Origin: Mesoplasma grammopterae ATCC 49580
GTDB taxonomy: Bacteria; Bacillota_I; Bacilli_A; Mycoplasmatales; Mycoplasmataceae
Assembly (NCBI RefSeq): GCF_000701525.1
Contig: NZ_JNJC01000001.1
Location: forward strand, 248,001 to 312,000
Direction: 5' to 3'
DNA: 64,000 bases
Both the position numbers and the translations under genes were made by a program. The notes under the pieces are model-generated. The model worked only from the letters and a program-made list of their open reading frames with translations. It did not search any database and was not told where the DNA came from. Below are positions 1-64,000 of this stretch, piece by piece. Within the stretch, counting starts at the first letter, position 1; each line of letters opens with the position of its first letter.

Positions 1-15
1 TCTGAACTTAGTCAT
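1..15 (-). CDS. 5' end of a gene running off the left edge
   Basis: On the minus strand an ATG at position 15 opens the reading MTKFR before the window ends. It is preceded, after a 5-nt spacer, by a strong Shine-Dalgarno sequence (CAAAGGAG, plus positions 21-28), which is the reason for calling it. Five codons allow no functional guess. It lies 48 bases downstream of the symporter gene and reads the same way, so it may share that transcript. Confidence 0.5.
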
Positions 16-62
16 GTATTCTCCTTTGTAATTTTCAAACTTTATATATTTTATCAATTTTT

Positions 63-1793
63 TTATTTGTTTGTTTTCTTTTTAGCTTTTGACGCTTTTT
101 TTAAGTTTTCTTTTTTTTCTTTATTTTCAATTAATGCTGTTAATTTTTTTTCTGATATTAACTCTGTACCTTCTTCAAATAATAATTCATCTTTTGCAAC
201 AAGCGTGGCAGCAAAAATTCCACCAGTAACATTTGTTGCTGTTCTACCCATGTCAAATAAACCATCAATAGCACCAAAAATTGCATACACAGGAGCAAAG
301 AAAGCTCCAAAACCAATTCCATTTAAAACGGCAGATGTTACAACAGTTGCAGTACCTGGAACACCGGCAATACCAATACTTGCAACAATTGTAGTAAATA
401 GTCCTAATATAAAGAATGCAAATATGTTCATTGTTGCAACAGTTTCAGAACCTGTGTATAAAACAGAAGTAATTAATCCCGCTTGAACCCCAGCACAAGC
501 AACAAGTCCAAGTGAAGTAGATAGTGGAGCTACTATGCTTGTTACTTTATCTTTAATTTTCATTCCATTAGACAATGTGTCCATAGTTACTGGCAGTGTT
601 GCATTTGAAGACTGTGTTGAGAAAGCTTGAACAAAAGGTCTTCAAGCATGTTTTCATCAAGCTTTAACATTAATTCCTGATAAGAATAAAATTAAAGTCA
701 TAACACCTAACATAATTATTAAACCTAAATATCCAACGCCTAATATTAAACCTATAGAAGCAAGTGCACCTATAGCTCTTGTTGTAATTGAAGTTGTCAA
801 CATGGCCATTACTGCTAATGGCATTATTTTCATAAATGTCATTAATATAGACATAACTATATCTCAAGCTCTGTCCATGAAATTCATTAAATTATCCATT
901 GACTCAGGATGTTTTTTTCTTACGAATGTTGTTGCATATCCAACCAATGCAGCAAGCACAATAACGGGTATGATTGCTGTTGCAGATAATGTAGCAACAA
1001 AATTAGAAGGTATATATCCCCAAATTATTTCTGGTAAAGCTTTAGAATCTGTTCTTCCAGAACCACCAGGTATTTGTTGATCAAAATTTAATCCTTTACC
1101 AATTTTTAATACGTATCCTATTCAAAAAGTAATTGTAAATGCAATAGCAACATTTATTAATAAAATAGCTACAGCTTTTCCAGATATTCTTCCTAAGCCT
1201 TTACTTCCAGGTTTAGCAACAACTCTAAAGATTGCAATAAATACAACTGGTATTGTAATTAATAAAATACCATTAATAAATATTTGTTTTAACATTGATG
1301 CTCATGTATTAAATTCAATTATTCAATCTATTCCAGACTTAATTGACTTTTCAGCGACAACAGAACCAACGAAAGCAACCTTATATCCTTCTACAAGAGA
1401 AGAGTCTGGCATAAATATTTCACCTTGAATAAGTTGAGCTGCCTCTGGTTTATTCACAATAGTTGAAATCATGACATAATCATTACTACCTTTAATATAA
1501 TATTTAGAAATATCTAATCAATTGCCATCAACAAGCGCCCAAGCTGATTGTCCATCATGTGAAAATCATGAACCTCCAGGGAAACCTATAATAGCTTGAA
1601 TTGCTATACCAAATATTAAACCTATAGATATACCTATAAATATTCTGTATACAAACTTAATTTTTATTTGTCTTAATCCATATCAAAACCCACCCATTAA
1701 ACCAAAAAACAATACAATCGCTAAAAGTGATTGTCATGTGCTTATGCTTAAAAAGTTTTGAAGGAAAGTTTCTTTAAAACTGCTTAATAACAT
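63..1793 (-). CDS. Dicarboxylate/amino acid:cation symporter (DAACS family, TcyP-like)
   Basis: Predicted Na+- or H+-coupled importer in the plasma membrane, 576 residues with several UGA-Trp codons. It has the two hallmark regions of the DAACS family: the serine-rich re-entrant loop (QSSNATLPVT) and, near the C-terminus, FDMGRTATNVTGG in the substrate/cation site. The overall pattern, including a long N-terminal hydrophobic segment and an extra polar loop at about residues 60-130, fits the L-cystine uptake (TcyP) branch better than GltP, but the substrate is an inference. The last ~50 residues are a Glu/Lys-rich tail ending KASKAKKKTNK. The start is supported by an AGAGGA ribosome site. It lies 31 nt after the NADH oxidase gene on the same strand, so co-transcription is plausible. 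Confidence 0.85.
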
Positions 1794-1824
1794 TTTTATA
1801 TCCTCTTTTTTCTCTTTATTTAAT

Positions 1825-3153
1825 CTATATTAACTTACTTAAAGCAATGTGAATAATATCTGTTGTTCTTGAAAACGGTGGAGAGTATGGTAAATCAATC
1901 TGCTCTAAATCTTCATCAACTTTACTTCTTGCCCAAATTAAACCAACTAATCCATAAATTCTTAAAACAGATTTATTTTTTCCTATCATTTGCACGTTAA
2001 TAATTTCTTTAGTTTTAACATCTACGATTATTTTCAATCATAAATCTTCTTGACCAGTTACATAATTAGTGTGATCCTTATCTTTAATTAAAACTTCTTT
2101 AGTTTCAATACTGTTCATATCAATAAACATTCTATTTTCACCGGTTCTCGCTAACTCTAAATCAAAGAATCTTATTATTGTTGTTCCTAATGCCCCAACA
2201 AATTTACTTGATTTATTTTTATTAATATTATTTGCTATTATTTTCGCTTGTTTATTTGCTACTGTTGCTAAATAAAATGTTTTTGAGTTTTTATATAAAT
2301 AACTTAAACTGCTACAACAATCTCCGCCTGCGTAAACATTAGGAATATTCGTTTCACAATATTCGTTAATTTTTATTGCACCATTATTTTCTAACTCTAA
2401 ATTAGTATCTCTTAAAAATGAAGTGTTTGGTGTAACACCAATACTTAAAATAACCACATCACATTTTATTATTTCACCATTAATTGTTTTAGCGCCAGTT
2501 ACTTTGCCATTATTATCTTTAACAAATTCTATAACTTCATTATTTTTAAATAGCTTTATTTCTTGATTTGAAATTTCTTTTTCTACTAATTCAGAAAACT
2601 CTTCATCAAATAAATTTTTTAACACTCTATCTGCTTTTTCAATAATTGATATTTTTGCTCTTGTACTATGTTTAATATTTTCAACCATTTCTAAACCAAT
2701 TAAACCTGATCCTATTATTAAAACGTTACTATCATCATTGATTGTTTTTCTAATTTCAATCGCGTCTTCTTTTGAATTAACAGTAAATATATTTTTGGCA
2801 TCTATATTTTTAATTTCAGGAGTTATTGGTTTTGCACCAACAGCAATAACTAAATTGTCATAAGAAATCTGTGACTCCTCAAAAATGACCTTTTTATTTT
2901 CAAAATCAATTTTGTTTACTTTTGAATTACTAATAACAGAAATCTGTGACTCCTCAAATTTTTCAATCTTTCTTGCAATTAAGGTTTCTGGATTTTCAAA
3001 ATTATGACCTATATAATATGGTATTCCGCAAGCTCCAAACGAAACATAATCCTTATCCTGAATAACAACTATTTCATTTTGTTCATTTAATCTTTTAAGT
3101 TTAGCTGCAACACCCATACCTGTTGCTGAACCACCAATAATAACAGTTTTCAT
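1825..3153 (-). CDS. nox: NADH oxidase / CoA-disulfide reductase family flavoprotein
   Basis: 442-residue FAD-dependent pyridine nucleotide-disulfide oxidoreductase. Residues 1-13 form the FAD dinucleotide fold (IIGGSATGMG). The single redox cysteine is Cys42 in SFGACGIPYYIG. A second GxGxxG fold for NAD(P)H is at about 147-155 (IIGSGLIGLE), and the FAD-binding AGGD motif is near residue 279. The C-terminal domain ends with YSPPFSRTTD, typical of this family. In fermentative mollicutes this enzyme commonly reoxidises NADH with O2, giving water; CoA-disulfide reduction is the alternative and cannot be told apart by sequence alone. Reading through one UGA joins residue 371 to the C-terminal part. 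A 21-bp perfect repeat lies inside the gene (see findings). Divergent from topA. Confidence 0.9.
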
Positions 3154-3330
3154 TTTGCCTCCATTTTTGAAATTATTAATATTATAGTCTTATTTTTTAA
3201 AAAGTAAAAAGTTATTATAAAACTATAGTTTTAATTTAATAATATATATAAGCCTAAAATGAAAAAAATAAATTTTAGTTGAAATTATGTTTAGAAAAGG
3301 TTTAAATTAATCAATGAAAGAAGTGTGGAC
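3154..3330. promoter_or_regulatory. Divergent intergenic region between nox and topA with a 14-bp palindrome
   Basis: 177 bases with no gene. It must hold the promoters for both divergent genes. A perfect 14-bp palindrome, AAAACTATAGTTTT, lies at 3219-3232 and has the size and symmetry of a dimeric repressor site, though AT-rich DNA produces such palindromes by chance. The topA ribosome site is weak (AAAGAAGTG upstream of 3331). Confidence 0.4.
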
Positions 3331-5247
3331 ATGGCAAAATATTTAGTATTACTTGAATCACCATCAAAGGTTGAAAAGATTAAACATTATTTAGAAAAAA
3401 ACTTTCAAGAAGATTCTTTTGAGGTTTTAGCTAGTGGTGGTCATATTAACAGAATAGCAGACTCTGGACCTTGAGGGCTTGGAATAGACCTTCAAACAAT
3501 GACGCCAACATTTAAAATAGAAACAACAAAGAAAAAGAATGTTTCTGAAATTCTGAAGGCTGGTAAAAGTGCTGACAAAATTATTCTTGCTTCCGATCCC
3601 GACCGTGAAGGAGAAGCTATTGCTTGACATTTAGCAAATCTTTTTGCTAAAGATAATAAAGAAATAAAAAGAATAACATTTAATGAAATTACTGAAAGTG
3701 CTGTTGTTAAGGCTTTTGGTGAAATGAGAGAAACAGATTTAGATTTAGTTAACGCACAGTTATCTAGACAAATGTTAGATAAAATAATCGGATATATGGT
3801 TTCTAATTCTCTTCAAAAAAGTACGGGGTTATTAAGTGCAGGTAGGGTTCAAACACCAGCATTAAAAATACTTGTTGATAGAGATAAAATAATTAAAGCT
3901 TTCATTGAAACTATTTATAAAAAGATTTTTGTTATAGATCAAAAACAAAATGTTAAATTATTTTTATATAAAGACGATAATAACTTAGTTATAAATGATC
4001 CAAAAAATTATTATATTTCTGAAGAACAATCTAAAGTTATTATAAATAACTTAGGTGAAGATTATAAATGTACAAAATATAAAGCTAAAGAATTTGAAGT
4101 AAGAAGTTTTAAGCCTTATTCAACAGCTAGTTTGCTACAGGACGGTTTTAGTAAATTAAGAATGAGTGCAGCTCAAATTACAGTTGCTGCTCAAAAACTT
4201 TATGAGGCAGGACTTGTGACATATATAAGAACAGATTCTAATAGATATTCTAGTGATTTTGTTCTTGAAGCTAAGAATTTCATTGATAAAAATTTTAAAG
4301 GTGATCTTTTTAAAGAAGCTGTCCCTGTAAGAACTCAAGCTAATGCGCAAGAAGCCCATGAGTCAATTAGACCAACAGATTTAAATCAACGACCAGAGAA
4401 CATATCTTCACAAATAGAAGACAAAAATATGATAAGACTGTATAACTTAATTTGATGAAATACAGTTAAATCATTAATGAAAGGTCCTAGTGGTTTCTAT
4501 CACAACTGAACTTTCTGAAATAACGGTTATGAATTTAAGCAAAGTTGAAAAGAAGTATTGGATTTAGGATACAACAAATTGGATAAATTTGAAACTGATG
4601 AGGATGTTGAGCTTGATGAAAATGATGATGAAATTTCTAATGATGATGAAATTAAGCCACCCTTTGAATTTAAGGAAAATTATGTTTTCTCAATAAATAA
4701 GAACGCAATAGTCATAGAAGAGGCTAAAACATCTCCACCAAGAATGTTTAACCAAGCAAGTTTGGTTAGAGAACTAAAAGATTTGGGTATTGGAAGACCT
4801 TCAACTTATACTCCAACTCTTTCAAAATTAAAAGAGCGTGAATATGCAATACCTCATAGAGGTAAACCGTTTGAAGTTACTGAAAAAGGGTATCAAGCAG
4901 AGGAGTTTTTATATGATAAATACGAAGATTTCTTCAATGTTAACTACACAGCTAAAATGGAAGAGAATTTAGATGAGATAGCAGAGGGTAAATTTGATTA
5001 CAAAGATTGAATTAAGACAATTTATGAAGACTTAAATGCATCTGTTAAAGCTCAAATTCAAGAAGCTAAAACTAGTGACATAAAATGCCCTAGATGTCAT
5101 GAAGGTAGTCTTGTATTTATTAAATCTAAATTTGGTAGAGGTAGAGGTTGTTCTAACTTCACAACAACTAAATGTGGATATCGTGAATACGAACAAAAAG
5201 ATGGTTCATGATTAGAATACGTTGCTAAAGCAAAAGAAACAAAATAA
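3331..5247 (+). CDS. topA: DNA topoisomerase I (type IA)
   Basis: Relaxes negatively supercoiled DNA through a 5'-phosphotyrosine intermediate. 638 residues. The N-terminal TOPRIM domain begins LLESPSKVEKI and includes the metal-binding ASDPDREGEAIAW; the catalytic tyrosine is Y298 in LVTYIRTDS. One C-terminal zinc-ribbon-like motif is visible (CPRCHEG ... GCSNF ... CGY), so there are fewer Zn modules than in the E. coli enzyme. An acidic insert (about residues 415-435, Asp/Glu run) is present. In-frame UGA codons are read as Trp. It is the only plus-strand gene left of the origin, so it is transcribed against the replication fork. It ends in a strong bidirectional hairpin. Confidence 0.97.
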
Positions 5248-5278
5248 AAAACAAGGATTTTTAAAACCTTGTTTTTTA
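5248..5278. terminator. Bidirectional terminator between topA and the nuclease-like gene
   Basis: Inverted repeat AAAACAAGG (5248-5256) / CCTTGTTTT (5267-5275) with a 10-nt loop, with a U-run on either strand. It serves topA and the convergent minus-strand gene ending at 5279. Confidence 0.8.
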
Positions 5279-5797
5279 TTATATTTTTAAAGATTTTAAT
5301 AAAGTTTCTTCATCAATCAAATATATTTGCTTGTTAATTAGATTACAATTTATAACAAAAAAACTTTGTAACACAAAACCTGAAAATTTTACTTGTTTAA
5401 ATCTTTCTTTTAGTAAATCATTGTATAAAACAACTTGTAATGCTTCTTTGTTTTTAACAAGTAATTTAGTTGTTTTAATATCTCCTATTACATACTTTTT
5501 AAGTTTTGTATTTATTAGTAATAAATCAAGTATTTCAACGTATTCTTTTCCTATCATTGAAAGTTCGCTTATTATTTCTCACCCTTCAGATTCAGGATAG
5601 TCATTAAAAATTTTGTTTAAAACTCATAACAATCAATCTTTTATTTCAAAATGTGAATTGATTTCACAACAATTTTCTGTTGTTTTTTCATTTATAAAGT
5701 TTTCAGCTATTTTGTGTAAATGTATGTCTCTTGCAATTGCTAAATCTAATATTTGTTTGTGGGAGATACAATTTTTATTGATGGATTTGGATATCAT
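5279..5797 (-). CDS. PD-(D/E)XK nuclease-like protein, probably 5'-truncated
   Basis: 172 residues in code 4. I infer a PD-(D/E)XK fold from ordered motifs: an ARDIHLHKIAENFI helix like the GTxxHxxIE segment of RecB/Cas4-type nucleases, then ILDLLLI followed about 15 residues later by GDIKTT (the D...DxK metal site), then ALQVVLYNDLL, equivalent to the Q-x-x-x-Y helix. The annotated start ATG has no recognisable ribosome site, and in-frame TAA stops lie just upstream (5810-5812 and further up). Families of this type usually have another 40-60 residues before the H-x-x-I-E helix, so this may be a decaying gene. Its biological target is unknown. Confidence 0.55.
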
Positions 5798-5921
5798 AAA
5801 ATCTATTGGTTACGAATTTGGTGAGCATTTAATTTATCCTGTTCACTGAAAAGAAGGTTTTAAAATAAAAGAGATTATTGCGAACAATAATCATCCTTAT
5901 AATAAATTAAAATAAAAATTT

Positions 5922-7316
5922 TTATTTTTTAAATTTAGATTTTATTCATTCTATACACATGAAACCTTCATTTAATTTTGTCGGTAATATTAAATTTAAA
6001 ATTATACCTGTAAATGCAGCTAGCCCCAATCCAGGTAAATTGAATGAACCCATGTCTATTCCTTCACCTAATACACTAAGAACGACTCCAATTACTAATA
6101 CTGTAGCTGATATAAATACATTTCTCATATTCATAAAATCTGTTTTACTTGTTACCATTATTCTTACACCATTAATACTTATAAATCCAAACATAATCAT
6201 TCCAACACCACCCATTACAGGTTCTGGTAGCATTGATATTGTTTGGTTAACTGGTGCAACAAATGACAAAATTATAGCTATTACCGCAGCTCCTCCAGTT
6301 ACTCACACAGATGCAACCTTTGTCATACCAATAACTGCTGTATTTTCACCATAAGTAGTGTTTGGTGGGCCACCAACTAAACCATCAAATACTATAGAAA
6401 CACCATCTGCGATAAGTGTTCTATGTATACCGGGATCTTTTACAAAATCTTTTTTAGTTATATATCCCATTGCTATATGATCACCAATATGTTCTGCCAT
6501 TGCAATTATTGCTAATGGTGATATTGCTAATATCGCTGGCAATATATTTTTGGCTTCTTGTTTTCATAATGGTTTAAATGAAGGATATCACTCCCACTGA
6601 GATACATCTGTTATTTTTGTTGTATCTATTAATGTTGAATTTTTCATTGAAAAATGAATAATTAAACTCAAAACAAATCCTGATAATATTCCAATCATAA
6701 CTGGAATAACTTTTGCTATCCCTTTAGCTTTCAATGTTACTATAATAGTCACCATAAAAGTAAATATTGCTATTAGTGCTGCAATTCATTGTGCATATCC
6801 CTTTGCTGAATCACTTCAGCTTTTTGCACTTGTTATACCCGCATTGGCTAATGCAGATGGTGCTGCACTCAAACCAATTACCATTATTAAAGGTCCTATA
6901 ACAATTACAGGAAATATTTTTTCAATAAAACCAGTACCTAAATAATATACTAATATCCCAAATAATATATAAATCAATCCAGCAACCATTATGGCTACAA
7001 ATACCGAATTTCCATATGCTTGATAATTCATTCCGATTGCTGTCATATATGCAAATGAACTACCTAAATACATTGGTACCTTTGCTTTTGTTAAAGCAAT
7101 ATATATTAATGTTCCAACACCAGAACAAAATAATGCCATTGAAGAAGTCATCACAACCTCTTTAGCAAGACCATTTATAATAATAGGAACAAGTACTGTT
7201 GATCCAAACATAGCAAAAACATGTTGAATAGAAAATACAAATCATTGTCCATAACTTTTTGGCTTTTCTCTTGGTTCTAAAGCAAGACCTATTTCTTCTT
7301 GTTTTAACTCTTTCAT
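5922..7316 (-). CDS. uraA: Uracil/xanthine permease (NCS2 family)
   Basis: 464-residue polytopic membrane transporter for a nucleobase, probably uracil. Family signatures include the GSSFAYM segment near TM3, the AEHIGDH motif of the central substrate-binding helix (NCS2 'AEH'), and GGPPNTTYGENTAVIGMTKVASV, the NCS2 QHxxxT/PPNTTYGEN region specific to the uracil branch. The start is backed by the ribosome site AGAGGTGG seven bases upstream. The gene is preceded by a short translated leader and an intrinsic terminator, implying attenuation of expression (separate entries). In a mollicute without de novo pyrimidine synthesis this would feed salvage by uracil phosphoribosyltransferase, which is not in this window. 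Confidence 0.9.
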
Positions 7317-7340
7317 TTTTCCACCTCTTTCCGTTTTTAC

Positions 7341-7371
7341 AAAAAAAATAATCGTCTATAAAAGACGATTA
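7341..7371 (-). terminator. Intrinsic terminator/attenuator in the uracil permease leader
   Basis: Perfect 9-bp inverted repeat TAATCGTCT (7349-7357) / AGACGATTA (7363-7371), 5-nt loop, followed on the minus strand by eight U residues (7341-7348). It lies between a leader open reading frame and the permease start at 7316. The TAA stop codon of the leader forms the first base pairs of the stem, so a ribosome finishing the leader would cover the stem. Confidence 0.85.
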
Positions 7372-7440
7372 TTTGGTTGTTAAAAACTTGCTTTCGATTA
7401 TTGGTGGATTTTTAAAAAATTGCTTAATTAATGTTTTCAT
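7369..7440 (-). CDS. 23-residue leader peptide upstream of the uracil permease
   Basis: Small ORF reading MKTLIKQFFKNPPIIESKFL followed by TTK and stop. Its translation signal is strong: ATTGGAGGT ends about six bases before the ATG, better than many full genes here. A TATAAT -10 element lies upstream (7470-7475). The stop codon sits in the 5' arm of the terminator. I infer a translated attenuator leader: ribosome position on this ORF would decide whether the terminator forms before the permease. No run of a single regulatory codon is apparent, so amino-acid sensing is not obvious; UTP-dependent pausing of RNA polymerase, as known for pyrBI, is one alternative. Confidence 0.6.
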   Translation of the reverse strand: MKTLIKQFFKNPPIIESKFLTTK

Positions 7441-7469
7441 AAAAATACCTCCAATAAATCTTAAAATTT

Positions 7470-7475
7470 ATTATA
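7470..7475 (-). promoter_or_regulatory. -10 element for the leader-uraA transcript
   Basis: Minus-strand TATAAT, about 18 bases upstream of the leader ribosome site. No good -35 hexamer is seen, which is common in mollicutes. Confidence 0.45.
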
Positions 7476-7495
7476 GTTTATTTAAGATAAAAAAT

Positions 7496-8188
7496 CTATA
7501 TTCCTGTTGAATTTAATTGAGTTTGCAATTCTTTATAATTTGGACAATATCTTTCAACGAAATGTCAAAATTCTTTTGAGTGATTTGGGTGTAAAATATG
7601 TGTTAACTCATGAATGATAACATAACTAATGATTTCATCATTAAAATGCAATAATTTTGTGTTGTACGCTATTTTAGAATCTTTAGGCAAACAATATCCT
7701 CATTTAGCCTTCATAAGTTTAACATTGACATTTCTAAATTGAACATTCATTTTCAAACTTCAATCAATTGTTCTTGAAATGAATCAATTTTTATAATGCT
7801 TAGCTAAAATACTATAAAGCTTTTTAACTTGTTCTTCTTGGTTAAAGTAATTTTTCATATAAATCTTATTGTTTTCAATTTTAGATCTTGTTAAATTTTC
7901 ATCTATTATTATTTCCAGCTCTTGGTCAAAAACTTTTACTCAAGGTTTTAAAGTATTGAAATCATATACTGATGCAATTATATGTTTATTTTGAACTGAA
8001 ACTATTTTTGAAATATTTTTATAAATAATTTTTTCAACTTCTCAATCAGGTGTATTAATAGGTGCACTAATTCTAACTTCGCCTTGTATAACTCTTAAAA
8101 TGATGTGTTTCTGTTCTTTATATGTAATTGTATAGCTTAAGTTGTTGCCTTGGTATGACAACGTTTTTTTAATTTTTAAACTAGACAT
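7496..8188 (-). CDS. YgjP/M48-like zinc metallopeptidase (DUF45)
   Basis: 230-residue cytoplasmic protein of the SprT/YgjP-like metallopeptidase family. The diagnostic block is at the C-terminus: a MKAKWGYC segment, then [20 protein letters not shown], giving the HExxH zinc site with the third ligand His in NHSKEFW. Family length is usually about 230, so it looks complete. The start ATG overlaps the last 8 bases of ychF, implying translational coupling, since no separate ribosome site is visible. Physiological substrate unknown for most members. Confidence 0.85.
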
Positions 8189-9275
8189 TAAATTTAAAGA
8201 AACAAACATCACCGTCTTGCATTATGTAACCTTTACCTTCAAGACGCATTTTTCCAGATTCTTTAACTTTCTTTTCATCCCCTAATTCAATAAGGTCTTG
8301 GACATTATAAATATCTGCTTTAATGAAGCCTCTTTCAAAGTCGGTATGTATCACACCTGCACATTGAGGTGCTGTTCACCCTTTTTTATATTGTCAGCTT
8401 CTAGCTTCTTGTGGCCCTGCTGTAAAATATGTTTCTAAGTCTAGTGCTTCAAATGCTGCTTTTATAACTTGTTCTAAACCAGAATACTTAACACCTAAGT
8501 CATTTAAAAACTCAGTTTTTTCTTCAGGTGTTGCTTCGCTTAAATCTTCTTCAATTTTGGCACAAATTTTTACAACTGAAGCGTTATTATTTGAAGCAAA
8601 TTCTTTAACTTGTTTAACATATTCATTGTCTTCAATTAATTCATCATCATTAACATTAGCAACATAAATAAAAGTTTTTGCAGTTAAAAACTGAAAACCT
8701 TTAAGAATTTTATCTTCTTCATCATTTAATTCTAATGTATTTAAAAGTTTATTTGAATTTAAACATTCAGCAGCCTTTTTTAGAACTTCCATTTCAGCTA
8801 CCAAAGTTTTATCTCCACCACGAACTTTTGGAGTTATTCTTTCAATACGTTTTTTAATTGTGGCTTCATCAGATAACATTAATTCTAAGTTTATGATTTC
8901 AATATCTCTTATTGGATCAACACTTCCCTCAACGTGTGTTATATCTTTATTTTCAAAACATCTAACAACTTCACAAATTGCATCAGTTTCTCTAATGTTA
9001 GCTAAAAATGCATTACCCAAACCTTCACCTTTTGATGCTCCTGCAATTAAACCTGCAATATCAACAAATTCAATTGTTGTAGCTATTTTTTTCTTTGAAC
9101 TAAATATTTCATTAATTTTATCTAATCTTTCATCTGGAACTTCAACAACACCTACATTTGGTTCTATTGTTGCAAATGGATAATTCGCTGCTTCTACATT
9201 TGAATTTGTTATTGCATTAAATAAAGTTGATTTACCTACATTTGGTAATCCTACTATTCCTACTTTTAAACTCAT
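8181..9275 (-). CDS. ychF: Redox-regulated ATPase/GTPase YchF (Obg family)
   Basis: 364 residues, the normal YchF length. N-terminal P-loop GLPNVGKST (residues 8-16), switch motif DIAGL, then the helical insert and C-terminal TGS domain (around 280-364, ending KFNV). YchF binds ribosomes and prefers ATP because the NKxD motif is altered (here NVND). The start is preceded by AAGAAGGAG within the end of the DUF951 gene. The order DUF951-ychF is also found in Bacillus, supporting both calls. One UGA-Trp near residue 294 is read through. Confidence 0.96.
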
Positions 9276-9276
9276 C

Positions 9277-9474
9277 TTATTCTCCTTCTTTTTTTAATAT
9301 TTGTTTTATTTGTTTATCTAAAACACTTCTTCTTAATTCTATAAATAAATCAAACTTGTCAGTACTTTTAAATTTGTATAGCGCACCAATGCGAATTAGT
9401 TCTCATTTTATAGTTCCACTTGGGTGCGATTTTTTAAAGACAACTAAATCACCAATTTGTAATTCTGTATGCAT
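9277..9474 (-). CDS. DUF951 family small protein
   Basis: 65 residues. It matches the conserved family of about 65 residues found immediately upstream of ychF in Firmicutes: GDLVVFKKSHPSG ... WELIRIGALYKFK ... RRSVLDKQIKQI. The usual family has a CxxC-like zinc motif in the middle, which is absent here (STDKFD). Its ATG overlaps the rsmG stop by one base (TAATG), and its 3' end contains the ychF ribosome site, so the three genes are tightly coupled. Function unknown. Confidence 0.8.
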
Positions 9475-10178
9475 TATTTTTTACCGCTCTCTTTAACTAT
9501 TTTTGCATATTCTCTTGGGTAAAGTTCTGGGGTTGATTTTTCTTTTTCATAAAATAAATTTATTCTTTCTCCAAAACCTGTATCAGCAAGAGACTGTTTA
9601 TTAATTAATTTTATTTTAAGTTTTTGATCAATATTTTTTGAGTTTGTGATTTCCTCATCAGCTCTTGGTCCTTTTAACAAAATTAATTTTCCTTGAACCT
9701 TTAAGAATCTAACAGCTAATTCTAAAATCACATCCAAATACGCAACTGCTCTAGAAATTGCTATATCATATTTTTCGTTTTCAATTCTAGCCAATTCTTC
9801 TGCTCTTGCGTGTTTTGCTTCAATTTGTTTTAGGCTTAGTTTTTTAATTACAATGTTAAGAAAATTTATCTTCTTATTATTTGAGTCAATTAGAGTAATA
9901 TCTGTTTCAGGAAAAAATATTTTTAAAACTATTCCTGGGAAACCAGGGCCTGTTCCAATATCAATAATTTTTTGATTATCAATTTTTGTTTCCTTTGTAA
10001 ATAATAAAGAATCTAAAAAATGTTTTTCATAAACATCTTCTTCATTTGTTATTCTTGTTAAATTATATTTTAAGTTTTCTTCAACAAGTATTTTATAATA
10101 CTCACTTAATTTATCTTTTATTTCTTCTGATGGAACAAAGCCTAAATTATCTTCAAAAATTTTTCAATTATTAAACAT
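9474..10178 (-). CDS. rsmG: 16S rRNA (guanine-527-N7)-methyltransferase
   Basis: 234-residue SAM-dependent methyltransferase that modifies G527 in the 530 loop of 16S rRNA. The SAM-binding motif IIDIGTGPGFPGIVL is at about residues 67-81; the conserved EKHFLDSL region precedes it and the SRAVAYLD segment follows, both typical of RsmG. Start chosen at an ATG with an AAAGGAG site. First gene of rsmG-DUF951-ychF-ygjP, with a TATAAT upstream at 10214-10219. Confidence 0.95.
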
Positions 10179-10213
10179 TGTTCACATCTCCTTTTCTTCT
10201 TTTAACTTAAATT

Positions 10214-10219
10214 ATTATA
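10214..10219 (-). promoter_or_regulatory. -10 element upstream of rsmG
   Basis: Minus-strand TATAAT in the gap between pgsA and rsmG, 36 bases before the rsmG start. It follows the pgsA terminator, so it probably starts the rsmG operon. Confidence 0.45.
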
Positions 10220-10249
10220 GCACATACCTTCTTTTTTGATTGCTAAATA

Positions 10250-10271
10250 AAAAGGAACATAAGTTCCTTTT
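10250..10271. terminator. Terminator of the amino-acid permease-pgsA unit
   Basis: Inverted repeat AAAAGGAAC (10250-10258) / GTTCCTTTT (10263-10271), 4-nt loop, directly after the pgsA stop on the minus strand. Confidence 0.75.
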
Positions 10272-10276
10272 GTTTA

Positions 10277-10894
10277 CTAAAATAAATTTTTTCTTGCTTT
10301 TAAGAAATAATCTAAACCACTATATAAACTGAATGCTACAGCTATATACATTGGAATTAAAATCAACTGTTCTTGTCAAACTTCTATATCAAGAGTAAAT
10401 GAGCTAAAAAAGAATAAAATTGATAATCCAATCATTTGAAAAACTGTTTTTAATTTTCCAAAAATTCCTGCAGATAAAGTTATATTTTTTGAACTCAATA
10501 TCATTCTAATAAAATCTACAAATATATCTCTTAGGATTAAGACTAAAGTTACTCAAACAGGTATAATAGAAATACTTGAAGCGAATAAAATTAAAGTTGC
10601 ATTAACAAGTAATTTGTCTGCTATTGGATCAAAGAATTTCCCAAATTCTGTAACTTGATTATTCTTTCTGGCTAAGTATCCATCTAAAAAATCTGTGAAA
10701 CTAGCTACGATAAATACAATACCAGCTAATAGCATTGTTAATGTTATGTGGAATGTTGAAGCACAAGTTCCAATTATATAACTTTTATCTCAATAACAAA
10801 TGTTTGATATAACGAGCATTACAACAACAGGAACTAAAAGTAATCTTATTAGAGTCAATCAATTAGGTAGATTTAATTTTTGCTTTTGTTTCAT
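10277..10894 (-). CDS. pgsA: CDP-diacylglycerol-glycerol-3-phosphate 3-phosphatidyltransferase
   Basis: 205-residue membrane enzyme that makes phosphatidylglycerol phosphate from CDP-diacylglycerol. The CDP-alcohol phosphotransferase motif DG-x2-AR-x8-G-x3-D-x3-D is intact (DGYLARKNNQVTEFGKFFDP followed by IAD). N-terminal MKQKQKLNLPNWLTLIRLLL is typical of PgsA. About five hydrophobic segments. The start codon lies 32 bases inside the 3' end of the upstream permease gene in another frame, so the two are translationally linked. Confidence 0.95.
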
Positions 10895-12452
10895 TATTTA
10901 ATTCTCTAAGTTCTTGGGCTTCTTTGGCTGCCATTCAGTTATTAACTTTCATGTTTTTATCAATTTCGCCTTCAAATCCATTTTCAAATGGATTTATTTT
11001 GAACATTCTTTCTTGTAATAATCATATAACAAAAGTTGCAACCAAAGTTATAATAAAAATTATTGTAAACATCATACCACCATTTGTAGTTCAATCATTT
11101 TTTTCAGGATTGACTAACTGTGGTGCTAAAAGAACAATAAACCCACAAGTTGTAAAAAATAATAATAGAACAGAAGAAATAATAGCAGCAGGTCAAAAAA
11201 ACTTAACTTTTTCAACTTTAACTTTTTGAGTTTTTCTATTAATCATTGCTGAAATAATTAAAAATGCAATAACTGCAAATATTAAAACAACGCAAGCTGA
11301 CGACATATTTTCAATATATGTAATAGGACCTGTTATAGATCCACTATTTCAATTAGTTAAAGCACCTAATAAAATTAAAACAACATAAAATGAACAAGAA
11401 ATTGCTAATTGAGTAAAAGCAGATGTTTTAAAACTTGCTTTGCCTTTTTTTAAATAAATCAATTTCATATTATGATCAGATAATAAATTTGAAGTCCCAA
11501 AGTGAGTAAACATATTTATGTTAAAGAAAAATATTAAGAACATTATTGTAAACACGATTATTTCAGCTGCTTTTCTTGCTTTCATATTATCAGTATCTTT
11601 AAATCCTGAAAAAACTTTAACTAAAACGGTTTGAACTGTTCCATCTCCTCCTAAAAAAAGAGAAAAAGCCATTAAAACATAAAATAAAGTTATAAAAAGT
11701 AATCCTAATATTATAGCTACTGGAACAACTTTTTTATTTTTTGCACTTTTTTGAGTATTCGCTGTAAAAATATAACCATCAAATGAAAATAAAATTGCAC
11801 CAATTCCTCCTAAAAAATTCATGAAAACTAATTTAGTCGGTTCAGTTTGCCCTTCTTCCATAGGAATACTCATTCCGCTGCCACCTTGGTTAATAGCAAA
11901 TAAAATAAAACCTGCAAAAAAAGCTAAAATTAAAGGTATGAATTTTATGAACATTGTTCAAAATTGCATTTTTCTTGATAGATTAGGTGTAAAAATGTTT
12001 ATAAATGCAAATAAAACATAAAGACCTACTCCAAATATTAAATAAATACTTAAAAGTGCACCTGGATTTGGTGTTAAACCCGTCGCCATTAAAAAATACG
12101 CAATAGTTAAGCTCACAAATATTGATTGATAAGCTGGCATATAAATAGTTGTATATAATACAGAAACAAATGACGCAAACTTTCTATTAATAAATAATTT
12201 ACATCAGTTACTTACTGTTCCGTTTCCTTCTTTTTCAGTTGATTTTGCTATTTCCATAAAAACAACAATTGAAATAACACAAACTAAACCAATTACAAGT
12301 CATAATACAGTTGCTATTCATGGACTTTTTGTTTGTTCTAATAATTCTTTATTTTTAGCATAAATTCCTGAACCAATACAAATTCCTACAATAAGTAAAA
12401 ATAAGTATCAAAATTCATAAACCTTAGAACTTTTATCTCTTTTTTTAAACAT
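10863..12452 (-). CDS. APC-family amino acid permease (paralogue 1)
   Basis: 529-residue polytopic membrane protein, about 12 hydrophobic segments. The N-terminal GICIGSGIYAKN matches the substrate-binding GxGIF loop of the amino acid-polyamine-organocation superfamily, followed by WLVIGLVCVISIVVFMEI. A second gene with the same architecture lies at 50929-52542; both have GSGIY, a TEKEGNG/TKHFGNG loop and a long soluble C-terminal tail (about 60 residues here). The substrate cannot be read from the sequence. The 3' end overlaps pgsA by 32 bases. Confidence 0.85.
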
Positions 12453-12529
12453 CGATTTTTTCTCTTTCTTTTTTAAGTTAGTTATAAAAAAATATATCAA
12501 AAAAATAGAGGCAAAACAAGTCCAAGTAA

Positions 12530-12553
12530 AAAGACACATATAAATGTGCCTTT
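12530..12553. terminator. Terminator after deoD
   Basis: Stem AAAGACACAT (12530-12539) / ATGTGCCTTT (12544-12553) with one mismatch and a 4-nt loop, just after the deoD stop on the minus strand. It would end the riboswitch-controlled nucleoside operon. Confidence 0.65.
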
Positions 12554-12566
12554 AAAAAGTATATTT

Positions 12567-13274
12567 TTAGTTAGATTCAACAGCAACATCTAAAGCAATT
12601 TCAACCATTTGCATAAAATTGTTTTGTCTTTCTTCGGCTGTTGTAACTTCTTTTGTTACCAAATTATCTGATATTGTTAATAAACATGCAGCTTGTTTTT
12701 TAGCTTTTATTGCATTTGCAAATAAAGCAACTGATTCCATTTCAACAACATCTAAATTGTTTTCTTTTACAAATTCAGTAATATCATCATGACGGTAAAA
12801 TACATCTGCTGAATGTGCTCTTCCAGTTAATGTTTTAACTTTTTTATCTTTAGCAATTTTTTCAATCAATGAATAAAGTTTATCTCCTGCTTTAATAACT
12901 TTATCATCAATATTTGCTGCTAATTTAGCATAGTTACTATCTCCATACGCTTCTTTTACATTGTAAACATCATAAACTTTGATTTCTTCTTTGTAACTTC
13001 CAGCTGAACCAATTCTAATAATGTTTTCTACATTATAAAAATTGAATAGCTCATATGAATATATTCCAATACTTGGGCAACCCATTCCACTTCCTGCTAT
13101 TGTTACTTGTATACCTTTATATGTTCCTGTGTACATGAACATATTTCTAACTTCGTTAACTAACTTAACATTTTCTAAATATGTTTCAGCAATTTTCTTA
13201 GCTCTTAATGGGTCTCCTGGCATTAAAACAGTTTTTGCAATTTCTTCTTTTTTTGCACTAATGTGTGGTGTCAT
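12567..13274 (-). CDS. deoD: Purine-nucleoside phosphorylase (DeoD type)
   Basis: 235 residues, the usual length for the hexameric trimer-of-dimers phosphorylase. It splits purine (deoxy)ribonucleosides with phosphate to the base and (deoxy)ribose 1-phosphate. Visible motifs: MPGDPLRAKKIAE at the phosphate site, GSGMGCPSIGIY, and VVEMESVALFANA with the catalytic/ribose-binding EMES glutamates. It starts 28 bases after the transporter permease gene, so it is the last gene of the riboswitch-led nucleoside uptake operon. The usual catalytic Asp of the SD.. loop is present (TISDNL). Confidence 0.96.
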   Translation of the reverse strand: MTPHISAKKEEIAKTVLMPGDPLRAKKIAETYLENVKLVNEVRNMFMYTGTYKGIQVTIAGSGMGCPSIGIYSYELFNFYNVENIIRIGSAGSYKEEIKVYDVYNVKEAYGDSNYAKLAANIDDKVIKAGDKLYSLIEKIAKDKKVKTLTGRAHSADVFYRHDDITEFVKENNLDVVEMESVALFANAIKAKKQAACLLTISDNLVTKEVTTAEERQNNFMQMVEIALDVAVESN

Positions 13275-13302
13275 AATAATTCCTCTTTTTTCTAATATTA
13301 TT

Positions 13303-14202
13303 TTATCTTAAAGTTTTATCAAATGGTACACCACTTGCTTGAGGCGGTGATGATCATTTTGATGCAATAACCATTACAACAATTGACATGATGAATGGAA
13401 GTGCTCTTGGTAATGAGTTTCATCCCGTAATTTTTTGACCAATGCTAAACATTATTGAAAATATTATACATAACATAACAATTAAGCTTACTCTTCATTG
13501 ACCAATTATCATAATAGCTAATGCAATAAATCCTAATCCTTGAACACTTCCATTAAAATTTTGAAGTGATTGGGTAACGACAAACATTGTTCCTGCTAAA
13601 CCAGCTATAGCACCTGAAATAATTATACAAACAAATCTATATCTATTAACTTTAACTCCTGCTGCGTCTAGGGCTTGTGGGTTTTCCCCAGCGGCTATAT
13701 GTCTCGTACCTACTTTTGTAAAAGTAAAATATAAACCTATTGTAACAGTGACTAGCATTGTAAATATGGCATAAGCAATAAAGTAATTTAATGATATTAG
13801 CTTAGGACTTAGTGACCCTAAAATAGTACCACCAGTTCCGAATCCTTGAATATGAACAATAAATAATGCAATACCTTGCGCTAATAAATTAATCACTGTA
13901 CCAGAAATAATTTGATCAGTTTTTAATTTTAAAACCATTAATGTTTGTAGCAATGAAAATAAACCTGCAACAACCATTGAAAATAATGCACCAACTAATA
14001 AGTATAAGACATGTAAGTCTTCAACGTTATTTGATGTTTTTTTAACCATAAAGCAAAATGATACATATGCCAAAGCACCGATTGTCATAAAACCTTCAAT
14101 TCCAAGGTTTACAACCCCTGATCTTTCCGAAAACATTCCTGATATAGCTGCTAATGTGAAAACAACAAAAAATCCTAATGCTAAACTAAATATTGCTTCC
14201 AT
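13303..14202 (-). CDS. Nucleoside ABC transporter permease (BMP/NupQ type)
   Basis: 299-residue inner-membrane permease of the branched-chain/ribose permease superfamily. The N-terminal segment SERSGVVNLGIEGFMTIGAL is the diagnostic motif of the YufQ/NupQ nucleoside permeases; a GTMFVVTQSLQNFNGSVQG stretch matches the cytoplasmic coupling region. The start has ATGGAGGTT as ribosome site and overlaps the previous permease gene by 17 bases. Pairs with the 612-residue permease upstream to form the membrane channel for purine nucleosides. Confidence 0.9.
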
Positions 14203-16024
14203 AAATTTTTACAACCTCCATTTGTTTTTCTAGTAGATCGATTTTTAATTTTCTAATTTTTAATTTTTTAAATGTTCTAGATGCTTTTTTTGCTTCTAAC
14301 TCTTTTATTTCTTTTTTATAAATTAGTTTTAAATCATTTAAATATGTTTTCGCTTCTTGTTTTGTTGATGCAAAATTATTTTTAAAATATTTTATTTGTG
14401 ACTCTTGCTTATTAATTAAAGAAACAGCCTTTAATTCTAACTTATTTTTCTTAGCTATTAATTTTTCTTGTTCTTTAATGTTTGAGTTTGATAAAGATTC
14501 TTTTATATTTTGTATTTCAGATTCTAGTGAAACAACCTGATCCAAAATAGGAAATGTTGTAGAATTGTATTTACCTTCATAAACTTTTTTCAAACCTTTA
14601 ATTGAATGTTCATTATATTTATCTAACTCTTTATTTATAAGTAAGTGTTTTTCCATTTTTAAATCTTTTATTTTATTTTTAATTTTTGAGATTTGGAATG
14701 CTTTATTTTCTTTATACTCACTTGTTAGACTATTTAATTCATTTCTAAAAATTTCAATATTTTCTGATTTATTTTGTTTTTGCTTTTTCAACTCTTTTAT
14801 TTTTAATTTTTCATTTGTTGAATCTAAATTCAAAATAAGAATATTTTTTTCTTTTTTCAATTCTTTAACATGAGAATTTATAATTTCAATTTCAGATTTA
14901 AATTTTGGATTTCTAATTTTATGAATAATAATATTTACATAATTAGAAATATTTATTTTCATTAATAATAGATACATAGTTGAAAACAATATTATTATTC
15001 CAAATAATAAATCTGATGTTTCTGAAGGAAGTCCCATGTATTGAGGTGAATTCATAGTTAATTGAATTCCATCTTTTAAAACAGCTCACAATATTGCAAC
15101 TGGTATTATTCCCAAGAAGTTATTAAATGCTACTAATGCAATTGGTATACCATCAAATCCTAATAAAGGCATAATGTCATTTGTTACAGATATGTTACTC
15201 TTTAATCCAAAATAATAAAAAAATCCAGCAGCTGATATAAATACCCCTTGTAACGCTGTTACACCAATAATAAATGAGTTTGTTTTTATACCTGCATATT
15301 TAGCTGCTGTAGATTGAGTTCCAACAACCTTATATTTATAACCAACTGTTGTAGTTTCACAAACAACAAATACCAATACTATTGAAACTATTGCAAAGAA
15401 AATTGCAAAGACTCACAATTGTGATCCAAATACTTCAGGTAAATTTGGTGAGTTTAATTGAGTATCAAATTTAATAAATAAAACATATTTAAGTAAATAT
15501 CATAATACTCAGTTTATAACTATTGAAGTTGCAACTTCATGAATATTGAATAAAACTTTTAATATCCCAGTAAGTGATGAAACTATTGCACCTGATACTA
15601 TAAAAATTAGAAATAATAAAATTCCATATCCACCAGGTAAATTAGAGAAATCAGAACCACCTGTTACAGCATTCAAGAATAGATATGTTATTAATAAACC
15701 ACCTATGGCTTGACCACTACCTCCCATATTGAACAGTTTTATTCTAAAACCTAATGCTAATCCAAGACCCAAAAGTATAAATACAGCCAATAATATAACT
15801 GTCCCTTCTGGTTCAACTGGTGAAGTAAAAGGTTTAATTAAGCTACTGAAAATAAAACCAAACCCATTCATACCAAAGCAATATAAAAATATAATTCCAC
15901 AAAGCAATCCTAAGATAATTGAAATGAATGATACTTTGACATAAGAAGTTTTTGTTTTAAAAGTGGTTGATTTAACATATGCTATTGATTTTGTTTTAAA
16001 TTTTCATTGATTAATTTTTCTCAT
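14186..16024 (-). CDS. Nucleoside ABC transporter permease with a long C-terminal coiled-coil extension
   Basis: 612 residues. The first ~355 residues are a YufP/NupP-type permease with NMGGSGQAIGG and GTQSTAAKYAGI segments. Normal family members end near residue 350-360. Here, after the last membrane segment (FGIIILFSTMYLLLM), about 240 residues of Lys/Glu/Asn-rich helix follow, with heptad-like spacing and no hydrophobic segment, so a cytoplasmic coiled coil is inferred. The reading frame is continuous through UGA-Trp codons and the downstream gene overlaps its end, so the extension is genuine rather than a frameshift. Ribosome site GGTGGAG lies in the end of the ATPase gene. Confidence 0.88.
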
Positions 16025-16027
16025 AAA

Positions 16028-17563
16028 TTACTCCACCATCGATGAAACCATCATCTCTCCTAATTTTTCCCTTGTTGCATTTTTACCCGAAATTTCTCCA
16101 ACTACTTGACCTGAATTTAAAACTAAAATGCGATCTGATAGTTGTAATATTTCTGATAACTCATATGAAATTAATAAAATAGCTTTTCCTTCTTCTTTTG
16201 CTTTTAATATTTCCGAATGAATAAATTCAATTGAACCCACATCTAAACCTCTTGTTGGCTGAAATATTATTATGAAATTGTTGTCTCTTGAAAGTTCACG
16301 GCCAATTATCATTTTTTGTTGGTTACCACCTGATAGTTGTCTAGCTATCGCAAACCCTGCATCAGCATTTCTAACATCAAATTTACTAATTATTTTTTGT
16401 ATATGAGTTTGCATTGCAGTTTTGTTTATAAAACCATGCTTACTATATTTCTTAGTTGAAATATCTTGAAGTGCAACATTGGTAATTAAATTTGCATCTA
16501 AAACTAAACCAAATTTATGTCTATCTTCTGGAATAAACCCCATTTTATGAACATTATATCTTTTGCTTATTGATTCATTAGTAATGTTTTTATCATTGAC
16601 ATATATTTTTCCACTATCAACTTTAGTCATTCCACTTAATGCTTCAGCCAATTCTATTTGTCCATTCCCTTCAACACCAGCTATTCCCAAAATTTCTCCG
16701 GCTTTGATTGTCGTTGAAAAATTCTTTAAACCTAAAACTTTGTTATTACTATGTTTTTTTACGTTTAAATCCTTAATAAGAATTAAGTCTTCATTGTTAT
16801 TTTGTTTATGAGTATTTTTTATTTCAATTATTTTTCTTCCAACCATGGCTTCTGCTAATTTGCTTGCAGAAGTTTTCTTAACATCAAAAGTTCCAACATA
16901 ATGTCCTTTACGGATTATGGTCGCTCTGTCTGCAACTTCTTTAATTTCTGCCATTTTATGTGTTATTAAAATTATTGTTTTTCCCATCCCTTTTAATTCT
17001 TTTATCACTTTTAAAAGACCATCTATTTCTGATGGTGTTAGAACAGCTGTTGGTTCATCAAAAACCATTATCTCAGCTTTTCTGTAAAGAATTTTTAATA
17101 TTTCTACTCTTTGTTTCATTCCTACAGAAATATCTTTAACCTTGGCATTTAAATCAACTTCAAGATTATATTCCTTCATTATTGAAGTTAAATCTTCAAT
17201 AATTTTTTTCTTATTAATTATTTGTTTATACTGAGTTTCTTCAGAACCTAAAATTATGTTTTTTCAAACAGGAAATATATCTACCAATTTAAAATGTTGG
17301 TGAACCATTCCTATTCCTAATTTAGTTGCTTTTACTGGCGAAGAAATTATTTCTTCTTTGCCGTTTATAAATATATTTCCCTCTGTTGGCTCATAAATTC
17401 CAAACAAGATTGACATTAATGTAGATTTACCTGCACCGTTCTCGCCCATTAAAGCATGTACTTCACCTTTTTTGACATCTAAATTAATGTTTTTATTTGC
17501 AATGATTTTTTTATTGAAAACCATTGAAATATTTTTCATTTCTACAGCATTAATATTTTTCAT
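16028..17563 (-). CDS. Nucleoside ABC transporter ATP-binding protein (tandem ABC domains)
   Basis: 511-residue ATPase with two ABC domains, as in YufO/NupO and RbsA. Domain 1: Walker A GENGAGKST (about residues 39-47), signature ISVGMKQRVEI (C-loop SVG), Walker B MVFDEPTAVL. Domain 2: degenerate Walker A GVEGNGQIEL (family-typical, lacking the GKS lysine), C-loop LSGGNQQK, and IIIFQPTRGLDVGS. The second site is therefore probably non-hydrolytic, as usual in this family. Starts 9 bases after the lipoprotein gene with AAAGGAG upstream. Confidence 0.95.
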
Positions 17564-17572
17564 GATTCTCCT

Positions 17573-18949
17573 TTACTCATTGATTTTTTCTGTACTTTTG
17601 TTAAGTTCGTTTAGTATGGTTTTGGTGTAATCATCAATTGGTTCTTGCGCGATTATAGTTCCTGTTGAAGGTATTGTTCCATTGATATATTTAGAAAATA
17701 ATGATTTTGAAGCTTCTGTTAGAGCTTCTGCAGTGAAGTATTCTTTAATTTTGATAGCTAAATCTTCATCTAAAAGATTTGATCCTCCATAAGACATTGT
17801 TCCGTTAACCCAAACATCAGTGCCTGTTCAAAGTTCTTTGTCACCTATGTTTACATCCACAAATTCTGATTTATTATCATTTATAACTTCTTTTGTTATT
17901 TGAATTTTATCTTTAAAACCTTCATCCACTTTTTTCAAAATATCTGGGTATTGCTCATTATACATTCATTCCGGAGTGTGAGCCAAAGAAACTATTGCTG
18001 CATTTTTTAAATCTTTTTCTGCTGAAGTAATGAACCTATTTTCAGCATCTTTCCCATATGATTCTGCTTGATTTGTATCAACCCCAATCACTTTTCAAGA
18101 TGTATCATAACTAAGCGCATCAGAAGTTTGAGGGCCTGCAACAGGCATTAAAACATTTGGCTTGATTGATTTTGAAGTGTCTCTTAAATTATCTAATACT
18201 AGTTTTGATTGACCTATAAGAAAACTATTTGAAAACCATGTTGTATCATCTTTGGATTTTGGTCAACCTTTTTGAGCTTTTGTAACAGTTACATTTCTAG
18301 CCGCTTCAGGGATATTAAAATAATTTAAGAACTCTTCATCTTTTTTTGCTAAATGATTGTAAACCTCTATTGAAGCCAAATATCCAACAATAAAATTATC
18401 TACCGATGCTGGATTAGAAACTCCACCATAAGCACCTATTGATAATGTATTATTTGCATAATTTTCGTTTTTTAATGAATATATTATTGATGACATTCCG
18501 GCATAGAATCCAGAAACATCTCCTCTAAACACAACTCCTATTTCATTGTTTGCAGCGGTGTTTGAATCTAATATTATTGTAGATCCTGAGTTTTTCATAA
18601 CTTCTGCAGCTTGGTGTTCACCTTCCCCAGGCATTGCATGGTGAAAACCTGGAAGTAAAAGTGTTTTTGCATTGTTGCTTTCAGCTGTTTTATAAGCTCT
18701 TTTCATTGTTTTTGGCGCTGTTGACTCAGGTTGTATGTATGCAATTTTTTGGTTTATTCCTAAAATTTTTTGAACAAACTCTGTTCCAGCTTCGTATGTT
18801 GATTGATTAAAAGATTTATCATCTATTTTACCTGAATCGGTAATTAAATAGATTTCACCAAAGTGTTTTTCTGTTCCACAAGAAATTACTGTAGTGGCAC
18901 TAGTGCTTATTATTGTAGTACTCAATAAAGCTAATAATAGTTTTTTCAT
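17573..18949 (-). CDS. BMP-family nucleoside-binding lipoprotein
   Basis: 458-residue solute-binding lipoprotein of the basic membrane protein (Bmp/PnrA) family. A signal peptide ends in the lipobox TVISC with Cys24 as the lipidated residue. The mature part shows Bmp motifs: ITDSGKIDDKSFNQS near the N-terminus, a LLLPGFHHA-type segment, VVFRGDVSGFYAGM and SIGAYGGVSNPASVDNFIVGY. It presents nucleosides to the two permeases encoded downstream. First gene of the operon; a purine riboswitch and terminator lie in its 5' leader (18972-19069). Start supported by AAGGAG. Confidence 0.92.
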
Positions 18950-18971
18950 TAATACTCCTTCTAAACAAAAT

Positions 18972-19002
18972 AAAAAAAGGTTTCTTATTAATTAAAAAAC
19001 CT
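18972..19002 (-). terminator. Riboswitch expression-platform terminator
   Basis: On the minus strand AGGTTTTTTA pairs with TAAGAAACCT (one G-U pair), followed by UUUUUUUAUUUU. It sits between the purine aptamer and the BMP lipoprotein start, in the position of a transcription-terminating expression platform. The 5' arm could alternatively pair with sequence at the 3' side of the aptamer. Confidence 0.75.
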
Positions 19003-19007
19003 CTGCT

Positions 19008-19069
19008 CTTATAGTCTTTGGATAGGTCCTAAGGCAGGTCGACAACCCTTTATGTTGTCATGTATAAGT
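19008..19069 (-). ncRNA. Purine riboswitch aptamer, 2'-deoxyguanosine/guanine type
   Basis: Read on the minus strand: P1 from ACTTATA with CTATAAG; P2 GACAAC/GTTGTC closing the 7-nt loop ATAAAGG; junction GACC; P3 closing a CCTA loop; J3/1 GACTATAAG. The loop GG and CC can form the kissing pairs of purine riboswitches. The C of GACTA in J3/1 is the base that pairs with guanine-type ligands (adenine switches have U). Length, L2 and the CCTA loop closely resemble, from memory, the Mesoplasma florum type I 2'-deoxyguanosine aptamer, with changes in P2 and P3 that mostly preserve pairing. Whether guanine or 2'-dG is preferred cannot be settled by eye. It controls the nucleoside transporter-deoD operon. 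Confidence 0.9.
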
Positions 19070-19157
19070 TTTTTTATTCAATTGTTTGAAATATTATATC
19101 TCTTTTTATTTATAAATAAAAGACAAAATAAAAAACACCAGCGGCGTTTTTTACTAA

Positions 19158-20237
19158 TTATTTTTTAATTTCTTTTTTAACTTTTGTTAAACCTGTTCAT
19201 TTACCTTTTGACATATTTTCTTTTAAATGTTTATTGGCTTTAAATTTAACTGTATTTGACGCAGAAATATCAATTGTTTCACCTGTTGATGGGTTAATAC
19301 CTTTTTTTGCTTCCTTATGTATTTTTGTTAGTTTTCCAAAATTTGAAATTAAAACTTCTTCATTATTTAAAATTGCATTACTCATGATTTCAAAAGCACT
19401 ATCAACTACTTGTTTAACAGATTTTTTGGTAAATTCAGAATGAGTTTCTTCTAACTTAATTAAAAGATCTTTTTTTGAAACTTGATTGTAGTGTTTTTTA
19501 ATAACATATTTTGATTCAGTTTTAGCTGTTGCTACTACTTTAACTTCTTCAACTTTTTTAGCTACTGGTTTAGCTGTAGTTTTTTTAGCTACTGGTTTAG
19601 CTGTAGTTTTTTTAGTTGTTGGTTTTTTAGCTACTACTTTAACTTCTTCAACTTTAACTTCTTCAACTTTTTTAGCTACTGGTTTTTTAGCTTTTTTCTT
19701 AGCTGGTTGTTTTGCAATAATTTCTTCTTCTAATTTTTCTTCTAATTCAATTGCTTCTTGCTTAATTTCTTCTTTTGTAATTTCTTTAGTTTCTTCAATA
19801 GCAGTTGTACTTCCTTTTTCTGAAAGGATTTTGTTAATTTTATTTTCGTTTACAAAGCTCAATATTATTGAAACTACTAAGAATATGATTCCAACAAGAG
19901 CTATTCAATTAATTAATAAATCCCAAAAAATTGGCAACAAGAATGTACTGTATGTTTCTGTTGTCCCAACAGTTGCCACTAATTTGAATTGAGCAAATGA
20001 TTTAAATCCCATTGGACCTGTTAAAAAGTGACTTAGACCTTTATCTGTAAATCACGCTGCATCTATGTGTTTACTTTCTATTAATCCAGAACCTGCGATT
20101 GTTTGTGCTCATTGTGATGTTCCATTTGTAGCTTGGTTTATAAGTTTAAATGCAAATATTAAAGCTATAAATAAAACTAAAAGAAATATTAAAGCAATGG
20201 TTCTTGTATGTTTTTTATTTTTCATTTCGATTGACAT
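19158..20237 (-). CDS. Membrane-anchored protein with C-terminal HU DNA-binding domain
   Basis: 359 residues. Residues 13-33 and about 99-127 are strong membrane segments, separated by a ~65-residue loop. A basic N-terminus (KNKKHTRT) predicts N-in, hence C-terminus in the cytoplasm. Then an acidic helix (~145-175), a Lys/Ala/Pro/Val-rich linker with AKPVAKK repeats, and from about 253 a complete HU/IHF-type domain: SKKDLLIKLEE, ISNFGKL, KGINPSTGETIDISASNTVK (the beta-arm with its intercalating Pro), then FKANKHLKENM. Start chosen at an ATG preceded by AAGGAGG at 20237; without it the membrane segments would be lost. Ordinary HU is about 90 residues and soluble. I infer a tether between membrane and nucleoid. 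Confidence 0.88.
19561..19614 (-). repeat. 27-bp perfect tandem duplication in the linker of the HU-membrane protein
   Basis: Positions 19561-19587 and 19588-19614 are identical, 9 codons each, encoding the AKPVAKKTT-type linker unit twice. Further degenerate copies of the VEEVK and AKK units follow to about 19690, so the linker probably varies in length between strains. Confidence 0.9.
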
Positions 20238-20300
20238 GTTTATGCCTCCTTCTTTTTTATATAATTATAAACAATTATTTTGGTGAGTGAACTTTTAGTG

Positions 20301-22181
20301 TTACTTTTGTTCGGATGCATAGTTATTTTTAAGATAAAACAGCAACATTTGTATGTCTGCAGGGTTAACTCCAGTAATTCTAGAAGCTTGTCCTATGTTT
20401 AATGGTTTAACTTTTTTTAACTTTTGTCTAGCTTCTGTTGCTAAATTTTCAACCTTATCATAATCAATATCTAAAGGTATTTTTTTCTTTTCAAGCTTAA
20501 CAAGTCTTTCAACAGTTTTTCTTTCTGTTTTTACATAACCGGCAAATCTAGTTTCTATTACAATAGACTGAAGCTGATTATTTTTTAGGTTTTGTAAAGA
20601 ACTAATGTACGGAATCATAACCTCTATATCAACAGTTGGTATTTTTAAAATTTCAATTCCACTATATCCATGACTTAAGTCTGCTTGACCCAATTCTTTT
20701 AATTTTATTGCTAGTTCAGACTTGGGAGTAAATCTGATTTCTTCAAGCTCTTTTATTGCGTTATTAATTTCTTCTGTGTATTTCAAGTATTCATTATATT
20801 CTGTTTGTTTAATTAAGCCTATCTTATATCCTTTTTCTTTTAACCTATGTTCAGCATTATCATTTCTTAACAATAATCTGTGTTCTGCCCTACTTGTTAA
20901 AAGTCTATAAGGTTCCCATACACCTTTGTTAATTAAATCATCTATCATGACACCTATATATGCTTCATCTCTTCTTAAAATTAATGGATCTAATCCATCA
21001 ATTTTTCTAGATGCATTAATACCAGCAATTAATCCTTGGCCAGCGGCTTCTTCATAACCACTAGTTCCATTTATTTGACCTGCTGTAAATAAATTATTAA
21101 TATTCTTAATTTCTAATGAGGGATTCAATTGCATAGGATTTACGCAATCGTACTCAATGGCATATGCCCAAGTTTTTACTTCAGCATTTTCAAAACCTGG
21201 CAATGATCTTATCATTAACAATTGAACATCTGTTGGCATTGAAGTTGAAAATCCTTGAATATATCAAGCATCACCTGAAATTGATTCTGGTTCAATAAAA
21301 ATTTGATGAGTTTCTTTTGATGAAAATCTTACAATTTTGTCTTCAAAACTTGGGCAGTATCTAGGGCCTATAGATTCTACTTTACCTGAATACATTGCTG
21401 ATTTTGTCAAATTATCTTCGATTATTTTTTTTGTATCAGAACTTGAATGAATTAAGTAGCAAAGTTCTTGTTCTTCAATTGGTGTGTATTCGTTTGTAGA
21501 AAAACTGAAAGCTAATTTTGCATCAGTGCCTGGTTCTTTAATAGCTTTAGAAAGATCAACAGAGTTTTTGTATATTCTTGGAGGAGTTCCTGTTTTAAAT
21601 CTAAAAAGTTCAACTCCAGATTTTTTTAAAGATTCACTTATTCCATTAGATGTTGGTTCTTCGTTTGGTCCTGAAGAAAACTTTTCATGTCCTGTTAAGA
21701 TTTCTGATTTTAAATATGTTCCCGTTGTTAAAACAACACATTTTGATTTTAAAATTTCTCCATCTTTTAATAAAACACCCGTTACTGTATTATTTTCAAT
21801 AATAAGATCTGTTGCAATAGACTCTATTAATTCTAAATTCATTTGTTCTTCAACAATTTTTTGCATATATTTTGAATATTCTTCTTTATCTGATTGGACT
21901 CTTAATGCTCAAACACCAGGCCCTCTAGAAGAATTAAGTAGTTTTGTTTGTAAAGCTGTTTTATCAGCAGCTTTTGCCATTTCGCCACCTAATGCGTCAA
22001 TTTCTCTTACAACTATACCTTTTGCAGGTCCACCAACACTAGGGTTGCAAGGCATTGCGGCGATTCTATCTTTATAAAGATTAATTAATGCTGTTTTTTT
22101 GTTTAATCTTGCAGATGCCAAGGCAGCTTCAACACCTGCGTGACCACCACCAATAACAATAACATCAAAATGTTTATTCAT
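20301..22181 (-). CDS. mnmG: tRNA uridine-34 carboxymethylaminomethyl synthase subunit MnmG (GidA)
   Basis: 626 residues. FAD-binding N-terminus [14 protein letters not shown]; family motifs [21 protein letters not shown] and the catalytic-region [10 protein letters not shown]-terminal helical domain that contacts MnmE. Together with MnmE (47806-49164) it installs the cmnm5 group on wobble uridines. Several UGA-Trp codons are read through. Ribosome site AAAAGGAG. It lies upstream of the HU-membrane protein gene on the same strand with a 63-nt gap. Confidence 0.97.
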
Positions 22182-22244
22182 CGCAATTCTCCTTTTCTAG
22201 TTTTATGTCTATTTAATTTTAGTCTTTTTTTATGAATAAGCAAG

Positions 22245-22270
22245 AAAAGAAAAAATCTCAAAAAGAGATT
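22245..22270 (-). terminator. Terminator of the nagA-cutC unit
   Basis: Stem AATCTC (22254-22259) / GAGATT (22265-22270), 5-nt loop, followed on the minus strand by a T-rich tract. Lies between the cutC stop and the mnmG start. Confidence 0.6.
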
Positions 22271-22286
22271 CTTAATAATCACACCA

Positions 22287-22966
22287 TTATTTGGCTAAAA
22301 GGTTTTTCGCTTTATTTATAAAATCAATATCACAATTGTCATCTCAACTATTGTTAACTCTTGCGAGTGTTCCTATATGAATAGAATTAGAACATTCTTT
22401 TACATTAGTAAAATTGTTTCAATTAACTCCACCACCTGCTAGAATTTCTATTTTAGTACTATTTGTTAATTGCTTTAATAATTCTAAATTATCATCAATC
22501 TTATTTCCTGCACTTGTTAAAATAGTTGAAATACCAATATCTTCTAATAATTTAACAGCTTCAATTTTATCTTCAACTAAATCAAAAGCTTTGTGAAAAG
22601 TTATTTTAATATTTTCACTTAAGTTTTCTTTAACAATCTTCATTCTTTTTACATCTATTTTATTATCAGGTGTTAATATTCCTATAACAATGGAATTAGC
22701 TTTTGTTTTATTAATAAACTTTATATCTTCTAACATCTGATTAAACTCAGCATCTGTATAGCAAAAATCTCTATCTGTATTTCTAACCATTACACTGATT
22801 GGAAGTTTTAAAATTTTACATGCTTCTTCTATATCTTCATAGTCTGGAGTGAATCCACTTTTTTTAAGTTCTTTACAAAATTCAATTCTATCTGCGTTAG
22901 ACAAATTAATTATATTATGTCTTTCATATCAGTTGCTATAACCTCTAATACTTTATTTTTTTGCAT
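22287..22966 (-). pseudogene. cutC: CutC-family protein with an N-terminal frameshift
   Basis: CutC is a TIM-barrel protein once linked to copper handling; its role is uncertain. The body from about 22904 reads LSNADRIEFCKELKKSG, VMVRNTDRDFCY, ITFHKAFDLV, ILTSAG and ILAGGGVN, all standard CutC motifs. The expected first strand is in a different frame: an ATG at 22966, overlapping the end of nagA, reads MQKNKVLEVIATDMKDII and then meets TAA (22910-22912). Joining the two frames around 22905-22925 would give a normal CutC N-terminus. So the gene carries a one-base-equivalent frame change, or there is a sequence error; a TTG at 22904 could start a shortened form. The remaining frame is otherwise open, reading UGA as Trp. 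Confidence 0.8.
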
Positions 22967-24104
22967 ATACTTTATTCCCTTCAACAAATGTGTATAGTAC
23001 ATTAAAATCTTTATCTAAAACAACAAGATCTGCTTTCTTATTAACTTCAATACTTCCTGTTTCAGAATATATATTTAATTGTTTAGCTATATTAATAGAT
23101 GTCATTTTGATTAAATCTGTTAATTCAATGTCAGATGATTCTTTATAAAATTTAACATTATGATTATATGTAGCTCCTGATCCAGCTAAAACTCCATTGC
23201 CTTTTAGCTTTACTTCAATACCTTTTTTAACAACTTCTAAATCTCCAATTTTATATTGCCCATCTTCTAATCCTTTTGCGTTAATTGAGTCAGTAATTAT
23301 ACAAATATTTTCTGGCCCTTTTGTTTTATAAATTAGATCTAATATTTCTTTTTTCAAATGTATTCCATCAGATATAACTTCAACCAGCATATCTTTATGA
23401 TTTAAGGCAGAAACAGCTAATCCGGGTCTATAATGATCTACTCCACTCATTCCATTAAATAAATGAGTTACATGTCTTAAACCTAAATTATAATCTTTTT
23501 CTATTTCTCATGCTTCTTGATTTGTATGACCAACAGAAGGGATTATATTATTATTAATTAAATACTTCGTAAATTCACCATTTTGTAGTTCTGTTGCATA
23601 AGTAACTATTTTTACATTATCACCAGAAGTTTGAATAAATTTTTGCATTAATTCAATGTTCGGGTTAACAAGTAATTTTGGGTCATGCGCACCTTTTTTT
23701 TCCGCAGAAATAAATGGCCCTTCCATGTGTATTCCTAAGCATTTTGCACCGTTATTTTTTGATAAAGAAAAATCAGAAAATTCTTTTAAATACTTAAGAT
23801 TATTTTCTAAACTATTTGTAACACTTGCTTGAATATAAGATGTAATACCTTCTTTCACTACGTTTTTAGAAAATATTTCAAATCTATTTGCATCGCCGGT
23901 TTCAAAATCAACACCATAACCTCCATGAACGTGACAATCTATGAAACCAGGAAGAATTGTGTTGCCTTTTAAATCTAATATTTTTTCATTTTTATTAACT
24001 ATTTCTTTTTCAGAAATTTGTGATATTTGTCCATTTTCAATAAGAATTTGTCCGCTTTCAATTATTTTATTTTCTAAGACTATTCTTGCATTTTTAAGTA
24101 TCAT
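22953..24104 (-). CDS. nagA: N-acetylglucosamine-6-phosphate deacetylase
   Basis: 383 residues of the amidohydrolase superfamily. Metal-binding HVHGGYGVDFE near residue 58, GIHMEGPFIS, SVGHTNQEA, HLFNGMSG, and ITDSINAKG with the catalytic Asp in the TD motif. It removes acetate from GlcNAc-6-P, giving the GlcN-6-P that NagB deaminates. AGAGGTG precedes the ATG. It is separated from nagB by a terminator, so the two pathway genes are adjacent but probably transcribed separately. Confidence 0.96.
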
Positions 24105-24176
24105 AAAGCACCTCTTTTAATTAATTTTAAATGTTTTATTTTTTTATAGAATACTTTTCAAAATAAACAAATAAAA

Positions 24177-24196
24177 AAAGAGATCAAAATCTCTTT
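24177..24196. terminator. Terminator after nagB
   Basis: Perfect stem AAAGAGAT (24177-24184) / ATCTCTTT (24189-24196), 4-nt loop CAAA, with A-run on the plus side giving a U-run for minus transcripts. Ends the operon containing nagB. Confidence 0.8.
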
Positions 24197-24200
24197 AATT

Positions 24201-24923
24201 CTATATTAATCTACCTGCTTCAGAATCTACAATGATTGTTACATCTTTGTGATTTCTTAAAATTGTGCAAGGTCAATCTTCAGATATTGTAGCATTAAGC
24301 AATGCATTTATTGCTTCTGCTTTGCTTTCGCCTGTTGCAATAAGTAATATTTTTTTAGCATTCATTATTGATTTTAACCCCATTGAGTATGCTTTTGTAG
24401 GCACTTCACTTAAGTCACCATTAAAGAATTTTTTAGCATTAACTTCAATAGTTTCTTGAGCTAAATCAACTTCACTTGTTAAACTTTCAAATGATGTTCC
24501 TGGTTCGTTAAAACCAACGTGTCCATTTACACCCAGACCTAATAATTGAAGGTCAATTCCACCATTTTCTTTTATTAATTCATCATAAGATTCAGGTCTT
24601 ACATTATTAATACCTTCAGGCACATAAGTATTTTCTATTTTTATATCAATGTGATTAAATAATTGATCATTCATAAAATATCTATATGATTGTGGGTGTG
24701 TTGGTTGAAGACCTTCGTATTCATCTAAGTTAAAAGTCTTAACATCACTAAATGAAACTTCATTTGCTTTGAAAGCTTTAATTAAATTTTGGTATGTAAG
24801 TATTGGAGATGAACCCGTTGCTAATCCTAAAACAGCATTTTTATTTTGTTTAACCTCTTCTTTAATTATTTCTGCAGCTTTTTTTGCCACTTCTACTTCA
24901 TTTGCTAATTTAATAATATTCAT
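24201..24923 (-). CDS. nagB: Glucosamine-6-phosphate deaminase
   Basis: 240 residues, the short Gram-positive form. Motifs: GLATGSSP (phosphate loop), FNLDEYEGL with the catalytic Asp, GLGVNGHVGFNEPG, and ALLNATISEDWPCTIL. Converts GlcN-6-P to fructose-6-P and ammonia. It starts 5 bases after ftsH stops, and its ribosome site GAGGAA is inside the end of ftsH, so it is read from the tilS/ftsH transcript rather than with nagA. Confidence 0.96.
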
Positions 24924-24928
24924 ACTTA

Positions 24929-26899
24929 TTATTCCTCAATATCTAAATCTTCTACTTTAATGTCGATGATTTCACCTTTTTTGATTTTTTCATCCTCTTT
25001 AGCCATTCTGTTTTTTTGTTCTAAAACTTCTTCTGGTAATTTTCTATTAACATTAATGTATTCAATTTGTTCAGCAGTAATAGTTTCTAAAACTCTTAAT
25101 GATTCTGCCAATAATTCTAAAGTTTCCATATTTTCTTTAATTATTTTTAAAGCAATTTTGTATGACTCTTCAAGAATTTTTGAAATTTCAGCATCGATTC
25201 TAGCTGCTGTTTCATCAGAATAAGTACCTTCCATTTTACCGTATGACTCTTCAGCCATAGTTAAGAATTTTGTCATACCTAAACTTGACATACCAAATTG
25301 AACAACCATTCTTCTAGCTATATTTGTAGCTTTATCTAAGTCATCGTGAGCACCTGTTGTAACATTTTCTTTACCAAACATTATTTCTTCAGCGGCTCTT
25401 CCACCTAAATAACCTGCAATAGTTGCGAATAAGTCTTTTTTAGATGAGAATACTGTTTCATCTTTTGGAGTCATGATTGTGTAACCACCAGCATTTCCAC
25501 GAGGTATAATTGTTACTTTTTGAACTTTTGATGCACTATCAAGTTTTAAACCAATTAAAGCATGCCCAGATTCATGATATGAAACAATATCTTTATCTTG
25601 TTTAGTCATTGCTCTTGATTTTTTAGCTGGCCCACCAACTACACGATCAATAGCTTCATCAATTTCAGTAATTGTAATAATGTCACGTTTTTCTCTAACC
25701 ATTAATATAGCAGCTTCGTTTAAAACGTTTTCTAATTGAGCACCTGAGAAACCTGGTGTTCTTTCAGCAACTCTATATCAATCAACAGAACCATCAATTT
25801 TTTTACCTTTAGCATGTAATTCTAAAATAGCTTTACGTTCTTTAATATCAGGTAAAGATACTTGGATAACTCTATCAAAACGACCTGGTCTTAATAAGGC
25901 TGGGTCTAAAACATCAGCACGGTTTGTAGCAGCCATAACAATAATTCCTGAGTTAGTTCCGAATCCATCCATTTCAACCAATAATTGGTTTAATGTTTGT
26001 TCATTTCCACCTGAACCCATTCCATTATTTCTTTTTCTACCCACAGCATCAATTTCATCGATAAATATAATTGCAGGAGCGGCTTTCTTAGCATCGTTAA
26101 ACATTTCACGTACACGACTTGCACCAACCCCAACAAACATTTCTTCAAATTCTGATCCAGCGATAGAGAAGAATGAAACTCCAGCTTCTCCAGCTACTGC
26201 TTTAGCAAGTAATGTTTTACCAGTCCCAGGTGGACCTTCCATTAGAACACCTTTTGGCGCTCTTGCTCCAGCTTCTGCATATTTTGCAGGGAATTTTAAA
26301 TAATCTACTAATTCTACTAATTCTGATTTTTCTTCTTCAATTCCAGCTACGTTAGCAAATTTAACATCTGATTTTTCAGCACGAGCTCTATTTTTACCCA
26401 TACCAAATATATTACCTGCTCCAGCTCCGGCTCCAGAAGAACTTTTCATCATGAATCAAATAATTCCACCAAATAATAATACATAAATTAATAATGGTGC
26501 TAATGAAACTAATAGCGCCATTCCTACAGATCCTTGATAAACAAGTGAAGGTCATGGGAATGCTGTTTCAAAACCTATGCTTTTCATTATGCTATCAAAC
26601 TGAGTTGTGTTTAAGTATGCTACGAAATTAACAAACTTACCACCCGTTTCATTAAGGTATGATCCTTTAACAACAACCGTTCCATTAGAACCTTGATATA
26701 TAATTACGTTTTTTCAAAACAGATCTGAACTTGGGTTAGTTTCTGGTTTGTGTTTTAGTAATCATGATTCAAAAGTTGTTCCACTTATAACCTGAGTTGT
26801 TCCTTTAACAGTAACGGCAATAATAATAATTGTAACTATAATAGCTAATAAGATTATTAACCAAAACCATAAAGTTGACTTACTTTTTTTAGTCTTCAT
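24929..26899 (-). CDS. ftsH: ATP-dependent zinc metalloprotease FtsH
   Basis: 656 residues. Two N-terminal membrane segments (about 9-30 and 115-145) flank an extracytoplasmic domain. AAA+ domain: Walker A GPPGTGKT at 222-229, Walker B FIDEID, SRH with RPGRFDR. Zinc protease motif HESGH at 442-446. It degrades damaged or unassembled membrane proteins and some cytosolic proteins. A Gly/Ala/Ser-rich tract follows the second membrane segment. Ribosome site TGGAGGA. Located 62 bases after tilS on the same strand, a neighbourhood conserved in Firmicutes. Confidence 0.98.
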
Positions 26900-26961
26900 T
26901 TTATTCCTCCATCTCAAGATTTTTATTCTATTTTAATAATACCATTATTTGTTTTATTACT

Positions 26962-28158
26962 CTACTTAATGGTATTTAAGATTTTCTTTGTTTTAGTACT
27001 GTAAACTACAGCTTTTAGCATTCTATTTTTATATCTTATTTTTTTATCAATCAAATATCTATTTGTTTTTTTACCAAATGTATAAGTATTTAATTTATAA
27101 GTTAAAAAATCATTTGTTATTATGTATGGATAATTTTCCTTATTTCTTTTAATTGCATTTAATAAATCCAATCAATTTATAAATTCTTCTGACAAATATA
27201 AATCTTCTTTTGATTTGATTAAAATTGTTTTAGGTTGTATAGCTTTTGTTTCAATAATAAATAAATTTTCATAATCTTTTATTATTGAATATTCACCTAT
27301 ATTTATTTCCCAAAAAACTTTTTCTGAAACTTTAATATTTTTAGCAATTTCAAAAATAGTTTTGTTTCTTCTATTCTGGATAACAAAATCTTTTCTAATT
27401 ACTTCTAATCATTTATAAATTGTTCTTTGTATAAATTCTAGATCTTGGTCCTGTAAATTTTTATTTATCTTTAATTCATCAGCTGACATATTATTATTTA
27501 CATATCAATTAACTTCTAAATTTATTGTTTCTAATTTTTTATTTAGTTTTTTTATTGTTTCTTCAAAATCATTAAAAGTTGATTCAGATAGATTTGCTCT
27601 TATTTTATTTCTTTTGTATTTTTCATCTTCATTAGTTGAGTCAATGGCAAATGCTATGTTTTGTTCTTTTAATGATTTAAGAATTTCAGATTTTAAAATA
27701 TTTAGCATTGGTCTAACAATTGTTATTTCTTTATAAGTAGAAGTCTTATTTAAACCATAATGTTTAACATATCCTTTTCTGGCTTGTTGTAATAAAAATG
27801 TTTCAACTAAATCATTTCTATTGTGTGCTATAAGTACATTTTGAATATTATATTTCTTTGACATTTCAACAAAAAAATCATATCTAACATTTCTTGCTCA
27901 ACTTTCAAAATTTTCTTTTAGTTTTGAATAATCTTGACTAATTACGAGTTTTTCAAGTTTTAAATTATTTTTTAAACAGAAATCTTCAACTAGTTTTTGA
28001 TCTTTTCATGAGTCTTCTCTGAAATTATAATTAACATGGCAAACAACAATTTCTTTGATATTCATTTTAATTAATTCGTTTAACATAAACATACTATCAG
28101 GCCCACCTGACACAGCAACTAGATATGAAAGTGTTGTATTTAATTTAAATCTTTCCAT
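26962..28158 (-). CDS. tilS: tRNA(Ile)-lysidine synthase
   Basis: 398 residues. PP-loop ATPase motif SGGPDS at 17-22, then HVNYNFR and ARNVRYDFF as in TilS. It converts C34 of tRNA(Ile) CAU to lysidine so that the tRNA reads AUA, a codon used heavily here. The C-terminal half is Lys/Asn-rich and less conserved. It begins 3 bases after the methyltransferase gene, so it belongs to the dnaX-recR-tmk-holB operon. Confidence 0.93.
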
Positions 28159-28161
28159 ACC

Positions 28162-28884
28162 TTAATCCTTAAAATACCTTAGTAGTTCATTTGTATAAGA
28201 TTCATCATCTTTATGAGAAATAAGCGGTTTAAGTATTTGCATACCTTCATTGCCTTCTAATATAGCATCTATTAAAACAGTTTTGGCTTCATCATTAGCT
28301 TTTGAGTGAACAAACTGCATTCTTTTTGGTGCAAATTTATATTTGTACATTAAATTGATTATTTCACCAATTCTTTCAGGTCTATGAACTAAAGTGAATG
28401 ATCCACCATTTTTTAAAATTAAACCTGCATTTTTAATTATTTCTTCCAAAGTGATTAAAGTTTCATGTCTCGCATTTACAACTTCTTCACTAATTTTTTT
28501 AACTTTTGATTCTTCATGTTTTTTAAAAAAGGGGGGATTGCATATTACTGCATCAAATTTATTTGCCATTTCTTTTGCATAAGTCTTAATGTCAGAATTA
28601 ACAATTTCAACTTGCTCTGTTAACTTGTTTAACTCAATGTTTTCAATAGCCAATTCAGCAGCTTTTGCTTGAATCTCTACTCCTACAATTTTTGCATTTG
28701 TATATTTAGAAACTATTAAAGGAATTACTGCATTATTTGTGCCAAAGTCTACTATTTTTTTAATACTACTTTTAAAATTTATAAATCTTGCAATCAATAC
28801 ACTATCTAATGTGAAGTTAAACATTTCTGAATCTTGATAAATTTTTCTATCTTCATAACCTAAAAGGTCATTTAAAATTTTCAT
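28162..28884 (-). CDS. tRNA1(Val) A37 N6-methyltransferase-like (YfiC/YabB family)
   Basis: 240-residue SAM-dependent N6-adenine methyltransferase. SAM motif IVDFGTNNAVIPL at 44-56; catalytic NPPF at 116-119; family-typical ARHETLITLEEIIKNA downstream. Homologues sit next to holB in Bacillus (YabB), matching this position. Normal members have D-x-G-x-G in the SAM loop; here it is DFGTNN, a mild departure. Its ATG overlaps the last base of holB. Confidence 0.88.
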   Translation of the reverse strand: MKILNDLLGYEDRKIYQDSEMFNFTLDSVLIARFINFKSSIKKIVDFGTNNAVIPLIVSKYTNAKIVGVEIQAKAAELAIENIELNKLTEQVEIVNSDIKTYAKEMANKFDAVICNPPFFKKHEESKVKKISEEVVNARHETLITLEEIIKNAGLILKNGGSFTLVHRPERIGEIINLMYKYKFAPKRMQFVHSKANDEAKTVLIDAILEGNEGMQILKPLISHKDDESYTNELLRYFKD

Positions 28885-29627
28885 TACACTACCTCACTTA
28901 TATGTATTAAGAAAACATCTATTGCTAAATTTGTTTGAAATGTAAATTTTAAATCATTAATTAACTGCAATGTTGCTTCTGCTACATTTAAATATTTTTT
29001 TATTATTGTTCTATTATATGCAACTTCTAGCATAGCAATTAATTCAGACTTATCAATCTTTTTTAAATTAGTGTTTGCAAGTAAAATTGAGTTTTTATCT
29101 TTTTCTAAAAGTTCTTCAATAATATTTTTAGATGATTGATCTTGATTTTCATTTTCTAAAACAATTAATTTACATCTTGATCTTATAGTTGGCAAAACTT
29201 GACTTTTATTTTTAGTTAATAAAATAGCGATTGTATTTTCAGGGGGTTCTTCAATAAATTTTAATAAAGAGTTTGCAGATTCATTTTTTAAATTTTCTGC
29301 ATTAGATAAAACATATACCTTAAACTTATTAACTTCATTAGTCGTCAAAGAAAACTTTTGCATAAGCTCAACAACATCATTTTTGTTTATTGCAAGACTT
29401 CCATCTCCTAATACTACAAAATTTGACAAACTTTTATTTTCAAATCTTTTGCAGTTATCACAAGAATCTTTTTCAGTACTTAAGTTTTCACAAAAAATTG
29501 TTCTAGATAAATTGTTTGCAAAATCATTTAAAGCTTCTTGATTATCGTTTGAAATTAATATAGAGCTAAACATCTTTTTATTTTTTAATTGCTCAACAAA
29601 TTTTTCTAACGCTTCTCTTTTTTTCAT
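28884..29627 (-). CDS. holB: DNA polymerase III delta' subunit
   Basis: 247 residues, shorter than the ~330 typical of other bacteria. Zinc-like cysteines CENLSTEKDSCDNC, then VYVLSNAENLKNESANSLLKFIEEPPENT and the arginine-finger segment IRSRCKLIVL, all clamp-loader features. No Walker A, as expected for delta'. It would assemble with DnaX (30836-32731) and delta to load the clamp DnaN. Its start overlaps the tmk gene by 22 bases. Confidence 0.92.
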   Translation of the reverse strand: MKKREALEKFVEQLKNKKMFSSILISNDNQEALNDFANNLSRTIFCENLSTEKDSCDNCKRFENKSLSNFVVLGDGSLAINKNDVVELMQKFSLTTNEVNKFKVYVLSNAENLKNESANSLLKFIEEPPENTIAILLTKNKSQVLPTIRSRCKLIVLENENQDQSSKNIIEELLEKDKNSILLANTNLKKIDKSELIAMLEVAYNRTIIKKYLNVAEATLQLINDLKFTFQTNLAIDVFLIHISEVV

Positions 29628-30241
29628 AATTCAATCTTTTCTAAGATAACTTTTTTAGTTTGTTCAAAAACCTCTTCAGGTGATTTTGAAGCATCAATGA
29701 CAGTTATTCTATTTGGTTCTTTAACCACTAATTCTTCGAAAGCTAATTTTACTGCTTCTTTAAACTTTCTTCCTTCTTCATCTAATCTATTCTTTTCTTC
29801 AGGTCTTGCAGAAAGTCTTTTTTCAGCATCCTCAAAACTTAATTCAAAATATAAAGTTAGATCAGGAAGAAATCCTTGAAGAATATTTTTTTGTAACTCA
29901 TTTAAGTAATCAACTCCAAGCCCTCTAGCTCCACCTTGATATGCGGTTGTTGAGTCCATAAATCTGTCAGATATAACTATATATCCTTTTTCAAGATAAG
30001 GTTTGATAACTTTTTCAAGGTGCTCTTTTCTTGCAGCAATAAAAAGCAAAGCCTCTGTTCAAGGTTCCATTCCTACACCATCCTTATTTAAAATTAATTC
30101 TCTAATTTTTTCAGATAGTGGTAGCCCACCAGGCTCTCTAGTCATAACTACTTTATAATTCAAATCTTCTAAATATTGTTTTACTCTTTGTAATGCAGTT
30201 GTTTTTCCACTACCATCCATTCCTTCAATTGTTATGAACAT
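29606..30241 (-). CDS. tmk: Thymidylate kinase
   Basis: 211 residues. P-loop [10 protein letters not shown] at 6-15, the dTMP-binding [22 protein letters not shown] (the DRY/H-like motif) and a lid region [13 protein letters not shown]. Phosphorylates dTMP to dTDP. With UGA read as Trp the protein does not stop at the TGA inside TTATGA (29624-29626) but runs on as WKKEKR to TAG at 29606, overlapping holB by 22 bases. Start 2 bases after the recR stop. Confidence 0.96.
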
Positions 30242-30242
30242 A

Positions 30243-30833
30243 TTAAACCTCGTATTTCTTTCTATTTTTAAATGCGCTTTCAAGTGTTGTTTCATCCATA
30301 TAATCAAGGCTGCCACCCATTGGTATACCTTTTGCTATTCTTGTTATGTTTATATTCATGTTTTTAGTTAATTGATAAATATAATTTGTTGTTAGTTCTC
30401 CTTCAAAAGTTGCATTTAATGCTAATATCAATTCAGTATTTTTTTCAATTCTTGATAATAAGCTTTCAAAATTTATATCTGATGGTGATCTTTTTTTGTT
30501 TAGATTTATTTCTGATCCAAGTACATGATAAAGACCTTTATATTTATTTATTTTTTCAATATTATTAACATCAAGTTGACTTGCAACAACACAAATAACA
30601 TTCTGGTTTCTAGTTTCATCTGAGCAAATTAAACATTCATTTTTAATTTCATAGTAATTGCAAATAGGACAAATAGAAAAATTGTCTTTTATAAAATTTA
30701 ATTGTTTAGAAAAATTGTCTAAAGCAAATTTATCTATAATTAAATTATTTACCAATCTCTCACTTGTCTTTTTAGTAAGTCCATTGTTTTTATTTACATT
30801 ATTTATAATTTCTTCAAACAATTCGTTATTCAT
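30243..30833 (-). CDS. recR: Recombination mediator protein RecR
   Basis: 196 residues, standard length. Contains the zinc finger CPIC ... CLIC at about 55-70, a TOPRIM domain starting [15 protein letters not shown], and a C-terminal [20 protein letters not shown] with the Walker-B-like end. Works with RecO to load RecA in gap repair. Lies between dnaX and tmk as in many Firmicutes; ribosome site GAGGATT overlaps the dnaX end. Confidence 0.96.
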
Positions 30834-30835
30834 AA

Positions 30836-32731
30836 CTAATCCTCTATTTCTAATTCATCTATATTAAATAATCTTGATGCTGCCTCAATTGTTTTGTCAT
30901 CAAAATGACTTAGCACCATTGATTGTTTTTTCTTGTCAAAATATGAATCATAATTTATTTCTTCATAACTTGGTAATTGATTAATTTCTTTAAGTCTCTT
31001 AAATGATATTTTAACTTCATTTCAAAGAGTTTCATCAATTGGTAAAAATAAAGCTTTTCCAAATTCTTTTTGAATAGACTCTCTATATTCTTCATTTTGT
31101 AAAAATACTAATAGATTATTTACATTCTCAAAATCATCAGCTCTTAAAAGGATTTCATTTTGAGATGCAGCTATAACTTTAAAGTTGAAAAGATTAATAT
31201 ATTTTTTTGCTAAATCAGGATTTAATAAATTATTTTGTTCATCCACTTTAAAGAAGCTATTTATTTTATTTTCAATATCTTCTCTTTTATTTTTATTGGC
31301 TCCAACTAATAAGTTTATAACTTCATTAATTTCTACTTTATAAGTTTTCTTTTCTTCATTATCAACTAAATTTTTATTTAACTGTATTTTTAAATTTGTT
31401 AATGTTTTTAATTCATAATCATCATTTATTGAAACACTTTCTTCCTTTATTTCAATATCATTTACTTGTGTAATTTCTTCTTCAAATGTTTGTATTGGTT
31501 GTTGTATAACTTCTTCTTTTATTTCTTCAACTTTTTCTATTAAAATTTGTTTTTCTGTTTCTTGTATATGATTTGGTTCATCAATGACTTCTTTTACAAT
31601 TATGTTTTCTTGAATTGTTGAAACACTTTCTTCAATTTTTATTTTATGTTCAGTTGGTGTTTTTAAAGTTTTTAATAAGCTAATTAATAAATAATTAAAA
31701 TTAATATTTGTGCCTTTTGTTTTTGCATATGCTTCACTTAAATTATCAGCCACTTCAAATAATGACTTTACATTTACTTTGGCAAATTCATTTAAATCAG
31801 ATTTGTCTAACATATTTAAAACATTTTCGTCATTTGTAAATTTGAACTCAATTATTTCTTTTATTATTTCTATTAAACTTAAAGTGAAAACATCAAAATC
31901 CATTCCTTGATTATTAGCTTTTTCAAAATAATTTATGATTGTTGCTGGATCATTATTTAAGATATTAGTTAATATTTTCATTTTTTCATTTTTTGTTGCA
32001 ACATAAAAAACTGATTTTAAATCTTCAACTGTTATATGATCTGAAGTTACAGTCATTAATTGTTCAATTACGTTTGATGCATCTCTTAGTGATCCTTCTG
32101 AAATAATTGCTATTTCTTCAAGTACAGCTTTATCAATTGTATATCCTTCATTTTCACAAATGAAACTTAATCTATTCATCAATGATATTCTGTCTATTTT
32201 TTTAAAATTAAATATCTGACATCTTGAAAGTATTGTTGCTGGTATTTTTGCATATTCAGTAGTTGCTAAAATAAATATTGCATGAACAGGAGGTTCTTCA
32301 AGTGTTTTAAGTAATGCATTAAAAGCCGCTTTTGTTAACATATGAACTTCATCTATTATGTAAATTTTGTATTTACCTATAAACGGTAATGAATTAATAT
32401 TATTTTTTATTTCTCTAATTTCATCAACACCATTATTAGATGCTGCATCCATTTCTATAATGTCAGGATTTCTTTGTTCATTTGAAGCTATACAACTTTC
32501 ACAAACTTCACAAGCAAGTCCATCTTTAATATTTAAACAATTAACACTTTTGGCTAAAATTCTTGCTATTGATGTTTTTCCAGTTCCTCTTTGACCTGCA
32601 AAAAGAAATGAGTGACTTATTTTATTATTTTTTAATTCGTTCTTTAATATTTCAACAACATTTTGGTGCCCTGCTATGTCACCAAAATTACTTGGTCTAT
32701 ATTTTCTGTATAAAGCTTTATTTTGTTCCAT
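30836..32731 (-). CDS. dnaX: DNA polymerase III gamma/tau subunit
   Basis: 631 residues. Walker A GQRGTGKTS at 46-54, zinc cysteines CLNIKDGLACEVCESC, Walker B IIDEVHML, sensor 1, and LSRCQIF arginine finger. The C-terminal tau-like half is Glu/Ile-rich and low complexity. The start is set by TTGGAGGATTC before the ATG at 32731. An upstream in-frame extension to about 32824 exists but has no ribosome site. I see no frameshift signal of the E. coli dnaX kind. Confidence 0.96.
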
Positions 32732-32819
32732 GAATCCTCCAACTAATAAATTATATTTATTATTAATTTTAACATTTTTGAGTGTTTTTATAAACCTCTT
32801 GTGTGTAATTAACATATAA

Positions 32820-32843
32820 ATCAATACTAATTTTAATATTGAT
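32820..32843. promoter_or_regulatory. Small inverted repeat upstream of dnaX
   Basis: ATCAATA (32820-32826) and TATTGAT (32837-32843) form a 7-bp inverted repeat in the 172-base gap between tadA and dnaX. It is not followed by a clear U-run, so an operator or chance repeat is likelier than a terminator. The rest of the gap must hold the dnaX promoter; no strong hexamers were seen. Confidence 0.3.
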
Positions 32844-32878
32844 CAAAAGCCTGAATAATATAGCTATTTTAAAATAAA

Positions 32879-32895
32879 AAAGCCCTATGGGCTTT
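32879..32895. terminator. Terminator after tadA
   Basis: Stem AAAGCCC (32879-32885) / GGGCTTT (32889-32895) with a 3-nt loop and an A-rich flank that gives a U-run for minus-strand transcripts. Unusually GC-rich for this DNA. Confidence 0.8.
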
Positions 32896-32903
32896 GCTCT
32901 ATC

Positions 32904-33332
32904 TTATCTTTTCATTTGAAAAAAATCTGAAATTATTTTTTGGTATTTTGATTGAAGTTCTTCATCATCAAGTTTAAGCATATTTACTTTAATTTGATCT
33001 ATGTTCACATAGTTTCTAAAACTCAACTTTACATTTTCTGTTAAATAAATTATTTCTTTTATCTTTGCCTGTTTTATTGCACCATAACACATCAAACAAG
33101 GTTCTAAAGTTGTAAATAGTGTATATTCAGAAAGGTTACCATTTTTTATTTTTTTAAAAGCCTTGTTCATAACATTTATTTCAGCATGACCTGTTATTTT
33201 TTTAATTTTATAACTATTATTTTTTGACTTAAAAACTATTTTATTGTCTTTTATTAAACAAGAAAAAACTGGTATATCTTTTGATTTATTTTTAACTTTA
33301 ATTTTATTTATATATTTATTTAAATTCTTCAT
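32904..33332 (-). CDS. tadA: tRNA-specific adenosine deaminase
   Basis: 142 residues. Zinc deaminase motifs: GHAEI with ligand His49 and proton-shuttle Glu51, and TLEPCLMCYGAI with Cys79 and Cys82. Converts A34 to inosine in the wobble position of tRNA(Arg) ACG. Basic N-terminus (KNLNKYINKIKVKNKSK) is longer than average. Lies between the SRP RNA and dnaX, a Firmicutes-like neighbourhood (tadA-ffs-dnaX). Confidence 0.92.
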   Translation of the reverse strand: MKNLNKYINKIKVKNKSKDIPVFSCLIKDNKIVFKSKNNSYKIKKITGHAEINVMNKAFKKIKNGNLSEYTLFTTLEPCLMCYGAIKQAKIKEIIYLTENVKLSFRNYVNIDQIKVNMLKLDDEELQSKYQKIISDFFQMKR

Positions 33333-33353
33333 ATTTTAATTATAAACAAAAAA

Positions 33354-33429
33354 CCGTGATACAAGACACATTCCCTTATAGCTGCTACCTTCCGGTCCTG
33401 ACTCATTCGGGCGTAATCTTTATCACGGC
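33354..33429 (-). ncRNA. ffs: Signal recognition particle RNA (small bacterial type)
   Basis: On the minus strand the ends CCGTGATA and TATCACGG pair to close a single long hairpin of about 76 nt. The apical region contains the universally conserved domain IV sequence CCGGAAGGTAGCAGC, in the order expected for the Ffh-binding symmetric loop and GGAA tetraloop. A U-run follows the 3' end. The gene sits directly upstream of tadA and in the usual ffs-dnaX neighbourhood. A TATAAT element is 7 bases upstream of the predicted 5' end. Confidence 0.95.
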
Positions 33430-33435
33430 AATATT

Positions 33436-33441
33436 ATTATA
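33436..33441 (-). promoter_or_regulatory. -10 element of the SRP RNA gene
   Basis: Minus-strand TATAAT, six bases before the inferred RNA start at 33429, in perfect position for a stable-RNA promoter. Confidence 0.6.
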
Positions 33442-33464
33442 CATTTAAAATTGCTTTTTTAAAA

Positions 33465-34265
33465 CTAATCCAATTTAATATCACTCAAACTATCAATAAT
33501 AAATTTGGCTTTATCTCTTATGTTTTCATTATGTTCTTGCCTTACTATATAAGAATTGTCATAAAACTCTTTAAACATTGATAAATCATTATTATCATCA
33601 CCAGCAACAATTATATCATCATTACATATATTGAAAACTTTCGCCATTTCTTTTATTGCATTACCTTTAGAAACATTTGCATGATGTATCTCATTAAAAG
33701 TTATTTCTTTTAAATTATTAGAAACATAACTAAACTTTAAATTTTTATTTTCAAGTGTTTGCATAAGTTTTGTTCAGACAGATGGTGTACAACTCATTTT
33801 AAAACATATTATTTGTTTACCATCTATGTAATCAAAAGATCTATTTTGTGGTTTCATACCCATAAAAGTTATTTCCATCCCTTCTTTTCAAAAGTCATGA
33901 TAAAAGAAATCTTCTTCACCTTTAAATGAATAAACAAGACTAAATATTTCGCTTCTATTATTTTTAACAAATTCGATTATTTCTATTGATAAATTTTCAT
34001 CTAAATATTGAGAAAAAATTTCTTTTCCTTGATTGTCATATATAGCTGCACCTGCATTAGTTAAATAATAATCAGGTAAAAAATCAGGATAGGTTTCTTT
34101 AATATGTTTATCTATATGCTCAAAAGGTCTACCAGTTGATATTATTATTTTATTTCCTTTTTGTTGTAAGTTCTTAACAAAATTCATATCTTTTTCAGAT
34201 ATTATATTTTTTTCATTTTTACTGTTTCTTAAAGTTCCATCAAAGTCTGTAAATAATCATTTCAT
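33465..34265 (-). CDS. Cof-type HAD-IIB phosphatase
   Basis: 266 residues. HAD motif I DFDGTL at the N-terminus (nucleophile Asp7, acid/base Asp9), motif II ISTGRP, and motif IV GDDNNDLSMFKE with the metal-binding aspartates. The cap domain between residues 80 and 190 is of the IIB type. Such enzymes dephosphorylate sugar phosphates or FMN; the substrate cannot be predicted. Several UGA-Trp codons, including residue 3. Stands alone between yidC and the SRP RNA. Confidence 0.88.
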
Positions 34266-34335
34266 TATAAAAATCTCCATATTTGCTTCTACAAAAATTA
34301 TACATTTAATGCCTTATTTAAAATTAATTTTTAAT

Positions 34336-34360
34336 AAAAAAATAACAGTTTCCTGTTATT
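34336..34360. terminator. Terminator after yidC
   Basis: Stem AATAACAG (34341-34348) / CTGTTATT (34353-34360), 4-nt loop, preceded on the plus strand by an A-run that becomes the U-run of the minus transcript. Ends the rpmH-rnpA-yidC unit. Confidence 0.75.
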
Positions 34361-34364
34361 TAAA

Positions 34365-35612
34365 TTATTTACTTAGTTTTGTTAATCTTCTTTCTTCTTG
34401 TCGTTTTCTACGTTGAACTTCTTGCACAGAACGATTTGCTTTGTGTTGATTTCAGAAGAAGAAACCTAGAGTTTGAATTATTTGGAAAGTTGATGAGAAT
34501 ATTCAATAAATTGCAACCCCTGAGGCAACTGACGCAACAACAAAGATAAATACAAAGGCAAATACACCTTGCATGATAAATTGTTTTTTACGTGATTTTC
34601 TTTGTGCTTCAGTTAATGTTATTGATTTTTGTTTAATTGATTGTAAAACAAGTGGTAATAACATTGAGATGATTTGCAATGGTAAATAAACAGCAAGTAG
34701 TGATAGATAGATTACTTCACCATTTAACATTTGAGATCATGGTTTTTCAATTAATGCAATCATACCTACGTTAGCAATTTTTAATGATTTTGTTGATCTA
34801 ACAATGGCATAAATAGCGAATAGGAATGGCATTGATGCGAAAGCCCCTGCCATTGATGAAAATGGTGAGAAGCCTTCCTTCTTTTGAAGAGCTTGCATCT
34901 CAGCTGACATTTTTTGTCTTGCCTGAGGTGATTTATCACCTTTATATTTAGCTTGAATGTCAGCTTGTTTTAATTGGAAAGCTTGTTGTTTGTGCTGATT
35001 TACTTGAGATTTTCAAGTAAATGCCAACGAAATAGATTTAATAATAATAACTGTAAACAAGATAGCAAATATAACTGATACACCATAACTTGTATTACCT
35101 AGTTCTGGATTCAATGTTCCGGACATACCTTTTATTAATGAGTTAAGTAATAAGGCTGTTGGATAAACGAAGAATCCATAGAAAGGTGAGCCTGTTTTTG
35201 AGAATGCTTCTGATCATGAACTAATAACATTATAAGCATATTGCTGTCCATTTAAACCTGTTACAATAACAGCTCAGTTTTGAGAAGGTTTTTCACCCAA
35301 TGCGGAAATAACTATTTCAAATGAAACCCCTGGCATATATACTCTTCTACCAGTCATATCTGTTACTTCTTGAATTAAATATGGATCTTGATACATTTGT
35401 ACACAACCTCAAATCATTGAGATTATAATGAATAAAAATCCTAAAATTTTAAATCATTTTCAAATTAACTTTAATATTCTTTTTCTATCATTACTGTCTG
35501 ACATTTTTTGTCAAAAAGTTTTTTTTGTTTTTGTGGTGCTATTTGAGTTCATGTATGACATAACCCCGTTTTTCTTTGGGTTAGACATAAATAATTGATT
35601 TTCATTATACAA
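34365..35612 (-). CDS. yidC: Membrane protein insertase YidC/OxaA
   Basis: 415 residues. Inserts membrane proteins, alone or with SecYEG. N-terminal membrane segment at about residues 50-70, a ~60-residue extracytoplasmic region, then the conserved five-helix core including GFSPFSSMAGAFASMPFLFAIY-like sequence and a highly basic C-terminal tail (RRKRQEERRLTKLSK) that binds ribosomes in related proteins. The best start is TTG at 35612, eight bases after AAGGAGG; the next ATG, 24 bases further in, lacks a ribosome site. Read through many UGA-Trp codons. The ribosome site lies in the end of rnpA. Confidence 0.93.
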
Positions 35613-35628
35613 AATTAGCACCTCCTTG

Positions 35629-35961
35629 CTATTTTAAAAATCTAACAACTAATTTGTTTAATTCCTTTTGATTTTGATCAAATGAATTTTGCATCATTCT
35701 GTTTCTTGCGATAATTATGATATCGTATGAGAATTCAGGCAATATTTTTATCTGATCTTGAATCATCATTCTAATTTGTCTTTTAATTTTATTTCTAGTA
35801 ACTGCGTTGCCTAATTTTTTACCAACACTTATACCATATCTAAAATATCCTTTATCGTTTTTAGAATAATAAATTACAAATGCAGAATTTCTATGAAATT
35901 CTTGCTTACTTATTATTTCTTGAAATTCAAAATTCTTTTTTATAATTTTTTTATTTTTCAT
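35629..35961 (-). CDS. rnpA: Ribonuclease P protein component
   Basis: 110 residues. Contains the RNR motif as KLGNAVTRNKIKRQIRM and a basic N-terminus. Binds RnpB RNA to trim tRNA 5' leaders. It starts 12 bases after rpmH, an arrangement found next to oriC in nearly all bacteria. Divergence outside the RNR region is normal for the family. Confidence 0.96.
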   Translation of the reverse strand: MKNKKIIKKNFEFQEIISKQEFHRNSAFVIYYSKNDKGYFRYGISVGKKLGNAVTRNKIKRQIRMMIQDQIKILPEFSYDIIIIARNRMMQNSFDQNQKELNKLVVRFLK

Positions 35962-35973
35962 TACACAAAAAAA

Positions 35974-36108
35974 TTAAGCAGTTAATTTAGCTCTACCTTT
36001 TGCTCTACGAGCTTTGATAACTTTTCTTCCATTCTTAGTAGCCATTCTAGCTCTAAAACCGTGAACACGAGCGTGTTTAATTTTTGATGGTTGTCAAGTT
36101 CTTTTCAT
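35974..36108 (-). CDS. rpmH: 50S ribosomal protein L34
   Basis: 44 residues, highly basic, with the standard [20 protein letters not shown] core. Residue 5 (MKRTW) is encoded by TGA, an aromatic position in all L34 proteins, which is good evidence that this genome uses code 4. First gene of the minus-strand unit that leaves the origin region. Confidence 0.98.
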
Positions 36109-36406
36109 TGTATTCAAACCCCCTTTTAAAGTTGATAATTCTTGTTAATTATAATATAAGTGCTGGAAAAAGTATAGTTTTTTATTGTTATTTTTAAGAA
36201 AATTCATCCATTGTGTTTTTATATGAATTTTTTCAACATTTTTTATAACCTTTTGTGGAAAAGTGGAAAAAAGATATATAAATACTAAACTATTGCTTTT
36301 TGTCGTTATTCATTATGTTTATTTCATTTTAAAATATTTTTTTATCCACACATTGTGGAAAACTTTTATTATTATGTGTTTTAATTTATTTTATGGGGGA
36401 TTTAAT
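36109..36406. other. Replication origin region upstream of dnaA (DnaA boxes)
   Basis: 298 bases without a gene, extremely AT-rich. Contains a perfect DnaA box TTATCCACA at 36342-36350, immediately followed by the opposed variant TGTGGAAAA at 36354-36362, plus another TGTGGAAAA at 36254-36262 and a weaker AGTGGAAAA at 36262-36270. Genes diverge from here (minus to the left, plus to the right), as expected at the bidirectional origin. It also carries the promoters of rpmH and dnaA; a minus TATAAT is at 36148-36153. The dnaA ribosome site is GGGGGA. Confidence 0.9.
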
Positions 36407-37738
36407 ATGGAAACAAAAGCACTATGAGAAAAATTAATTAATAAGTTGAAGAAAGAAAAATTAATAGATCAAGACATTATTGAAGAATATATTGTTACTT
36501 CAGAATTAATTAAAATTTCAAATACAGAGTTTATAATCCTTGTTAGATCTAATCTTGGTGTAACTATTTTAAATGAATTTAAAGAAGTGTTTATTTATGA
36601 ATTTAAATCTGTTTTAAGCAGTTATGTGTCTGTTGAATTTTCAACTAAAGAAATTTTTGAAAAAAATACAAAAAAAGAGAATAAAAAAGAACCCGCAAAT
36701 ACTGTTTTACCTGAAAATGCACTTACTTTTGAGAATTTTATAGTTGGATCAAGTAATAAACAAGCTAATTTAGCTGCTAAAAATGTTGTTGCAAACCCTG
36801 GTATGAGTTTTAATCCTTTATTTATTTATGGAGATTCAGGACTGGGTAAAACACATTTATTACAAGCTGTTAAAAATCAAGCAGAATTAAATGGTAAAAA
36901 AGTTTTATATTTAACATCTGAAGAATTCACAAAAAGAATTGTTAATGCTTTAAATAAAGGTGATTTAAGTGAAATAGAAGAATTAAAAACTGAGATAAAT
37001 TCTAATGAATTCTTTATCTTAGACGATGTTCAATTTTTAAGTAAAAAAGATAAAACAAACGAGTTTTTCTTTAACATTATTAATAATTTTACTGAAAATG
37101 GTAAACAATTAGTTTTTTCTAGTGATAAAACTCCTGAATTGTTAAATGGTTTTGATAAAAGAATGATAACTAGGTTTAATTCTGGTTTATCAACACCTAT
37201 TAATGCTTTAGATATTCCAACTGCCAAATTGATAATTGAAGCTGAAATTAAAAAGCAAGGTTTAAAACAAAAAATTACAGAAGATGCTGTTATTTACTTA
37301 GCTCAAAACTTTAGCGATGATGTTAGAAAAATCAAAGGTTTAGTCAATAGATTACTTTTCTTTGGTATTCAAAACGATTTAGGTCACATTATTGACTTGG
37401 AAGATGTTATTGACTTGTTTAAAGATACACCTTCAGCTAATTTGGGATTATTAAATGTTAAAAAAATTAAAGAAGTTGTTGCTAAAAAATACGATGTTAC
37501 TATAAAAGCTATTGATGGTAAGGCAAGAACAACTGCTATAAAAAATGCTAGGCATCTTTCTATGTATTTTGCAAAAATAATTTTAAACCATACATCAACT
37601 CAAATTGGTGCAGAATTTGGTGGAAGAGATCATAGTACAGTTTTAAGTGCTATTTCGCGTATTGAAAAATTAATATATAAAGAAAAAGAATTTAAAAAAA
37701 TAGTTGAGTCTTTAAAAAACGAAATAATAGGAAAATAG
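36407..37738 (+). CDS. dnaA: Chromosomal replication initiator DnaA
   Basis: 443 residues. Domain I at 1-80 (META LWEKLI-like start), Lys/Glu linker, AAA+ domain with Walker A GDSGLGKTHLL and Walker B FILDDVQ, and C-terminal DNA-binding domain with the signature GGRDHSTVLSA. It binds the boxes on both sides of its gene and unwinds oriC. The start ATG at 36407 has GGGGGA upstream; residue 7 is a UGA-Trp, so the true start lies upstream of where a standard-code reading would begin. Confidence 0.98.
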
Positions 37739-37961
37739 ATGTTAATCTACATCTTTTTTTGTGTGGAAAAGAATTTAAACTTGTTGAATAAAAAGTGGCT
37801 TAAACCTTTATTTATCTTTGTTTGTGAGTGTTTTCCACATATCAACTGCATTATAAATATTACTTATATAAAGAATAATATAATATATAAAAGCATACGT
37901 GTTTCTTTTGTTTTTATTTAATAAATATGAGATAATATATATTGTACATAAGAGGTGTTAT
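37739..37961. other. Origin region between dnaA and dnaN (DnaA boxes)
   Basis: 223 bases with no supportable gene. Two DnaA-type boxes face each other: TGTGGAAAA at 37762-37770 and TTTTCCACA at 37831-37839. The rest is A/T-rich, with a GATAATATATATTG stretch before dnaN that may be its promoter. Box clusters on both sides of dnaA imply a bipartite origin, as described in Bacillus. Confidence 0.75.
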
Positions 37962-39083
37962 ATGAGATTAAGTATAAATAAATCAGTTCTATTAAATGAA
38001 CTAACAAAGGCAAGTAAATTAATTGAACTAAAAAATGTTAACCCAGCATTACAAGGGGTTTACATGGAAGTTAGTTTTGATAAACTTGTTATAGTTTCAT
38101 CAAACACGTCTACATCTTTTAAAGCTGAATTAAATAATGAAAACTCAGATTTAATCATAGAACAACCAGGACGTATATTAGTTAAACCTAAATTTATTTT
38201 AGAATTACTTAGAAAGTTAGACAGTGAGTTTGTAACACTTTCTACATTTGCTGAAAATGAATTAGAAATAATAACAGAAAAATCAAATTTAAAAGTTTCT
38301 ATATTAAATGTAGAAGAATTCCCATTAATTGGTTTTGTTGAAAATGGTTTAGAATTATCTATTGATTCTCAAGAATTTAAAAGCACACTTAGTCAAACTA
38401 TAAGTTCAATTAATGAATGAAACCAAAAAGTTGTTTTAGCTGGAATGAATTTAAAAATAAAAGATAACAAAATATCATTTGTTACAACTGACTTATTTAG
38501 AGTTAGTTTAAAAGAAATTGTTTTAAATGAAGCAACTAATCAGGAAGTAGATATTATTATTCCATACAAAACTTTAATGGAATTAAGAAACTTAATAGAA
38601 AACGTTAAAGAATTTAAAATTATAATACATGATACTAATGCAACATTTAAATTAGATAATGATTTATTGCAATCTACTTTAATTGATGGAAGATATCCAA
38701 ATGTTCATTCAGCTTTCCCTACAACACATGAAATTAAATTAGAATTAAAAGCTAAAACATTATTAAAAGTTTTAAGTAGATTTGAATTAACAAATGATCA
38801 AAACATTACTTCAGTTGTTAATTTAGAAATTGAGCAAAGTGGAATTATATTAAAAACAACAATTGCTGAAACAGTTAAATATGAAGAAAAATTTACAGAA
38901 TATAAATATGAAGGTTCAAGTAACTTAAATATTAACTTTAATACAAAATATTTAATTGAAGCTATAAGAAGTTTTGATGATCAATTAATTCATTTAACTT
39001 TTAATTCTCAAAACAAACCTGTATTAATAACAGGAGCACAAAAAAGAGATTTAAAACAAGTAGTTTTACCAACTTATGCATAA
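37962..39083 (+). CDS. dnaN: DNA polymerase III beta subunit (sliding clamp)
   Basis: 373 residues, normal length, three clamp folds. Recognisable segments: MRLSINKSVLLNELTKASK at the N-terminus, the LIDGRYPNV loop in the middle domain and a C-terminal end VVLPTYA in place of the usual MPMR(L). Forms the ring that ties DNA polymerase to DNA and is loaded by DnaX/HolB. AAGAGGTG precedes the start. Ends in a strong terminator shared with the convergent MreB-like gene. Confidence 0.97.
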
Positions 39084-39086
39084 TAA

Positions 39087-39110
39087 AAAATCAGGAAACT
39101 TCCTGATTTT
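39087..39110. terminator. Bidirectional terminator between dnaN and the MreB-like gene
   Basis: Stem AAAATCAGGAA (39087-39097) / TTCCTGATTTT (39100-39110) with T-runs on both strands. It serves dnaN on the plus strand and the convergent gene, whose stop codon is at 39109-39111. Confidence 0.85.
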
Positions 39111-40083
39111 ATTTTTTTGCATTATTAAATTTTAAAGAACCTTCAATATCTGAATATCCACGTTTTTTTGAAATAGTAACTGGGAAGTTAAAGAAATCTT
39201 CAAAGAAATCTTTAACACCACTTATACCAGCTAATTCACCAGTAACATATAATCCGTTTTTAACAACACCACTTCTAACTAATGCTGAAGAATTTTCTAA
39301 AACAGTTGTTATTAAACTTTTGTAGTTTGTAAAAGATTTAATAAATATCTTTTTAAATTCTTCGCTAACACAAACAACACTTCTTCTTTCGTTAGTAATA
39401 ATATCTTTACCAATGATACTTAATTCTAATTCATCTCTTAATTTAATAATTGTTCCAAGTGATCATTTAATTTTTTCAATCATATCGCTATCAACAGAAA
39501 TAGAATATTCTTCTTTAATAAATTGATTTAAAGAATCATCTAAAAATTTCTCAGCATAAATTGTTTCTTTTTCTTTAATTATTTTTCCTTCAACAATTAA
39601 AGCAACTTTAGCATAAGCTTGATTAATATCTAAAATTAATACTCCGTATTCATCTTTAATATCTGCATTAGCACCTAAAGCAGAAAGTATTATTCTTGGA
39701 GAAAAAGAAATTGAAGCAAAGTTTGTATTTTCGTTAAATAAATTTTGGAAGAATTCTTGAATGAAGTCATTATCTGAGTTAGGACAAGATATAACAATTT
39801 TAGCTCCATCAAATTCATCTTTGAATCTTTCAACAAGTATTGTTACATATTGTTTAAAGATTTCTAAATCTTGAATAACATACTTATCAAGGATATTAAC
39901 AACTTTTAAAGGATCATCTAGTCTACCAATAGTATTTTTAACATCACGACCATATAAAACAATTTCAGTTGTTAAAACGTTTCAACAAACTAAACTGAAG
40001 TCATCGTAGATTTTACCTTTCTCAGATGAAATTATTCTTGTAAATTCTTCACCAAAAACTATTCCTATTTTTTTATCACTCAT
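39109..40083 (-). CDS. Divergent MreB/actin-like protein with degenerate ATP site
   Basis: 324 residues, close to the MreB length of ~335-345. It follows MreB block by block: KKIGIVFGEEFTRII (phosphate-1 loop, normally GIDLGTANTL), IVLYGRDVKNTIGR (normally AVGEEAKxMxGR), VVNILDKYVIQDLE (IRPLxDGVIADF), GAKIVISCPNSDND (VVICVPSG), SPRIILSALGANADI (EPxAAAIGAGL), GVLILDINQAYAKVALI (phosphate-2 loop, normally VDIGGGTTE), and NGLYVTGELAGISG (GIVLTGGGALLRG). The key residues of all three nucleotide loops are changed (DLGT to VFGE, DIGGGT to DINQAY, TGGG to TGEL), so ATP hydrolysis looks unlikely. The frame is open, with UGA at Trp33 and one later. AGGA precedes the start. Function unknown; inferred pseudo-actin. 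Confidence 0.82.
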
Positions 40084-40151
40084 AATATTCCTCACTTTTC
40101 TCACATTAATTATAGTATATAATAAACTTAATGTTAGATATAGGTGAATTA

Positions 40152-40679
40152 ATGGCAAATGAAATAATTATTGTTGAGGGTAAATCAGATTCACAAAAAT
40201 TAAAGAAAATTTATGGCGAAAATTTAATAACATTTGAAACAAATGGACTAGGAATTGATGATAAAAAATTAAATTCCATAAAAGAATTAAGTAAAAAAAA
40301 TAATATTATAATTTTTACAGATCCAGACGGACCAGGTAAAAAAATCAGAGAAACAATAATTGAATTTTTAGATGTTGATGTTTTTAATGCATTTGTTTCA
40401 AAACAAGACATTGATAAAAATTCTAAAAAAATAGGCTTAGCTGAAGCAAGTGAAGAAGCTATTAAAAAAGCTTTAGATAATTTAATTACGTATAATAAAA
40501 ATAATATTTCAATTTCTTGAGATGAATATGTGAAAAATGATTTTTACATAAAAGCAAACAGAGTGATAATCGCTAATCATTTTAGTTTGAGTGAAGATAT
40601 GAGTTCAAAGAGTTTATTCAAATGACTAAATTGAATGAATTTAAAAGCTAAAGATATAGAAAAAATAATAGGTGAGTAG
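40152..40679 (+). CDS. rnmV: Ribonuclease M5
   Basis: 175 residues. Single TOPRIM domain: IIIVEGKSDSQKL with catalytic Glu, and IIFTDPDGPGKKIRE with the metal-binding aspartates. It matures the 5S rRNA 3' and 5' ends in low-GC Gram-positives. I chose the ATG at 40152 with AGGTGAATTA upstream over an ATG 21 bases earlier that has no ribosome site. rnmV-rsmA adjacency is conserved in Firmicutes. Confidence 0.95.
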
Positions 40680-40680
40680 A

Positions 40681-41484
40681 ATGAAAGTTGAAGCAAAGAA
40701 AAAATTTGGTCAAAACTTTATTAGTGATCAAAATTTAATTAATAAGATAGTTTCAATATTGGGTGATGATAAAGATCAACTAATTATAGAAATTGGTCCA
40801 GGAACAGGCGCATTAACTAAATTACTTGCACAAAAATATAACAAGGTAGTAGCAATAGAAATAGATACTGATATGGAATCCATTTTAAAAAAAGAAATAC
40901 CAAATGATAATTTCGAATTATTTCTTTCAGATGTATTATTAGTTGATTTTGAAAAATTAATAAAAGAAAAAAGACAACATGAAAATCAAAAAGTTTCAAT
41001 AATTTCTAACATGCCTTACTACATAACAAGCGAAATACTTTTTAGAACATTAAATGTAAGTGATAAGTTAACAAAAGCTGTTTTCATGATGCAAAAAGAA
41101 GTTGCTATTAGAGTGTGTTCATATAAAGGTGAAAATAATTACAATAACCTTTCAGTTGCTTGTGAATTTTATGCAGATAAAAAATATGAGTTTACAGTTC
41201 CAAAACATATGTTCTACCCAGTACCAAAAGTGGATTCTGCAATAATATCATTAACATTCAACAATAAATACACTGAACAAATTAAAGACAAAGATAAATT
41301 CTTAGCATTTTTAAGAAAAATATTTAATAACAGAAGAAAAACAATATTGAATAATTTATCAAATGTAACTAATGACAAAACAAAAGCTAATGAAATCCTT
41401 GATAACCTTAATATTGATAAATCATTAAGACCTGAAGTAGTTGGTTTAGAAGACTTTATTAGAATTTACAACAAAACTAGATAA
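40681..41484 (+). CDS. rsmA: 16S rRNA (A1518/A1519) N6-dimethyltransferase
   Basis: 267 residues. SAM motif IIEIGPGTGALTKLL at about 39-53 and the catalytic NMPYYITSEIL at about 111-121; N-terminal AKKKFGQNFISD is typical KsgA. Dimethylates two adenines near the 3' end of 16S rRNA. Starts one base after the rnmV stop; AGGTGAG of the rnmV end serves as ribosome site. Ends in a strong hairpin. Confidence 0.97.
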   Translation: MKVEAKKKFGQNFISDQNLINKIVSILGDDKDQLIIEIGPGTGALTKLLAQKYNKVVAIEIDTDMESILKKEIPNDNFELFLSDVLLVDFEKLIKEKRQHENQKVSIISNMPYYITSEILFRTLNVSDKLTKAVFMMQKEVAIRVCSYKGENNYNNLSVACEFYADKKYEFTVPKHMFYPVPKVDSAIISLTFNNKYTEQIKDKDKFLAFLRKIFNNRRKTILNNLSNVTNDKTKANEILDNLNIDKSLRPEVVGLEDFIRIYNKTR

Positions 41485-41497
41485 TATTTTGTAATTG

Positions 41498-41521
41498 AAA
41501 GTAGCTTTTTGCTACTTTTTT
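41498..41521 (+). terminator. Terminator after rsmA
   Basis: Stem AAAGTAGC (41498-41505) / GCTACTTT (41511-41518), 5-nt T loop, followed by a T-run. Confidence 0.85.
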
Positions 41522-41654
41522 AATTTTTATTTGCACTAAAAACTTAAAATAAAGCAATTTAAGGGCATTTTTTAAGCATTTTATTAAAAATCAGTACTTT
41601 TTATGGGTTTTAACTCCATTGCCTGTTTTTATAGTAAAAATGGCTTAATTAATA

Positions 41655-41660
41655 TATAAT
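41655..41660 (+). promoter_or_regulatory. -10 element of the gyrB-gyrA operon
   Basis: TATAAT in the 180-base gap before gyrB. Nothing else recognisable lies in the gap apart from AT-rich, weakly repetitive sequence. TAGTAA (41632-41637) is at the right distance for a poor -35 site. The gyrB ribosome site is a weak GGGTGA. Confidence 0.5.
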
Positions 41661-41702
41661 ATATATTAAGGAAACTTAGAAAGAAACGGGTGAACAAATT
41701 AT

Positions 41703-43610
<1,908 letters not shown>

Positions 43611-43636
43611 ACAAAGAATAGAAAAGGTGAATTAAA

Positions 43637-46114
43637 ATGAGTGAAAAAAACTTAGAACATAACCACGGTATAATCAAGGGTATTGATATTGCTGCTGAGG
43701 TTAGAAAAGACTTTTTAGAATATTCAATGTCTGTTATTGTTAGTCGTGCGCTTCCAGACTTGAAAGATGGTTTAAAACCTGTTCACCGTCGTATTATTTA
43801 TGCGATGAATGACTTAGGTATTATTGCAGATAAACCACACAAAAAATCAGCACGTATTGTTGGGGAAGTAATTGGTAAGTACCACCCCCATGGTGATACA
43901 GCTGTTTATGACTCAATGGTAAGAATGGCTCAAGACTTTTCATACCGTTACCCATTAGTTGATGGACATGGTAACTTTGGATCAATCGATGGTGATGGAG
44001 CTGCCGCTATGCGTTATACTGAGGCTAGATTAGCTAAAGTATCAAACTTCATCATTAAAGATATTGATATGAACACTGTTCCTTTTGTTGATAACTATGA
44101 TGCTAGTGAAAGAGAACCTGCTTATTTAACAGGATACTTCCCTAACTTATTAGCCAATGGAGCTATGGGTATTGCTGTTGGGATGGCAACAAGTATTCCA
44201 CCCCACAACTTAAGAGAAGTAATTAGTGCAATTCATGCTTTCATTGATAATAGAGATATTACAATTGATGAAATTTTAGATAACCACATTATGGGACCAG
44301 ATTTCCCTACAGGTGCGTTAATGACAAATGGAATCAGAATGCGTGAAGGTTATAAAACAGGTAGAGGTGCTGTAACTATTCGTGCTAAAGTAGCTCTTGA
44401 AGAAAATGATCGTCATGCAAGATTTATAATTACTGAAATTCCATACCAAACTAATAAAGCTAAATTAATTGAAAGAATTGCTGAATTGGTTAAAACAAAA
44501 CAATTAGAAGGTATCTCAGATATTCGTGATGAATCTAACTACGAAGGTATTAGAATTGTTATTGAATTAAGACGTGATTCCAATCCAGATGTTGTTTTAT
44601 CTAAGTTATATAAATTTACTAACTTACAAACAACATATTCATTAAACTTACTATCATTACATAATAACATTCCTGTGTTATTAGATTTAAAATCAATCAT
44701 TAAACATTATGTTGATTTCCAAATCAATGTAATTATCAAACGTTCAATTTTTGAAAAAGATAAAATTGAAAAACGTTTCCACATCTTAGAGGCTTTAGAC
44801 ACTGCATTAGATAACATTGATGCTATTGTTAATATTTTAAGAAACTCACCAGAGTCAAACGAAGCTAAGATGAAATTAACACAAGCGTTTGGATTTGATG
44901 AAGAACAAAACAAAGCTATCTTAGATATGAGATTACAACGTTTAGTTGGATTAGAACGTGGAAAAATCCAACAAGAAATGGCTCAAATCAAAGAAAGAAT
45001 TGATTATTTAACATTATTAATTTCTGATGAAACAGAACAAAATGATGTTCTTAAAAATCAATTATCTGAAATTGCTGAAAAATTTGGTGATAACAGAAGA
45101 ACTGAAACAATTGATGAAGGATTAATGGACATCGAAGATGAAGAATTAATTCCTGATGTTAAAACAATGATTCTTTTAAGTGATGAAGGATATATTCGTC
45201 GTGTTGACCCAGAAGAATTTAGAGTTCAAAAACGTGGTGGTAGAGGAGTTAGTGTTAACTCATCTAATGAAGACCCAATTGTAATTGCTACAATGGGTAA
45301 AATGCGTGACTGAGTATTATTCTTTACTAATTCAGGAAAAGTATTTAGAACAAAAGCATATAACATTAGACAATACTCACGTACAGCACGTGGATTACCA
45401 ATTGTTAACTTCTTAAATGGATTAACAGCTGGAGATAAAATTACAGCTATTCTTCCATTAAGAAATGTAAAAGAAAAAATGAATTACTTAACTTTCATTA
45501 CTGAAAAAGGAATGATTAAAAAAACAGATATTTCATTATTTGATAATATTAACAAGAACGGTAAGATTGCTATTAACTTAAAAGAAGACGATCAATTAGT
45601 AACAGTATTTGCTACAACTGGAGAAGATACAATTTTTGTTGCTAATAAATCAGGAAAAGTTATTAGAATCCAAGAAAATATTGTTAGACCACTTTCAAGA
45701 ACAGCATCAGGAGTTAAAGCTATTAAACTTGATGAAAAAGATGTTGTGGTTGGAGCAGTTACTTCATTTGGAATTGAGAATATAACAACTATTTCATCAA
45801 AAGGAAGTTTCAAGAAAACAAATATTGATCAATATAGAATTTCAGGCCGTAATGGAAAAGGAATTAAAGTAATGAACCTAAATGAAAAAACAGGTGACTT
45901 TAAATCAATTATTGCAGCTAGAGAAACTGACTTAGTATGTATTATTTCAACTGATGGAAATTTAATTAAAACTAAAGCATCAGATATTCCTGTTTTAGGA
46001 AGAGCTGCAGCGGGAGTTAGAGGTATTCGCTTAAGTGAAGGTAATAAAATACAAGCAGTAATGCTTGAGTACCGTAAACACGGAGAAGAAAACCAAGAAT
46101 TCGAAGAAGATTAA
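43637..46114 (+). CDS. gyrA: DNA gyrase subunit A
   Basis: 825 residues. Breakage-reunion domain with the quinolone-region [19 protein letters not shown] and catalytic Tyr in [10 protein letters not shown]. The C-terminal beta-pinwheel begins with the GyrA box QKRGGRGV, which wraps DNA and marks a gyrase rather than ParC. Ser/Asp/Ala of the resistance region read GDTAVYDS, so the usual Ser83 is Thr-like by position. 26 bases after gyrB with AAGGTGA upstream. An acidic tail (EENQEFEED) ends the protein. Confidence 0.97.
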
Positions 46115-46118
46115 AAAT

Positions 46119-46150
46119 AAAAAACACTCTGTAATGTTAGAGTGTTTTTT
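46119..46150. terminator. Terminator after gyrA
   Basis: Stem AAAAAACACTCT (to 46130) / AGAGTGTTTTTT (from 46139) with an 8-nt loop and T-runs. It separates gyrA from the convergent lipoprotein gene, whose stop is at 46170. Confidence 0.85.
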
Positions 46151-46169
46151 TATATTCAATTAGTAAACA

Positions 46170-47762
46170 TTAGATTATTGACATTGCTCCACTTTTAACC
46201 TTGTGTGTTGTTCCTTGAGGCAACATAAAGTGCGCATTTCATGCTTTTGTTTCATTTCAGAAAGTCAGAGTTGTTCTATTTCAAACAATTTTAATATCGT
46301 CTTCATTATCAATATTACCACCTTCTGTTGTTCATTTTTTTAACTTTGTAGAAACTTGATTGTTTCATTTTATAATTCCATCTTTTGAATAAAACGAAAA
46401 TAATTCATCATTGAAGTACATATCGTAAGGTTCTATGAAATCTGATCCTTTTAAGTTGTAAACCGCTGTTCCATTATTCGAATAAGCACCAAATTTATCA
46501 TAAGGAGTAAACTTTGTTAAATCACCGTTAGTAAATTCAATTTTTTCACTTCCATATAAGCCACCTTTTCAAGGTAATATGTTTGTATTATATGCTCAGT
46601 TATGTGACATAGAACGAGCTATTAAAAAATCAGCATATTCACCATTAGCATTGTGTTGTGTTTGATAAGGATCTACAACTCTTTGCGCATAACCTTCACT
46701 TCCATATTCATTTGGTGTTCAAATATCAATCATATCTTTATATTTTTCACTTAGATTTCAATCAATAACTTTATTATGTGGTTGTTGTTTTTCAATTTCT
46801 AATGCAGCAGCAACCGTTCTGATATTTTCAATCTCTTCAAAATTACCTGCATCGTTCTTTTTAACAGGAATAAACCCTTTTTCTTTATCTCATTGACATA
46901 AAGTTCATCATGCAGATTGATATGGACCTTTAAAAGGATTATCTTGCACAGAAGCAGAAACATATCACAAATTTTCTTCTATTCTAACAACATTAGGGAC
47001 TTCGACACCTAAGTTTCTAACAAACAGTTCATTAACTTTAGTGATTTTTTCTTTGCCTATATCTTCAGGTTTATTCCCAAAATTATTTATTCTTCAAAAT
47101 TCTAAACGATTATTAGCTGAAATTGCAAAGTAAACTCCATCATCTGTTTGGAAAACAGCTGTGTCTCTTCAATTACCACTACCATCTTCATTCATGTTAT
47201 CTTTTGATAAAACTCCTGAAGTATATATTTCATTACCAAGTCCATGAGAAACAAAATAAGCTATACCGCTTTTATTTAGTGTCATATCTTTTTCTCTACT
47301 TTCTTTGTCCAATGGTATTACCATACCGTCTTTCATTGTGATAACAAAAACTACATCTCCTGGATCAAAAAACTTACCTTCATTGTCAACTCAAACAGAG
47401 CCACCAAATGCAGCAGTATTTCCAAATATACTTTTTCTATCAAAATGTTTTCTGGGCTTAATTCTATAATCACTTTGGGTTCATACATTTAAATCTGGTG
47501 ATGTCATTTCTATTCAACCAGAAGTTGAAGTTTTGTTATCTCTAAATAACATTCAACTATAAAATAATTCTTTTTCCTCATCTCATAGGATAGAACAAGC
47601 ATCATTTGCAAATACATTCGGGCCACCATTTTTTGAGTTATATGGTGTATATCAATTAAGTGGTCTTGAGTCAGGTAGTTCATTTACTCCACAAGATACC
47701 ATACTTAAAGGAGCTGTAATAACTAAAAACATAGAAGTTAGTACAGTTAAGATTTTCTTCAT
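46170..47762 (-). CDS. GH32-like (sucrose/fructan hydrolase-type) lipoprotein
   Basis: 530 residues, 20 or more UGA-Trp codons, a marked Trp enrichment. Signal peptide with lipobox SMVSC, Cys24 lipidated, so the protein is on the outer surface. The mature part looks like a five-bladed beta-propeller glycosidase: FANDACSILWDEEKELFYSW resembles the NDPNG nucleophile block of GH32, SPDLNVW the SxDLxxW block, WRDTAVFQTDDGVYF the RDP block and LGVEVPNVVRIEENLWYVS the EC acid/base block. RDP reads RDT and EC reads EV, so activity is uncertain. A surface fructosidase would suit a plant- or nectar-associated organism. Ribosome site AAGGAAAGG. The family call is an inference from short motifs. Confidence 0.6.
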
Positions 47763-47805
47763 AATATAATTTCCTTTCCTTAAAATTAGTATTATTAAAT
47801 AAGAA

Positions 47806-49164
47806 TTATTTACCTAAACAATATTTTTTAAAAATATTGTCAATTATTTCTTCATCATACTGTTCACCTATTAGTTGATTTAAGAGATTTCAAGCTTCAT
47901 GAAGATCTACATTAATTATGTCTATTGGCATACCACTAATTATTGCGTCTAATGATTTTTGTAATCTTTGCATTATTTGTTCAACAAATGAAATTTGTTG
48001 TAAATTGATTAATATTAAAGAATCGTTTTTAATAAGTTCTTCATTCATATGCATGGTTTCAATTTTATTTATTAAATTATCGACGTCGTTGTTTATCGCG
48101 CTAGTAAAAACAAAATTACTTTGAAAAGATTTTATTTTATTTTTTTCTTCATTGCTAATTAATTCACTTTTATTAAAAACTAAAATATGATTTTTATTTT
48201 CTAATTTTTCAAAGATTTTTTTGTTCTCTTCATCGTCTATTGCATTGTAATCAATAACAAATAAAACTAATTCTGCATCATCAATCATTTTTAAAGATTT
48301 TTCAATCCCTAAACCTTCAACAATATCATTTGTTTTTCTAATTCCTGCTGTATCAATTAAATTTAAACTTATATTTTCTAAATTAATTTCTCCAGTTACA
48401 ATATCTCTTGTTGTTCCATGAATATCTGTTACTATTGCTTTATCTTCATTTAATAGTGCATTTAATAAAGAAGATTTACCAACATTTGTTTTACCAACAA
48501 TCGCAGTTTTTATACCGTTAGTATTTTTAATTGCCATTTTAGATCTTTTTAATAAACTTTTTACTTCATCGTTTATTGCAGAAAGAAATTTTGTTAAATC
48601 TTCAATACTGCTTCCCTCAATATCATCATAATCAGGGTAATCAATTGAAACTTGAATTCTAGAAATAATGTCTAATAAATTGCTTTTTAGATTTATAATG
48701 CTTTGATTATGAGCACCACTCATATTATTAACACCAATCTTTAAAGCTAATTCATTTTTAGCAAAAATTAAATCATTAATACCCTCAGCTTGAATTAAAT
48801 CTATTTTATTATTTAAAAATGCTCTTTGACTAAATTCACCCTTATTCGCCATTCTTGCACCATTCTTTATAATTAAATTAATTATTCTTTGAGTATTTAA
48901 AATACCACCGTGACAAGCGATTTCAACAACGTTTTCACCAGTAAAGCTTGCAGGAGAAACAAATGATGTTATAACAACTTCATCCACTAATTCATCACCA
49001 TCAAACATTTTTCTAACTCAAATATTTTTTTCTTCTTTAATTTTTAGTTTTAATAAACTATTAATAATATTAAAACTATCATCTCCGCTTATTCTAATTA
49101 AAGAAATTGCTTGTGTTGATATATTGGTTGTTGGTGCTACTATAGTTTGGTTTAAATTAATCAT
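47806..49164 (-). CDS. mnmE: tRNA modification GTPase MnmE
   Basis: 452 residues. N-terminal tetrahydrofolate-binding domain ([20 protein letters not shown]), then the GTPase domain: G1 [10 protein letters not shown]3 DTAG, G4 NKSE, and the C-terminal cysteine motif CLGK. It partners MnmG (20301-22181) for wobble-uridine modification, though the genes lie on opposite replichores here. Start at an ATG with a GGGAGATAAGC site upstream. Confidence 0.97.
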
Positions 49165-49209
49165 GCTTATCTCCCTGTCGTCTATTATTTATTATACTAT
49201 TTTAGCAAT

Positions 49210-49231
49210 AAAAAAAGATTCCGAAGAATCT
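49210..49231. terminator. Terminator after the YfcC carrier gene
   Basis: Stem AGATTC (49216-49221) / GAATCT (49226-49231), 4-nt loop, with a preceding A-run giving a U-run for the minus transcript. Confidence 0.7.
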
Positions 49232-49237
49232 AATTGA

Positions 49238-50845
49238 TTAAGCTATATTTCCACCAATAGCACCACCAATTGAAATCATAATAACTGAAAGTACAAACAG
49301 AATAACTAATATAGGTCACATAACTTTAAAGAATTTTGTGTAATCTATTTTTGCAATACCAATAGCAGCCATTATAATACCTGATGTTGGTGTAAATAGA
49401 TTTATGAATCCGTTGGCCATAGAAAAAGCAGTTATAGAACCACTAGCCAATACTTCTGAGTCTTTTGCAAGAACTCCTCCTAGTAATGGGAATACTGCTC
49501 TGGCAAACCCTGATGTTGAAGGAATAAATAATGAAAGAGGAATGAATAATATAAATAGAATAATTAGGATACCAACTGATGAATTAATCCCACCAATTGA
49601 ACTAGCTAACCCAGAAACAACCAATTGTTGAATAAGTGATTTTTCAAGTGCTCAACCAATTCCACCTGCAACAGCAATAACTAAACAAACTCCAAATAAA
49701 TCTTTGGCTCCAGCCATAAATTGATCTAAGAAACCATCTTCACCTAATCCATTAACTAATCCAAGCACAATTGAAGATAATAAGAAAATTGCTGAAACAA
49801 CAATAAATCCACCATTTCCAAAACCTTCAGCTTGACTAGATAAATAAGGAATATGTGTATTAATTCAAAGCCCAAATTTATAAAAAGGTCCTCAAGTGCT
49901 TTCAATTTCAGAATTATTTTCATAACCTAAAATACTATCTCAACCGACCATATAGAAAATCATTAATATAAATGTTAATCCAAAAAATACTAAAGTTAAT
50001 TTTCTTTTTCAGTTCATATCAATTTTTTCAGCTGCTTCATTTAAAAAGAATTTTTTATCTTCTTCCATTGTTTTGAAAACAACTGATTTTTGAGGATTCA
50101 TTTTAACTCTTCATGAATATCAGATTACAAAAACTATAGATGCAGTTGTCATAACAAATCATGAAGTAAGTCTTCAAACTAAACCATCACCAACAGATGT
50201 CTCAATACCAGCACCAGAACCATTTATTGTGTCAACAGCAACCCCAATTGCAAAAGGATTAACTGTTGAGTTCATTACACCAACACCAGCACCAAGTAAA
50301 ACAATCATAAAACCAGTTAATTTATCAAAACCAGCTGCCATCATTAAAGGAATACAAATCATATAGAATCCTAAAGATTCTTCTGCCATACCTTCTGCAC
50401 TACCAACTATAGAAAAGAAGACCATTAAAGGTATAATTGCTCATATTTCTTTACCTTTTAGCGCAGATGTTATATTTTGCGAAAATCCTTCTAATGCTTT
50501 AGAACAAATAACAATATTTAAAAATCCTCCTAAAGCAACTAAGAAAACAATAATCTCAGCGCCACTGACAAATCCATTAATAGGAGCAATAAATAAATCA
50601 AATATACCTAAAGCAACGATCTCTTCATCATGAGCAGGAATTTTATTTCCATTTTCATCCAGCATCTCATTAATATGAACGGTTGTGCCACTTCATTTTA
50701 GAATTCAACTTATAAAAATAATAACTGCAATGATTAACAAAAGAATTGTAAAAGCAGAAAGCATTTTAAATTGTTTTTTTTCTTTTGTTGATAGAACATC
50801 TTTATTTTTCTTGAAAGGATTTTTTAATTTAAAATCGTTTTTCAT
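49238..50845 (-). CDS. YfcC family carrier (arginine/ornithine or dicarboxylate type)
   Basis: 535-residue polytopic membrane protein, about 12 segments. Family features: GMAEESLGFYMICIPLMMAAG with conserved acidic residues, GAGVGVMNSTVNPFAIGVA, and a C-terminal SGIIMAAIGIAKIDYTKF. YfcC proteins are annotated as C4-dicarboxylate or basic amino-acid exchangers and are often next to arginine deiminase genes; no such genes are in this window, so the substrate is open. The start ATG at 50845 has only a weak GGGG site. Reads through several UGA-Trp codons. Confidence 0.82.
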
Positions 50846-50892
50846 CAGAATTAACCCCAATCTTTTAAAATTTGTTAAGTAAAATGATTATA

Positions 50893-50920
50893 TAAAAAAA
50901 AGAGTACTTTTAGTACCCTT
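50893..50920. terminator. Terminator of the second amino-acid permease
   Basis: AGAGTACT (50901-50908) pairs with AGTACCCT (50912-50919) with a G-U pair; 3-nt loop and an A-run (U-run on the minus strand). Lies between the permease stop and the YfcC start. Confidence 0.7.
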
Positions 50921-50928
50921 GAAATGTA

Positions 50929-52542
50929 TTATTTTTGTTTTCTTTTGAAAACCTTATTTTTTAAATAAATTAAATCAGCTTTTATACTTATGCTATCTTC
51001 AATTTCAATGTTTGGATTTATTTCACCATCTCATCCATCTAAATATGGATCTTTTTTAAATTTATATTCTTGAATTAAGAAAACAATAACATTAATAACT
51101 AAAGAAACCACTAAGATAATTAAGAATCACATTCCTGACTCAGTTATTTCTCATTCACCTTTAGCAATGTTTTTTGGCTCTCAAATAAATGCAAAAATTC
51201 CAAAGAAAATAAATATAGCCATAAAGAATGAAGAAATAATTCCGCAAACCATAAATAATTTAGTTTGTTCAACTTTAACTTTCTTTGTGAATCTATTAAC
51301 AACACCAGCTACCATAACAGCTAATACCATTATGAAAACTAATGCACTAGTTCCAGAAGAAAATCAATTTATATAATCAGCTGGTCTATTTAATAACTCT
51401 TCTACATTTTCAATGCTTCCTGAGCCAACGGCTGAACCTATTCCATCTCATCCATCTCTTGTTGTACAAATACCTATAGTTATTAGGAAAGTGTAAGCAA
51501 CAATAAAGATTATCATTTGTATGAAACCAGCTTCTTTATAGTTTATACTTCTTTTTTTTGTATAAATTGTTTTATTGTTAGCATCAGATGCTAAATCAAC
51601 TATAGCTATATCAACAAATATGTTTGACCCTAATAAACATATACTCATAAGTATTAAGTTTGAGATAATTCTGGCAGCATTACTTTCTTTACCACCTAAC
51701 ATTTTTTCTAATAACTTAACAATTGATCCGTCTGGAGAACCCATAAATAATGATAAGGCCATTAGTACATAAAATATAGCAACAAATATCATACCTGCGA
51801 ATAAAGCTTTTGGAACAACATCTTTATTTGTTGCAGTTTTTTGTGCATTAGCAATATATACATATCCATCAAATGCAAAAAGTATTCCACCAAATCCGCC
51901 TAGAAAAAGGATTGGTGATCATTCATTTGTTCCTCATGTATTTTTGTCATATCCACCATTTCATCATGCACTTGTACCACCAGTTTTGTCAATTAAAATA
52001 AAACCTGCAATAAACGCAATTAGTAAAGGTAAAAATTTAATTAAAATACCGACAACTTGAATTTTTCTATTAATAAATCTTTTATATATAGACAAAATTG
52101 TACAAGTAATAAATATACTTATCCCAACAACTAAATAAATTAGTAATTGCTGATAAGCTGTAATTGGAGCACCAATTGCTAATAATAAATAGTTAACAGC
52201 CCCAGCCACAAAAACACTTTGTGTGCTTGGAATGTAAACTCATCCATACATAATAGAGAAGAAAGAAGCAGTTTTTCTATTTATAAATATTTTAGCTCAG
52301 TTCCCCAATGTACCATTACCAAAATGTTTTGTTGATGATGAAATTTCAATAAAAACAATCATTGACATGATACAAATAACACCAACAAATGATCAAAGAA
52401 TTAATGCAATTATTGGGTTGTTTGTTTGATTTAATAATTCACTATTTTTCATATAAATACCAGAACCAATTACAGTTCCAATAACCATTACGAAAAGAGT
52501 TAAAAATTCAAACGTTTTAGTTTTAGTTTTTTTAGTATTCAT
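50929..52542 (-). CDS. APC-family amino acid permease (paralogue 2)
   Basis: 537 residues, about 12 membrane segments. Shares architecture and motifs with paralogue 1 (10863-12452): N-terminal MVIGTVIGSGIYMKNSELL, a TKHFGNGTLGNW loop, and a long charged C-terminal tail. The two genes flank the origin at roughly opposite distances (about 25 and 15 kb), which suggests an old duplication. Substrate unknown. Transcribed toward YfcC, separated from it by a terminator. Confidence 0.83.
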
Positions 52543-52608
52543 TGTTTTAACTTTCTATAAGATTAAAAATAATTTTAATATAAAAATTTTAAAAGTGAAA
52601 ACAAAATA

Positions 52609-52627
52609 AAAAAACACTCTAAGTGTT

Positions 52628-52629
<2 letters not shown>
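52609..52629. terminator. Terminator after serS
   Basis: Stem AAAACACT (52611-52618) / AGTGTTTT (52622-52629), 3-nt loop, with an A-run on the plus strand side. Overlaps the last codon and stop of serS. Confidence 0.75.
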
Positions 52630-53896
<1,267 letters not shown>

Positions 53897-53932
53897 TTTT
53901 CCTCCAAGATCACTGTGTGATTGCTATTTAAA

Positions 53933-53938
53933 ATTATA
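53933..53938 (-). promoter_or_regulatory. -10 element for serS in the serS/hslO divergent region
   Basis: Minus-strand TATAAT, 37 bases before the serS start. The 146-base gap (53897-54042) shows no T-box or riboswitch. On the plus strand, AAATAAGGTAAAATTTAA precedes the hslO ribosome site AGGAGATG. Confidence 0.4.
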
Positions 53939-54042
53939 ATACAAATTAAGTTATAAAAATCTATTCTTATTAGATAGAAAACTATAATGTAATATTTATT
54001 ATAAAAATAAGGTAAAATTTAAAAATGTTAGGAGATGTTTAA

Positions 54043-54906
54043 ATGGATTTACAAGTAAGGGCGATAAGCCATAAACATAACGCAAAAATAGCAATAGTAG
54101 ATATTAGTGAAAGTATGAGAGAAATTTGTGATTTACAAAAATCAAATCCATTCATTAGTATTGCATTATCAAAATTCACTTTAGGTAACACATTGATTTC
54201 TTTAGATAATAAAGAACTTGCAAAAATTAATTCAAATTATGTTTCAAAAAATGGAGCAGTTAAAAAAATGATTGCTGAATTTCAAAACAATAAAGTTAGA
54301 GCATATGCACAAGTTAAAGATTTTGATATAGAAGAATATATTCCTAGATTAAGTAATAATCCCGTTTATGCCACTGTCGGTACTGAGGGGCAATTATTAA
54401 ATAGTAGAGATATGGGATTAAAAGAACCATATATTTCAACAATCAATACAGATTCTCCAAATATAGATCATATATGAATGGATTTTTTAAGAGATAGTAA
54501 TCAAGTTGGATCTCTTTTAACTAGTGAAGTTAAATTGGATGATGAATTAAAAGTAAAAAAAGTTGTAGGTATATTAATTCAATTACTACCTGAACATACT
54601 CAAGATGATATAGATTTGCTTGATTCAAAGTTAGGTAATACAAACTTTATTTGTGAAGTATTGATGAAATCAACAAATTATAACGAAGTTATAAAAGAAA
54701 TATTTGAAGATGCAGTTATATTAGAAAGCAAAGAAATTATTTTTGAGTGCACTTGCAATGAAAATAAAATATTAGATTCAGTAAAATTATTGGGACAAAA
54801 TGAAATTCAACAATTGATAGACAATAAAGAAGATGTCCAAGTTATCTGTGATTTTTGTAATAAAGAATACATTGTAAATAATAAAAGCCTTAAAAACTTA
54901 ATATAA
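54043..54906 (+). CDS. hslO: Hsp33 redox-regulated chaperone
   Basis: 287 residues, standard length. The N-terminal chaperone core begins MDLQVRAISHKHNAKIAIVDI. The C-terminal redox zinc switch is intact as two cysteine pairs, ECTC and CDFC, about 40 residues apart. Under oxidative stress the cysteines form disulfides and activate the holdase. Has AGGAGATG upstream. One UGA-Trp near residue 145. Confidence 0.95.
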
Positions 54907-54917
54907 AAATAACAATA

Positions 54918-54952
54918 GATTGGCCTTTTATTTTGCCAAAAATCTTTTGTTT
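54918..54952 (+). terminator. Probable terminator after hslO
   Basis: TTGGC (54920-54924) and GCCAA (54935-54939) with a 10-nt loop, extended by AGAT/ATCT with a bulge and followed by T-runs. Modest stem. The remainder of the 122-base gap holds the promoter of the next gene. Confidence 0.5.
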
Positions 54953-55028
54953 TTTTATTTAAATGATAAAATTATTGAGATATTGTTTTAACATTTTATA
55001 AATTTTTAAGGAAAGAATAGGGATAATA

Positions 55029-56726
55029 ATGGCTAATAACAAAAAAAACACAAGCTCAAACACTTGATCAAAAGCCGCAAATACAAAGACTGTTAATGCT
55101 CAAAAAGCTAATCGAGTTAAAAATGAATCAGCTCATAATAAAGAAATAGTTGATAAATATAAAGAAGCTATCAATTCAACAAATAAAAGCTTTAAACAAC
55201 CAACTAAAAAAGTTGTTGAACCAAAAGTTGTTGAACCAAAAACTTCAACAGTTGTAGCAAATTCAAATACAAAAAAACCGTTATCAAAAAGTGAAGAAAA
55301 ATTAATTAATAAAATAAATGAAAAAGAATTAATAAAACAAAAAATTGCTGAAGATAAAAAATTGAAAAAACAAAATAAAGCAGAAGCTAAAAAGATTTAT
55401 CAAGAACAAATTCAACAAGAAAAAGAGAAAGTTTTATTGGAAAAACAAGAAAAAGAGTTAAAAGAAATACAAGAAGCGGAAGCAAAGGCTAAAAAAATGG
55501 AAGCTGAAAGAGTAGCTTCAGAGAAAAAAGCAGCTGCAGAAAAAGCGAAAGCCGAAAAAGAAGCAGAGGCTGAGAGAGTAGCAGTTGCTAAAAAACTAGC
55601 TCTTGAAGAGAAAAAAACTGCAGAAAAAGCTAAGAAAATTGAAGATGAAAAAATTCAAAAAGAATTAAAAACAAAAGCAGAATTTGAAGCAAAACAAAAA
55701 CAAGCAGAAGATGAAAAAATTGCTAAAGAAGAGAGAAAAAACATGGGACAAACTCAAACTGAAAAAACACCTAAAGTAGGTAAAAATTCAAAAACTTCTG
55801 AAACTAGGGAAATTCAAGTTTTTGAACCAACAGCAGAATCTGAAGCAAAGCGTGAATTTATTGAAATTGATCCTAAAACAAACTTTGATAAAGGTGTTAA
55901 AGGTTTAAAACAAAAAAATAAATATCAAAAACAATTAACAAACAAATATTCTAAAGACATTTTAAGTGAAGGTACTATAGTTACAACAACAAACTGCAAA
56001 CCAAACACTTTAGAACATATTATTGAATTAAAGGATGTTAGAAAATCATATATTACAGGGGATTTAGAAACTCCTATTTTAAAAGGCATTGATGTCAAAC
56101 TAGATAAAGGTGATTTTATCGTTATTTTAGGACCATCAGGTTCTGGAAAAACAACCTTCTTAAACGTTATATCAGGATTAGATAAAGCAACTGAGGGTGA
56201 TGTATTTATCTTAGGTTCAAACTTATCATTATTAAAAGATTCACATTTAACAAAATTCAGAAGAAGAAATGTAGGATTTATTTTCCAACAATACAACTTA
56301 TTAACAAATTTAACTTCAAAAGAAAATGCTGAAGTTGGACAAAACCTTGCTAATAAAAATAAACAAGGAATGAGTATTGAAGAAATTTTTGAAACAATTG
56401 GAATGAAAGAACAAATGAATAAATATCCTCATCAAATGTCTGGGGGGCAACAACAAAGGGTTTCTATTGCTAGAGCATTAGCTAAAAATCCTGAAATATT
56501 GTTTGCCGATGAGCCAACAGGTGCATTAGATGAAGAAATGGGACGTAAAGTTTTAGAAATTTTAGTAAAAGTTAACCGTGAGCAAAAAACAACAGTTGTT
56601 GTAGTTACTCATAACCCTAACATTGCAAAAATAGCTAATACTGTAATTCATATTAAAAATGGATTAATTGATAGCTTACAAAAAAATAAAAAACCAGCTG
56701 ATCCAAAATCAATTGAATGATCATAG
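55029..56726 (+). CDS. ABC ATPase (LolD/MacB type) with a 330-residue charged N-terminal extension
   Basis: 565 residues. Residues ~331-565 are a complete LolD/MacB-like ABC domain: Walker A GPSGSGKTT at 368-376, FIFQQYNLL Q-loop, [14 protein letters not shown], and ADEPTGALD Walker B. Such ATPases pair with a FtsX/MacB-like permease, which is not adjacent here. Residues 1-330 are Lys/Glu/Ala-rich with continuous helical character (roughly 90-240 is a coiled coil of the KAEKEAEAERV type), then a linker containing VVEPKVVEPK earlier on. No membrane segment. The start is set by GGAAAGAATAGGG upstream. Likely part of a membrane-protein or lipoprotein handling system, but the extension's role is unknown. 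Confidence 0.85.
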
Positions 56727-56731
56727 AAAAT

Positions 56732-56752
56732 GAACCTATAATGGTTCTTTTT
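56732..56752 (+). terminator. Terminator after the charged ABC ATPase gene
   Basis: Stem GAACC (56732-56736) / GGTTC (56743-56747), 6-nt loop, then a long T-run. Short but typical of this genome. Confidence 0.65.
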
Positions 56753-56781
56753 TTGTTTTTTTATTAAAAAACATTTACAAT

Positions 56782-56787
56782 TATAAT
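56782..56787 (+). promoter_or_regulatory. -10 element of the lipoprotein-sugar transporter operon
   Basis: TATAAT 29 bases before the lipoprotein start, downstream of a terminator, so a likely promoter for 56816 onwards. The -35 box is poor. Confidence 0.45.
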
Positions 56788-56815
56788 AATACAAAGTAAA
56801 AGGGTTCAAAATAAA

Positions 56816-59032
56816 ATGAAAAAACTATTATTGACACTATCTTCTATATTAATGATCGGAACAACATCTATGAGTGTTGTTTCATGTGGGGTAAAACCTG
56901 AAAAAAATGTTATTTTTGCAATTATTGGTGGTCCAACACAATCTTCTGGTGATTTGGAAAAGGTAACTGCTTATAAAGAAATTGCTGATGAATATAATGA
57001 GTTAAATAAAGACGTTGAAGGATTTGTTCCTGTAAAGGTTCAATGAAAAGATTCAAACTATTTAAATAACACAATAATGGTTGGTGATAATCTACCTGAT
57101 TTATATATATCTTATGTAGATGCAGCGTCTACATATTTAAGTACTAAAGTTGGAAGCGAAGTAAGAGATATGGAAGTTTCTATGGGTGAAGAAGGTTTTG
57201 AATCTTTTAAAAACGATTTAATAACACCAGCATTCATGAATGAAGGTAAATATCAGGATAAACAAATAGTACTTCCATTTGGTAAGTCTTTTGATATATC
57301 TGTTATTAACGTAAATACTTGAATACAATTTGTATCTCATGTTAAGGATTATAAAGAAAGTGCAGAAGCATTGCAAATAGCATTTAATAATTTTAATGAA
57401 ACTGAGCGTAAATTAGAATTAGGCGGAGATACGGAAACATCAAACAATCAAATATTCGGTAGTTCTCTTGAAATAAACGAACAATGAGTTGTAGCTAATA
57501 AACTATCCGTAAATGAGTTCAAAGAATTAATATTAGTTATTAACAAATGTTTAGAAACAGCTGGAATATCAAACGGCCAAATAACAAAAGAAAATGGAGA
57601 TGTCCAAAAAGCTATAAAAGATGTTTTTGCAAAAACAGAAAATGTAATATTATTAACAAAATTTATGAATGCGATTGTTCACACTGACCGTGCTATAGAT
57701 GTAAAAATTGCAAATAGAGATGCAATAAGTGTTAATGGAGAATTTTTAAATGATTGTCAACTAAAAGAAGTAAATAACAGTTCAGATAAGTTAGACTATA
57801 CACAAGCTAAAAATTATGGATTCGGTATTGATTCTGTTGATAATAAATTTTTTATGGATTATGCCTCTTCTTCTACAACACCACAAGAACTTATAAATAT
57901 TGAAGATCCTAATAATGAATTTTGATATAGTTCAACATTTTCACCAAATAAAACAAAAATAAATTTAAATGAAAATTCTAAAAGCTTTATTGAAACAACT
58001 GAGTTTTTGGATGGTATGAAGGATATTGCAAAATTAAATGGTAATTCTAGTGCACTTTCTTTTCCAGAACAGTGAAACGGTGTAATGTCTGTTGCTAGAT
58101 ATGATACGCCTAATGTTAAATCATGAATAACAAGTGACTTTATAAAAGGAACTATGTTTATGGGTTCTGCTTCTTCTGCTAATGATCCATATTTTGCTCA
58201 ACAACAAAAAAAAGTTGATGATGAAATTAATCTAAATGGTTATAAAATAAAAGCCACTACTTATTTTTCACCAAATAAAAAAGCTGATTTATTGACTGCA
58301 CCAAAATCTAATAAAGATAATTTTAATCGCCATGTATTTATGTCACAAGGTAGAGGCATTGCAGGATTTAAATCTAATGGAAAAAATAAAGATAAAAAAG
58401 AAGAGTCTGTGACAGGATTCCTTAACTATACGATGCAACCAAAACCAGCTGCAAGGTTTGCTTTAAGAACTAGTTACTTGCCAGCTACTAAGTCAGGTAT
58501 GGAAATATACAAAAATTATGTAAATGGTAGTTATAATAACAAAACCGGAATAGTTGAAGAAGGAAGAAAAAATTTAGAAGATGCTGTTAGAGTAATTGAA
58601 GGTTTAGGAGAAAATGAAGATGTTAAAGATGAACAAATATATAAATATTTTTCTCAAATTCAAGATGCTAAAGGTAATCCAGATCCAAAAGCAACAGTTA
58701 GTCCTGTTATGACTGGTTTAATAAACGAATATTTAGAACCTAAAATTCAATCTGAGAAAGATATTGAAGATTACTCAGAAAATGAAGAAGTAACTCTTTT
58801 AGTATCATCAAAAGCAATTCCTACCACAGATATTATGAGATCGTCACTAAAGAGCTCAATTGACCCTAACAATGGAGTAATGGATTTAAAAAATTGAGAA
58901 AACATTAAGTTTTCAGATATTCTAGATCCATATGAAGATAGAAAAAATAATTATTTGATTGAAAAATGAATATTATCAAATCAATCTGAGTTTTACAGGA
59001 ATATAGAAATAACTAGAAATAACATAAAATAG
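56816..59032 (+). CDS. Solute-binding lipoprotein 1 (sugar ABC transporter)
   Basis: 738-residue lipoprotein, lipobox SVVSC with Cys24. It is broken by UGA-Trp codons in a standard reading but is one frame. The mature part resembles extracellular solute-binding proteins of the maltose/glycerol-3-phosphate kind (N-terminal YKEIADEYNELNKD, DLYISYVDAAS), with shared segments [15 protein letters not shown] and ALRTSYLPATKSGM that are also in lipoprotein 2 downstream. It would deliver a sugar or glycerol-3-phosphate derivative to the transporter of 61416 onwards. The binding specificity cannot be read by eye. Longer than typical (about 420-550). Confidence 0.82.
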
Positions 59033-59241
59033 TTTCATATAATATCACAATATTTTGTTTATATAAATATCTTTTGCTAAGTATAAAGAATAAAGAAAAT
59101 ATTTATAATATAATAATTTTGAAATAAAGCAGGCCTTAAAAAAACACTCAATGTGTTATTAAGAGTTGTAAATATTTATGTGAGAGTATGATATTTTTAA
59201 GCTGTTAAATTAAATATATAAAAAAGAAGGAAATTTATAAA
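59033..59241 (+). promoter_or_regulatory. Intergenic gap between the two solute-binding lipoproteins
   Basis: 209 bases with no ORF. Contains a small AACAC/GTGTT hairpin around 59144-59158 and AT-rich stretches, but no clear terminator or promoter. The lipoprotein 2 ribosome site is AGAAGGAAA. It is long enough to hold a separate promoter for the second copy. Confidence 0.35.
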
Positions 59242-61413
59242 ATGAAGAAACTATTAATTACATTATCGTCCGCGTTAGTTGTCTCAACAGCAGGTATGAG
59301 TGTTGTTTCTTGTGGTGTAAAACCAGAGAAACAAGTTGTTTTATTGCTGCCTGGAGAATCAATTGGTGCGGGTTCAACATATATCCAAGACGGGTATAGA
59401 GAAATAGTTAATGAATTTAATCAATTACACCAAGATGATGAAAACTTTGTACCTATCAAAGTTCAATGAAAACCAAGTGGGACAATTCAATCAGCAATTT
59501 TGTCAGGTGATAATTTGCCCGATTTATATGTTTCATATCCTGATCAAGCGTCTCTTTACAAGAGTACAAAACTTAGTGATAGAACAAGAGATATGAAAGA
59601 ATCAATGACAGGTGAAACACAAGGAGCAGTAACTGAGGAAAGCCAAAAGGCTTGAGATGATTTTGAAAAAGATTTAATATCAAACTCTTTTCTTCAAGAA
59701 GGGCAATATAATGGAGAACAACTTATTCTTCCATTTGGTAAATCTTTTGACGTTTCAGTAATTAATGTAAACTTATTTATAGACTACTTAAGAATATATG
59801 ATAAAGCAAATGCAGATATAATACAAACAAATTTTGAACAATATAATAAAGACAAAAGAAGTGCTTTAACTAATTCAACTGGAGCGTTAACAAAAATATC
59901 TTTCTTTGACAAAGAAAAATCTAGACAAATTTTAGGCATTTCAAATTCAACAGAACAAATTAATCTTTCAGACGAATTAAACCCTACAAACTGAGTTGCT
60001 GAATTAGCAGGGAAAACAGAAACTGAGTTAGTGAAAGGTATAAGAGAAATTTTTAAAGACATTGATAAAATTTTAAAAATTGCTGAAGATTATAATAAAT
60101 TAGCACAAGCCAAACAAGAATTACCGATCGATGTAACAAGTGTTTCAGGTGCTAAAGGAAATAATTCAAAAGATAAAAATTTTTCATTTGCAGTTGATAG
60201 TATTGCGAATAAACTTTTCATGGACTATGCAGCAACATCTGGAAATGAAATTGTAGATACAAATGATCAGAATAATGACTTTTTCTATTCTGTTCAATAT
60301 ACAGGTCAGGCAGCTAAATTAGTCTTAAATGATGAATGAATAGGTTCAGAAAATACATTAGCTTATCTTGACGGAATGAGAGATCTTGCTTTAACTAATG
60401 GTAATGATAAATTGAATACTTATACAGAACAATGAAATGGAACTTTTGCAACAAGTGTTTCAGAGCCTAAGAAAATATATACAAGTACTTATTTTGCAAA
60501 TGGTACAACATTTATGGCTGCGGGCTCATCTGCGGGCTCATATAACTTTACTAAAAAGATAAAAGATAAGAATAATGCAGATTTAGCAGTTGTTACAAAT
60601 GCAGACCTTTTAACAGCACCATCAGCTTCAGGTAAGGGCACAGGTAATGCATTCATGTCTCAAGGGCCTGGTATTGCAGGATTTAAATCTAACGGAAGTA
60701 ATACAGCTGAAAAAGAAAAGACAGTAACAATGTTTTTACAATATATGGTTCAACCTCAAATATCTGCAAGATTTGGTTTAAGAACAAACTATATGCCAAC
60801 TTCTAAGAAAGGTATGGCAGTTTATCAAAATTATGTAAATGGTAAATTTGATAACTCTAAAGCTGTACAAAATAAAGATGGATACTATGATAATGAAGCA
60901 GCTGATTGAATTAAAAACCAAGATATTATAAATGCAACAAAGGGCATTTTAGGAATTGATACAGAACCAACACCAGAACAAATTAAAACTGTATTTAAAC
61001 CTTTAACTGTTACAGGAACAGGTAAGGATGGAAAACCATATGTATCAGCTGACTCTAGAGCAAGTACAAATTCAATAAATGCTGGTTTTATAGATGATTA
61101 TCTTTCACAAATGATTGAAAATGATAATAGTGTTTCATTAGATGAAGAAAAAGATCTTTCAGAAAAAACACTTCTTGTTTCCTCAAAACCTAACCCATTA
61201 GGTCAAGAAATAAGATCATCAATTGATAAAGCTACTGTTGGTAGAGAAACTATAACTGATTTAAGAGCTTCTCATAAGTTTAGTGAACTTGTATCTTATA
61301 ATGGTAAAAGAGGTCAATATTACAATATCGGGTATTGAATGAATAAGAATTCAGGAACAGATATGTTTAAACAAATAGACATTTCAATGAAAGTCAAAAA
61401 AGGGAGTAAATAA
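59242..61413 (+). CDS. Solute-binding lipoprotein 2, paralogue of lipoprotein 1
   Basis: 723 residues, lipobox SVVSC with Cys24. Same architecture as the gene before it: [77 protein letters not shown]. The ABC ATPase starts 2 bases after its stop, so it is clearly part of the transporter operon. Both copies extend the usual solute-binding fold by about 200 residues. Two binding proteins may widen the substrate range of a single ABC transporter, an inference from the tandem arrangement. Confidence 0.85.
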
Positions 61414-61415
61414 AA

Positions 61416-63794
61416 ATGAGTATTAAATTAAAAAATATAACAATTGACTATGGTAATTTTTTAGCGGTTGATGATTTAAATATAAGTATTAATTCAGGTG
61501 AACTTGTTTCACTTTTAGGACCATCAGGTTGTGGAAAAACAACTGCTTTAAATGCTATTGCTGGATTAATAAATACAACAAAGGGTCAAATTCTTTTTGA
61601 TGGAGTTGATGTAACACATAAATCAAGTCAAAAAAGAAATATTGGACTAGTTTTCCAAAGTTATGCTTTATATACACACATGAGTGTATTTAAAAACATT
61701 GCGTACCCTTTATATCACTCAAAAGACTTTAAATCTGAATTATCATCAGACAACGCCAAGTACAAAAGTAGACTTAAAGCTTTAAATGATTCAAAAGGTT
61801 ATGAATTAATCATTAAACAACAAAATGATTTCACAAATAATTTAAAAAGCTTTTTAAAACAAATAAACAACAAAATCTCTCAATTAGAAGGATTATTCTT
61901 AAAAGAGCATAAGGACTCTATTGTTAACTATGTAGATTTATTATTTAAAGATAAAGAAAATACAACAATTATAAATAATCACTTAGTTAGTTATTTATAT
62001 GATAAATTAAAAATTAAATTCAACGAGATTTCGTCAACAATGGAACAAGTTATTGCAGATAATTATAAAGCAGTTATGCTTCATGATTTAGATATGAGAT
62101 TTAAAAATACAATCAAACATTATGCATCAACAAATTCAAATAATTTATCAAAAAATAAAAAACATTTAGGTGAATTAATCAAAACAAGTAAAACAACTAA
62201 AAAATCAATAATTAAAGAAGAAAAAACTTTAGGATTAGAATTAAATATTTTTAGCAATGCTTCAAATGATTTATATGAACAATATTTAATTCAAAAAAAT
62301 GATATTACTGAGAATTTTATTGACAAAAACATAACAGTAATTGCTGATGAAATTAATGACTACTTTACAACTGTAATAGAAAAAATTAAAACACCAATTA
62401 TTTCAGGAAATAAGATTGAATTAACATTAAAAGACATCAAAAAAAACATTGATCAATTCAAGAAAAACTATATTTCTCAAAATTTAAAATTAATAAACTC
62501 ATTTATTAAAGAACAATCAAAAACTTTACCTAAAAATATTGTATTAAAAGATCAAATGAAAATAGTTTTAGGAAGCAATGTTTTAACAGAGCTTAATGCA
62601 ATGGAACAATTGATGAATACAACTTTAGAAGCTAAATATTTAGATTTACTTTCAAATTCAGCTCAAACAGAATTTAGTACTTTAACTAATTATTATGATT
62701 TTGAAATTGAAGAAGTTTTAAACTTTAAAAATGACAATGATGTAATTAATAAACAAAAAGAAAATGCTGAAAAAGAAATTAAAAAAATTTTAAATGAAAC
62801 AGGAATTGATATTTTTTCAGTTGAAAATGATAATTATGCTAAATATGTTAGTGAAAAAGAAATTGTAGTTGATTCATTGTTATCTCAAAATGTTACAAAA
62901 ATTGAGGACATGATTGAAGATAAGTTCTTAGCACTACCTAATATGATTGAAAAAGAATTAGAAGTTAAATCAAAAATAATTGAAACAAAAGAACTTGAAG
63001 AAGAAATCAGAAAAAACATTTATTCAAGAAAAAGAAAAATTAGAGAATTAGTTTTTGAAACAGCTAAACAAGTTGAGATTGAAAATCAATTAAATAAAAA
63101 GCCAAGTGAACTTTCAGGTGGTCAACAACAACGTGTTGCTATTGCCAGAGCAATAGTTAAAAAACCAAGTATTTTATTAATGGATGAACCTTTATCAAAC
63201 TTAGATGCAAAATTACGTTTAACAACAAGAGAATGAATTAAAAGATTCCAACAAAAAGTTGGTATTACAACTATTTTTGTTACTCACGATCAAGAAGAAG
63301 CAATGAGTATTTCAGATTCTATCTTTGTTATGAACAAAGGTGTATTACAACAATCCGGTACACCATTAGAAATTTATAATAAACCAGTAAACAAATTTGT
63401 TGCTAAATTTATCGGAACACCAAACGTAAACTTCATAAACGTTAAAATTAATAAATCAAAAATTATTTTACCTTCAAATGAAGTTTTAAAAATTAAGAAA
63501 TTAGATATTGAAAAATCAGAGTGAACATTAGGTGTTAGACCTGAAAGATTAACATTAGACAAAAAAGGTGGAAAAGTTCACATTGGCTCAGGAGACGTTG
63601 TTCTTGTTGAACAATTAGGAAAACAAAACCACATTAAAGTTCGTTTAATAACTGGTGAAGAAGTAACAATTATTCTTGAACCACATGAATGAAATACATT
63701 AAAAAATAATTCAAGACTTGATTTATATGCGAGAAAAGAAGACTTGTACTTATTTAATGATGAAACTAATCTTGTAGAGGTCTCATATGAATAA
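61416..63794 (+). CDS. MalK/UgpC-type ABC ATPase with a ~410-residue insertion
   Basis: 792 residues. Walker [10 protein letters not shown] at 35-43, Q-loop [12 protein letters not shown] at 80-91, then residues ~105-555 of Lys/Asn/Glu-rich helical sequence, then signature [14 protein letters not shown] at 566, Walker B ILLMDEP at 586-592, the switch His in [13 protein letters not shown], and a C-terminal TOBE-like regulatory domain (VRPERLTL ... LGKQNHIKV). Normal MalK or UgpC has only ~40 residues between Q-loop and signature. The insertion is in the helical subdomain. Mycoplasma UgpC-type proteins are known to be enlarged in the same place, but less so. The next gene starts within its last codons (ATATGAATAA). 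Confidence 0.9.
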
Positions 63795-64000
63795 TAGAAT
63801 CACTGAAAATAAATCTAAAACTCAAGAGTGATCTAAAAGTACTAAAACTCAAGAGTGAAATAAAGAAAATAAATTCGGTGCTTCTAAAGCAACTCCAGTA
63901 ACTACATCAGAAGTTACACAACAAGAAAAAGAAACCCCTAAAAAAGATAAAGGTTTCATTCTTAAATACGGAGCTGTATTTAAAGGTAATAAATCAAAAA
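63787..64000 (+). CDS. 5' part of a sugar ABC transporter permease (runs off the right edge)
   Basis: Starts at the ATG overlapping the ATPase stop, with AGAGGTC as ribosome site. The first 71 residues ([20 protein letters not shown]...) include two copies of a SKTQEW/TKTQEW unit and a charged region. No membrane segment has been reached. By operon position it should be the MalF/UgpA-like permease; this is inferred from context only. Confidence 0.6.

Follow-up and report, generated by a model that had tools for sequence, protein, structure and literature searches.

Canonical HU is a stand-alone, abundant and soluble nucleoid protein of about 90 amino acids. Other HU-superfamily proteins, the HU-CCDC81/SPOR and related HU clades of Bacteroidetes, reportedly contain membrane segments, and Burroughs et al. 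are said to have proposed a link to chromosome partition for them in 2017.

As an idea, the membrane-anchored nucleoid protein is known from at least two described systems: (i) RocS of Streptococcus pneumoniae, which has an N-terminal HTH, a coiled coil/DUF536 and a C-terminal amphipathic helix, binds DNA and the membrane, and the pneumococcus, whose ParABS system is incomplete, relies on it for chromosome segregation (PMC11500499); and (ii) Rv3852 of Mycobacterium tuberculosis, a membrane-anchored nucleoid-associated protein with a single C-terminal transmembrane helix, which is not described as having an HU domain (PMC8233713). Furthermore, mycobacterial HupB combines an HU domain with a long Lys/Ala/Pro (PAKK) region, and this PAKK/KAAK tail is required for stable HupB-DNA binding (PMC5676037).

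Here we describe a gene that lies in a window of 64,000 nucleotides from Mesoplasma grammopterae ATCC 49580 (contig NZ_JNJC01000001.1) and that comparative sequence data strongly support as encoding a membrane-anchored HU protein. Membrane segments together with a cytoplasmic DNA-binding domain, the combination that defines membrane-anchored nucleoid-associated proteins, are both predicted for its product. Like the members of the HU/IHF family (PF00216), this protein has a complete HU domain and an NP-x-TG arm; unlike soluble HU, it is not a stand-alone domain but a chain of 359 residues that adds a two-helix anchor, an acidic helix, a basic linker and a WTG tail. Like RocS, it combines in a single protein one end for DNA and another for the membrane; however, its own ends are an N-terminal transmembrane hairpin and a C-terminal HU domain, joined by a linker, and no Pfam match to the RocS-family parts was found in it. 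By analogy, its logic appears comparable to that of RocS and Rv3852, while the parts are different. The HU-CCDC81/SPOR proteins resemble it in having an HU-superfamily domain and membrane segments, but belong to a different HU clade; neither HU-CCDC81 nor SPOR matched the window protein at E<=1, and its relatives gave only sub-threshold HU-CCDC81 matches. Whereas the HupB tail is C-terminal and free, the basic region of the window protein is N-terminal of the HU domain and joins it to the membrane. A search of the open-access literature with a few terms found no PF00216-type HU on such an anchor in the Mesoplasma/Entomoplasma group, and the main text of the M. florum characterization paper does not mention nucleoid or DNA-binding proteins (PMC7745072).

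Reading frame and expression signals

The gene, its signals and its conserved neighbor are all on the minus strand:

19158..20237, minus strand: membrane-anchored HU gene, a single open reading frame from ATG, 359 aa in code 4 (UGA = Trp)
20264..20291, minus strand: promoter-like TTCACT-16-TATAAT; orthologues keep TATAAT and mostly TTCACT
20245..20251, minus strand: Shine-Dalgarno sequence AAGGAGG, 7 nt before the ATG; AGGAGG in 7/7 genus orthologues
19127..19155, minus strand: intrinsic terminator, a 13-pair stem followed by a T run; a terminator-like hairpin lies near the same place in orthologues
20301..22181, minus strand: mnmG (gidA), conserved upstream neighbor (TIGR00136, 830 bits); adjacent also in the sister-genus relative (G049/L038)

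The original prediction described one uninterrupted frame, and under code 4 this is what we find. It had also named two circumstances in which the idea of a membrane tether would fail, namely a true start located after the second hydrophobic segment (at 19862) and a frame error joining two genes, either of which would leave a soluble HU. Translation with table 11 does list only a 221-aa frame, beginning at 19862. However, the breaks seen with table 11 are four TGA codons that correspond to residues 43, 62, 111 and 347 and are read as Trp in code 4, and the Trp residues at 62, 111 and 347 are invariant in a nine-row alignment of relatives (alignment A1). Furthermore, the frame is unbroken in seven genomes, including those of six genus orthologues, the Shine-Dalgarno sequence serving the start at 20237 is conserved, and the anchor, which a late start would exclude, has an omega of only 0.08–0.17. 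An artefact of either kind is therefore extremely improbable.

Since promoter-like matches are no more frequent around 20264..20291 than in shuffles, the promoter-like site was rated on its conservation. The gene stands alone; its neighbors are mnmG and a lipoprotein-like gene that is preceded by a 2'-dG-I riboswitch. The distance to dnaA, which is also in the window, is about 16 kb.

Domain organization and predicted topology

A short basic N-terminus is followed, from N to C, by these parts:

20139..20198, minus strand: transmembrane helix 1, residues 14-33; Kyte-Doolittle mean 3.04 (peak 14-32); model helix 3-49
19941..20138, minus strand: predicted extracellular loop, residues 34-99; net charge 0; W62, F63, G74, P75, G77 and S80 invariant (alignment A3)
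19851..19940, minus strand: transmembrane helix 2 region, residues 100-129; P102, D106, N110 and W111 invariant
19716..19850, minus strand: acidic helix region, residues 130-174; net charge -7
19488..19715, minus strand: Lys/Ala/Pro linker, residues 175-250; net charge +18; tandem repeats; length varies between species
19212..19478, minus strand: HU/IHF-fold DNA-binding domain, residues 254-342; PF00216 profile positions 2-89 of 90
19161..19208, minus strand: basic C-terminal tail; W347, T348 and G349 invariant in 9/9 rows of alignment A1, including G049 and G138

The architecture first read from the letters alone was recovered by these analyses. Both membrane segments are evident in hydropathy (means 3.0 and 2.9, the latter for a peak at 111-129) and in a single-sequence AlphaFold model, which contains two long helices (3-49 and 93-140) and assigns its membrane parts a pLDDT of mostly 73–82. 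The HU part of the same model is poor (pLDDT <60), so that structure prediction supports the two helices but not the HU domain. The acidic helix and the variable linker are likewise present, the latter with 25 K/R and with tandem repeats of 27 bp and 15 bp. HC2/H1-like matches on the linker look like an effect of composition, and homology was rejected.

That the HU domain is complete was confirmed by a PF00216 match of 85.4 bits (E 3e-24; gathering score 22.4) over the full domain. A search of solved structures returned 36 matching chains, nearly all of them of the HU/IHF type, with PDB HU chains at E 3e-14. The beta-arm tip is present as NPSTG, and N315, P316, T318 and G319 are invariant in alignment A1. 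The HU part has a pI of 9.2, against 6.3 for the genome's soluble HU; taken together with the charge of the linker, this makes the DNA-facing part more basic than the housekeeping HU.

The HU domain is predicted to face the cytoplasm on an N-in/C-in hairpin, because the N-terminus is positive (4 K/R, 1 D/E), the loop is neutral, the number of helices is even and the linker is rich in K/R. The same charge bias, in a stronger form, is found in a group of paralogues described below (subfamily C), and the positive-inside reasoning that had placed the HU domain inside the cell holds.

Conservation and selection

Uninterrupted orthologues were found in all six of the other genus genomes searched (94% identity in the genus relative G004), about 13–20 kb away from the end of the record where this is a single contig, and M. 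florum almost certainly has one. Furthermore, the sister genus g4 encodes a full-length relative (G049), 39–40% identical, whose gene also follows mnmG. The same architecture, which the original prediction had suggested seeking in other Mollicutes, is present in the other genus members searched.

Omega was computed by NG86 against the six genus orthologues, as rough pairwise estimates with a small dS for the nearest pair; G049 and G138 were left out, being too distant to use. The whole gene gave 0.17–0.28 within the genus, and the individual parts gave 0.08–0.17 (anchor), 0.34–0.62 (linker) and 0.07–0.29 (HU), while the distance between the second transmembrane helix and the HU domain ranges from 112 to 206 aa within the genus. 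On these estimates, purifying selection acts on both the anchor and the HU domain while the linker drifts, which is how a protein with two functional ends joined by a flexible tether would be expected to evolve.

HU genes in the genome and the class

The genome (807 kb, 8 contigs) has four HU-fold loci, only one of which is in the window, as anticipated by the suggestion that this might be the sole HU of the window but not of the genome. A separate soluble HU was also found (L001); it is canonical, 90 aa long, and its gene adjoins a gpsA-like gene. A second membrane HU has 375 aa. Another locus (L004/L130, contig position C5:12370) encodes a subfamily B HU fragment that lacks a membrane anchor, the paralogue being intact in other species and decayed here.

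Most genomes in a sample of 296 from the class contain one or two HU loci, and those of the genus of the window contain three to six. A quick HU-domain tree separates the soluble HUs from the others (SH-aLRT 86) and unites subfamily C in one clade (100), the remainder being weakly resolved, with long branches. Elsewhere in the class, four genomes of genus g158 (G315, G339, G362 and G368) have 7–15 HU copies in only 0.7–0.9 Mb; these are possibly phytoplasmas with mobile-unit HU genes.

A candidate tether between nucleoid and membrane

We consider it probable that the window protein is a nucleoid protein whose membrane anchor serves to tether DNA. This is the most likely reading because the HU part is basic, its NP-x-TG motif is kept, the linker carries a charge of +18, and neither ParB_N nor AAA_31 (ParA-type) matched anywhere in the genome, although the controls were detected. 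In the proposed mechanism, the two-helix hairpin would fix the protein in the membrane, and the basic, probably disordered arm of ~110-200 residues would let the cytoplasmic HU domain reach DNA and bind it largely irrespective of sequence, either as a homodimer or together with soluble HU as a heterodimer. Many copies could then keep the chromosome at the membrane; in a cell with neither a wall nor ParABS, such tethering may aid the positioning and separation of daughter chromosomes. Association of DNA with the membrane and the terminal organelle is reported for Mycoplasma gallisepticum (PMC8637272).

Chromosome segregation as the main job of the protein is a tentative possibility, to which we would give less weight than to tethering itself. 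Most other Mollicutes sampled lack the anchor family, which is therefore no general answer to segregation without a wall, and SMC is present in the genome; nor is the position of the gene near the origin a certain guide to where the protein binds. A tether would bear on how a wall-less cell with a small gene set retains its chromosome and passes it on to its daughters: ParA and ParB are not detectable here, yet a membrane-bound HU is kept, as it is in every genus member examined. Since M. florum, a near-minimal and non-pathogenic model organism, almost certainly has the orthologue, the idea is directly testable.

The anchor family and its cargo

In ten diverse rows (alignment A3), the anchor has the invariant residues K31, N34, W62, F63, G74, P75, G77, S80, P102, D106, N110 and W111. 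Such conservation would also suit a one-component regulator that is membrane-bound in the manner of ToxR or CadC, in which the outer loop or the intramembrane D/N would sense a signal and HU would act on a few promoters: the 66-residue loop is strongly conserved, the second helix has its invariant P102, D106 and N110, and paralogues occur in surface-lipoprotein clusters, one of them overlapping an XRE repressor gene. However, HU domains generally show low sequence specificity in binding, a basic arm of 110-200 aa suits a long-reach tether, and the loop is much shorter in subfamily C; we consider a regulator of this kind unlikely.

Among 60 genomes, confident anchor matches are confined to g1, g4 and g7, which are genera of the family (the Mesoplasma/Entomoplasma group). 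A phage or plasmid origin was rejected, as no anchor-domain match was found in phage records, plasmid records or viral contigs. The anchor carries four kinds of cargo, which involve a second domain that we call D: (i) HU (the window protein; L017-L020); (ii) HU followed by D (L024, L038); (iii) D followed by HU (subfamily C, in which the arm-tip proline is lost); and (iv) D alone (L075, L077, L078). M. seiffertii (G095) and G138 also carry a diverged second membrane HU.

Domain D is a helical domain of about 68 aa with the consensus DGS..I.E.RSELQK.aNk.R...NLRDMTKKELI.YM and a confident three-helix model (pLDDT 90.5). It has no Pfam family above threshold, Rho_N being a sub-threshold hint only, and no reliable structural relative (Foldseek E >= 0.89; VIA Z <= 5.5). 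Of 198 genomes of the order, 17 contain it, and these all belong to five genera of the family; in most cases a Lys/Ala/Pro or Glu-rich linker precedes it (loci L101, at C7:10734 of the genome studied here, L118-L124, L086-L095 and L102-L106). Unexpectedly, D caps the Pfam-confirmed ribosomal proteins S5, S6, S16 and L20: S6 and L20 in Williamsoniiplasma lucivorax, L20 in Mesoplasma photuris, S16 in M. seiffertii, and S5 and L20 in Spiroplasma sp. TIUS-1. It was also recognized by eye on PTS-type permeases. Two copies of D are present in the genome of the window, one belonging to the second membrane HU and the other at the end of S6; the window protein itself has none.

That D replaces HU in some relatives is not predicted by a pure DNA-tether model unless D also binds nucleic acid; thus, either D is a nucleic-acid binder too, or HU is here a protein-binding module. 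In the latter case, the HU fold could serve in dimerization or protein binding (for example, with soluble HU), or else bind RNA or polysomes, and the protein would place translation or membrane insertion rather than DNA. The exchange of HU for D on the same anchor, the capping of ribosomal proteins by D and the loss of the arm-tip proline in subfamily C agree with this, as does the report that non-specific DNA binding is missing in one HU homologue of M. gallisepticum, because of which DNA binding is not guaranteed by the HU fold (PMC8637272). The window protein, however, keeps the NPSTG arm and a basic surface and has the highly charged linker in addition, and for it we regard a role of this kind as rather improbable.

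A broader form of the tether reading would be a lineage-specific modular system, in which one anchor has swappable HU and D modules and D ties the chromosome, the ribosomes and the membrane transporters into one scaffold; we think it doubtful that matters go so far. The family nevertheless points to a small mobile domain common to membrane, nucleoid and ribosomal proteins.

Genes for membrane HU and anchor-D proteins are situated within surface-lipoprotein clusters, both in G002 (L129) and in the genome studied here (L131, C1:21000-28500), and a subfamily C gene overlaps the small XRE repressor gene by 14 bp.

Other features of the window

The 2'-deoxyguanosine riboswitch (2dG-I, RF01510, 76.5 bits; 19007-19069, minus strand), an element that Rfam describes from M. 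florum, precedes the lipoprotein-like gene at 17573-18949, which likely starts a nucleoside-uptake cluster. At 39109-40158 (minus strand), adjoining dnaN near the origin, is a gene for a divergent MreB-like protein (~108 bits to MreBH, cut-off 515), in a bacterium that is wall-less and presumably non-helical. Two transporter genes have unusual additions: an ABC-permease-like protein of 612 aa (14186-16024, minus strand) ends in a Lys/Glu-rich, probably coiled-coil extension of ~240 residues, and a sugar-type ABC ATPase of 792 aa (61416-63794, plus strand) has an insertion of several hundred residues between the Walker A and signature motifs.
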